This document shows positions 1 through 41,009 of a DNA stretch of 41,009 bases, in pieces. Position 1 is the first letter of the stretch. Every line of letters starts with the position of its first letter. Both the position numbers and the translations under genes were made by a program. The stretch spans positions 1-41,009 of the forward strand of contig NZ_QEIO01000038.1 of assembly GCF_003336425.1 (NCBI RefSeq), written 5' to 3'. Origin of the DNA: Marinitenerispora sediminis. GTDB taxonomy: Bacteria; Actinomycetota; Actinomycetes; Streptosporangiales; Streptosporangiaceae. The notes under the pieces were generated by a model. It had not been told where the DNA came from. It saw only the letters and a list, made by a program, of their open reading frames with translations, and searched no databases.

Positions 1-31
1 GGCGGGTCCGGTGCCGTTCGGCGCCCGGAGA

Positions 32-53
32 GGGGCGGCGGATCCGCCGCCCC
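32..53. terminator. Perfect GC palindrome, probable terminator at left edge
   Basis: A perfect 22-base palindrome with GGGGCGGCG arms centred on GATC. It has no T tract, which is common for actinobacterial terminators. It probably ends a transcript entering from the left. No gene is seen in 1-480 apart from this hairpin and the CRP-like site at 151-164. Confidence 0.4.
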
Positions 54-150
54 GGCACGGTCCGCGGTTTCCGAGCCGTGATTCCCGGGACCCGGGGCAT
101 CGGGGTGCCCGGCCGCCGCGGTGGGTTCCCCCACGGCATCGCACCATCGA

Positions 151-164
151 GTGACATAGGTCAC
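151..164. promoter_or_regulatory. CRP/FNR-family-like operator
   Basis: GTGACATAGGTCAC is an exact match to the GTGA-N6-TCAC dyad bound by actinobacterial CRP-type regulators. No coding region lies close by in the window, so the target could be a gene off the left edge or the small-RNA promoter 350 bases downstream. The assignment rests on motif shape only. Confidence 0.3.
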
Positions 165-510
165 ATGACTGCGCAATTCCGGTCCGCAGGCGGGGAGCGG
201 GCACGACTCGTGGCCCCTCGGGCGCCGCAGGCCGCGGATTCGGATCCGCGCCGCCCGACGCGCCCGATGCGCGCCGCGCGCGGCTGGCGGACGGACACAG
301 GACCTGCCCGGCCGCACCCGCCGGATTCGCCCGGCTTCGCCGTCCCGCGGCGGCGGGGATATCCGTGTCGAATTCCCCGCGGCCGGTGCCGCACCGACCT
401 CCGGCGCCCGCGAACGCGCATTCCAGGAGCACCGCGCCGGCACCACGGGAAGCTCCGAATCCCCACGGTTATGCGGATTCCCTAACTGGAATACCAGATC
501 GGGAAATTCT

Positions 511-539
511 TTGACTTGCCCGATGCCGCTCCGTAGTCT
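511..539 (+). promoter_or_regulatory. Strong vegetative-type promoter
   Basis: TTGACT (511-516), a 17-base spacer, then TAGTCT (534-539) in a locally AT-rich patch. This is close to the actinobacterial housekeeping sigma consensus (TTGAC / TAGRMT). Transcription would start near 545-547 and run to the right, where no convincing protein gene lies before the 691-728 palindrome. Confidence 0.5.
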
Positions 540-544
540 CGGGC

Positions 545-735
545 ATGAGTGGAGGAGCGGCGGTGCCCCCTCGGCGTCCGCCCCACCGCCGCTCCGAACC
601 CGAGGTGGCCGCCTCGGGCCTGACTCAACGTAGCCGCATCCACGCGGTTCGTGAAGCCGTCGACGGTCCCGGCCGCGACATATGCACGCGAATGGCGTGC
701 CACCTGGAATTCCAGGTGGCACGCCATTCTTCGTA
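545..735 (+). ncRNA. Candidate structured small RNA
   Basis: The stretch between the promoter at 511-539 and the palindrome at 691-728 is about 185 bases. It folds into successive hairpins: a perfect 12-bp stem (554-565 with 584-595), a perfect 7-bp stem CCCGAGG/CCTCGGG (599-605 with 612-618) and the terminal 19-bp stem. A possible frame from ATG 545 gives an Arg/Ser-rich product that runs into the antisense of the kinase gene, so coding looks unlikely. Promoter, structured body and terminator together suggest an independent RNA. No known RNA family was recognised. Confidence 0.35.
691..728. terminator. 38-base perfect palindrome, bidirectional terminator candidate
   Basis: Two exact 19-base arms meet at a central GGAATTCC with no loop. 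It lies 43 bases past the stop of the minus-strand kinase gene and at the end of the plus-strand small-RNA candidate, so it could terminate both. There is no T run on either side. Confidence 0.55.
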
Positions 736-737
736 TT

Positions 738-764
738 GCCGGGTATTCTCCCGTATTTCCCGGC
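738..764 (-). terminator. Small hairpin just after kinase stop codon
   Basis: GCCGGG (738-743) pairs with CCCGGC (759-764). The hairpin sits 8 bases beyond the stop of the minus-strand kinase gene and precedes the larger palindrome, giving a tandem arrangement. Confidence 0.25.
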
Positions 765-771
765 GTTTCCC

Positions 772-1440
772 TCACACCATGTTCTTCGGGCGCTCGCCGA
801 GCGGGCCGTCGTCGGCCGCGGCGGTCGCGGAGATCCAGTCGCAGACGGCGTCGACCGTGTCCGGCAGCCGGGCCCGCGTGGTGTCGAGGAGCGCCATGGG
901 CGGATCCATCGACTCCGCCTCGGCCCGCACCCAGTCGTTGTAGCGGAGCATCTCGGCGATCCGCGGCTCGGTCCACTCCCGCCAGGCAGGCCGGGCCCGG
1001 AGCCGCCGGGCCAGTTCCTCCGACTCGCAGACGAGCGCGAGGTAGTGCACGTCCCGGAACAGCGCCCGCTCCGGCAGCCGTTCGAACTCGGGCGGGACGA
1101 CGGTGCCGCACAGCACCGCCGGCCGCCCGCTCTGGTGGATCATCGCGATCATCCGCAGCCACGCGGACCGGAACGCGCGGTGGTCACCGGCCGGATCACG
1201 CAGACCGGCGACCCACAGCACGTCCTGCTCCAGGACCACGTAGTCCTCCGACAGGCGGTCGGCGAGCCGCCGCGCCACGGTGGACTTCCCGGTCCCGCTC
1301 GGACCGGTGACGCAGTACAGCGGGAGCCGCCGGAACCGCCGACGGGCGCCGCAGTCGGAGCACACGACCACGGATTCCCCGGGGGCGACGGCCGGCTGGT
1401 CCGTGCGGCCGCCGCACGCGTCGCAGATGAGCGGATTCAC
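772..1440 (-). CDS. P-loop nucleoside/nucleotide kinase-like protein with N-terminal zinc ribbon
   Basis: A 222-residue protein. An N-terminal Cys-x2-Cys pair (CDAC) and a second pair (CSDC, about residue 28) form a probable zinc ribbon. A Walker A loop GPSGTGKST follows at about residues 45-53, and the rest resembles small P-loop kinases of the AAA_33/shikimate-kinase-like type. The acceptor substrate cannot be read from the sequence. The GTG start lies 3 bases after the TGA of the upstream zinc-ribbon gene, so the two are probably translationally coupled. The protein looks cytoplasmic. The family call is solid; the precise function is unknown. Confidence 0.75.
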   Translation of the reverse strand: MNPLICDACGGRTDQPAVAPGESVVVCSDCGARRRFRRLPLYCVTGPSGTGKSTVARRLADRLSEDYVVLEQDVLWVAGLRDPAGDHRAFRSAWLRMIAMIHQSGRPAVLCGTVVPPEFERLPERALFRDVHYLALVCESEELARRLRARPAWREWTEPRIAEMLRYNDWVRAEAESMDPPMALLDTTRARLPDTVDAVCDWISATAAADDGPLGERPKNMV

Positions 1441-1443
1441 CGG

Positions 1444-1779
1444 TCAGTCGAACAGGTCCTCGAGGAAACTCTTGCGCCGGCGCTTGTGGTGCCCGTACGG
1501 CGGCGGGGAGTCGGCGTTGTAGTAGCCGCCGTGCGGGGGCGGGGAGTCCGGGTACCCCCGGTACGGGCCGGGCGAGTCCGGCCGCCCCCGGTAGGGCGCG
1601 GGCGAGTCGGGGCGCCCGTAGGGCATGGCGGGGGCGCCGTAGTGGCGCTGCTCGGCGGAGAGGATCTGCTCCAGCTCCCCGTGGTCGAGGAAGATCCCCC
1701 GGCAGCGTTCGCACTGTTCGATGCGAACGCCCTGTCGGTCGTAGGTGTTCATCCGGCTCTGGCACTTGGGGCAAATCAC
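1444..1779 (-). CDS. TFIIB-type zinc-ribbon protein with Pro/Ser/Tyr-rich repeats
   Basis: A 111-residue protein. The N-terminus MICPKCQSRM and a later CERCRGIFLDHGELE match the zf-TFIIB family (two CxxC knuckles, then the W/F-L-DxGEL pattern). The middle holds about three 10-residue repeats of the type RPDSPAPYRG, and the end is basic then acidic (KRRRKSFLEDLFD). It begins with GTG and lacks a clear Shine-Dalgarno sequence; a TACGAT hexamer six bases upstream suggests a leaderless transcript. It is first in a two-gene unit with the P-loop protein. Family members are mostly uncharacterised. Confidence 0.75.
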   Translation of the reverse strand: MICPKCQSRMNTYDRQGVRIEQCERCRGIFLDHGELEQILSAEQRHYGAPAMPYGRPDSPAPYRGRPDSPGPYRGYPDSPPPHGGYYNADSPPPYGHHKRRRKSFLEDLFD

Positions 1780-2097
1780 GCTCGTATCGTACCGACGCCC
1801 CAGCCGCAGGGGGTTCCGGTGCCGGAATCAGCTACGCCGTCACACATAGTGGCCATCATGTGGCATCTGTGACCATATCCGGACACCCCGTAACTCATCA
1901 CACTTTCCCTACCTGTGAAGTAGGCATACCTGGACAGCCGTGATCGCTCGCGAAACATTTACGTAAAGTGACGACCCTTCCCATTTCCGTCAACATCTGT
2001 TTAAGGTTCGGTCAACCGCGGCGCACACCCGCGCCGCGCACCACGGCGTCCGACACGATGGGCCGCCGTGGACCCATCCCCCCTGGAGGAAGAAGAC
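1780..2097. other. Divergent intergenic region, zinc-ribbon gene / protease
   Basis: No gene is seen. This AT-richer 318-base stretch should hold both divergent promoters. It has an imperfect inverted repeat GTCACACAT (1839-1847) / ATCTGTGAC (1865-1873), with 8 of 9 bases pairing, and a perfect palindrome TTTACGTAAA (1958-1967) upstream of the protease. Both are possible operators of unknown regulators. Confidence 0.35.
1786..1791 (-). promoter_or_regulatory. Candidate -10 of a leaderless promoter for the zinc-ribbon gene
   Basis: On the minus strand TACGAT lies six bases before the GTG start at 1779, the spacing expected when the transcript begins at the start codon. No good -35 is visible. 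Confidence 0.3.
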
Positions 2098-3273
2098 GTG
2101 GATCGATCGTCTGGGAAGCGGATGACCGTCGCGGCGACCGCGGCCGGGCTGCTCGCGCTGCCGCTCGTGGTCCTCGGAGCCGGCTCGGCCGGCGCCGAGG
2201 AGCTCGCCCCGCTGACGACCGCCGGCGCCGCCGGAGTCGACGGCCAGTACATCGTCGTCCTGGAGGACGACCTCTCCCCGCGCTCCGTCACGGCCGCCGA
2301 GATCGGCATCAAGGCCGGCGACGTCACCTACACCTATGACGACGCCCTGAACGGCTACGCCGCCGAGCTGACCCCGGCCGAACTGACCGCGGTCCGCTCC
2401 AGCTCCGAGGTGGCCTTCGTCGAGCAGGTCGCCGAAGTGCACGCACTCGACACCCAGCAGAACGCCACCTGGGGAATCGACCGGATCGACCAGACCAACC
2501 TGCCGCTGAGCCGCACCTACACCTACGACTACACCGGCGCCGGCGTGTCCGCCTACATCATCGACACCGGCATCGTCCCGAACCACCCCGACTTCGGCGG
2601 CCGGGCGCAGGTGGCCTACGACGCCTACGGCGGCAACGGGATCGACGGCAACGGCCACGGCACGCACGTCGCCGGCACGATCGGCAGCACCACCTACGGC
2701 GTCGCCAAGGAGGTCGAGCTCTACGGCGTGAAGGTGCTCAGCAACAGCGGCTCGGGCACGACCGCCGGCGTCATCGCGGGCGTCGACTGGGTGGCCGGCA
2801 ACGCGCCCGCCAACTCGGTCGCCAACCTCTCGCTCGGCGGGCCGGCGTCCACGGCCCTCGACAACGCGGTGAACGCCCTCTCCGCCTCCGGCGTGTTCGT
2901 GGCCGTGGCCGCGGGCAACGAGACGCAGAACGCCTCCAACGTCTCCCCCGCCCGCGCGTCCGGCGTGACCACGGTGGCGGCCTCCACCAGCACCGACGCC
3001 TCGGCGTCCTACACCAACTACGGCTCCGCGGTGGACATCTACGCCCCGGGCAGCGCCATCACCTCCACCTGGATCACCGGCACCCGGTCGATCAGCGGCA
3101 CCTCGATGGCCTCCCCGCACGTCGCCGGAGCGGCGGCGCTGTACAAGGACGCCGTCGGCGACAACTCCCAGTCCACCATCCAGAACTGGCTGCGCAGCAA
3201 CGCCAGCAGCGGGGTCCTGAGCGGGGTCCGCTCCGGCACCCCGAACCTGCTGCTCAACGTCTCCGCCCTGTGA
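2098..3273 (+). CDS. Secreted subtilisin-like serine protease (peptidase family S8)
   Basis: A 391-residue preproenzyme. After a basic N-terminus, a hydrophobic segment (TVAATAAGLLALPLVVLG) ending in AGA is the signal peptide. An inhibitor I9-type propeptide follows (about 35-120, with YIVVLEDDLSP), then the S8 domain. The catalytic triad is visible: Asp156 (YIIDTGI), His187 (GHGTHVAG) and Ser336 (GTSMASPHVAG). The GTG at 2098 is chosen because GGAGGA (2085-2090) sits seven bases before it; a GTG 30 bases upstream has no such site. The protein is extracellular and resembles aqualysin-type actinomycete proteases. A hairpin with a T tract follows, so it is probably monocistronic. Confidence 0.92.
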   Translation: MDRSSGKRMTVAATAAGLLALPLVVLGAGSAGAEELAPLTTAGAAGVDGQYIVVLEDDLSPRSVTAAEIGIKAGDVTYTYDDALNGYAAELTPAELTAVRSSSEVAFVEQVAEVHALDTQQNATWGIDRIDQTNLPLSRTYTYDYTGAGVSAYIIDTGIVPNHPDFGGRAQVAYDAYGGNGIDGNGHGTHVAGTIGSTTYGVAKEVELYGVKVLSNSGSGTTAGVIAGVDWVAGNAPANSVANLSLGGPASTALDNAVNALSASGVFVAVAAGNETQNASNVSPARASGVTTVAASTSTDASASYTNYGSAVDIYAPGSAITSTWITGTRSISGTSMASPHVAGAAALYKDAVGDNSQSTIQNWLRSNASSGVLSGVRSGTPNLLLNVSAL

Positions 3274-3293
3274 TCGGCTGAGCGAAGCGGCGG

Positions 3294-3393
3294 CGGTCGG
3301 CGACCCAGCGCCGCCGACCGGTCCGGCTGAAGGCGCCCGGAGCGGGCGGCGACCGGCGGTCCCCGGTCCCGGCCCGCTCCGGGCCTTGTTTTT
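3294..3393 (+). terminator. Tandem hairpins with T tract after the protease
   Basis: The first stem is CGGTCGGCG (3294-3302) with CGCCGACCG (3312-3320). The second is a perfect 12-bp stem (3336-3347 with 3372-3383) followed by CCTTGTTTTTCC. This is the most classical intrinsic terminator in the window. Confidence 0.75.
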
Positions 3394-3395
3394 CC

Positions 3396-3423
3396 TTGCT
3401 CATTCGAGAATGATTTTCATACT
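3396..3423 (+). promoter_or_regulatory. Candidate promoter of the isomerase gene
   Basis: TTGCTC (3396-3401), 16 bases, CATACT (3418-3423), in an AT-rich patch 28 bases before the chosen start. The match to consensus is moderate. A Zur/Fur-like dyad occupies the spacer. Confidence 0.3.
3405..3419. promoter_or_regulatory. Zur-like operator
   Basis: CGAGAATGATTTTCA matches 13 of 15 positions of the TGAAAATGATTTTCA type of 7-1-7 dyad described for actinobacterial Zur. It lies between the candidate -35 and -10, where a bound repressor would block transcription. The match was judged by eye; other Fur-family members are possible. Confidence 0.35.
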
Positions 3424-3451
3424 CATTGACGAAGTGCGAGGGAGGCAGCGG

Positions 3452-4219
3452 GTGCTGATCGCAGGACTGGCATCGGTGACGTTCCGGCGCCTGGCGGCGG
3501 AGGAGATCGTCGAACTGGCCCACGCCGCGGGGCTCGGCGCCGTCGAATGGGGCGGCGACGTGCACGTGCCCGCCGGGCGGACCGACGTCGCCGAACAGGT
3601 GCGGCGGCGCACGCTGCTCGCCGGGCTCGGCATCGCCGCCTACGGCTCCTACTACAAGGCCGGCCACAGCGACCCGGAGGAGTTCACCGCGGTGCTCGAC
3701 ACCGCGGCGGCGCTCGGCGCACCGCGGGTGCGGGTGTGGGCCGGCGTCCTCGGCTCGGAGCAGGCCGACGAACCGTACCGGCGGCGGGTCGCCGCCGACC
3801 TGGCACGCTGCGCCGGCCTCGCCGCCGGGCGCGGGATGGCCGTTAGCCCCGAGTACCACGTGGAGTCGCTGACCGACGACCTCGGCTCCGCGCTCGACCT
3901 CTACGCGGCCGTGGCCTCCCCGGCGCTGGCCGGCCACTGGCAGCCGCGCGAGAGTCCCGACACCGCCGCGTGCCTGCGCGAGATCGAGGCCCTGCTGCCG
4001 AACCTGGCCGCCGTGCACGTGTTCTCCTGGGGGGACGACGGCTTCACCGACCGGCTCCCCCTAGCCGACCGCGCCGACCTCTGGCTCCCGGCGCTCAAGC
4101 TGCTCGCCGCCGACGGCCGCGACCGGCACGCCACCCTGGAGTTCGTGCCGGACGACGACCCCGAGGCGCTGCTGCGCGACGCCGCCGCGCTGCGGGAGTG
4201 GATCGCCGCGGCCGGCTGA
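3452..4219 (+). CDS. Sugar phosphate isomerase/epimerase-like TIM-barrel protein
   Basis: A 255-residue protein of the xylose isomerase-like TIM-barrel family (AP_endonuc_2). Seen directly: an N-terminal strand LIAGLASVTFR, a GLGAVEWGGDVHVP segment, SPEYHVESLTDD carrying a likely metal-binding Glu and His, GHWQPRES and LEFVPDDDP near the end. The substrate is not predictable. The GTG at 3452 is preferred because GAGGGAGG (3438-3445) lies seven bases upstream; a 22-residue extension from 3386 would start inside the previous terminator. A Zur-like site in the promoter raises the possibility of zinc-responsive expression, plausible for a divalent-metal enzyme. The next gene lies 123 bases downstream. 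Confidence 0.75.
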   Translation: MLIAGLASVTFRRLAAEEIVELAHAAGLGAVEWGGDVHVPAGRTDVAEQVRRRTLLAGLGIAAYGSYYKAGHSDPEEFTAVLDTAAALGAPRVRVWAGVLGSEQADEPYRRRVAADLARCAGLAAGRGMAVSPEYHVESLTDDLGSALDLYAAVASPALAGHWQPRESPDTAACLREIEALLPNLAAVHVFSWGDDGFTDRLPLADRADLWLPALKLLAADGRDRHATLEFVPDDDPEALLRDAAALREWIAAAG

Positions 4220-4342
4220 CCGCGCCGCGGCCGCTTCCCGCCGCTCCCCCCGGCCGCTCCCGCCGCGCCGTCAACGCCCCGGGCATGCCCGGCCCGGCGC
4301 CGGGCAGGAGACCGGCAGGAGCACACGCCGGAGGAGGAGCCC

Positions 4343-4948
4343 ATGGTCGACGACAAGCTGCGGACCTACCGTCGACGGCGGCGCTTCGACCGCACAGCCG
4401 AGCCGGCCGGCGATGACACCGCATCGGGCGGGTCCCCGGAGCGCCCGCTGTTCGTCATCCAGCACCATGAGGCGAGCACGGACCACTACGACCTCCGGCT
4501 GGAGGTCGACGGCGTGCTCCGGTCGTGGGCCGTCCCCAAGGGGCCCTCGACCGACCCCCGCGACAAGCGGCTGGCGGTGCCCACCGAGGACCACCCGCTG
4601 GAGTACGCCGACTTCGAGGGCACCATCGCCGCCGGCGAGTACGGCGGCGGCACCGTCCTGCTCTGGGACCGCGGCCATTACACCAACACCACGCACAAAG
4701 GCGGCCGCGCGCTCAGCATGGCCGAGGGGCTGGAGCACGGCCACGTCTCGTTCCGGCTGGCGGGCGAGAAGCTGACCGGCGGCTACGCGCTGAGCCGGTT
4801 CCGGACCGGCCGCGAAGAGGCGTGGCTGCTGGTCAAGGAGGCCGACGAGGCCGCCGACGCCCGGCGGCGCCCGGTGCGCAGCCAGCCGGAGTCGGTGCGC
4901 ACCGGCCGGCGCATGCGCGAGATCGCCGAGGAGGACGGCGGCGGCTGA
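4343..4948 (+). CDS. Stand-alone DNA ligase D 3'-phosphoesterase domain protein
   Basis: A 201-residue protein consisting almost only of the LigD phosphoesterase (PE) domain, which trims 3'-phosphate and 3'-ribonucleotide ends during non-homologous end joining. Diagnostic stretches are FVIQHHEASTDHYDLRLE, GVLRSWAVPKGPS, EYADFEGTIAAGEYGGGTV and LLWDRGHY. The His/Asp/Glu residues of these motifs are the metal-binding and catalytic residues in characterised PE domains. There is a basic N-terminal leader (YRRRRRFDR) and a charged tail. A strong GGAGGAGGAG-type site precedes ATG 4343. Neither polymerase nor ligase domains nor Ku lie nearby, so it would act in trans or independently. Confidence 0.85.
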   Translation: MVDDKLRTYRRRRRFDRTAEPAGDDTASGGSPERPLFVIQHHEASTDHYDLRLEVDGVLRSWAVPKGPSTDPRDKRLAVPTEDHPLEYADFEGTIAAGEYGGGTVLLWDRGHYTNTTHKGGRALSMAEGLEHGHVSFRLAGEKLTGGYALSRFRTGREEAWLLVKEADEAADARRRPVRSQPESVRTGRRMREIAEEDGGG

Positions 4949-5119
4949 GTCGGCGCCGCCTCCCGGGGCGCGGCCGGACGGGCTCGGCCGGCCGGGCATA
5001 CCCGCGGCGACCTGGTGTGAGCGCCGCCCGGCCCGGCAGGGCCGCCGGGACGGCGTGGCATGATCGCAGGAACACCGCCGCGGGCCGCCCCGGCCGGTGC
5101 GGCGGAGGGGAGGCCGACC

Positions 5120-6655
5120 ATGCCGCTGACCGTGCGGGAACTCGTCTCCCGGGGTGAGCTCGGGCTGTCCGTGGCGGCCGGCGCCGCCGGCCTGGACCGG
5201 CCGATCAGCTGGGTGCACGCCAGCGAGGTCCCCGATCCGACCCCGTGGCTGGACCCCGGATCGCTGGTGCTGACCACGGGGCTGGGCCACGACGGTCCGG
5301 CGTCCCTGGCCACCCTCGCGCGGCGCCTCGACGCCGCCGGCGCCGCCGGACTCGGCATCGGCGTGGACGTGGTGCACACCGCCGTCCCCGAGGAGGTCGT
5401 CCGCGCGGGGGACTCGACCGGCCTGCCCGTCCTCGTGGTGCCCTACGCGACCCCGTTCGTCGCGATCGCGCGCGCGGTGGCGCGCCGCGTCGCGGAGGAG
5501 GAGCGCGCGGCGCTGCAGCGGGCCCTGGACGTGCACCGGCGGCTCACCGGCGCCGTGCTCGACCACGGCGCCGCGCCCGGCGCGGTCCGGGTCCTCGCCC
5601 GGGAGCTGGGCGGGCGGGCCGCGGTCGTCGACCGCGCGGGGCGCTGCCTCGCCGCGGGGCCCGAGGACGCCGCCGGCGAGGTCGGCGGGCTGCTCGACGG
5701 GCTGCGGCCGGCCGACGGGCGGCGGCGCTCCCTCTCGGTCGCCGGGCCGCGGCGGCACCTGCTCGGCTACCCGCTGGGTACGGAAGGGACCCGCGGCCAC
5801 CTGCTGGTATGGCGGGAGAGCCCGTTCGCCGGCACCGACCACGGGGTGGTGGCGGCGGCCGCCTCGCTGGTGACCTACGAGCTGGAGCTGCAGCGCTCGG
5901 CGCTCGCCCGGGCCCGGCGCTCCAGCGCGGACGCGGTGCGCGAGGTGCTGCGCGAGGGCGCGGCCCCGGCCACCGCCGCCCGCCTGGTGACCTCGTGGGG
6001 TATCGACCCCGAGCGCGTCGTGGTGATCCTGCTCGGCCGGGCGCCGGAGGCCGGCGACGAGGACGCGGAGGACGTGCACGACGTGCTGGCCGACCAGGAC
6101 GTGCCGGCGCTGGCCTGCTCCACCGACTGGGGTGAGACCGTGCTGCTCACGACCCGCGCGGACCTGGTGATCGACGCCCTGCGCGCGTCGGCGGAGCGCC
6201 GGGGGCGCGACCTCTCGGGCGGGGTCGGGGTCAGCGACGTGCTGACCGCCGCCGAGCTCGCCGACGGGCTGCGGCAGGCCCGGCAGGCCCTGGCGATCGG
6301 CCGCAAGGAGGGGCGGACGGTGACGTCGGTACGCGACCTCAGCGTCGTGGAGCTGCTGCTCGCGTCGGCGGAGCGCTCCATCCCCGAGACCCTGGTGCGG
6401 CGGCTGGTCGACCCGCTCCGCCGCGCCGAGGAGGAGCGCGGCGTCCCCCTCGTCGCGACGGTGCGGGCCTTCCTGGAGCACAACGGGTCCGTGGCGGACG
6501 CGTCGGCCGAGCTGGGCGTGCACCGCCACACGCTGCGGTCGCGGCTGGACGCCGTCCGGCAGGTGCTCGGCCGGGACCTCGACTCCTCCTACGTGCGCCT
6601 GGAGCTCGCGATCGCGCTGCAGGCTCAGGCGCTGCGCGCGGACTCCGCCGACTGA
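5120..6655 (+). CDS. PucR-family transcriptional regulator
   Basis: A 511-residue regulator. The N-terminal PucR domain (about 1-125) starts MPLTVRELVSRGELGLSVAAG and includes WVHASEVPDPTPWL and VLTTGLG. The middle is a GGDEF-like/CdaR-type region, and the C-terminus carries the PucR helix-turn-helix (ASAELGVHRHTLRSRLDAV). ATG 5120 is chosen over an ATG 60 bases upstream because GGAGGGGA (5104-5111) precedes it by eight bases. PucR proteins often control purine or other nitrogen catabolism. The converging ureohydrolase-symporter pair is the obvious candidate target, though no operator could be defined. Its last 31 bases overlap the 3' end of the symporter gene on the other strand. Confidence 0.88.
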   Translation: MPLTVRELVSRGELGLSVAAGAAGLDRPISWVHASEVPDPTPWLDPGSLVLTTGLGHDGPASLATLARRLDAAGAAGLGIGVDVVHTAVPEEVVRAGDSTGLPVLVVPYATPFVAIARAVARRVAEEERAALQRALDVHRRLTGAVLDHGAAPGAVRVLARELGGRAAVVDRAGRCLAAGPEDAAGEVGGLLDGLRPADGRRRSLSVAGPRRHLLGYPLGTEGTRGHLLVWRESPFAGTDHGVVAAAASLVTYELELQRSALARARRSSADAVREVLREGAAPATAARLVTSWGIDPERVVVILLGRAPEAGDEDAEDVHDVLADQDVPALACSTDWGETVLLTTRADLVIDALRASAERRGRDLSGGVGVSDVLTAAELADGLRQARQALAIGRKEGRTVTSVRDLSVVELLLASAERSIPETLVRRLVDPLRRAEEERGVPLVATVRAFLEHNGSVADASAELGVHRHTLRSRLDAVRQVLGRDLDSSYVRLELAIALQAQALRADSAD

Positions 6656-8079
6656 GCGTTCGCCGCCGGATCGGCGCCCGGGGCCAGGTCCTCGAACGCC
6701 GGGGGCCGGACCTGCCCGCCCGGCCCGCCCCGCCGGGCCGCCAGGGTCACGCCCACGAACACGACCAGGCTGGCCGGCATGCCGTACATGACGGGCTCGT
6801 TGGCGTACAGCCCCGAGACCGCCATGAAGACGAGGCACACCGCGCTGCCCGCCGCGATGGACGCCAGAGCCGCCGCCCTGGTGGCCCGCCGCCAGAACAG
6901 CGCCCCGACCACCGGGACGAACAGCCCGGCGGCCAGCAGGTCGGCGGCCACGGTGACCGCGCCGACCACGCTGCTCATCGTGAAGGAGATCGCCAGGGCG
7001 ACCAGGCCGACGGCCAGCAGCGCGATCCGGTTCGCGCGGACGGTGGAGGCGCGCTCCCCCGCCAGCGGGCGCAGCAGGTCGTTGGTGAGGACGGTGGAGG
7101 AGCCGATGAGCAGCCCGCTCGCCGTCGACATCGACGCCGCGAGCGCGGCGGCGATGACGAGGCCGAAGACGCCGACGGGCAGCACCGCCTCGGCGATCCC
7201 CGCATAGGCGTCGTCGGGGTTGGCGAGGTCCGGCAGCAGCACCCGCCCGGCCGCACCCACGAGCGCGCCCGCCAGGCCGTACAGCGCGCAGTAGACGCCC
7301 GAGGCCACCGCTCCCCACCGGGCGACCGCCACCGAGCGCGCGGTGAACAGCCGCTGCCAGTTCCCCTGGTCGATCATGAAGCCGAAGAAGAACAGCAGGA
7401 AGTAGGCGCCGATCGTGCCCAGGCCGATGCCGGTCGGCGAGAAGTAGGAGTCGGGCAGCTCGGCGCGCATGGCCGGCAGCCCGCCGACCGCGTGCACCGT
7501 GAGCGGCAGCAGCACCGCGAAGATGCCGACCGTCTTGATGAGGAACTGGATGACGTCGGTCAGCGTGATGGACCACATGCCGCCCGCCACGCTGTACACC
7601 ATGATGACGGCCCAGCCGACCAGCGCGGCCGCGCCGGTGGACATGCCGAACACGACGGTGAGCACGGTGCCGATGGCGACGATCTGGCTGACGCCGACCA
7701 TGAGCGTGTAGAAGACGACCACCGCGGAGCTCATCACGCGCGACTCCGCGCCGAACCTGCGGTGCAGCGCCTCGGGGACCGTGTAGACGCCGCCGCGGAA
7801 CAGCTTGCCGGCGAAGAACACCCCGATCGCCGCGATGCCGAGGGCGAGCGACAGCACCAGCCACATGCCGGAGACGCCGTACTGGTAGCCGAGGCTGATG
7901 CCGCCGACGGTGGAGGCGCCGCCGAGCACGACCGTGCTCATCGCTGAGGTGTACATGAACGGCCCCAGGCGGCGGCCGGCGACGGTGAAGTCCTGCGCGG
8001 TCCGGCTGCGGCGCATGCCGATGTAGCCGGCCACGACCATCGCCGCGAAGTAGGCGACGATGACGAGCTTGTCGATCAC
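6625..8079 (-). CDS. Sodium:solute symporter (SSS family)
   Basis: A 484-residue inner-membrane protein with about 13 hydrophobic segments. Seen directly: the N-terminal TM with GYIGMRRSRTAQDFTVAGR, the GGASTVGGISLGYQYGVSGMW loop, FGFMIDQGNWQRLFTAR and ALAASMSTASGLLIGSSTV, the SSS core containing sodium-site residues. The C-terminal tail is hydrophilic. It is translated from GTG one base after the TGA of the ureohydrolase gene, a sign of tight coupling. It probably imports the substrate of that enzyme (a guanidino compound, amide or purine breakdown product), but substrate choice cannot be read from the sequence. The gene end overlaps pucR by 31 bases. Confidence 0.88.
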   Translation of the reverse strand: MIDKLVIVAYFAAMVVAGYIGMRRSRTAQDFTVAGRRLGPFMYTSAMSTVVLGGASTVGGISLGYQYGVSGMWLVLSLALGIAAIGVFFAGKLFRGGVYTVPEALHRRFGAESRVMSSAVVVFYTLMVGVSQIVAIGTVLTVVFGMSTGAAALVGWAVIMVYSVAGGMWSITLTDVIQFLIKTVGIFAVLLPLTVHAVGGLPAMRAELPDSYFSPTGIGLGTIGAYFLLFFFGFMIDQGNWQRLFTARSVAVARWGAVASGVYCALYGLAGALVGAAGRVLLPDLANPDDAYAGIAEAVLPVGVFGLVIAAALAASMSTASGLLIGSSTVLTNDLLRPLAGERASTVRANRIALLAVGLVALAISFTMSSVVGAVTVAADLLAAGLFVPVVGALFWRRATRAAALASIAAGSAVCLVFMAVSGLYANEPVMYGMPASLVVFVGVTLAARRGGPGGQVRPPAFEDLAPGADPAANAQSAESARSA

Positions 8080-8080
8080 G

Positions 8081-9043
8081 TCAGTCGTCCTCTCCGGCCG
8101 CGGCGCCGGCGGCCGCGGCGCCGTGCACGACCAGGTGCGCCACCAGGTAGGCGGCGAGGTTGGCCGTCTGGTCCCGCAGGTCGGTCAGCGGGTTGACCTC
8201 GGTCAGCACCATGGCGTGCACGTGCGGCGCCAGGCGCTGCACCAGCCGGACCGCCTGGAAGGAGGTGAGCCCCCCGGGTTCGTGCGCGCCGGCCCCCGGG
8301 GCGTGCGCCGGGTCGACGGCGTCGATGTCGAACGCCAAGAGTACGCGGTCGGCGCCGCTGACGTGCGCGATCACCTCGTCGACGACGTCGTCGACGCCTC
8401 GTTCGTGGATGGCGGTGGCGGGGATGTTGCGCAGCCCGCGCTCCTCCCGGAACCGCAGCGAGGAGGGGAAGTTGAAGTGCCGGGAGGCCAGCTGGATCGA
8501 GGAGGCGATATCCAGGTTGGGCAGTTCGGCGGCGCGCCGCATGCCCGAGGAGTGGCTGTGGGTACCCTGCTGCTCGTTGCGGTCCAGTAGGTCGAGGTGC
8601 GCGTCGAGGTGGATGACGGCCACCGTTCCGTCGGCGGCCTCGGCCAGTCCGCGGGCGGCGGGGTACAGCAGCGAGTCGTCACCCCCGAGGAGCACGGGGA
8701 TCCGGCCTGCCCGGACGGCGCCGCGGACCCCGTCGGCCGCGGCGTCCAGGGTGGCCGCCAGGTCGTGGGCGACGGTGTGCACGTCGCCGCCGTCGGTCAG
8801 CAGGTCGTCGGGGAAGGGGTGGGTGGTGCCGTGGTCGAGGCAGTAGATCCGGCCGTCCTCCCGGCGCTGGAGCATCCACCCCAGCGCCGCCCGGATCCGC
8901 TCCGGCGCGTAGCGGCTGCCCGGCCATCCCAGGGTGGCGGCGCCGTCGAAGGGAGCGCCGAGCAGCTCGAAGCGGCGCGGGGGCAGCGGATCGGCGCCGG
9001 GGCGACCGGAGGCGGGGGCGGCTGCGGCGTGCTGTGCGGGCAT
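8081..9043 (-). CDS. Ureohydrolase (agmatinase/arginase/formiminoglutamase family) with altered metal motif
   Basis: A 320-residue member of the Mn-dependent ureohydrolase family. Conserved motifs: DAHLDLLD (DAHxD metal ligands), SHSSGMRRA, and FDIDAVDPAHAPG (the DxD ligands and PxxxPG signature). The usual GGDHS motif reads GGDDS here, with Asp123 replacing the first metal-binding His. This may change metal occupancy or substrate. ATG 9043 has GAGGAG five bases upstream. It is the first gene of a unit with the SSS symporter, and PucR converges on the pair. The likely role is hydrolysis of agmatine, guanidinobutyrate, guanidine or formiminoglutamate; these cannot be distinguished by eye. Confidence 0.85.
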   Translation of the reverse strand: MPAQHAAAAPASGRPGADPLPPRRFELLGAPFDGAATLGWPGSRYAPERIRAALGWMLQRREDGRIYCLDHGTTHPFPDDLLTDGGDVHTVAHDLAATLDAAADGVRGAVRAGRIPVLLGGDDSLLYPAARGLAEAADGTVAVIHLDAHLDLLDRNEQQGTHSHSSGMRRAAELPNLDIASSIQLASRHFNFPSSLRFREERGLRNIPATAIHERGVDDVVDEVIAHVSGADRVLLAFDIDAVDPAHAPGAGAHEPGGLTSFQAVRLVQRLAPHVHAMVLTEVNPLTDLRDQTANLAAYLVAHLVVHGAAAAGAAAGEDD

Positions 9044-9800
9044 GCGGCTCCTCGGAAACGCGTCTCGGCCCGCGGACCCGCGGGGACGGACCTGCGGATA
9101 TTTCCTCTGCGGATGATTCCGGCAATTCTCCGGGGCTGACGAAGCCGCTGCCTATGGCCCGCATGGCGAGTCAGCGGACCGCCGAACCGCCCACATGTCC
9201 ACTCAGCGGACGAACGGCACCGGAGAACGCGCGGCGCCGTGTCCGCGGCGGATTCCGGCGGTAGGACCATCCCCGCGCGCGGGGAGCAGGGCGGCCAAGT
9301 GGTCGTGCCATCGGCGACGTGGGGCGTCCCCGGTCGCGCGGGGAGCGGCACACCGCCGTTCTCCGCGGCGACGGGGCCATTACCCGCGTGCGTCGGGGAG
9401 CGCGAGGACGTCAGCTTCCACCCGATCGCGGGACCGGGGCCATCCCCGCGCGCAGCAGTCCCGCTGGCGGCGTCAGCAGGCCACAGCGCCCGTCCGGACC
9501 ACGCCCGGGAATTCTCACGGAGCACACGAAGGTCGCGCACACGTCCGCCCGACAGCGGCGGGAGGGGCGGAGGTCCGCGATCTCGGTGGCGAGGTCGGCG
9601 GCCTTCGCTTCCCCCGCCTTCTTCCCGGCCGGTCCCTGGCTCGCTGGGCCCGCCGCGAAGCGCGGCCGTGGACGGAGCCGGAGACGCGCCCCCGCCCGGC
9701 GGGCGAGGCCGGTCCCGCCTGGACGCCTGGGCGTCATCGGCCGGCAGGCGCCCCATAGGCTTGTCCGGCTACGGGGACAGCGGGGCGAGGGCGGGGACGC
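9044..9800. other. Long non-coding interval with CRISPR-like relic
   Basis: No credible protein gene is seen in these 757 bases. The left part (9090-9160) is AT-richer and should hold the promoter of the minus-strand ureohydrolase unit. Bases 9264-9525 carry five degenerate CRISPR-like repeats (separate entry). The remainder up to the CadD start shows nothing recognisable. Confidence 0.5.
9264..9525. CRISPR. Decayed type I-E-like CRISPR array, about five degenerate repeats
   Basis: Related units begin near 9264, 9322, 9374, 9437 and 9496 (periods 58, 52, 63 and 59). Each keeps parts of the actinobacterial type I-E pattern read in this direction: GG(A/G)CCATCCCCGC, then CGCGGGGAGC. Unit 1 has GGACCATCCCCGC and GCGCGGGGAGCAG. 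Unit 2 has GTCCCCGGTCGCGCGGGGAGC. Units 3-5 are more diverged, and unit 5 keeps GGACCA and GGAGCAC. Spacer-like gaps are about 33, 24, 33 and 32 bases. No cas genes are in the window. The repeats are not identical, so this is either a relic or a coincidence in GC-rich DNA; the regular spacing favours a relic. Confidence 0.5.
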
Positions 9801-10412
9801 TTGACGAGTTCGGGGCTGATCGGGCAGGCAGCCGGGCTGTTCGCGGTCACCAACATCGACGACATCGTGATCTTGGCGCTGTTCTTCGCCAAGGGCGCCG
9901 GGCGTCCTGGTTCCGCGGCGCGGATCGTGGCGGGCCAGTATCTGGGGTTCGGGGCCATCCTGGTGGTGGCCATGGCGGCGGCGTTCGGGGCGACGTTCCT
10001 GCCCGAGGCGGCGCTCCCCTACCTGGGCCTGCTGCCGCTGCTGCTGGGGTTCAAGGCCGCGTGGGAGGCCTGGCGCGATCGCGGCACGGGCGGCGACGGC
10101 GGGCCGGATGCCGGGCCGTCCGGGGGAAGGGGCCCCGGCGTCCTGGAGGTCGCGGTGGTGACCTTCGCCAACGGCGGCGACAACATCGGGGTGTACGTTC
10201 CCGTGTTCGCCACGGCCGGGACCGGCGGGATGAGCGTGTACGCCACCGTGTTCCTGCTCCTGGTGGGCGTGTGGTGCGTGGCGGGGCGGGTCATCACCAG
10301 CCGGCCAGTGGTGGCTCGGGCGCTGAGCCGGTGGGGGCACATCCTGTTGCCGGTGGTGCTCATCGGTATCGGCCTGCTCATCCTCATCGAGGGCGGGGCC
10401 TTCGGCTGGTAG
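9801..10412 (+). CDS. CadD-family cadmium resistance/cation transporter
   Basis: A 203-residue membrane protein with five to six hydrophobic segments. Family hallmarks are the N-terminal TNIDDIVILALFFA and the mid-protein FANGGDNIGVYVPVFA, the paired Asp-containing motifs of CadD-like transporters. A hydrophilic Gly/Pro-rich loop (RDRGTGGDGGPDAG) separates the halves. The start is probably TTG 9801; no ATG or GTG with a better ribosome site was found, so the start is less certain. Family members give cadmium resistance in firmicutes; substrate in actinomycetes is unproven. The gene stands alone and ends before a palindromic terminator shared with convergent corA. Confidence 0.8.
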   Translation: MTSSGLIGQAAGLFAVTNIDDIVILALFFAKGAGRPGSAARIVAGQYLGFGAILVVAMAAAFGATFLPEAALPYLGLLPLLLGFKAAWEAWRDRGTGGDGGPDAGPSGGRGPGVLEVAVVTFANGGDNIGVYVPVFATAGTGGMSVYATVFLLLVGVWCVAGRVITSRPVVARALSRWGHILLPVVLIGIGLLILIEGGAFGW

Positions 10413-10625
10413 CGGCGAGCGGCGCGGCCGGTACCGCGGGCGCGGCCGGCGTGGCCGCTCGTTCTCGCGCGGGCGGCGTCGCCCGGGAGGGTGAGCGGAC
10501 CGGTACGCGCGGCCGGGCCGACGCGTAGTGGGCCGCGGCACGGGCACCCGCCCCTGGGCTGGTAGGGGCGCTGGTCCACCGCGGGCGCGCCCGCGCCACG
10601 GCCGGGTCCCACGGCCGGACGCCGC

Positions 10626-10649
10626 GGAGACGGCCGCGCGGCCGTCTCC
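10626..10649. terminator. Perfect palindrome between convergent cadD-like and corA genes
   Basis: A 24-base perfect palindrome (GGAGACGGCCGC arm) lying between two convergent genes, a likely bidirectional terminator. A second stem, GCGCCCC (10668-10674) / GGGGCGC (10680-10686), follows on the corA side. Confidence 0.55.
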
Positions 10650-10748
10650 CGTCATGGAGCCCCGGCCGCGCCCCTGTCCGGGGCGCGCGGCCTCATCAGG
10701 CGGCGTGCTGGCGGTGTCCTGCGGCGCCCGGGCCTGGCGCGGGCCGGC

Positions 10749-11726
10749 TCAGAGCCAGCGGCTGCGTCTGAACAGCGCGTACAGCAGCGTGCACGCGCCG
10801 ACGATGAAGAGCATGGCCGACGGGTAGCCCCATCTGGTCTGCAGTTCCGGCATGAACTCGAAGTTCATGCCGTAGACCCCGGCGACCATGGTCGGGATCG
10901 CCATGATGGCGGCCCACGCGCTGATCCGGCGGCCGTCCTCGCTCTGCTGCACGCTCACCTGGGCGAGGTAGGCGGACAGCACCTGCGCGAGCAGTTCGTT
11001 GACGGCCTCGACGCGGGCCGCGACCTGGGTGGAGTGGTCGGCGACGTCCCGGAAGTAGGGCCGCGCCTCCGTGGTGACCCGCACGGTGTCGCCGGCGGCC
11101 AGCGCCCGGGTGACGGGCACCATCGGCTGGGTGGCGTTGTGGATCTCCATGACCTCGCGCTTGAACGCGTAGATGTCGCCGGCAAGGCTGCGGGCCCGCT
11201 CGACGAAGACCCGCTCCTCCATGCGGGTCACGTCCTGCTGCACCGCGTCCACGATGTCCACGTAGTCGTCGACGATCGCGTCGAGCACCCCGTAGAGCAC
11301 GACGGGCGCGCCGAAACGGAGCAGTTCCGGGTCCCCCTCCAGCCGGCGGCGCACCGTCTTGACGGGGTCCACGTCGCCGTGGCGCACGGTGACCACGTAG
11401 TTGCGGCCGAGGCAGACCACGATTTCGCCGCCCCGGACGTCACGGGCCCCGGGGTCGTAGGTGAGCGCTTTCAGCACCACGAGGACGGCCTTGCCGTACC
11501 GCTCCAGCTTGGGCCGCTGGTGGGGGCTGAGGGCGTCCTCGACGGCGAGCGGGTGGAGTTCGAGCTCCCGCGACGCGAGCGCGAACTCCTCCGCCGTGGG
11601 CTCGTGGAGGTCGATCCAGCAGAACGCCTCCTCGTCCGCGGAGAGGGCGGCGTCGAGGGCGTCGCTGATGTCTCCCTCGACCTCGATCCGGTCGTCGCCG
11701 CGATAGATCGCGCATTCCGTCATCAC
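10749..11726 (-). CDS. corA: CorA-family magnesium/divalent cation channel
   Basis: A 325-residue protein. A large N-terminal cytoplasmic domain includes CWIDLHEPTAEEFAL and LAVEDALSPHQRPKLERYG, and a long helical stalk follows. Two C-terminal TM segments carry the signature YGMNFEFMP, the GMN selectivity motif after TM1, and the protein ends in the basic RRSRWL. It should form a homopentameric Mg2+ channel in the inner membrane. Translation starts at GTG 11726 or the adjacent ATG 11723. No ribosome binding site is evident, but a CATAAT hexamer lies nine bases upstream, so the mRNA may be leaderless. Confidence 0.92.
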   Translation of the reverse strand: MMTECAIYRGDDRIEVEGDISDALDAALSADEEAFCWIDLHEPTAEEFALASRELELHPLAVEDALSPHQRPKLERYGKAVLVVLKALTYDPGARDVRGGEIVVCLGRNYVVTVRHGDVDPVKTVRRRLEGDPELLRFGAPVVLYGVLDAIVDDYVDIVDAVQQDVTRMEERVFVERARSLAGDIYAFKREVMEIHNATQPMVPVTRALAAGDTVRVTTEARPYFRDVADHSTQVAARVEAVNELLAQVLSAYLAQVSVQQSEDGRRISAWAAIMAIPTMVAGVYGMNFEFMPELQTRWGYPSAMLFIVGACTLLYALFRRSRWL

Positions 11727-11734
11727 GAAGCTCG

Positions 11735-11740
11735 ATTATG
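11735..11740 (-). promoter_or_regulatory. Candidate -10 element for corA
   Basis: On the minus strand CATAAT lies eight bases before the GTG at 11726, so transcription would start at or very near the start codon. The -35 region is poor. Confidence 0.3.
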
Positions 11741-11870
11741 GGGCAGAACGGCACCGGCCTGGACCGGACGCGACCGATTTGTCGCTCAACGGGGGGAACG
11801 GCCCCGTTGGCCGGTTCCGGGGCTCCGCCGACGGCCGCGCGACCGCCGGCAACGGTCGCGCGGCCGTGGG

Positions 11871-12173
11871 TCAGCCGGACGGCGGGGCCGCCTCGGGGTG
11901 GTGGTCGGCGAGCACGATCAGCAGCGCGTTGTCGTTGGTCATACTGGTCGTCACACGGCGGCCCAGCTCCGCGGCGGCGGCGCGCGCCGCCCTGCGGACC
12001 TGCGAGCGCTCCTCGGCGTCCACCGCCGGAATCTTCGCCCAGGAGCGGTGGCGCAGAGCGTCGAGGATACGGGTTACCAGGTCGGCGAACTCGCCGTCGG
12101 CGCTCAGCCGTGCCGCCTCGGCGCGGGCCCTCGCGCTGGGCGCCGAGCTCAGGGGGCGAACGTTGTCGACCAT
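11871..12173 (-). CDS. Small hypothetical protein
   Basis: A 100-residue, soluble, Ala- and Arg-rich protein, MVDNVRPLSSAPSARARAEA to HHPEAAPPSG. The central part (SADGEFADLVTRILDALRHRSWAKIPAVDAEERSQVRRAA, residues about 25-65) looks helical, and the C-terminal part NDNALLIVLADHH may be a strand. No family was recognised. ATG 12173 is preferred over an upstream start because AAGGAG (12181-12186 on the minus strand) sits seven bases before it. The gene is separated from divergent spo0M-like by about 830 bases. Confidence 0.55.
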   Translation of the reverse strand: MVDNVRPLSSAPSARARAEAARLSADGEFADLVTRILDALRHRSWAKIPAVDAEERSQVRRAARAAAAELGRRVTTSMTNDNALLIVLADHHPEAAPPSG

Positions 12174-13001
12174 GACGGAACTCCTTGGCTTGACTTCCTC
12201 ACGGAGAGGGAACCCCGCGGCGCCTGCCGCGGGCGCTCCTGCTTCACCGCCGACCGCGGAAGGCAGGGACCTCGCCACCGTGCCGGCTCCGGGGCGGACG
12301 CGAGTCGTCGACCGCCCACCGGAACGTCCACCGCGGTGCCGAGGCGTTCACCGCACGGGGTGCCGCGGTGCCCGCCCGGCACCGGCCGCCCGAGCACGGC
12401 CGTGGACGCCCGCGCGCTCCCGGTCCGCGGGCACCGCCCGACGAGGGCCGCGCCGGGCGCGGGGTACGGCCGCGGGCGGGCCGGCGGGGCCGCCTGTGCG
12501 GGTCCCCGATCCGCCGGCCACTCGAACACCGTCCTCACGATCGCGAGCCTACAGAAATTTCGTACCGGTGTGATCGGGTAGTCGGCCGGCCGCGCGTGTT
12601 CGGGACCGCACCGCCGGCGCCGCGCCGTCCCGGACCGCGCGGTGCGGCCGGCCCGGTCGGCGGGGCCGCGAGGGGGCCAGGACGCATCCCCTGCTTCGGC
12701 CCGTCCGCAACCGCCGGGTGCGGGTCCGCTCCTCGCACCGGCCCGACCCCCGCCGGCCACCCGGTTCCCGCTGTCCACGCAGGTCAGGCCCCCTCTCAAC
12801 CCGACGGGCCCGCCGCAGGTCCGCCGGTGCGGCGGAGTGCCCGGCGGCCGCGCGTGATCCGGCGGAACCACCCGCCCGAGGTCGCCGTTGCCCCCAGCGG
12901 AGCCGTCTGCGGGCCGGCTCCCGACGTGTGTCGGGCGAGCCCGGCGGACCGGCTCCCGGACGGGGCGGCTCCGCCCCACGACACGCACTTGGAAGGAAAC
13001 G
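12174..13001. other. Long divergent intergenic region, mostly featureless
   Basis: No convincing gene is seen in this 828-base interval; possible frames are Arg/Pro-rich and lack ribosome sites. A local AT-rich patch around 12536-12580 contains the palindrome GAAATTTC (12554-12561) and may be a promoter region. Otherwise very GC-rich and without recognised structure. Confidence 0.35.
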
Positions 13002-14114
13002 ATGGTCTTCAAACGCGTACTGGCCGCATTCGGGGTCGGCGGCCCGAGCGTCGACACGATCCTGGCCAACCCCGACGTGCGTCCCGGCGCACTCCTCGAA
13101 GGGCACGTGGAGCTCTCCGGGGGCTCGGACGACGCCCACGTTGACGCCGTCGTCCTCACCCTCGTCGGCCGGGTGGAGCACGAGGGGGGATTCGGCGAGG
13201 AGGAGCAGACCGCCGGGGTGGAGTTCGCGAGCATCACGGTGAGCCACGCCTTCCGGCTCGCCGCCGGCGAGCGGACCTCGCTGCCGTTCCGGTTCCCGCT
13301 GCCGTGGGAGCTGCCGATCACCGAGGCCGGCGGCGGCACGCTGCCCGGCATGGTGCTCGGAGTGCGCACCGACGTCATCATCGGCAACGCCGCCGACAAG
13401 GGGGACATCGACCCGCTGCGGGTCCACCCCCTTCCGGTGCAGGACCGCATCCTGGAGGCGTTCGCGCACCTGGGCTTCACCCTCAAGAACGCCGACCTGC
13501 ACCCGGGTCACCTGGCGGGGACCGGCCAGCAGCTCCCGGTCTTCCAGGAGATCGAGTACTACCCGTCGCCCCGCTACGCCCACGAGGTGGAAGAGGTCGA
13601 GGTGAGCTTCGTCGCCGCCCCGCACGGGGTCGACGTGGTTCTGGAGTTCGACAAGCGCGGCAGCATGTTCCACGAGGGCCAGGACGTCTACGGCCGGTTC
13701 CGCGCCGACCACGCCGAGGCCGACCGCCCCGACTGGGCGCCGCGCCTGGACGCCTGGATCGCCGAGGCCCTGGAGGCGCACCGGCGCTACCTCGGGCACG
13801 GCGGCTACAGCGAGTACGGCCACTCCGAGTACGGCCAGCCCGGATACGGCCAGCCGGGCTACGGCCAGCCGGGCTACGGCCAGCCGGGCTACGGACACCC
13901 GGGGTACGGCCAGCCCGGATACGGGCAGCACGGATACGGGCACCCGGGCTACGAGCACCACGAGGAGGAGCGCGGAGGCATGCTCAGCGGGGCGGCCGGG
14001 GTCGCGCTGGGAGTGGCCGGCGGACTGGCCGCCGGGTACGTCGCGGCGGAGGTCGTCGACGAGATCTTCGACGGCGACGAGGAGTCCGAGGAGCCGGAGG
14101 AGAGCGAGGAGTAG
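13002..14114 (+). CDS. Spo0M-like (SpoOM family) arrestin-fold protein with repeat tail and glycine-zipper end
   Basis: A 370-residue protein. Residues 1-255 match the sporulation-control SpoOM family: MVFKRVLAAFGVGGPSVDT, RPGALLEGHVELSGG, HAFRLAAGERTSLPFRFPLPWELPIT and the domain end with EVEEVEVSFVAAPHGVDVVLEFDKRG. The tail has eight YGQPG-type pentapeptides (13830-13949), a Gly/Ala-rich hydrophobic segment (SGAAGVALGVAGGLAAGYVAAE) resembling a glycine zipper, and an acidic end. ATG 13002 has GGAAGGA five bases upstream. B. subtilis Spo0M influences sporulation and cytoskeleton; the role here is inferred only. The tail is absent from the short family members I know. Confidence 0.8.
   Translation: MVFKRVLAAFGVGGPSVDTILANPDVRPGALLEGHVELSGGSDDAHVDAVVLTLVGRVEHEGGFGEEEQTAGVEFASITVSHAFRLAAGERTSLPFRFPLPWELPITEAGGGTLPGMVLGVRTDVIIGNAADKGDIDPLRVHPLPVQDRILEAFAHLGFTLKNADLHPGHLAGTGQQLPVFQEIEYYPSPRYAHEVEEVEVSFVAAPHGVDVVLEFDKRGSMFHEGQDVYGRFRADHAEADRPDWAPRLDAWIAEALEAHRRYLGHGGYSEYGHSEYGQPGYGQPGYGQPGYGQPGYGHPGYGQPGYGQHGYGHPGYEHHEEERGGMLSGAAGVALGVAGGLAAGYVAAEVVDEIFDGDEESEEPEESEE
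13830..13949 (+). repeat. 15-bp tandem coding repeat, eight units
   Basis: Eight consecutive 15-base units of the form TACGGCCAGCCGGGC encode YGQPG with YGHPG and YGQHG variants. Unit-to-unit differences are mostly synonymous, so copy number could vary by slippage while the peptide is conserved. Confidence 0.85.
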
Positions 14115-14122
14115 TCCCGCGT

Positions 14123-14159
14123 CCGGGGCGGCGCCGGAACGGTAGGGCCACCGCCCCGG
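14123..14159 (+). terminator. Hairpin after Spo0M-like gene
   Basis: CCGGGGCGG (14123-14131) pairs with CCGCCCCGG (14151-14159), just after the stop codon. There is no T tract. Confidence 0.45.
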
Positions 14160-14324
14160 CGCCGGCCTCCCGGCCAGCCGTTGGCGGATTTTGGGAAAGT
14201 GTTGCCCGGCTCCGGGGACGGCACCGCCTCCCCCCGCTGACTAACGTGGGGAGGGGCACCCGCCGGGCAGCGACCGGCCGGCGGTGCTCCGGCAACTCGG
14301 ACATCCGCCCAGCGGGAGGACTCC

Positions 14325-14708
14325 ATGGCGATCTCGCTCAACCACACCATCGTTCCCAGCCGCGACAAGCACGCCGCCGCGGCCTTCCTCGCGGACCTCC
14401 TCGGTCTGCCCGTGGGCCGCCCGGTCGGGCCCTTCGTCCCGCTCCAGATCGGGGACTCGGTGACGCTGGACTTCGCTGACAGCGGCGAGTCCGGCCCCAT
14501 GCGGCTGGCCCCGCACCACTACGCGTTCGAGGTCGGCGAGCAGGAGTTCGACCAGATCTTCGAACGGATCGTGGCGGCCGGCCTGCGCTACTACGCCCGC
14601 CCCCACGAGCCGAAGGGCTACGGGGAGATCAACACCGAGCGGGGCGGCCGCACCGTCTACTTCGACGATCCCAACGGGCACGTCTTCGAGGTGCTCACCT
14701 CCGGGTGA
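14325..14708 (+). CDS. VOC (glyoxalase/dioxygenase-fold) family protein
   Basis: A 127-residue protein with the two-module vicinal oxygen chelate fold. Seen: LNHTIVPSRDKHAAAAFLADLLG (first module with metal-ligand His), HHYAFEVGEQEFDQIFERI, and GGRTVYFDDPNGHVFEVLT (second module with terminal metal-ligand Glu). Such proteins include glyoxalase I, fosfomycin/bleomycin resistance proteins and dioxygenases; the substrate cannot be assigned. GGAGGA (14315-14320) precedes ATG 14325 by four bases. It stands alone between two hairpins. Confidence 0.85.
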   Translation: MAISLNHTIVPSRDKHAAAAFLADLLGLPVGRPVGPFVPLQIGDSVTLDFADSGESGPMRLAPHHYAFEVGEQEFDQIFERIVAAGLRYYARPHEPKGYGEINTERGGRTVYFDDPNGHVFEVLTSG

Positions 14709-14734
14709 CGCGCGGCCGCGCCCACAGGCGTCCC

Positions 14735-14762
14735 GGGGCGGTGCCGCGGTCGGTGCCGCCCC
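14735..14762 (+). terminator. Hairpin after VOC gene
   Basis: GGGGCGG (14735-14741) pairs with CCGCCCC (14756-14762), 27 bases after the stop codon. Confidence 0.4.
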
Positions 14763-15206
14763 GCCGGCACGGGGACACGTGCCACGCCGAACGACCACGG
14801 TGAGTGTTCACGCGGAGACAGTCGGTAAGATCCGTGGCGTGACAATGGCGTACAAGTGCCGGGTGGACCCGCCGGGGAACCGGCTGCCCGCCGAGCGGCG
14901 GGCCCGCCGGCGGAGCGCGGGCGGCCGTACGTCCAGCAGGAGACCGCCGCGGCCACCCAGCGGCCGGGTCCCCGCACGAGGCACCGGACGTGCCCGCTCC
15001 GCCGAGCCCGGCAGTTCCGGGGCTCCGGCCGAGCCGGGACCGTCCTGACCACCGGGCCCTCGGCGGCCGCCCGCGGCCGGCGGCGGACGGCGCGTCGCCG
15101 TCCGCGCCCGGCGACGGGCCGGGCGCCCGGCCGGTGGCAGCCGGACTCCCCGCCCCCGGGGCGGGGAGAACCCAACCAGTGTCGTTCCTACCTTGGAGTG
15201 CTCGCC
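14763..15206. other. Intergenic region with possible promoter and hairpin upstream of the SOD-like gene
   Basis: No confident gene is seen. TAAGAT (14826-14831) lies seven bases before a GTG (14839) that opens a 69-residue Arg/Pro/Ser-rich frame ending at 15048, a doubtful leaderless ORF. GCCCGCCG (14886-14893) / CGGCGGGC (14896-14903) forms a tight stem soon after. A dyad GTGA-GTGT-TCAC lies at 14800-14811. The pattern could be promoter plus attenuator for the SOD-like gene. Confidence 0.25.
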
Positions 15207-15839
15207 ATGCGCACGACGCGTACCGCCGTCGGACTCGCCCTGACCTCGCTGCTCCTCGCCGGCTGCGGAGGAGGGGGAGGCACGCCCAGCCAACACCACG
15301 CCTCGCCGTCCCCGAACACCTCGCCCAGTCCGGCGGGGACCTCCCCCTCTCCCGGCCAGGGAGCGGGCTCGGCGGCCGTGACCGGGCAGTTCGCGCCCTA
15401 CGCCAGCGGGGCACCGGCCGTGACCTACGACGAGGCGGTCCCCGAGGGCGCCAACGTCGCCGTGGACGTCCACGCGGCCGGCGACCGGACGGAGTTCGTC
15501 CTGCGGGTGCGCGGGCTGCAGCCCGACCGGGCCTACGGCGCGCATCTGCACACCAAGCCGTGCGGCCCCAACCCGGACGACTCCGGGCCGCACTACCAGA
15601 ACGACCCCGACTCGCACCAGCCGTCGACCGATCCCAAGTACGCCAACGACAAGAACGAGGCGTGGCTGGACTTCACCACCGACTCCCAGGGGGCGGCGAA
15701 GTCGGAGACGACCGTGGACTGGGTCCCGCGGTCGGGCGAGGCCCGCTCGATCGTGATCCACGCCGAGCACACGCACACCGACCCCGGCCACGCCGGCCAG
15801 GCCGGCGACCGGCTCGCCTGCGTGAACGTCCTGCTGTAG
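15207..15839 (+). CDS. Cu/Zn superoxide dismutase-like lipoprotein
   Basis: A 210-residue exported lipoprotein. The signal peptide MRTTRTAVGLALTSLLLAGC ends in the lipobox LLAGC (lipidated Cys20). A Gly stretch and a Ser/Pro/Thr-rich linker follow, then a Cu/Zn-SOD-like domain. GAHLHTKPCG gives the H-x-H copper ligands and a disulfide Cys; DPDSHQPSTD, IVIHAEHTHTD and AGDRLACVNV give further His ligands, the active-site Arg and the second Cys. ATG 15207 is preceded by TTGGAG with eight bases spacing. It probably acts at the outer face of the membrane against superoxide. Whether all metal ligands are present needs alignment. Confidence 0.8.
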   Translation: MRTTRTAVGLALTSLLLAGCGGGGGTPSQHHASPSPNTSPSPAGTSPSPGQGAGSAAVTGQFAPYASGAPAVTYDEAVPEGANVAVDVHAAGDRTEFVLRVRGLQPDRAYGAHLHTKPCGPNPDDSGPHYQNDPDSHQPSTDPKYANDKNEAWLDFTTDSQGAAKSETTVDWVPRSGEARSIVIHAEHTHTDPGHAGQAGDRLACVNVLL

Positions 15840-15849
15840 CCCGACCGCC

Positions 15850-15892
15850 GCGGGGTGCGGGTCCCGGATCACCGATTCGGCCCGCGCCCCGC
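15850..15892 (+). terminator. Hairpin after SOD-like gene
   Basis: GCGGGGTGCGGG (15850-15861) pairs with CCCGCGCCCCGC (15881-15892), 12 pairs including one G-U, directly downstream of the stop codon. Confidence 0.5.
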
Positions 15893-16267
15893 GCCGCACG
15901 TACCCCGCCCGCTCGGAGCAGCGGGCCCGGTCGACGGGAATCCGGGGCTCCGTACGCTCTTTTCACTCCCCATCGCCGACACTTCGCGAACAATCAGCAG
16001 ATTCCACAGAATCCACCCGATAGCAAAAATTCTTTCTCCGACGCCTTTCCAGGAAATCCGATGAGCGCCAGGAAAGCGATTCACAAAACGCACGGCGCTT
16101 GCGATACTCGGTGACCGAGGTCGCGTTCCTCCACCCCCGCGCGCCTCACCTGGCAACCGATCCGGCCCCGCGCCACCACTCGCGCCCGCGTCCCGTGCCC
16201 GTCGTGCGCCCGACGGCCGAACCGGTGCGCACGGCCGGCGTGTCGGGCCCGAGGCGAGGAGGCATGG
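15893..16267. other. AT-rich upstream region of the SDR gene
   Basis: No gene is seen. The stretch 15960-16110 is strikingly AT-rich for this genome (for example GCAAAAATTCTTTC) and probably holds the promoter of the SDR gene. No clear -35/-10 pair could be fixed. Confidence 0.35.
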
Positions 16268-17173
16268 ATGAGCGGTGCGGTTCTGGTCACCGGCGCGACC
16301 GGCGGCATCGGCCGCGCGATCGCGATGCGGCTGGCCCGGGACGGCTGGCGGGTGATCGGCACCACGCGCGACCAGGTCCGCGCGGAGGAGTTGCTGGCCA
16401 GCGCGCGGCGGCACGGGGTGACCCTGCGGACCGTCCTGATGGACGTGACCGATGCCGCCTCGCGCGAGCGGGCGTTCGGCGAGGCGCTGGAGCTGAGCGG
16501 CGGCCGGCTCCGCGCGGTGGTGAACAACGCCGGGATGGCGATGAGCGGGACGGTCGAGGACGTCTCGGAGCAGTCCGCCCGCGACGTGCTGGAGCTGAAC
16601 CTCCTGGGGCCGGCGCAGCTCGCGCGGCTGGCCCTGCCGGTGATGCGCGACCAGGGTGGCGGCCGCATCGTCAACGTGTCGTCGCTGTCCGGGCGGGTGG
16701 CGACCCCGATGATCGGCTGGTACTGCGCGAGCAAGCACGGCCTGGAGGCGCTCAGCGACGCGATGCGGATGGAGGCCGAGCGCGACGGCGTCCGGGTGGT
16801 GATCGTCCAGCCCGGCTGCTACCCCACGGAGCTCTGGAACGAGGTGTTCACCGGCATGGCCGCCATCGGGCCGTCCGCCTACGCCGACTGCTACCGGCTG
16901 CTGGACGCCGTACGGCCGTGGGTGACCGGGCGCCTGCCGTCGTCGCCCGAGCCGGTGGCGCGCGCGGTGCGGCGCGCCCTCACGGACCCGCGCCCGCGCG
17001 CCCGCTACGCCGTCGGTGTGGACGCGCGCGTGGCGCTCGCGGCCGAACGGCTGCTGCCCGGGCGCGCCGCCGATGCCGCGAAGCAGGCCGTGGTGGGCCT
17101 GCGGGCCGCCGGCCTGTGGCGGCTGCTGCGCGCGAACCGCCCGCTGCCCGCCACCGGGGGCGTCCGGGGCTGA
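16268..17173 (+). CDS. Short-chain dehydrogenase/reductase
   Basis: A 301-residue classical SDR. NAD(P) binding loop VTGATGGIGRAIA (TGxxxGIG), NNAGMAMSG (NNAG), IVNVSSLSG with catalytic Ser, and YCASKHG (YxxxK). The protein runs past the usual 250 residues with a C-terminal extension (about 230-301) seen in relatives acting on lipids or steroids. GAGGAGG lies a few bases before ATG 16268. It precedes the type I PKS by 246 bases on the same strand and may process the PKS product or starter; this link is by neighbourhood only. Confidence 0.88.
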   Translation: MSGAVLVTGATGGIGRAIAMRLARDGWRVIGTTRDQVRAEELLASARRHGVTLRTVLMDVTDAASRERAFGEALELSGGRLRAVVNNAGMAMSGTVEDVSEQSARDVLELNLLGPAQLARLALPVMRDQGGGRIVNVSSLSGRVATPMIGWYCASKHGLEALSDAMRMEAERDGVRVVIVQPGCYPTELWNEVFTGMAAIGPSAYADCYRLLDAVRPWVTGRLPSSPEPVARAVRRALTDPRPRARYAVGVDARVALAAERLLPGRAADAAKQAVVGLRAAGLWRLLRANRPLPATGGVRG

Positions 17174-17191
17174 CCCGGCCACCGGCCCCGG
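17164..17191 (+). terminator. Weak hairpin spanning the SDR stop codon
   Basis: CCGGGGC (17164-17170) pairs with GCCCCGG (17185-17191). It may attenuate readthrough into the PKS, which has its own AT-rich upstream patch (17320-17419). Confidence 0.25.
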
Positions 17192-17419
17192 CGGTCCGCA
17201 CCGCGTGCGCACCGCCGGGGCCGCTCGCGACCCGGGGGGGCACGCGCGGGGCGGGACCCCGGCGGCCGTTTCCGCGCGTTCACCGCACGCGTCCCATATC
17301 CACCGGGCCGCTTTCTCGGGCCTCCTCAGCCGCAAAATTGAAGTTTCATCCATCCCGCTCTCTTTTCATCGATAAATTCGCGGTGGGAGCCGACCACCAC
17401 AAGAGAGAGCACGATATCC

Positions 17420-20400
17420 ATGCCATTTTCCCGCCCGGCGGAGTCCTCGCAACGCCGCATCTCGGACAATCCCGGTGTTTCCGGTGCGCCGTGGGAGCCC
17501 GTGGCGGTGATCGGCATGTCCTGCCGGCTCCCCGCGGGCGTGGACTCCCCGGAGGCGCTGTGGGAGGGGCTGCTGGCCGGCCGCGACCTGGTGGCCGAGT
17601 GCGACGCGCGCGGCCGGCGGCCGGGGCACCCGCCGGGCGCCGCCGCGCGGCCGGCGGGGGGATGGCTGGAGGGGATCGAGGACTTCGAGCCCGCCTTCTT
17701 CGACATCAGCCCCCGCGAGGCGGCCTTCATCGATCCGCAGATCCGGCTGGCCATGGAGGTCGCGTGGGAGGCGCTGGAGCGCGCCGGCGTCCCGCCGCGG
17801 GGGCTGCGCGGCGGTCAGACCGGGGTGTACATGGGCATGACGCAGCTGGGCTACATGCTGCACACCTCGCGGGCGCGGGCCGAGGTCTACTCGGCGACCG
17901 GCACCATGCTCAGCGGCGTGGCGGGGCGGCTCTCCTACCTGCTGGGCTGCCACGGCCCCAGTGTCGCGCTGGACGGCGGCTGCGCGGCCTCGCTCATCGC
18001 GGTGCACCTGGCCTGCGCCGCCCTGCAGGCCGGCGAGACGGACATGGCGCTGGCGGGCGGCGTCAACATCACCCTCGACGAGGTGAGCACCACCGGGCTG
18101 ACCGAGGCGGGCGTGCTCTCCCCCACCGGCCGCTGCCACGCCTTCGACGCGGCGGCCGACGGCTTCGTCCGCAGCGAGGGCTGCGGCGTGGTCGTCCTCA
18201 AGCGGCTCGCCGACGCCCGGCGCGACGGCGACCGGGTCCTCGCCGTGCTGCGCGGCAGCGCGATCAACCACGTCGGACCGTCGCAGAGCATCATGCACCC
18301 CTCGGCCGCCGCCCAGCGCATGGTGATCCGCACCGCGCTCGGCCGCGCGGGCGTGCGCCCCGAGGACATCGGCCTGGTCGAGACGCACGGCACCGGCACG
18401 CCCACCGGCGACCCCATCGAGTTCGAGGCGCTCTCCTCCGTCTACGGCCGAAGCAGCGGGGGGTGCGCCCTCGGTGCCGTGAAGACCAACGTCGGGCACA
18501 CCGAGAGCGCGGCCGGGGTCATCGGCCTCATCAAGACGGTGCTGGCGCTGCGGGCCGGGATCGTCCCGCCCAATCTGCACTTCCGCACCTGGAACCCCGA
18601 CATCGGGGCTGGCGCCGCCGAGGGCGCGCGGCTGTTCGTCCCCACCTCGGCCGCCGCGTGGCCGGTGCCGGGCGTGCGCCGGGCCGCGGTCGCGGGGCTG
18701 GGCATCACCGGGATGAACGCGCACCTGGTGCTGGAGCAGGCACCGGACCCGGCGGAGGCCGCCGCCCTCCCGGAGCCGTCGGCCGCGCGGCCCGGGGTGT
18801 TCCTGGTGTCGCACGTCTCGCCGGGCGGCCTGGGCCGGACCGCCGAGCGCGTCGCGCGGTGGCTGGAGGGCAGCGGCGCGGCGGCGCCGCTGGCCGACGT
18901 CGCCCACACCCTGGCGGCCCGGCGCTCGCACGCGCCGTGCCGCGCGGCGGTCGTCGCGGGCGACCGCGCGGAGCTGGCGGCGGGGCTGCGGGCGCTCGCC
19001 GCCGGGCGCTCCGCGGACGGCGTGCTGACCGGCCAGGCCGACGCGGCCGCCGACCCGGTCTGGGTGTTCTCCGGCCACGGGTCGCAGTGGCCCGGGATGG
19101 CCCGCGAGCTGCTGGCGGCGGAACCGGCGTTCGCCGAGGCCATCGCCGAGGTCGGGCCGGTGGCGCGGTCGGAGTCGGGGCTGGACCTGCGCGACGTCAT
19201 CGCCGCGGGCGCGCCCGTCTCGCGCATGGACGTCGTGCAGCCCCTGGTGTTCGCGATCCAGCTGGGCCTGGCCGCGGTCTGGCGGGCGCGGGGCGTGCGC
19301 CCGGCGGCCGTGGTGGGGCACTCCATGGGCGAGGCCGCGGCGGCGGTGACCTCCGGGATGCTCACCGCCGAACAGGGCATGCGGGTGGTGTGCGTGCGGT
19401 CGCGGCTGCTGGAGAAGGTCTCCGGGGGCGCCATGGCGCTGGTCCCGTGGCCGCGCGCGCGGGTCGAGGAGTGGCTGGCCCGCAGGCGCTACCCGGGGGT
19501 GGGGGTCGCGGTCGTGGCCTCGCCGGGCAGCACGGTGGTGGCGGGCGACGGGGACGAGCTCCGGCGCGTGTGCGCCGACCTCGAAGGCGCCGGGGTCGAG
19601 GTGCAGCCCGTCGCCGTGCCGGTGGCGGCGCACTCGCCGAGCGTGGAGCCGGTGCTGGCCGAGCTGATCGACGCACTGGGCGACCTCGGCGCCGCCCCCG
19701 CGGCCGTCCCCTTCTACAGCACCGTCCTGGACGATCCGCGCGGCGCCGCACGGTTCGACTCCGGCTACTGGGCGGCGAACCTGCGCCGTCCCGTGGAGTT
19801 CGCCCGCGCCACCGAGGCGCTCCTCGACGACGGGCACCGGATCTTCCTGGAGGTCTCGCCGCACCCGCTGCTGGTCGGCGCGGTCGAGGAGACCGCCGCG
19901 GCCGCCGGTCACCGCGTGACCGCCCTCCCCACACTGCTCCGGGGGCGCGGCGAGGCCGCCGCGGTGGCGACGCACCTGGCCGCGCTGCACTGCGCCGGCG
20001 GCCGGATCGACCAGCGGCGGGCCTTCCCGGGCCGGCTGGCCGACGTCCCCGCCACGACGTGGGAGCGCCGGCGGTACTGGCTGGAGGCGCCCGACCACCC
20101 GGCGCCCACCGGGGCGCACCCGCTGCTGGGCGGGCGGGCCGAGGTCCCCGTGCCCTCGGCCCCGGGGGGCGTCCGGCTCGTGTGGCGCGGTGACGTGGGG
20201 ACCGCGGCGCACCCGTGGCTCGCCGACCACCGGGTGCGCTCGGTGCCGATCTTCCCCGGGGCGGGGTTCCTGGAGATGATCCTGGCGGCCGGGTGCGAGA
20301 CGTTCGGCTGCGCGCCCACCGGGGTCGCGGTGCACGACGTCGGCATCGAACGGCTGCTCGCGCTGGCCGAGCGGGTCGAGGTCTTCACCTGCGCCGCGTC

Positions 20401-23400
20401 CGCGGGGCCGGACGCGTGCGAGGTCGAGATCCTCACCCGCGGCGGCGACGGAGGCTGGACCCGGCACGCCCACGGCCGGGTGCGGCGCGTGGCGGCGGCC
20501 GACCGGGCCGAGCCGCCGCCGCTCACCGCGCCGGAGCACGCGCCGGTGACGGTGCCTCGGGAGGAGCTGTACCGGACGCTGGCCGCCATCGGCCCGGACT
20601 ACGGCCCGGCCTTCACCGGCACCTCGGGGGTCGCCGCCTCCGAGGGCGGCACGGTCTTCCTCGGCCGGGTGGAGGTCCCCGACGCCGGTCGGCACCGCGC
20701 CGGCGTGCACCTGGACCCCGCGCTGCTCGACGTCTGCCTCCAGCCGCTGCTGCTCGGGCTGGACGGCGGCGCGTCCCGGGGCGGCGCCCCCGGGGCGTCC
20801 GGCCGTCCCTGGGTACCCGAGCGCATCGACGGCTTCCGGCTGCTGCGCGACGGTGCGCCGATCCGCTGGTGCCGCACCGAGGTGGTGGACACCGACGGCG
20901 AGCGGGGCCGCGGCCGGGCCGCGCTGTTCGCCGAGGACGGGGTCCCGGTGGCGGTGGTGGACGAGATCACGCTGGCGCGGCTGCCGCGGCCCTCCGCGGC
21001 CGAACTGCTCCCGCAGCGCCTGTTCGAGGTCACCTGGCGGTCCACGGCGCCGCCCCGGCCCGCGGAGGGGGCCACCGGCGGATACCTGGTGGTGGCCGAA
21101 CCCGGCGCGGCCGACTTCGCGGCCGCGCTCGTCGAGGGGCTGGCCGCGGCCGGGCGCCGCGCCGCCGCCGTCCGGCCCGGCCCCGGCCTCGCCCCGGACG
21201 CCTGGGCGGCGGCGGTCGCCGCGGGGGCCGCGGAGCACGGCTCCGGCGCCGGTCTCGCGGGCGTGGTCGTGTGCGTGCAGCCGGCCGTCGCCGACGCCGA
21301 GCCCGACCGCGACGGCGCGCTGCGCCGGGTGAGCTCCTGCGTGGCGCTGGTGCGGGCGCACTCCGAGGGCGCGTCGCTGCCCCGGCTGTGGCTGGTCACG
21401 CAGGGCGGGCGCGACGTCGGTCCGGACGGGCCGGCGGACCCCGGCCAGGGTGCGCTGCGCGGCCTGGTCCGGGTGCTGGCGGCCGAGCATCCCGAGCTGC
21501 GGCCCTGCCTGGTCGACGTCGACGGTGACCCCGACGCGCTCGTCGCCGAGCTGTGCGCCGACACCGCGGAGGACGAGGTGGCCTGGCGCAAGGGCGAGCG
21601 GCACGTCGCCCGGGTGACCCGCGCCCCGCTGGGGGCGGCCGAGCGGCGGCCGCCGCGGACGGCGCCCCGGGCGTTCGGCCGGGACGGCTTCATCGCGGTG
21701 CCGGACGGCTCCGGCACGCTCGGCGGCGTGCGGCTGGTCGACCGGCCGCGCCGGGCGCCCGGCCCGGGCGAGGTCGAGGTGCGGGTGAGCGCGGTGTCGG
21801 TGAACTTCCGGGACGCCATGCTGGTGCTCGGGCTGCTGCCCGAGGAGGCCGGCGAGGACTCGCCGATCGGGATCGACTGCGTCGGCACGGTCACCGCCGC
21901 GGGACCGGGCGTGCGGCACGTCGCGGTCGGCGACCGGGTGCTGGCGATGGCGCTGGGGATGACCGGGTCGTTCCGGCTGGTCGACGCGGCGCTGGCCCGG
22001 CGGGTACCGGACCGCCTCGGCGATGAGGAGGCGGTGACGTTCGGCGTTCCGTACCTGACCGCGTGGGCCGCGCTGCGGGACCGGGCGCGGCTGCGGCCCG
22101 GGGAGACGGTGCTCGTGCACTCCGCCGCGAGCGGCACCGGCCTGGCCGCGGTGCACGTGGCCCGGGCCGCGGGCGCGCGGGTGATCGCCACCGCCGGCAC
22201 CGAGGAGAAGCGCGGCTTCCTCCGGGGGCTGGGCGTGCGGGACGTGCTGGACTCCCGGACGCTGGACTTCGCGCCGCGGGTCCGCGAGGCCACCGGCGGT
22301 CGCGGGGTGGACGTGCTGCTGAACTCGCTGGCGGGCCCGGCGATGCTCGCGAGCCTGGAGCTGCTCGCACCCCGCGGCCGGTTCGTCGAGCTCGGCAAGC
22401 GCGACCTGCAGGCCAACACGCCGATCGGCCTGCGCGCGCTGAGCGGCAACGCCACCTACAGCGCCCTGGACCTCGCCTCGCTCATCGAGCGGCACCCGGA
22501 CGAGGCCGGCTCCTGGCTGGAGGCGGTGCTCGCCGAGGCGGAGTCCGGGGGGCTGCCCCCGCTGCCGGTCCGGGTGTTCCCGTTCCGCCGGCTGACCGAG
22601 GCGCTGCGGGTGATGGCGGCCGGCCGGCACGTCGGACGCCTGGTGGTGCGGATGCCGCGGGACGGCGAGGTCCGGGTGGCGCCGGAGCCGGGAAGCTCGC
22701 CGGCCGTGCGGCCCGGCGGCGGTTACGTGATCACCGGCGGCCTGCGGGGCCTCGGGCTGGCCGCGGCCCGGTGGCTGGCCGGGCACGGCGCCGGCCGGAT
22801 CGTGCTGAACGGCCGCTCCGAGCCGTCGGCCGAGGCCCGGGCGGCCATCGCCGAGCTGCGTGCCGCCGGGGCCGAGGTGGAGGTGGTGCGGGGCGACATC
22901 GCCGACCCGGCCACCGCGCCGCGGCTGGTCGCGGCGGCCACGGCCGCGGGAGCGGCCCTGCACGGGGTGCTGCACAGTGCGGTGGTGCTCGACGACGCCC
23001 CGGTCTCCGCCCTGGACGCCGCCCGGGTGGAGCGCGTCTGGCGGCCGAAGGTGGACGGCGCGTGGCAGCTGCACCTGGCGACCCAGGGGTGCGATCTGGA
23101 CTGGTTCGTCACGTTCTCCTCGATGTCCACCCTCATCGGCAACCCGGGGCAGGCCAACTACGCGGCCGCCAACGCCTGGCTGGACGCCTTCGCTGGCTGG
23201 CGGCGGGCCCGCGGCCTGCCCGCGCTCAGCATCGCGTGGGGCCCGTGGGGCGAGACAGGACTCGCACAGGACTTCGCCGAGCGCGGTGCCGCCACCATCA
23301 GCACCGAGGAGGGGATGGCCGCCTTCGAGGCCCTGGTCGCGCACGACCGGGTGCACACCGCGATGGGGCCGTTCGAGCCGGCCGTATGGTTCCGCGGCTT

Positions 23401-23788
23401 CTCGCACACCGCCGCGGCGCCGCTGTTCTCGACGCTGGTGCCCCGGGGCGGCACCGGCTCCGGGGGCAGCCACGGCGAGATCACCGCCATCCGCGCCGCG
23501 GCGACGGGCGCACCGCGCCGCGCACTGCTGCGCACCCACCTGACGGGCCTGGTGGCCGCCATCACCAACGCCCCGCGGGCGGCGATCCGGACGTCGGCGG
23601 GGTTCCGCAGCCTCGGGATCGACTCCCTGATGGCCGTCGAGTTCCGCAACCGGCTGCGCACCGGCCTCGGCGTGGAGATACCGGTGAACGCGATCTGGGC
23701 GCACCCCACCGTGGCGGAACTGGCGGCTCACCTCGACCGGTACCTCGACCGGCACCTGGATCCGGCGGCCGGGGGCACGGGACGGTGA
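17420..23788 (+). CDS. Single-module reducing type I polyketide synthase, MAS-like (KS-AT-DH-ER-KR-ACP)
   Basis: A 2122-residue iterative-type PKS. Domains: KS about 26-440 with Cys188 in LDGGCAASL and His motifs ETHGTGTPTGDP and KTNVGHTESAAG; AT about 547-840 with Ser635 in GHSMGEAAAAV and specificity region VAAHSPSVEP; DH about 900-1195 with His937 (HRVRSVPIFP) and Asp1104 (LLDVCLQ); ER about 1432-1745 with HSAASGTGLAAV; KR about 1768-1990 with TGGLRGLGL and Tyr1914 (GQANYAAAN); ACP with Ser2069 (LGIDSLM). Size, domain order and several stretches recall mycobacterial MAS/Pks5 enzymes, which make methyl-branched fatty acids. There is no thioesterase. The AT motif is neither classic malonyl nor methylmalonyl. 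ATG 17420 has an AGAGAGAG site about ten bases upstream. Confidence 0.92.
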   Translation: MPFSRPAESSQRRISDNPGVSGAPWEPVAVIGMSCRLPAGVDSPEALWEGLLAGRDLVAECDARGRRPGHPPGAAARPAGGWLEGIEDFEPAFFDISPREAAFIDPQIRLAMEVAWEALERAGVPPRGLRGGQTGVYMGMTQLGYMLHTSRARAEVYSATGTMLSGVAGRLSYLLGCHGPSVALDGGCAASLIAVHLACAALQAGETDMALAGGVNITLDEVSTTGLTEAGVLSPTGRCHAFDAAADGFVRSEGCGVVVLKRLADARRDGDRVLAVLRGSAINHVGPSQSIMHPSAAAQRMVIRTALGRAGVRPEDIGLVETHGTGTPTGDPIEFEALSSVYGRSSGGCALGAVKTNVGHTESAAGVIGLIKTVLALRAGIVPPNLHFRTWNPDIGAGAAEGARLFVPTSAAAWPVPGVRRAAVAGLGITGMNAHLVLEQAPDPAEAAALPEPSAARPGVFLVSHVSPGGLGRTAERVARWLEGSGAAAPLADVAHTLAARRSHAPCRAAVVAGDRAELAAGLRALAAGRSADGVLTGQADAAADPVWVFSGHGSQWPGMARELLAAEPAFAEAIAEVGPVARSESGLDLRDVIAAGAPVSRMDVVQPLVFAIQLGLAAVWRARGVRPAAVVGHSMGEAAAAVTSGMLTAEQGMRVVCVRSRLLEKVSGGAMALVPWPRARVEEWLARRRYPGVGVAVVASPGSTVVAGDGDELRRVCADLEGAGVEVQPVAVPVAAHSPSVEPVLAELIDALGDLGAAPAAVPFYSTVLDDPRGAARFDSGYWAANLRRPVEFARATEALLDDGHRIFLEVSPHPLLVGAVEETAAAAGHRVTALPTLLRGRGEAAAVATHLAALHCAGGRIDQRRAFPGRLADVPATTWERRRYWLEAPDHPAPTGAHPLLGGRAEVPVPSAPGGVRLVWRGDVGTAAHPWLADHRVRSVPIFPGAGFLEMILAAGCETFGCAPTGVAVHDVGIERLLALAERVEVFTCAASAGPDACEVEILTRGGDGGWTRHAHGRVRRVAAADRAEPPPLTAPEHAPVTVPREELYRTLAAIGPDYGPAFTGTSGVAASEGGTVFLGRVEVPDAGRHRAGVHLDPALLDVCLQPLLLGLDGGASRGGAPGASGRPWVPERIDGFRLLRDGAPIRWCRTEVVDTDGERGRGRAALFAEDGVPVAVVDEITLARLPRPSAAELLPQRLFEVTWRSTAPPRPAEGATGGYLVVAEPGAADFAAALVEGLAAAGRRAAAVRPGPGLAPDAWAAAVAAGAAEHGSGAGLAGVVVCVQPAVADAEPDRDGALRRVSSCVALVRAHSEGASLPRLWLVTQGGRDVGPDGPADPGQGALRGLVRVLAAEHPELRPCLVDVDGDPDALVAELCADTAEDEVAWRKGERHVARVTRAPLGAAERRPPRTAPRAFGRDGFIAVPDGSGTLGGVRLVDRPRRAPGPGEVEVRVSAVSVNFRDAMLVLGLLPEEAGEDSPIGIDCVGTVTAAGPGVRHVAVGDRVLAMALGMTGSFRLVDAALARRVPDRLGDEEAVTFGVPYLTAWAALRDRARLRPGETVLVHSAASGTGLAAVHVARAAGARVIATAGTEEKRGFLRGLGVRDVLDSRTLDFAPRVREATGGRGVDVLLNSLAGPAMLASLELLAPRGRFVELGKRDLQANTPIGLRALSGNATYSALDLASLIERHPDEAGSWLEAVLAEAESGGLPPLPVRVFPFRRLTEALRVMAAGRHVGRLVVRMPRDGEVRVAPEPGSSPAVRPGGGYVITGGLRGLGLAAARWLAGHGAGRIVLNGRSEPSAEARAAIAELRAAGAEVEVVRGDIADPATAPRLVAAATAAGAALHGVLHSAVVLDDAPVSALDAARVERVWRPKVDGAWQLHLATQGCDLDWFVTFSSMSTLIGNPGQANYAAANAWLDAFAGWRRARGLPALSIAWGPWGETGLAQDFAERGAATISTEEGMAAFEALVAHDRVHTAMGPFEPAVWFRGFSHTAAAPLFSTLVPRGGTGSGGSHGEITAIRAAATGAPRRALLRTHLTGLVAAITNAPRAAIRTSAGFRSLGIDSLMAVEFRNRLRTGLGVEIPVNAIWAHPTVAELAAHLDRYLDRHLDPAAGGTGR

Positions 23789-23800
23789 GTCCGCCCCGGG

Positions 23801-23843
23801 AGGCCGGCCTCCCAGGGCCGCACCAGCGGGACCTGGCCGGCCG
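23801..23843 (+). terminator. Hairpin after the PKS gene
   Basis: GGCCGGCC plus CAGG (from 23802) pair with CCTGGCCGGCC (23832-23842), with a three-base bulge, 13 bases after the stop codon. Confidence 0.35.
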
Positions 23844-24756
23844 GTGCCGTCCACGCTCGGCCGCGGACGAGCCCCGGCCGACGCGGCACTGCCGCGCCCG
23901 CCGCACGGGTGCGCCGCGCCGCCTTGGTGGGCGGTGGCGCGGACGGTGTCCCGCCCGCCGGCGCCCAGCGGCGCCCGTGGGCGGTGCCGGTCCCGTGGTG
24001 GCGGCGCAACCGTCCGCCCGGACCGCGTGGGGGCGAGTCGGCCAGCCCGCACGCCGCACCCCGGCGGCGGCGCCCGGAACGCCCGCCGGTCCCGGCGGGC
24101 TCTCCCGGCGGACGCGGTTCCACCGCGCGCCGGCCCGGCGCCCCGCACCTCCCGGGGGGCCGGGCGAGCAGCGTGACCGCCGCACGGCTGCGCACTCGGG
24201 CCGACCGGGGCGGCGATCGGCCCGAGATGTATGGACCATTGGGGTTGGTGACATACCTGGGTCTCCAGGATCGTGTCGATGGTGCCGTCGCCGGCCCCAC
24301 GGCGGTAGCGGCAGCGGACGCCGTACCGCGGGCCGTAGCGTTCGAGCCGGGCAGGCCCGCAGCACCCGGTCGCGGGTTTGCGGATCGTCCCGTTGAGCCT
24401 CCTGCGGTGGTCGTGCCTGCGGCCGCCGCGTCCGGGGTTGGCCGGCAGCCGCGGCGCGATCCGCCCCCAAACCCGATCGGTGATCTGGTGTCAGCGCACC
24501 GCGCCCATGGCTACCAGCAGGGCCGCCCACCGCAGCCGAACCGAGAACCACAACCTCGCCCGCGGCACACCGCTCCGGGGCGCTGCTCCACAGCCGTGCG
24601 GGTGGCCCTTCGAGGGGCCGCTGCACGGGGCGTCGCGGTAGGGCGGCGGGGCGGGCGCACGCAGGACGGGGGCGAGTCCGCCTGCGGCCGCCTCGCCGGG
24701 CCGGGCGTTCCCGTCCGCGGCGCGGGGCCATGGGAGCGGGCGGCGCGGGGCGGTGG
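23844..24756. other. Non-coding interval between PKS and PabAB genes
   Basis: No intact gene is seen in about 910 bases. It contains the transposase relic at 24257-24490. The convergent neighbours both end here. The rest is very GC-rich without recognised structure. Confidence 0.4.
24257..24490 (-). pseudogene. Relic of an IS5-type (DUF4096) transposase N-terminus
   Basis: Read on the minus strand, one frame gives ITDRVWGRIAPRLP followed by GRGGRRHDHRRRLNGTI. After a frame change comes ERYGPRYGVRCRYRR then GDGTIDTILETQ. These match in order the N-terminal block of IS5-family transposases (LTDxxWxRIxPLLP, GRxRxDxRxxLNGIL, ERYGPWQTVYxRxRRW, DGTWDRILxxL). An in-frame stop lies just before the first block, and there is no catalytic DDE region. 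It is a fragment of about 78 codons, so a mobile element once sat between the PKS and PabAB genes. No terminal inverted repeats could be defined. Confidence 0.65.
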
Positions 24757-26841
24757 TCAGGCCGGCTGCTCCGCCGCGGCGGGGAGTCCCGGGAAGGCGG
24801 TACCGAGGAGCCGGAGCAGCGGTACGGCCTTCACGGCGGTCTCGTGGTACTCGGCCTGCGGGTCGGACAGCGCCGTGATCGCGCCGCCGACGCCGTAGCG
24901 CACGCGGTCGGGGGTGACCACCGCCGTGCGGATGACGACGCTGAGGTCCGCCGCTCCGTTCAGCGACAGGTAGCCGATGGCCCCGGAGTACACGCCGCGC
25001 GGGCCGGCCTCCAGGCGGTCGATGATCTCCATGGTGCGCAGTTTGGGGGCACCGGTCATGGAGCCGCCGGGGAACGCGGCGCGGACGCAGTCCACCGTCG
25101 AGACGTCCGGGCGCAGCCGCGCGCGGACGGTGCTCACCATCTGGTGGGCGTGGGCGTAGCTCTCCACCTCGAAGAGGCCGCTCACCTCGACGGAGCCGAC
25201 CTCGGCGCAACGTCCCAGGTCGTTGCGGACCAGGTCGACGATCATCAGGTTCTCGGCGCGCTCCTTCTCGTCGCCGGCCAGCTCCCCGCGCAGGCCGGCG
25301 TCGGCACGCGGGTCGCTGGCGCGCGGCCGGGTGCCCTTGATGGGCCGGGACTCGGCGACGCGGTGCCGGTCCACCCGCAGCAGGCGCTCCGGTGAGGCGC
25401 TGAGCACGGACAGCCGTCCGAAGTCCAGCAGCGCGGCGAGCGGCGCGGGGCTGGTGCGGCGCAGGAACCGGTAGGCATGCCAGGGGTCGACCGCGCGGCG
25501 TGCCTCGACCATGTTGGTGAGGCACACCTCGTAGGTCTCGCCGGCGGCGATGAGCTCCTGGCACTCGGCGATCAGCGCGAGGTAGCGGTCGCGGTCGTGC
25601 CGCAGCCGCACCGGGGTGGCGGGCAGCGGCCCGGGCGCGGGAGCGGGACGCTGCCCGGCGAGGCGGTGCAGCTCGTGCCTGGTCCGGGCGATCCAGGAGC
25701 GGGCCGGGGCCTCATCGCCGTCCTCGGCCAGGGCGAGCAGGTAGGTGGTCGCGGTCTCGTGGTCGAACACCAGCGCGCGGTCGGCGAAGACCGCCATGGC
25801 GTCGGGCTCCTCCGCCGGGTGGGCGGGGTCGGCGCCGCACTCGGCCTTCAGGCCGTAGCCGAGGTAGCCCACCCACCCCAGGGCGAAGTCGAAGGGCAGC
25901 GGCGGGACCTCGACCCTCAGCGAGCGCAGGTCGCGGTCCAGCCAGTCGAGGAATCCGCCGGGCACCAACCGGACGCCCCCGGAGCCGCGGACCACAACGG
26001 AGTCCCGCCGTACGTCGCCCCGCGCCAGGCGGGCGAGCGGGCCGCCGGCGTCGCCCATGACGGAGAAGCGGCCGGCGCCCGCGTCGCGGCGGCTGGCGTC
26101 CAGCCAGAACGCCTCGGCGGCGCCGCGGAACAGCCGGTCGAACACGACCTCGTCGTCCCATCTGGTGGGCAGTCGCTCGGCCAGCACCCGCAGGCGGCGC
26201 ACGCGGGCCGGCTGCGGGGCGGCCGGGGGGCTGGGACGCGGTACGGCGCGGCGGCGCCCGCCCGCCGCCCGCCGGGTGAGGTCGGCGAAGTTGCCGAGCA
26301 GCTCGCGCCCGTGCGACGTGCGGATGGACTCGGGGTGGAACTGCACTCCCCACATCGGCCGGTCGCGGTGCCGCAGGCCCATGACGACGCCGTCCTCGGT
26401 CCAGGCGGTGACCTCCAGTGACGGCGGGACGCCGGACACCGCGAGGGAGTGGTAGCGCACGACGTCGAGCGGGTCGGGGAGGCCGGCGAACAGGTCGGTG
26501 CCGCGGTGCCGGATGGCCGAGAGCCGGCCGTGCCGCGGCTCCGGCGCCCGCGCCACGGTGGCGCCGGCCTCCAGGGCGATGCTCTGGTGCCCGAGGCAGA
26601 CGCCGAGCAGCGGCAGCCGGCACTCGCGGACGAGGTCGCGGCAGACGCCGACGTCCGGGGCGCGCTCGGGCGTGCCCGGCCCCGGCGACAGTACGACGTT
26701 GTCGAAGTCGGCCAGGAGGTCCGGGTGCCAGCCGGGGTCGTCGTTGCGCATGACGACGGGCGGCACGCCGTTCACCTCGGCCAGGTAGTGGGCGAGGTTG
26801 TGCGTGAAGGAGTCGTAGTTGTCGACGAGCAGGGTGCGCAC
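24757..26841 (-). CDS. pabAB: Fused aminodeoxychorismate synthase (PabA-PabB)
   Basis: A 694-residue bifunctional enzyme. The N-terminal class I glutamine amidotransferase (about 1-195) has LLVDNYDSFTHN, Cys82 in LGVCLGHQS and VQFHPES. The C-terminal chorismate-binding domain (about 220-690) has FALGWVGYLGYGLKAE, SRPIKGTRPR with Lys502, IVDLVRNDLGR and FPGGSMTGAPK. PIKGT with Lys is the aminodeoxychorismate synthase signature, where anthranilate synthases have PIAGT. It makes 4-amino-4-deoxychorismate from chorismate and glutamine, for p-aminobenzoate (folate or antibiotic starter). GTG 26841 is the first start before the conserved LLVDNYDSF; no strong ribosome site is visible. No ADC lyase (PabC) gene lies in the window. 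Confidence 0.9.
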   Translation of the reverse strand: MRTLLVDNYDSFTHNLAHYLAEVNGVPPVVMRNDDPGWHPDLLADFDNVVLSPGPGTPERAPDVGVCRDLVRECRLPLLGVCLGHQSIALEAGATVARAPEPRHGRLSAIRHRGTDLFAGLPDPLDVVRYHSLAVSGVPPSLEVTAWTEDGVVMGLRHRDRPMWGVQFHPESIRTSHGRELLGNFADLTRRAAGGRRRAVPRPSPPAAPQPARVRRLRVLAERLPTRWDDEVVFDRLFRGAAEAFWLDASRRDAGAGRFSVMGDAGGPLARLARGDVRRDSVVVRGSGGVRLVPGGFLDWLDRDLRSLRVEVPPLPFDFALGWVGYLGYGLKAECGADPAHPAEEPDAMAVFADRALVFDHETATTYLLALAEDGDEAPARSWIARTRHELHRLAGQRPAPAPGPLPATPVRLRHDRDRYLALIAECQELIAAGETYEVCLTNMVEARRAVDPWHAYRFLRRTSPAPLAALLDFGRLSVLSASPERLLRVDRHRVAESRPIKGTRPRASDPRADAGLRGELAGDEKERAENLMIVDLVRNDLGRCAEVGSVEVSGLFEVESYAHAHQMVSTVRARLRPDVSTVDCVRAAFPGGSMTGAPKLRTMEIIDRLEAGPRGVYSGAIGYLSLNGAADLSVVIRTAVVTPDRVRYGVGGAITALSDPQAEYHETAVKAVPLLRLLGTAFPGLPAAAEQPA

Positions 26842-27277
26842 GGGCGCCCCGGTGCCCGGGACGCGGTCGGTCCGTGGACGTTGCACCCTGTGCTCCCCTC
26901 CGAGACGCCGCCCCGCGCTCCGGCGGCCGCGGACGCCGCGTCCGGGGCGGTCCGGCGCGGAGCCGGCCTCCGGGCCCCGGCGGCCGGGCCGCCGTCCGCG
27001 CGGCGCCGCTGCCCAGCGTACCCGGGGCCATGTGCGCGGACCGTGCCGGGCCTCGGGGCCGCCGCTGCGCCGGGGCCCTCGCCGCTTGCCGGCGCGGCGG
27101 GCAGCTGCCGTATGCCCACGACGCCCCTCACGCACCCCGCCGACCACGCCCGCTCGGACGCGACCGCGTCTGCGGCTCCGCCTGCCGGAGGGCCGCGCCG
27201 GGTCGGCCGGGCCGGCTCGTCCCGCCCGCGGCTCACCGCCGCGGCGGCGGTGGGTCAGCGCCGGGCGTCCGGCGGCG
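26842..27277. other. Intergenic region upstream of pabAB
   Basis: No gene is seen in 436 bases. It contains the P450 terminator hairpin at 27234-27252. The pabAB promoter must lie here but no -35/-10 pair could be recognised. Confidence 0.35.
27234..27252 (-). terminator. Hairpin after the P450 gene
   Basis: CACCGCCG (27234-27241) pairs with CGGCGGTG (27245-27252) across a three-base loop, 25 bases beyond the P450 stop on the minus strand. Confidence 0.5.
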
Positions 27278-28627
27278 TCACCGCCCGCGCAGCCAGCGGT
27301 CCAGGAAGCCGGAGCGGCCCGGCCCCTCCCCTTCAGCGGAGCCGTGTACCTCGGGGCCGGCGCTCCCCGCGTCCCAGGCGGTGGCGGGCGCGGCCCCGTT
27401 CTCGTACCCCGTGAGCCGGTCGGGGGGCCGCGGGGTGAAGAGCACCGGCAGCGCGGTGAGTCCGCGGGAGAACGGCGAGTTGCGCCACCGGAGCTCGGAC
27501 TCCGCGACGGCGAGCCGGAGTTCGGGCAGCCGGTCGATCAGCGTCTCGATCCCGGTGGTGGCGATCAGGCGGGCGATGTCCTGGGCCGGGCAGCGGTGCG
27601 GCCCCACGCCCCAGGCCAGGTGCGCGCGGTTCGCCGTCTCCTGGATCCGCTCGCGGTACTCGTCGGCCAGGAAGCGGTTGGCCGCGCCGAGGCCGAGCAG
27701 GACGGGGGTGCCCTCCCGGATGGTCCGGCCGCCGGCCAGTTCGATGTCGCGCACGGGGTAGAGGACCGGGAAGTTGGTCATCGGCGGATCGCGCCACAGC
27801 GAGCGGTCGACGGCGTCGTCGATACTGACCCGGGTGCCGGCGAGGTCGGCGGCGAGGTCGCGGTCGGTGAGCAGCAGCCGCACCGTGTTGCCGATGAGGT
27901 TGGCGGTGGACTCGTCGCCGATCCCGAAGACGAGCACCAGGTGGTGCAGCACCTCCTCGCGGCTGAGGCCGGCGTCGTGGGCCATCAGCCGGGAGAGGAC
28001 GTCGTCGCCGGGGTGCGCGCTCTTGGCGGTGACGGCCTCGCTCAGGGTGCGTTCGTAGGCGGCGTTGGCGCGTTCGGCGTCCGTGCCGTCCCACAGGCCG
28101 CGCAGTGCCGCGGCGAGCCGCCGGCCCGCGTTGTCGCCGAAGCCGAGCATGCGGGTGAGCACCAGCAGCGGCAGCCGGCGGGCGTAGTCGTCGAGCAGCT
28201 CCGCGCGGCCCCGTGCGGCGAAGCCGTCGACCAGCCGGCCGGCGAACCCGCGGACGTCGGCGACGACCCGGTGGCCGTCGACCCCGCCGAGGGCGTCGGT
28301 GACCGCGCGACGCAGCCGCAGGTGCTGGTCGCCGTCGGCGAACATCGCGTTGGGGCGGTGCGCCAGCATCGGGATGACGCCCGCGTCGTCGGGGACCCGC
28401 CCCTCACGCCAGTCCCGCCACCGCCGGGCGTCCCTGCTGAACGAGCGGGTGTCGCGGCACCACGCGGTGATCATGGTGTAGTCGATCACCAGCCAGGCGC
28501 GGACGCCCGGCTCCAGCTCGACGGGCACGACCGGGCCGTGCACGTCGCGCAGGCGCTCGAAGACGGCCTGCGGATCGGCGTGGAACCGCGGATCGTGCAG
28601 GGCCGCGTGGGGACACGGGTAGGTCAC
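27278..28627 (-). CDS. Cytochrome P450, CYP157-like, lacking the ExxR motif
   Basis: A 449-residue soluble bacterial P450. The heme loop is LAWGVGPHRCPAQDIAR with the thiolate ligand Cys346 (W in place of the usual F). The I-helix oxygen-binding region is FGIGDESTAN. Where P450s have ExxR in the K-helix, this protein reads DRSLWRDPP (Asp274 to Trp278), with no Glu/Arg pair. The streptomycete CYP157 family is known for the same loss (EQSLW). The ferredoxin partner is not in the window. GTG 28627 is chosen since VTYPCPHAALHDPRF begins the conserved N-terminus; a further 35 residues are possible. A role in tailoring the PKS product is suggested only by position. Confidence 0.88.
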   Translation of the reverse strand: MTYPCPHAALHDPRFHADPQAVFERLRDVHGPVVPVELEPGVRAWLVIDYTMITAWCRDTRSFSRDARRWRDWREGRVPDDAGVIPMLAHRPNAMFADGDQHLRLRRAVTDALGGVDGHRVVADVRGFAGRLVDGFAARGRAELLDDYARRLPLLVLTRMLGFGDNAGRRLAAALRGLWDGTDAERANAAYERTLSEAVTAKSAHPGDDVLSRLMAHDAGLSREEVLHHLVLVFGIGDESTANLIGNTVRLLLTDRDLAADLAGTRVSIDDAVDRSLWRDPPMTNFPVLYPVRDIELAGGRTIREGTPVLLGLGAANRFLADEYRERIQETANRAHLAWGVGPHRCPAQDIARLIATTGIETLIDRLPELRLAVAESELRWRNSPFSRGLTALPVLFTPRPPDRLTGYENGAAPATAWDAGSAGPEVHGSAEGEGPGRSGFLDRWLRGR

Positions 28628-28828
28628 GGGGCAGATCCTGGGAGACCGGGGCGGCACCTCGCGAGTGCTCGGTACGCCGGTTGGGCGGCGGTCATCACCA
28701 CACAATGCCAATCGCTGGGACCGGGGTGCCAACCTTTGGCCGGTTCAGGGCACCGGACTTCCCAGCGCGGTGGCGGATGAGGTAGGAGGCCCCCGCGGCG
28801 GCTGTTTTTACGAAAACACACCGGAATA

Positions 28829-28855
28829 CCGCCGGGCGGCGTTTCCGCCCGGCGG
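28829..28855. terminator. Strong hairpin between GH48 and P450 genes
   Basis: CCGCCGGGCGG (28829-28839) pairs perfectly with CCGCCCGGCGG (28845-28855) across a five-base loop. On the minus strand it is followed within 25 bases by TTTTCG and then the GTAAAAAC segment. It may insulate the P450 gene from GH48 transcription. Confidence 0.5.
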
Positions 28856-29025
28856 CGCGCCTTTCCCGCGACCGGACCGCGGGCCGACCCTCCCTTCCGA
28901 CATCTCACCCGAATTGGTGTCACTTATCGTACTTCTCGCATTTTCCGCATACCCTCCACTTTCCGGGCCTTCCGCGCCCGCCACCCGGCGTGCCGGGCGC
29001 GGGGCGGTACGGCCGCGGCGGCAGG

Positions 29026-29050
29026 GGCGGGCGGGGCGCGCCCGCCCGCC
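29026..29050 (-). terminator. Hairpin after GH48 gene
   Basis: GGCGGGCGGG (29026-29035) pairs with CCCGCCCGCC (29041-29050) across GCGCG, 17 bases past the stop codon of the GH48 gene. Confidence 0.5.
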
Positions 29051-29067
29051 GCCGCTGCGCCGCCGCG

Positions 29068-31137
29068 CTAGCCGAACAGCTCGTCGTGGACGGCGAAGGC
29101 CGTCGCCACGTCGACCTGCGCCCAGAAGCGGTGGTAGGTGAAGGTGGGTGCCTCGCCGCCGTTGAGGTAGGCCTCGACCTGCGGCCAGTCGGGGTCGTCC
29201 TCGTAGAACGACCGGATGGAGGAGAAGGTCGCACCCGGCCGGACCTGGTCGCCGTTGGCCATCTGGCCGGACCAGCCCTGCGGGATGTAGACCTCGTCGT
29301 CGAACCGCTGGTAGTCCGCGCGGACCTCCTCGGTGGCGATGCCGATGGCGTCCCGGTTGGCCAGCAGCGCGTCCAGCAGCCCCTCGCCCATGGCGCGGGC
29401 GTCGGCGTCGCCGGAGCCGGCGGCGTAGTAGAGCAGCGTCTTGGCGAGCCCCGCGGCCACCCCGACGTCCTGCCCGTGGGAGGTCACCTCCACGTGCAGT
29501 CCGGAGTTGCCGGTGGGCGTTCCGGTCCAGGTGTCGGGCTGGCCGCTCCACCGCATGTCGGCGGGCACCTGGAAGTCCCCGCCGGTGCCGACCGTGGTGT
29601 TGGCCATGGCCCACGGCACCCAGTTGTCGAGGATGTCCTTGGCACGCTGGTCGCCGGTGGTCTGGTAGAGCTGGGCCACGCGCTCCATGCCCCACACCTG
29701 GAAGCCGAACCACTGGTTGGACGGCGGGTCGTGCCAGACGGGCTGCCAGTCGTAGTACATCCCGTAGAACTGCGCGGAGCCGGCGGGCGGCTGGCCGTAG
29801 TCGCCTCCCCAGCTGTTGGTCGCGCCGCCGGCGATGCCGCCCTCGGCCGACTGCAGCCACTGGAGGAACTCCAGCTGCCGGTCCATGCTGACCGCCCAGT
29901 CGGCGGCGCCGGTGGCCGACTCCGGCTCCAGGGCGTCGACCTCGGACAGCGCGTAGGCGGCGAGCGGGTTCTGGTAGCCCTGGTGGGCGGAGCTGCCGCC
30001 GATCCGCCAGGCCCACGGGTACTGCGCGTTCTGCAGCGCGCCGCCCCAGGCGTAGTACCACGACATCAGGTAGTGCGCGCTGTTCTTACCGCTGCCGGGA
30101 GCGCAGGAGGTCGCGCCCACGCAGTCGCCGACGCGTTTGAAGTACTTGTCGTACATCGCGTAGCGCAGGTAGTCGCCCATCCTGGCGGCGTCGGCCACCG
30201 GACCGGCGACGGCGTCGGCGTTGCCCTGCTCGCCGGCCCAGGTGTGCGCCAGGTAGGCCACCTGTACCGCGCGGGCGTCGGCGTCGGGGGCGTTGGTGTA
30301 GCGCCACTGCTGCGAGTAGTTGGAGTCGCGGGTGAACAGGTCGAGGAACCCGTTCGGGCCGCCGTGGTCGAACGTCTCGCAGGACGGGTGCGGCACCGTC
30401 TCCCACACCGACTCCTGCGAGCCGCGCTGGAAGGTGTTGATGTAGGCGGGCGCGTCGTCGCTGCCGTCGCCGCAGAAGCCGTACCCGTAGGTGTTGTCCA
30501 CGTCGAGCAGCCAGTGCATGCCGTAGATCTCGTCGGTGCCGTAGGTGCTGCTCAGCTCGTCGGCGAGGGGGTCCTGGCCGACGCGCACGCCGTTGTCCAG
30601 CGGTGAGGGGTACCCCTGCGGGGTGTCGTGCTCGGCGATGTAGGTGGCCGGCGAGGCCGGGTTGTAGGAGGCGTTGGTGGGCTGGTCCGCGGTGCCCGGG
30701 ATGATGAACGCCTCCATCGCCGCCCACGCGTCGTTGAACGGCTGCCAGTCACCGGTGATGCGGCCGTAGGCGGCCTCCAGCCAGAGGTAGTAGCTGAACG
30801 CCTCGGAGGTGGTGGCGTGCCCGTGGTCCGGCGCCTCGACGATGAGGGTCTCGACGGAGTGGTAGGGCACGAGCAGCCCGTCGAACTCGCGGAAGTACCC
30901 GTTGGCCGGGTCCTTGATCTTCTCGTACTGCTCCAGGAAGGCGTCGTCGTAGGCGGAGACGGCGACCGGGGGCTCGGCGTCCCGGGCGGCGTCGGCGGCG
31001 GGCCGGGACGGGGCGTCGGCCGGGGCCGCGGCGGCCGCGGCGGGGAGGGCGGTGGCGGTCAGGGCCACCGCCAGGGCGCCCGGCAGCAGCCCCGTGCGGA
31101 GCAGCCGGGCCGGCAGCGCCGGCAGTGGGGGTCTCAT
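29068..31137 (-). CDS. Secreted GH48 exocellulase (reducing-end cellobiohydrolase)
   Basis: A 689-residue enzyme. The signal peptide spans about residues 1-38 (hydrophobic GALAVALTATALPAAAAAAP). The GH48 domain fills the rest: YEKIKDPANGYF, PYHSVETLIVEAPDHGHATT (containing the region of the catalytic Glu), SYYLWLEAAYGRITGDW, IYGMHWLLDVDNTYGYG and YLMSWYYAWGG. GH48 enzymes release cellobiose processively from the reducing ends of cellulose. Unlike the Thermobifida enzyme of this family, which carries a CBM2, no binding module follows. ATG 31137 has GGGAGG 11 bases upstream. Expression is probably controlled by the CelR-type box at 31246-31259. It diverges from the xylanase gene. Confidence 0.92.
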   Translation of the reverse strand: MRPPLPALPARLLRTGLLPGALAVALTATALPAAAAAAPADAPSRPAADAARDAEPPVAVSAYDDAFLEQYEKIKDPANGYFREFDGLLVPYHSVETLIVEAPDHGHATTSEAFSYYLWLEAAYGRITGDWQPFNDAWAAMEAFIIPGTADQPTNASYNPASPATYIAEHDTPQGYPSPLDNGVRVGQDPLADELSSTYGTDEIYGMHWLLDVDNTYGYGFCGDGSDDAPAYINTFQRGSQESVWETVPHPSCETFDHGGPNGFLDLFTRDSNYSQQWRYTNAPDADARAVQVAYLAHTWAGEQGNADAVAGPVADAARMGDYLRYAMYDKYFKRVGDCVGATSCAPGSGKNSAHYLMSWYYAWGGALQNAQYPWAWRIGGSSAHQGYQNPLAAYALSEVDALEPESATGAADWAVSMDRQLEFLQWLQSAEGGIAGGATNSWGGDYGQPPAGSAQFYGMYYDWQPVWHDPPSNQWFGFQVWGMERVAQLYQTTGDQRAKDILDNWVPWAMANTTVGTGGDFQVPADMRWSGQPDTWTGTPTGNSGLHVEVTSHGQDVGVAAGLAKTLLYYAAGSGDADARAMGEGLLDALLANRDAIGIATEEVRADYQRFDDEVYIPQGWSGQMANGDQVRPGATFSSIRSFYEDDPDWPQVEAYLNGGEAPTFTYHRFWAQVDVATAFAVHDELFG

Positions 31138-31245
31138 GGTGCGGACAACCTCCCGAGGTTGACGGGACGCGGGGGCGTTCCCGGGGGTCGCTCGGACCGG
31201 GAGCGGGCCGTGGCGGACGCCCGGAACGGGAACGGATCTTCGTCA

Positions 31246-31259
31246 TGGGAGCGCTTCCA
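31246..31259. promoter_or_regulatory. CelR/CebR-type operator upstream of GH48
   Basis: TGGGAGCGCTTCCA matches 13 of 14 bases of the palindromic CelR/CebR site TGGGAGCGCTCCCA. In Thermobifida and Streptomyces this LacI-family site is released by cellobiose or cello-oligosaccharides. It lies three bases downstream of a candidate -10 on the minus strand. Confidence 0.8.
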
Positions 31260-31262
31260 TGG

Positions 31263-31291
31263 ATGGTAATCAGTTTGCAACAACCTGTAAA
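31263..31291 (-). promoter_or_regulatory. Promoter of GH48 gene
   Basis: On the minus strand TTTACA (31291-31286), a 17-base spacer, TACCAT (31268-31263). The CelR-type box overlaps the expected transcription start, and the untranslated leader would be about 120 bases. Confidence 0.5.
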
Positions 31292-31511
31292 CAGCACATT
31301 TCCCGATCACCTGGCGACCCGCCCGCGACCCCCGCCAGCGATCTTCCCGGGACGGATTCCACCGTCGAATCACCCGGAATTCGGACGGCGCACCGAGCAC
31401 TCGATGCCCGGAACCGGAAATCGATCCCTATCCGCCCGCGAACCGGAATCGGGAACGGGCGCCGATGCGGCGGACCGCCGCACCGCGCGGGAATTCGCCG
31501 CGAAACACCAC

Positions 31512-31540
31512 TTTCACGTTCGGTTAACGAATGTTACATT
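31512..31540 (+). promoter_or_regulatory. Candidate promoter of the xylanase gene
   Basis: TTTCAC (31512-31517), 17 bases, TACATT (31535-31540). The -10 lies inside a perfect inverted repeat (31528-31542), and the CelR-type box starts 13 bases downstream. The -35 match is weak. Confidence 0.35.
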
Positions 31541-31542
31541 CG
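31528..31542. promoter_or_regulatory. Perfect 15-base inverted repeat at the xylanase promoter
   Basis: CGAATGTTACATTCG has seven-base arms around a single T and covers the candidate -10. It differs from the CelR box and could bind a second, perhaps xylan-responsive, repressor. Confidence 0.45.
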
Positions 31543-31553
31543 TCGGCAACCGA

Positions 31554-31567
31554 TGGGAGCGTTCCCA
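31554..31567. promoter_or_regulatory. CelR/CebR-type operator upstream of the xylanase
   Basis: TGGGAGCGTTCCCA matches 13 of 14 bases of the CelR/CebR palindrome and lies 56 bases before the xylanase ATG, near the expected transcription start. Confidence 0.78.
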
Positions 31568-31622
31568 TACATTCACACCGCTCCCCCGCCACCACCGGAG
31601 AGCACCGGAGAAGGACGGACCG

Positions 31623-34600
31623 ATGCACAGCGACGAGACCCCCGCGCCGCGGACCCGCTCCCGCCGGCACGGCATCCTGCTCACCGCGCTCGTGTGCGCG
31701 CTCGGCGTGCTCGCGCCGGGCGCCGCGCACGCCGACACCGGTGCGGCGGGCGGCGCGCTGCGCCAGCACGCCGCCGCGCGCGGCGTGCAGATCGGCGCCG
31801 GCATCGAGGCCGGCCCCCTCGCCGACGAGGCCCCCTACCGCGACACCCTGGCCCGCGAGTTCAACGCCGTCACCCCCGGAAACGAGATGAAGTGGGGCTC
31901 GCTGGAACCGCAGCGCGGCCAGTACCGCTGGGGCCCCGCCGACCAGATCGTGTCCTTCGCCCGGGCCAACGGCCAGCAGGTCCGGGGCCACACGCTGGTC
32001 TGGCACAACCAGCAGCCGTCCTGGCTCAGCAACGGCCAGTTCACCTCCGCCGAACTGCGCGGCATCCTGGAGAACCACATCCGGGTGACCGCCGGCCGCT
32101 ACAGCGGCCAGCTCTACGCCTGGGACGTCGTCAACGAGCCGTTCGACGAGGACGGCAGCCTGCGCGACACCATCTGGTCGCGCAACCTCGGGGAGGGCTA
32201 CATCGCCGACGCCTTCCAGTGGGCGCGGGCGGCCGACCCGCACGCCCGGCTCTACCTGAACGACTACAACATCGAGGGCCTCAACGCCAAGAGCGACGCC
32301 ATGTACGACCTGGTGCGCAGGTTGAAGGCCCAGGGCGTGCCCATCGACGGCGTCGGCTTCCAGGCGCACTTCATCCTCGGACAGGTGCCCGCCACCTTCG
32401 AGGCGAACCTGCGCCGGTTCGCCGAACTGGGCGTGGACGTGGCCGTCACCGAACTCGACGTCCGGATCCCCACGCCGGCCGACTCCGCGGAGCTCCAGCA
32501 GCAGGCCCGCGACTACGCCGCCGTCACGTCGGCCTGCCTGGCGGTGAGCCGCTGCACCGGCGTCACCATCTGGGGCATCACCGACAAGTACTCGTGGATC
32601 CCCGACTGGTTCCCGGGCTACGGCGCGGCGCTGCCCTTCGACACCGCCTACCAGCCCAAGCCCGCCTACCACGCGGTGCACGACACCCTGGCGGCGGCCG
32701 TGGTGGGCGGCGCACGAAGGAGCAAGGCGCACATGCGAACCCGACCGCGACTCGCCGCCATGGTGGCGGGTCTCCTGGTCGCCACCCTGGCCGGCACGGT
32801 GCAGGCCGTCCACGCCGACCCCGTCGGGGCGTCGGCCGGCGACTACGAGTGGAACAACGTCGAGATCGTCGGCGGCGGCTTCGTCCCCGGCATCGTCTTC
32901 AACCAGTCCGAACCCGACCTCGTCTACGCGCGCACCGACATCGGCGGCGCCTACCGGCTGGACCCCGGCACCGGCCGGTGGGTCCCGCTGCTGGACTGGA
33001 TCGGCTGGGACGACTGGAACCTGACCGGGATCGTCAGCCTGGCCACCGACCCGGTCGACACCGACCGCGTCTACGCCGCCGCCGGCACCTACACCAACGA
33101 CTGGACGTCGGACAACGGCGCCATCCTCCGGTCCAGCGACCGCGGCGCCACCTGGCAGCGCACCGACCTGCCGTTCAAACTCGGCGGCAACATGCCCGGC
33201 CGCGGCATGGGCGAGCGGCTGGCCGTCGACCCCAACGACAACCGGATCCTCTACCTCGGCGCGCCGAGCGGCAACGGGCTGTGGCGCAGCACCGACCACG
33301 GCGCCACCTGGTCGAAGGTGACCTCCTTCCCCAACCCCGGCGACTACGTGCAGGACCCCGGCGACTCCAGCGGCTACCTCTCCGACCGGCAGGGCGTCAT
33401 CTGGGTCGCCTTCGACCCGGAGAGCGGCGCGGAGGGCCGGGCCAGCCAGGACATCTACGTCGGTGTCGCCGACAAGGAGAACACCGTCTACCGCTCCACC
33501 GACGGCGGGGCGAGCTGGCAGCGGATCCCCGGCCAGCCGACCGGGTACCTCGCGCACAAGGGGGTGCTCGACCACGAGAACGGCTTCCTCTACATCGCCA
33601 CCAGTGACACCGGCGGCCCCTACGACGGCGGCGCCGGCGACGTGTGGAAGTTCGCCACCGGGACCGGCGAGTGGACCCGGATCAGCCCGGTCCCCTCCGA
33701 CGACGAGGACAACTACTTCGGCTACAGCGGGCTGACCATCGACCGGCAGGACCCGGAGACGATCATGGTCGCCACCCAGATCTCCTGGTGGCCGGACGTG
33801 ATCTTCTTCCGCAGCACCGACGGCGGTGCCACCTGGTCCCCGATCTGGGAGTGGGCCGACTACCCCAACCGGACCATGCGCTACCGGATGGACGTGTCGG
33901 GCGCCCCGTGGCTGACGTTCGGGCAGCACCCCGCGCCGCCGGAGACCACCCCGAAGCTGGGCTGGATGACCGAGTCGCTGGAGATCGACCCGTTCGACTC
34001 CGACCGGATGATGTACGGCACCGGCGCCACCGTCTACGGCTCGCGGGACCTGACCGCCTGGGACCGGGACGAGCAGATCACCATCGAGGTGATGGCCCAG
34101 GGGCTGGAGGAGACGGCGGTCAACGACCTGGTCAGCCCGCCGGCCGGCGCTCCCCTGGTCAGCGCGCTCGGCGACATCGGCGGGTTCCGGCACGACGACC
34201 TGGGCCGGGTGCCCGCCCGGATGTTCACCAGCCCCAACTTCGACAGCACGACCAGCCTCGACTTCGCCGAGAAGAGCCCCAACGTGCTGGTCCGGTCCGG
34301 TAACTTCGACCGATCAGCCCGGCCGAACGACCGCGGCGTCGCCTTCTCCACGGACGGCGGGTCGAACTGGTTCCAGGGCTCCGAGCCAGGCGGGGTCACC
34401 GGCGGGGGGACCGTGGCGGCCGCCGCCGACGGCAGCCGGTTCGTCTGGTCGCCGCAGGGCACCGGCGTCCACCACACGGCCGGGTTCGGCAACTCCTGGC
34501 AGCCGTCGCAGGGCATCCCGGCCGGCGCGGTCGTGGAGGCGGACCGGGAGGACCCCAGCGTCTTCTACGGGTTCTCGGGCGGCCGATTCTACGTCAGCAC

Positions 34601-35042
34601 CGACGGCGGGCGGAGCTTCACCGCCACGGCAGCCTCCGGGCTGCCCGGCTCCGGCGACGTCCGGTTCAAGGCGCTCCCCGGCTCCGCCGGCGACATCTGG
34701 CTGGCCGGCGGCACCGAGGGCGGCACGTACGGCCTGTGGCACTCCACCGACCGGGGCGCCTCCTTCACCCGGGTCGCCGGTGTGGACGAGGCCGACAGCA
34801 TCGGCTTCGGCCGCGCCGCACCCGGCAGCTCCTACCCCGCCCTCTACACCAGCGCCAGGATCGGCGGCGTGCGGGGCATCTTCCGCTCCGACGACGCCGG
34901 CGCCTCCTGGGTGCGGATCAACGACGACCAGCACCAGTGGGCGTGGACCGGCGCCGCGATCACCGGCGACCCGCGGGTGTACGGGCGGGTCTACGTGTCC
35001 ACCAACGGGCGCGGGATCGTCTACGGCGAACCCGGGTCCTGA
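31623..35042 (+). CDS. Secreted GH10 endo-xylanase, reading frame continuous with GH74
   Basis: ATG 31623 follows GGAGAAGGA (31607-31615). A twin-Arg-containing signal peptide (RSRRHGILLTALVCALGVLAPGAAHA) precedes a GH10 barrel covering about residues 43-360. The acid/base Glu172 lies in WDVVNEPFDE and the nucleophile Glu277 in VTELDVRI. The barrel ends normally at PAYHAVHDTLAAA. Instead of a linker, CBM and stop codon, the frame runs on through VVGGARRSKAH into the methionine, signal peptide and catalytic domain of the GH74 enzyme, giving 1139 codons in all. The enzyme cleaves internal xylan bonds outside the cell. Whether a fusion protein, two proteins or both are made is unknown. Confidence 0.85.
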   Translation: MHSDETPAPRTRSRRHGILLTALVCALGVLAPGAAHADTGAAGGALRQHAAARGVQIGAGIEAGPLADEAPYRDTLAREFNAVTPGNEMKWGSLEPQRGQYRWGPADQIVSFARANGQQVRGHTLVWHNQQPSWLSNGQFTSAELRGILENHIRVTAGRYSGQLYAWDVVNEPFDEDGSLRDTIWSRNLGEGYIADAFQWARAADPHARLYLNDYNIEGLNAKSDAMYDLVRRLKAQGVPIDGVGFQAHFILGQVPATFEANLRRFAELGVDVAVTELDVRIPTPADSAELQQQARDYAAVTSACLAVSRCTGVTIWGITDKYSWIPDWFPGYGAALPFDTAYQPKPAYHAVHDTLAAAVVGGARRSKAHMRTRPRLAAMVAGLLVATLAGTVQAVHADPVGASAGDYEWNNVEIVGGGFVPGIVFNQSEPDLVYARTDIGGAYRLDPGTGRWVPLLDWIGWDDWNLTGIVSLATDPVDTDRVYAAAGTYTNDWTSDNGAILRSSDRGATWQRTDLPFKLGGNMPGRGMGERLAVDPNDNRILYLGAPSGNGLWRSTDHGATWSKVTSFPNPGDYVQDPGDSSGYLSDRQGVIWVAFDPESGAEGRASQDIYVGVADKENTVYRSTDGGASWQRIPGQPTGYLAHKGVLDHENGFLYIATSDTGGPYDGGAGDVWKFATGTGEWTRISPVPSDDEDNYFGYSGLTIDRQDPETIMVATQISWWPDVIFFRSTDGGATWSPIWEWADYPNRTMRYRMDVSGAPWLTFGQHPAPPETTPKLGWMTESLEIDPFDSDRMMYGTGATVYGSRDLTAWDRDEQITIEVMAQGLEETAVNDLVSPPAGAPLVSALGDIGGFRHDDLGRVPARMFTSPNFDSTTSLDFAEKSPNVLVRSGNFDRSARPNDRGVAFSTDGGSNWFQGSEPGGVTGGGTVAAAADGSRFVWSPQGTGVHHTAGFGNSWQPSQGIPAGAVVEADREDPSVFYGFSGGRFYVSTDGGRSFTATAASGLPGSGDVRFKALPGSAGDIWLAGGTEGGTYGLWHSTDRGASFTRVAGVDEADSIGFGRAAPGSSYPALYTSARIGGVRGIFRSDDAGASWVRINDDQHQWAWTGAAITGDPRVYGRVYVSTNGRGIVYGEPGS
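32733..35042 (+). CDS. Secreted GH74 xyloglucanase (internal start within the GH10 reading frame)
   Basis: ATG 32733 is preceded by GAAGGAG (32716-32722) at ten bases and begins a typical signal peptide (RLAAMVAGLLVATLAGTVQAVHA). The product would be 769 residues. The two seven-bladed propellers of GH74 show many sialidase-type repeats (SxDxGxxW, for example RSTDGGATW). Catalytic Asp69 (TDIGGAYR) and Asp481 (GDIGGFRH) are at the family positions. It hydrolyses the xyloglucan backbone. No CBM2 follows, unlike Thermobifida Xg74. No stop codon separates it from the upstream xylanase, so it may also be translated as the C-terminal part of a fusion. Confidence 0.88.
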   Translation: MRTRPRLAAMVAGLLVATLAGTVQAVHADPVGASAGDYEWNNVEIVGGGFVPGIVFNQSEPDLVYARTDIGGAYRLDPGTGRWVPLLDWIGWDDWNLTGIVSLATDPVDTDRVYAAAGTYTNDWTSDNGAILRSSDRGATWQRTDLPFKLGGNMPGRGMGERLAVDPNDNRILYLGAPSGNGLWRSTDHGATWSKVTSFPNPGDYVQDPGDSSGYLSDRQGVIWVAFDPESGAEGRASQDIYVGVADKENTVYRSTDGGASWQRIPGQPTGYLAHKGVLDHENGFLYIATSDTGGPYDGGAGDVWKFATGTGEWTRISPVPSDDEDNYFGYSGLTIDRQDPETIMVATQISWWPDVIFFRSTDGGATWSPIWEWADYPNRTMRYRMDVSGAPWLTFGQHPAPPETTPKLGWMTESLEIDPFDSDRMMYGTGATVYGSRDLTAWDRDEQITIEVMAQGLEETAVNDLVSPPAGAPLVSALGDIGGFRHDDLGRVPARMFTSPNFDSTTSLDFAEKSPNVLVRSGNFDRSARPNDRGVAFSTDGGSNWFQGSEPGGVTGGGTVAAAADGSRFVWSPQGTGVHHTAGFGNSWQPSQGIPAGAVVEADREDPSVFYGFSGGRFYVSTDGGRSFTATAASGLPGSGDVRFKALPGSAGDIWLAGGTEGGTYGLWHSTDRGASFTRVAGVDEADSIGFGRAAPGSSYPALYTSARIGGVRGIFRSDDAGASWVRINDDQHQWAWTGAAITGDPRVYGRVYVSTNGRGIVYGEPGS

Positions 35043-35261
35043 CGGCGGCTCCCCAGCGGCCGCCGCCCCCGTCGAGCGAGCGCCCCGGCGCTCCGGAAGC
35101 GAGGTACCCCCGACCGGCCGCGCGGACGGACCGCGCCCGCGCGGCCCCGGGCGCGGCCCGCCGCGCCCGGCCGAAGCCCCCGTCCCCCTCTCCGCGCCGC
35201 CCCGACCGGCCGCGCGGCCCATCCGAACGCTCGCACCCCCACCACAGGAAGGAGCAGACCC

Positions 35262-36551
35262 GTGCGACTCGGACGCCGCCTCGCCCTGGCGGGCGCCCTC
35301 GCCGGGCTCACCGGGCTCTTCGTCACCGCACCGCCGGCGGACGAGGCCCTGGCCCACGGAGGGCTCACCTATCCCGCCACCCGCACCTACGCCTGCTATG
35401 TCGACGCCGTCGGCGGCGGCAGCGGAGGCGCGCTGAACCCGACCAACCCGGCCTGCGCCCAGGCGCTGCGGGAGGGCGGCCAGTACGCCTTCTACAACTG
35501 GTTCGGCAACCTCATCAGCGACGCCGCCGGCCGGCACCGCGAGGTCATCGCCGACGGCGAACTGTGCGGTCCCTCCGACAGCTTCGACGCCTTCAACGCC
35601 CCGCACGACGAGTGGCCGACCACCGAACTGGAGTCCGGCGCCGGCATCACCTTCCGGTACAACGCGTGGGCGCCGCACCCGGGGACCTGGTACCAGTACG
35701 TCACCAAGGACGGCTGGGACCCGGACCAGCCGCTCACCTGGGACGACCTGGAGCCGGTGCCGTTCGACGAGGTCACCAACCCGCCCATCGACGGCGAGGG
35801 ACCGCACGGCCGGGAGTACACCTGGGACGCCACGCTGCCCGAGAAGAGCGGCCGGCACATCATCTACTCGATCTGGGAGCGCTCCGACAGCCCGGAGGCG
35901 TTCTACAACTGCTCCGACGTGGTGTTCACCGGCGGCGACGGCGGCGGGGACGCCGAGGCCCCCGACGCGCCGGGCGCGCCCACGGCCACCGGGCCCACCG
36001 CGGACAGCGTCCAGCTGCAGTGGCCGGCCGCCAGCGACAACGTGCGGGTGACCGGCTACGAGGTGCGCGACGCCGAAAGCGACAAGGTCGTCGCCTCGAC
36101 CACCCAGACCTCGGCCCGCGTCACGGGCCTCACCCCCGAGACCGACTACGAGTTCACCGTGGTGGCGAGGGACGCCGCCGGCAACCGGTCCGCGCCCTCG
36201 GCGCCGGTCGCGGTGACCACCGGCGGCGCCCCGAACCCCGGCTACTGCTCGGTGGACTTCCGCGTCACCAGCCGGTGGTCGCAGGGCTACTCCAGCCAGG
36301 TGACCGTGTCCAACACCGGCGGCGGCGCGATCAGCGGCTGGGACCTGGAGTGGTACTTCCTCGGCGACGAGCGGGTGGCCAGCGGCTGGTCGGGCACGTT
36401 CGCCCAGTCCGGCAAGCGTGTCTCCGTCTCCGGTACCGGCTCCATCGCGCCCGGCGCGTCGGTGGGCTTCGGGTTCAACGCCGACACCCAGCGGCCGGTC
36501 ACCGAACCCGACTACTTCACCCTCAACGGCACCCCCTGCGCGACCGTCTGA
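35262..36551 (+). CDS. AA10 lytic polysaccharide monooxygenase with FnIII and CBM2
   Basis: A 429-residue secreted copper enzyme. The signal peptide (1-31) ends ALA, leaving His32 (HGGLTYPATR) as mature N-terminus and first ligand of the histidine brace. The second is His139 in WAPHPGTWYQYVTKDG. The AA10 domain ends near 225 (YNCSDVVF). An FnIII domain follows (about 235-320, PDAPGAPTATGPTADSVQLQW to PVAVTT), then a C-terminal CBM2 (about 326-429, CSVDFRVTSRW to GTPCATV). It should oxidatively cleave crystalline cellulose. GTG 35262 has AAGGAG seven bases upstream. Lying 219 bases after GH74 with no separate CelR box, it is probably co-transcribed. Confidence 0.92.
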   Translation: MRLGRRLALAGALAGLTGLFVTAPPADEALAHGGLTYPATRTYACYVDAVGGGSGGALNPTNPACAQALREGGQYAFYNWFGNLISDAAGRHREVIADGELCGPSDSFDAFNAPHDEWPTTELESGAGITFRYNAWAPHPGTWYQYVTKDGWDPDQPLTWDDLEPVPFDEVTNPPIDGEGPHGREYTWDATLPEKSGRHIIYSIWERSDSPEAFYNCSDVVFTGGDGGGDAEAPDAPGAPTATGPTADSVQLQWPAASDNVRVTGYEVRDAESDKVVASTTQTSARVTGLTPETDYEFTVVARDAAGNRSAPSAPVAVTTGGAPNPGYCSVDFRVTSRWSQGYSSQVTVSNTGGGAISGWDLEWYFLGDERVASGWSGTFAQSGKRVSVSGTGSIAPGASVGFGFNADTQRPVTEPDYFTLNGTPCATV

Positions 36552-36561
36552 CCCCGTCCGC

Positions 36562-36605
36562 GGGCGGTCGCCGATGGGCACCCTCTCCTCCATCGGCGAC
36601 CGCCC
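36562..36605 (+). terminator. 16-bp perfect hairpin ending the hydrolase-LPMO unit
   Basis: GGGCGGTCGCCGATGG (36562-36577) pairs exactly with 36590-36605 across a 12-base loop, ten bases after the LPMO stop codon. It is followed by a short pyrimidine stretch. Confidence 0.7.
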
Positions 36606-36703
36606 CTCCTCAGCGCCCGCGGCGGCCGGAGCGGGCGCGGCGCCCCCTGCCGCCGCCCCTCCTCGCGGGCGCGCCGGCGCGCGGATCGGGCATGCTGGCG
36701 TCC

Positions 36704-37192
36704 ATGCTGATCCGAGACGCCCTGCCCGCCGACTGGCCGCAGATCTGGCCGTTCCTCCGCCGCATCGTGGCGGCCGGCGAGACCTACACCTGGGACCCGG
36801 ACGTGACCGAGGACCGCGCCCGCGCGCTGTGGCTGCCGGAGCCGCCCGGGCGCGCGGTCGTCGCCGTCGCCGACGACGGGACCGTCATGGGTTCGGCGAA
36901 GCTGCACCCCAACCAGGCGGGGCCGGGCGCGCACGTGGCCGGCGCGAGCTTCATGGTGCACCCCGACCACGCCGGCCGCGGGATCGGCCGCGCCCTGGGC
37001 GAGCACGTCATCGCGCGCGCCCGGGCCGACGGCTACCGCGCGATGCAGTTCAACGCGGTCGTGGCGACCAACACCCCGGCGGTGGCGCTGTGGCGTTCGC
37101 TCGGCTTCGCGGTGCTGGCCACAGTCCCGGAGGCGTTCCGGCACCCCGTGCACGGGTTCGTGGGCCTGCACGTGATGCACCGCCGGCTGTGA
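36704..37192 (+). CDS. GNAT-family N-acetyltransferase
   Basis: A 162-residue protein. Seen: MLIRDALPADWPQIWPFLRR, the central strand GASFMVHPDHAGRGIGRALGEH (acetyl-CoA binding motif A, Q/RxxGxG/A as RGIGRA), and motif B NTPAVALWRSLGF. The acceptor is unknown; relatives acetylate amino acids, phosphinothricin or proteins. The ATG at 36704 is used; an in-frame ATG at 36692 adds four residues, and neither has a clear ribosome site. It stands alone after the LPMO terminator. Confidence 0.85.
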   Translation: MLIRDALPADWPQIWPFLRRIVAAGETYTWDPDVTEDRARALWLPEPPGRAVVAVADDGTVMGSAKLHPNQAGPGAHVAGASFMVHPDHAGRGIGRALGEHVIARARADGYRAMQFNAVVATNTPAVALWRSLGFAVLATVPEAFRHPVHGFVGLHVMHRRL

Positions 37193-37276
37193 GGGGGCCG
37201 GCTGCGGCGGTGGCCGCGCCGTCGCAATGGCCCGCTACCGTACGGTCCCTTGGCCGATGGCGGAAGGGGCGGGGCA

Positions 37277-39853
37277 ATGGCGAGACGGACGGGCGGGCCC
37301 GGTATCGAGCGGCTGCTGGAGTTCGGCGGGCGGGACGACCTCACGGAGCTGCTGGAGCGCGACGCGGGGACGCTGGCCGGGGTCGTGCGCACCGCGCCCG
37401 AGGTCCCGCCGGCGCTGGTCGACGCGGTGTTCGCCGCCGGGGACGAGTGGATCGGCGCGCTGGCGCGCAACTCCGAGGCCGTCGCGGCGAGCGCCGCGCT
37501 CCGGATGCGGCTGGCCGGCACCGGGCATCCGCTGGTCGCGCGGGCCGTGTTCGAGAGCCTGTGGCCGTGGCGGGCGCACGAGATGCGGGTGCTGCTGGCG
37601 GCCGCGGACCCCGCGGACCCGGCCTGGAAGGCGCGCCTCGGCCGGATCCGCAAGCTCATCGCCGAGTACACCACGGGGCAGCGCGACGGCGAGCCGCACA
37701 CCCTGCGCGCGGCCGTCGCCGCGCCGTTCCCGCGTCTCGTGCGGAGCGCCCTGTCCACTGACGGGATCCTGGGGCGGGCGGACGTGCTCCGCGGGCTGCT
37801 GGCGCTCCACGACCACGGCGGTCCGGCACAGCTGCGCGCGGCGCTGGGCGACCCCGCGACCGACCGGGAGCTGCGGCGGCACGGCTGCGCCGACCTCGCT
37901 GCCCGCCTCCTCGCCGGTCCGGACGGCGCGGCGGAGCTGCGGGCCGCCGTCGCGGAGGCCGAGGGGACGCCGGGCGGGACCGCCGAGGACTACCTCAACC
38001 CGTGGCGGGACCTCGACTGGACCGCGCTGCTGGCCGCGCACGCCAAGCGTCCGCTGCCGCCCGGGATGGTCGAAACGCTGGTCGAGCGCGCGGACTGCCC
38101 GGACGAGGCCTTCGCGCCGCTGGGCGCCTCCCACCCCGAGCCGGACGTGCTGCTGGCCCGCCTGGAGCGTCCGGCCCCGCCCGGCCTGCTCGGTGCGCTG
38201 CGCGCCGACGGGCTGCGGGTCGACACCCTGATCGCGGTGGTCGACCGCGGCCTGGGCCGCACGTTCACCGGTGCCGACCTGCTGCACCGGGTGCGCCCGG
38301 CGCGGGTCGTGTTGGAGACCGCGCAGGGGCTGCGCGCCCCCGAGGAGCCCGCCCGCCGGGAGTGGCAGGCGTTCCGCGCCGGCCTGGCCGAGCTGGTGGC
38401 GGAGCGGCTCGGCTCCGACGCCGCGGCCTGGCGGGCGCTGCGCGCCGCGCTCGCGGAGTTCCCCGGCAGCATCGGCGAGCTGGTCGAGGAGGCGGTGGCG
38501 CGGGCCGCCGGCGGGGAGGCGGCGGTCGGCGCCCCGTGGCCCGACGCCCAGGAGATGCCGACACTGACGGGCCCCTGGCGCGTGCTCAAGGGCGAGCGGG
38601 CCGCGTTCGTGGAACTGCTGAACGCCGCCGCGACCCCCGTCCAGCGGCAGCTGCTGCGGCACGTCGACGACCAGACCGCCTCGGACCTGCTGGCGCTGGG
38701 CGAGTGGCGGCCGGAGTGGCTGGACTGGGCGCGGGAGAGCGGGCCGGGCGGCCGGGAGCGGGTGCTGGTGGCGCGCCACCAGCTCGAACAGCAGGTCGTC
38801 AGCCGCAACCGCATGGCCACAAGCCTGCCGCGGCGCCTCCTCCCGGCGGAGGCGGCCGCCGAGCTCGCGGCGCTGGACGATCCCGCGGTCAACGCGGCGC
38901 TGATCTACCAGCCGCTCCTCCCCCGGCCGCTGCGCGACGCGGTGCTGACCGGCCGCAGGCTCCGCCCCGGCCCCGCCGACCGGCTGCCGCTCGACGCCGA
39001 CCTGCGGGCCGAGCTGGTGGACCCGCCGACCTCCTGGACGGACCTGCTCCCCGCCTTCGGCACCGGAGACCCCGAGCTGACGGCCCACTGCATCCAGTCG
39101 GGATGGGCCGACCGCTCCCCCGCCCTGCAGCTGCGCATCGTCCTGGGCCTGTGGGAGCGCAACGGCACCGCCCCGCTGCGCGAGGAGCCGCGCCGGTGGC
39201 TGCCCGGCTCGTTCGACGAGAAGGTGCGCGCGCTCGTCGCGGAGCTCCTGGCGGAGGAGGACGAGTCCGCCGCGCTCGACCGGCTGCGCGCGGCCGTCGC
39301 CGACGCGGAGTCCACGCGGGGCCTCCTCGAGCGCTTCCGCACCTCGGGGAGCGACTTCTACCTCATCCAGACGGAGGGGTTCGTCCTGGAGTGGGACGAG
39401 CTCTACGCCGCGTTCCAGCGCGGTGCGCTCGACCCGGGCCGGGCCGGCGAACTGGTGGGGGACGACCTCTGCCCCGAGCGGCTGGCCGGCCGTCCCTGGG
39501 TCCGGCTGAGCCGGGCGCAGCGCACGGCCGTGCGCGACCTCGCCGGCGGCCGGCCCGCGGCGGAGGTGCTGGCCGCGACCCCGCTGACCGTGCGCGGCGG
39601 GCAGAGCTGGGTCGAGGAAGCGCTGCGCGCCGGGCTCCTGACGCCGGCCGACGTGGTCCGGCACGCCCGCCCGGCCGGCGCCGCCCTCACCGCCGTGCCG
39701 CTCGACGCCCCGGCCCGCCGGGAGGTGGCGGACCTGGTCCGCGAGCACCTGGCCGGCCGGCCCGACGCCTGGGCGCTCGTGACCCACCTGGCCGCCGACT
39801 TCACCGGCGCGCTCCCCGAACTGCTGCGGACCGCGGCGCAGGCCGTGGAGTGA
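37277..39853 (+). CDS. Large uncharacterised helical (solenoid-like) protein
   Basis: An 858-residue protein not recognised. It is soluble, without signal peptide or TM segments, rich in Ala, Leu, Arg and Glu. Helix-pair patterns recur along its whole length (for example DLTELLERDAGTLAGVV, ADVLRGLLALHDHGG, ELRAAVAEAE), which suggests an alpha-solenoid such as a HEAT-like array. No nucleotide-binding, metal-binding or catalytic motif was found. Distinct stretches are NPWRDLDWTALLAAHAKRP and DFYLIQTEGFVLEWDELY. ATG 37277 has GGAAGGGG about seven bases upstream. Codon use matches the neighbours, so this is a real native gene. It is monocistronic, ending at tandem hairpins. Confidence 0.8.
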   Translation: MARRTGGPGIERLLEFGGRDDLTELLERDAGTLAGVVRTAPEVPPALVDAVFAAGDEWIGALARNSEAVAASAALRMRLAGTGHPLVARAVFESLWPWRAHEMRVLLAAADPADPAWKARLGRIRKLIAEYTTGQRDGEPHTLRAAVAAPFPRLVRSALSTDGILGRADVLRGLLALHDHGGPAQLRAALGDPATDRELRRHGCADLAARLLAGPDGAAELRAAVAEAEGTPGGTAEDYLNPWRDLDWTALLAAHAKRPLPPGMVETLVERADCPDEAFAPLGASHPEPDVLLARLERPAPPGLLGALRADGLRVDTLIAVVDRGLGRTFTGADLLHRVRPARVVLETAQGLRAPEEPARREWQAFRAGLAELVAERLGSDAAAWRALRAALAEFPGSIGELVEEAVARAAGGEAAVGAPWPDAQEMPTLTGPWRVLKGERAAFVELLNAAATPVQRQLLRHVDDQTASDLLALGEWRPEWLDWARESGPGGRERVLVARHQLEQQVVSRNRMATSLPRRLLPAEAAAELAALDDPAVNAALIYQPLLPRPLRDAVLTGRRLRPGPADRLPLDADLRAELVDPPTSWTDLLPAFGTGDPELTAHCIQSGWADRSPALQLRIVLGLWERNGTAPLREEPRRWLPGSFDEKVRALVAELLAEEDESAALDRLRAAVADAESTRGLLERFRTSGSDFYLIQTEGFVLEWDELYAAFQRGALDPGRAGELVGDDLCPERLAGRPWVRLSRAQRTAVRDLAGGRPAAEVLAATPLTVRGGQSWVEEALRAGLLTPADVVRHARPAGAALTAVPLDAPARREVADLVREHLAGRPDAWALVTHLAADFTGALPELLRTAAQAVE

Positions 39854-39865
39854 GCCGCCCGTGGG

Positions 39866-39927
39866 CCCGGACCGGCCGGTCCGGGTCCGCCGGCGGGGGC
39901 CGCGGCGGCGCACCGCCGCGGCCCCCG
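39866..39927. terminator. Tandem hairpins between convergent genes
   Basis: A perfect 20-base palindrome (39866-39885, CCCGGACCGG arm) is followed by a perfect 15-bp stem (39894-39908 with 39913-39927, loop CGCA). They separate the large helical gene from the convergent metalloprotease gene. Confidence 0.65.
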
Positions 39928-39972
39928 AGGTCATATCCGGGGCGGGCGCCCCGGACGCGGCCGGTCAGGCTG

Positions 39973-40554
39973 TCACGGGGCGTCGACCAGCACCCGGCCG
40001 TCAGCCGGTTCCCGGTGGGCGAGCGTGCCGCTGTAGTTGGCCTCGACACGGGCGCGCTCGGTGGCGTTGGGGACGGCGTTGGTGCACGACGTTCCGGCGG
40101 TCGAGCCGGACATCAGCGAGGAGCAGGGGCCGGGTTTGATGTCGGGCAGCCCGAGGCTGTGGCCCAGTTCGTGCGCGGCGATCCGGACCGGGTCGTACCC
40201 CTCCTCGACCCCCTGGCGGCCCATCCAGACCCGGACCTGTCCGCCGGGGCGGACCGGGCCGAGGTTGGCCTGCGGCCAGCCGTCGCTGGCCAGGATGACG
40301 ATCTGCGCGCGCTGCCCGGCGGGGGCGCGCACCAGGTGCACGTTGCTCACGTTGTCGTTCCACACCTGGACGCCGGCGGCGACGGCGGAGCGGAACTCGG
40401 CGGCCTGGCTGTCGTCGTAGTACAGGGTGGTCGCCTGGGCCGCCGCCGGGTCCGCCGGACCCGTCGCCGCCGCGGCGGTCGTCGTCCCGCCGAACAGCGC
40501 CAGCGCCGCCGCGGTGGCGGCGATCAGGGGGCGCAGCGATCTGCGTCGCAGCAT
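39973..40554 (-). CDS. Snapalysin-type secreted zinc metalloprotease (peptidase family M7)
   Basis: A 193-residue exported protease. The signal peptide (about 1-30, RPLIAATAAALALFGGTTTAAAA) is followed by a short propeptide and the M7 catalytic domain. The zinc motif is HELGHSLGLPD (HExxHxxGxxD), followed by GPCSSLMSGSTAGTSC with a likely disulfide and Met-turn. The C-terminal part TNAVPNATERARVEANY is typical of snapalysins. ATG 40554 has AGGAG six bases upstream. In Streptomyces such genes usually sit beside a LysR regulator; none is seen here. It is a small milk-protein-hydrolysing type of extracellular enzyme. Confidence 0.9.
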   Translation of the reverse strand: MLRRRSLRPLIAATAAALALFGGTTTAAAATGPADPAAAQATTLYYDDSQAAEFRSAVAAGVQVWNDNVSNVHLVRAPAGQRAQIVILASDGWPQANLGPVRPGGQVRVWMGRQGVEEGYDPVRIAAHELGHSLGLPDIKPGPCSSLMSGSTAGTSCTNAVPNATERARVEANYSGTLAHREPADGRVLVDAP

Positions 40555-40861
40555 GTGAGTCTCCTGGGGGTGAGGGGAAACCGCTTCCGCGTCCGGGGTG
40601 CCGCCGGAGGGGTGACCGAGCTCGTGGCCCGCGGTGCCCCGACGGCGCTCCGCGAACCCTGTGGGGGTTTCGGTGAGTGTACGTCTGGTGACGTACCGCG
40701 ACAAGAGGGGTTTTCGCGACATTCCACCCTGGCGGCCCGCAGGCCCGCCCTTCCGGGGCCGACCGGGGGCGGCCGCACCCCGCGCCGGGTGGGCAGTCGA
40801 GAGGGCCGCACCCGCAGCACACACTCCGCCCTCCGGCGGCGAACTCCGAGGTTACGATCCG
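40555..40861. other. Upstream region of snapalysin
   Basis: No gene is seen. It should carry the metalloprotease promoter and contains the dyad at 40679-40696. Confidence 0.35.
40679..40696. promoter_or_regulatory. Inverted repeat upstream of snapalysin
   Basis: GTACGTC (40679-40685) and GACGTAC (40690-40696) form a perfect dyad with a four-base centre, 125 bases upstream of the protease start. It could be an operator; the regulator is unknown. Confidence 0.35.
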
Positions 40862-40890
40862 TTTACATATCGTTTCCAGTTCATTACAAT
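40862..40890 (+). promoter_or_regulatory. Strong promoter reading out of the right edge
   Basis: TTTACA (40862-40867), exactly 17 bases, TACAAT (40885-40890): five of six matches to consensus in both hexamers. It points right, away from snapalysin, with a CelR-type box just after it. No start codon with a ribosome site is evident before the window ends. Confidence 0.6.
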
Positions 40891-40896
40891 CAGCCT

Positions 40897-40910
40897 TGGG
40901 AGCGCTCCCG
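40897..40910. promoter_or_regulatory. CelR/CebR-type operator at the right edge
   Basis: TGGGAGCGCTCCCG differs from the CelR/CebR palindrome only at the last base. It lies six bases after the -10 at 40885-40890, covering the transcription start, and predicts a cellulolytic gene immediately to the right. Confidence 0.8.
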
Positions 40911-41009
40911 CAGCCCTCGCGCTCCCGACGTCCCCCCTCGCGGACCGCCCCCGAGCCACCGAGCGGAGCGGCGGCCGGCACGGCACCCGGCCGGCCGCCG
41001 CGGCGGTCC

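Follow-up and report, generated by a model that had tools for sequence, protein, structure and literature searches.

How does a single open reading frame come to hold two secreted glycoside hydrolases, the second of which still has a start site and a signal peptide of its own? The frame lies in a window of 41,009 nucleotides, the whole stretch of DNA that was analysed, which makes up an entire contig of the draft genome of Marinitenerispora sediminis (6.01 Mb in 441 contigs). It runs from an ATG at 31623 to a stop codon at 35040-35042 on the forward strand and translates into 1139 amino acids; mechanical upstream extension of the same frame reaches a GTG at 31125. Its parts follow one another in the order signal peptide, GH10 domain, seven leader-like codons, ATG, signal peptide and GH74 domain (Table 1). 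An earlier note had placed two complete secreted enzymes in this segment, with no stop codon after the GH10 barrel and with a ribosome binding site (RBS), ATG and signal peptide proper to GH74 at codons 371-398. All of these observations were borne out: the coordinates are correct, the frame is open throughout without a stop between the halves, both catalytic domains are full and intact with the expected motifs, and the second start with its signal peptide is present at the junction.

The GH10 half matches Pfam PF00331 over residues 46-354 with an E-value of 1.6e-117 (392.7 bits against a cut-off of 22.1). Its barrel carries the WDVVNE and TELD motifs, in which we take E172 and E277 to be the two catalytic glutamates, and its signal peptide has twin arginines at positions 14-15. 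The GH74 half is present in full length, as solved xyloglucanases match residues 408-1136 (the best is 6p2o, with 1175.7 bits), and includes the motifs RTDIGG and LGDIGG, with D439 and D851 presumably the two catalytic aspartates. Domain search gave no match to CBM families inside the frame. Because both halves are conserved enzymes, a chance open frame in noncoding DNA was rejected.

Table 1. Positions in the window of the two-enzyme frame, its junction, its upstream region and its neighbours.
Feature	Position	Strand	Basis
GH48 cellulase, divergently transcribed, without CBM2 (CBM2-GH48 in G224)	29068..31137	-	domain search
Promoter/operator block, upstream of GH74 in G224 and of GH10 here	31491..31567	+	blastn, 59/77 identical, E 4e-11
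CelR-like operator, 1 mismatch to the published palindrome	31554..31567	+	motif scan
GH10 start and signal peptide, residues 1-37	31623..31733	+	sequence; cleavage site judged by eye
GH10 xylanase catalytic domain and short tail to codon 363	31734..32711	+	Pfam, solved relatives, motifs
Seven codons 364-370, like a GH74 5' leader, including RBS AAGGAG at 32717-32722	32712..32732	+	codon counts, orthologous leaders
Internal ATG and GH74 signal peptide, codons 371-398	32733..32816	+	position as in orthologue N-termini
GH74 xyloglucanase without CBM2	32817..35042	+	sequence, domain search, solved relatives
LPMO_10-fn3-CBM2, downstream of GH74, own RBS-like sequence	35262..36551	+	domain search

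The junction itself was inspected for traces of the two former genes. A tail of nine residues separates the end of the Pfam GH10 match (354) from the leader-like codons, and it is at the first of these, codon 364, that codon bias breaks. A strong bias towards codons ending in G or C is kept up to codon 363, GC3 being 0.974 over the GH48, GH10, GH74 and LPMO genes (2248 codons). Codons 364-366, GCA CGA AGG, are rare in this set: GCA makes up 4 of 277 alanine codons, CGA 6 of 123 and AGG 4 of 123 arginine codons, and three of the six CGA codons fall within the first six codons of GH74. Judged by codon usage, the 363/364 boundary looks like the end of an old coding sequence and the beginning of the old GH74 leader. 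The AAGGAG motif is followed by a spacer of 10 nt and the ATG of codon 371. Around this ATG, 17 of 19 nt are identical to those in genome G224, and other orthologous leaders are alike by eye. The internal signal peptide was judged by comparison with orthologues and its cleavage site by eye; the Kyte-Doolittle mean of its most hydrophobic stretch of 19 residues is 1.85, compared with a median of 1.78 among orthologues.

Leaders of orthologous GH74 genes are open in frame for at least seven codons upstream of the start in 89 of 97 cases (the 101 loci less duplicates and those in which no stop or no start lay within reach). When the last 21 nt of these 97 leaders were read in three frames each, 261 of 291 readings were stop-free. 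Since such leaders are mostly open, a continuous frame, with the GH10 stop gone, needs little beyond the right phase (about 1 in 3). A stop-free leader alone is not rare; what is unusual is a GH10 gene in that place without a stop of its own.

Genome G224 has the best GH74 match among the matches listed, with 79% identity over query residues 365-1136 and 81% in the locus comparison. There, a GH74-CBM2 gene stands alone, diverging from CBM2-GH48 (84% identity for the GH48 pair) and without GH10 between them, so that its layout is that of the window minus GH10. The promoter block that G224 has before GH74 is found here before GH10, and the internal ATG is still flanked by the GH74 leader, which is why GH10 appears to occupy the former GH74 leader. 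The GH10 of G224 is located elsewhere, with CBM2 just after it, and is 57-58% identical to the GH10 of the window. Compared with 81-84% for GH74 and GH48, this value suggests that the window GH10 is probably not a plain orthologue of it. The nearest family relative of this GH10, the only copy in the genome, is ~ 62-63% identical among the matches listed.

One-mismatch CelR-like sites occur at 31246 and 31554, both between GH48 and GH10. With up to two mismatches, four sites were counted in the window against 0.44 expected, and 1 of 100 shuffles reaches four. The 14-bp palindrome that marks the CelR regulon, whose consensus is given in a passage of PMC4697097, is present upstream of the operon as putative sites. 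According to a passage of PMC3377646, both perfect and one-mismatch CelR sites precede glycosyl hydrolases, and the one-mismatch ones may not all work.

The explanation that best covers the whole, and which we consider fairly probable, is an insertion of GH10 into the GH74 leader, giving a long chain in addition to GH74 made from its own start. A GH10 gene would have landed, without its own stop, between the CelR-type promoter and the RBS of the GH74 gene. The stop could have been lost together with the tail when the junction formed, or afterwards through the change of a single base. The old GH74 promoter, perhaps induced by products of cellulose breakdown, would drive transcription of an mRNA covering both enzymes. 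Ribosomes starting at 31623 would produce a single secreted GH10-GH74 chain of ~ 118 kDa (computed as 118.5 kDa without the first signal peptide), with the old signal peptide as a linker, and those starting at the retained site at 32733 would produce an ordinary secreted GH74 of ~ 79 kDa. As nothing stops the ribosome, barring a sequence error, GH10 from its own start would be made only within the long chain.

An extension of at least 113 residues past the barrel, up to a stop, was found in 26 of the 29 best family relatives of GH10; among the other three, one is truncated by the locus end and two end directly after the barrel. Since 26 of these relatives have the tail, the GH10 of the window either lost it or derives from a tail-less gene. 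The absent tail agrees with the proposal in the earlier note that a stop and a CBM tail may have been lost by deletion. It is also in keeping with a more general absence of CBM2 from the cellulases of the species. Two CBM2 modules were found in the genome. One belongs to the LPMO and is the sole CBM2 match of the window, and the other lies within a frame of 264 aa on contig C258; the genes for GH6 (complete), GH10, GH48 and GH74 are all without CBM2. CBM2 modules in the 149 other listed GH74-bearing genomes number, by eye, from 7 up to 14 per genome, the latter being a ceiling because the family-wide count scores at most 14 candidates in each. G168, a strong match that is 63% complete, has three. 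Many family genomes without a listed GH74 match likewise have 1-5, which calls for caution in weighing this difference.

With two CBM2 modules, one GH6 and no GH9 match among the families searched, the set of cellulases looks reduced. This would suit a near-neutral accident in the course of decay, in which the long chain jams in the membrane or is broken down and the cell profits only from the GH74 made at the internal start. Such an outcome seems rather unlikely, as the GH10, the sole one in the genome, has retained its catalytic residues and its frame is unbroken.

Distribution of the fusion was assessed by a family search with the 1139-aa query, in which 203 of 341 genomes matched at E 1e-100 or better. 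None of the 149 GH74 matches listed from other genomes of the family spans both domains, and, counted by eye, none starts before query residue 325. Because matches were listed in order of score, a fused protein matching well would have appeared among the first. A class sample, which shares genomes with the family set, gave matches in 40 of 296 genomes, and both domains were spanned only in the genome of the window itself. Two GH10 matches in this sample pass the junction slightly, in G199 to residue 406 and in G298 to residue 376, and the latter contains a stop. The fusion was seen in one genome, in a comparison set with one genome of the genus.

Inspection of 101 GH74 loci, some of them with short upstream flanks and a few representing the same contig twice, revealed none with a GH10 gene preceding GH74 on its strand within the available flanks. 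GH10 is near GH74 in two of these loci, downstream on the same strand in L065 and divergent in L158. Two ordinary adjacent genes, the arrangement for which the earlier note advised checking orthologous loci, were thus not seen. Long open frames upstream of GH74 in loci L150-L155 (428-897 codons before the match) were taken as out-of-frame readings rather than fusions; their translations are of low complexity and rich in arginine and proline, and GC is highest at codon position 1 or 2. In general, the arrangement looks less like a novel kind of system than like a gene fusion peculiar to the lineage.

A sequencing or consensus error would turn the locus into a two-gene operon with a real stop at the GH10 end, in or beside the GH74 RBS. 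The assembly is a draft of 441 contigs, and one transition at 32715 would give a TGA abutting AGGAG, as found at this place in the leader of G224; a junction stop would likewise arise from any of three distinct one-base insertions. On the other hand, of the 267 distinct single-base changes that codons 358-370 allow, only five give a stop there: two among 117 substitutions, three among 121 distinct insertions and none among 29 distinct deletions. After any of the remaining indels, the next stop comes 109 or 304 codons farther on. With these numbers, an indel error was considered unlikely. Furthermore, leaders in L012, L167 and L061 carry, by eye, CGA and not TGA before AGG, so the CGA of the window needs no error, and both coding halves are otherwise unbroken. 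We regard an error as possible but not favoured, and on the whole unlikely.

The suggestion that translation starts at both sites is plausible, as AAGGAG, the 10-nt spacer and ATG are all kept and five of the six RBS bases are unpaired in the predicted minimum-energy fold. The predicted fold around this RBS is no more stable than those of shuffles (z 0.80). The fate of the long chain depends on how its internal signal peptide would be handled by the translocon. The chain could be exported whole and then cut by signal peptidase after codon 398 (VHA), freeing GH10 and GH74, and the intact internal signal peptide with a plausible cleavage site is consistent with such a polyprotein. The topology speaks against this, since the six positive charges of residues 358-378, where negative ones are absent, favour a signal with its N-terminal side inside the cell, yet GH10, a soluble exported enzyme, would already be outside together with its C-terminus. 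In the cytochrome b/c1 polyprotein of Bradyrhizobium (fbcH), a single frame likewise has an internal signal peptide ahead of its second protein, but the first one is a membrane protein that ends inside the cell, while a soluble exported enzyme comes first here. The split at the internal signal, as proposed earlier, consequently appears weak, and we find it quite unlikely. Even less probable, in our estimate, is a polyprotein of two extracellular hydrolases that is cut in this way and to which the internal start adds extra GH74; if true, one gene would set the ratio of the two enzymes.

In the preferred explanation, with a fused chain and a second start, passage of the whole chain seems likelier than cleavage, because the charges suit a signal at the start of a chain and not one that follows an exported domain. 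A crude membrane-insertion sum of +2.3 kcal/mol for the internal signal, together with its hydrophobicity, does not suggest a strong membrane anchor.

Among known proteins, bifunctional enzymes of the Caldicellulosiruptor type are not known to have more than one signal peptide, which is N-terminal, while the frame described here includes a second one at codons 371-398. Caldicellulosiruptor bescii Xyn10C/Cel48B (GH10, CBMs, GH48) and a GH74-CBM3b-CBM3b-GH48 protein, as presented in passages of PMC6892212 and PMC5865380, are alike in that a GH10 or GH74 enzyme is joined to a different plant-wall hydrolase within one secreted chain. They differ in having CBMs between the catalytic domains, whereas the chain from the window is without CBM and has a full second start and signal peptide at the junction. 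The GH74-CBM2 xyloglucanases of the family and of Streptomyces are orthologous to the GH74 half in domain, leader, start and signal peptide, but each is encoded by a gene of its own. Most of the inspected ones carry CBM2 at the C-terminus, and none of the 101 loci has GH74 behind a GH10.

Literature searches for the strings GH10-GH74, GH74-GH10 and GH74-GH48 gave no match, which applies to the strings only, as the GH74/GH48 protein is described otherwise. Searches on internal signal peptides in bacterial polyproteins gave nothing on point, one of them matching viruses only. A survey reported 217 multi-activity proteins, with GH74 not among the families it covered (PMC4928363). Chains with two enzymes are known, and this one differs in having no CBM and in that a complete start site and signal peptide are kept where the halves meet. 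A fusion in which the start and export signal of the second gene are intact offers a way to ask how secretion handles a signal peptide in the middle of a chain, and it also bears on how bifunctional plant-wall enzymes arise.

In the remainder of the window, Pfam scans of nine other long frames and of one acetyltransferase gave a match only for the acetyltransferase, at 36647-37192.

At L065, a GH74 locus of Streptomyces exfoliatus NRRL B-2924, the gene order is the reverse of the GH10-GH74 order in M. sediminis, and GH74-CBM2 and GH10-CBM2 lie in different reading frames. The two genes are separated at L158, a GH74 locus of genome G282, by a gap of about 0.6 kb, as measured between the matched stretches. 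Positions of these arrangements, together with further CelR-like sites, are listed in the table.

Neighbouring GH10 and GH74 matches in other genomes and further CelR-like sites in the window
Feature	Position	Remarks
GH74-CBM2 match, then GH10-CBM2, same strand	L065:4001-7794	S. exfoliatus
GH10-CBM2 and GH74-CBM2, divergent neighbours	L158, about 5602-9994 from end	G282; reversed, GH74 on +
CelR-like site, one mismatch	window 35874-35887	within LPMO gene
CelR-like site, one mismatch	window 40897-40910	

Arrangement of GH48 and GH74 was also compared. They are divergent in M. sediminis and in G224, the genome with the best GH74 match, whereas in many Streptomyces (loci within L009-L080) both are read in the same direction, with GH48, in most cases carrying CBM2, immediately preceding GH74.

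GH6, GH10, GH48 and GH74 of M. sediminis are bare catalytic domains. The stretches concerned are window 29068-36551 and contigs C19 and C258. The whole genome contains only two CBM2 modules, compared with at least seven in each of 149 other GH74-bearing family genomes among the matches listed. Low CBM2 counts are also frequent in family genomes for which no GH74 match was listed.
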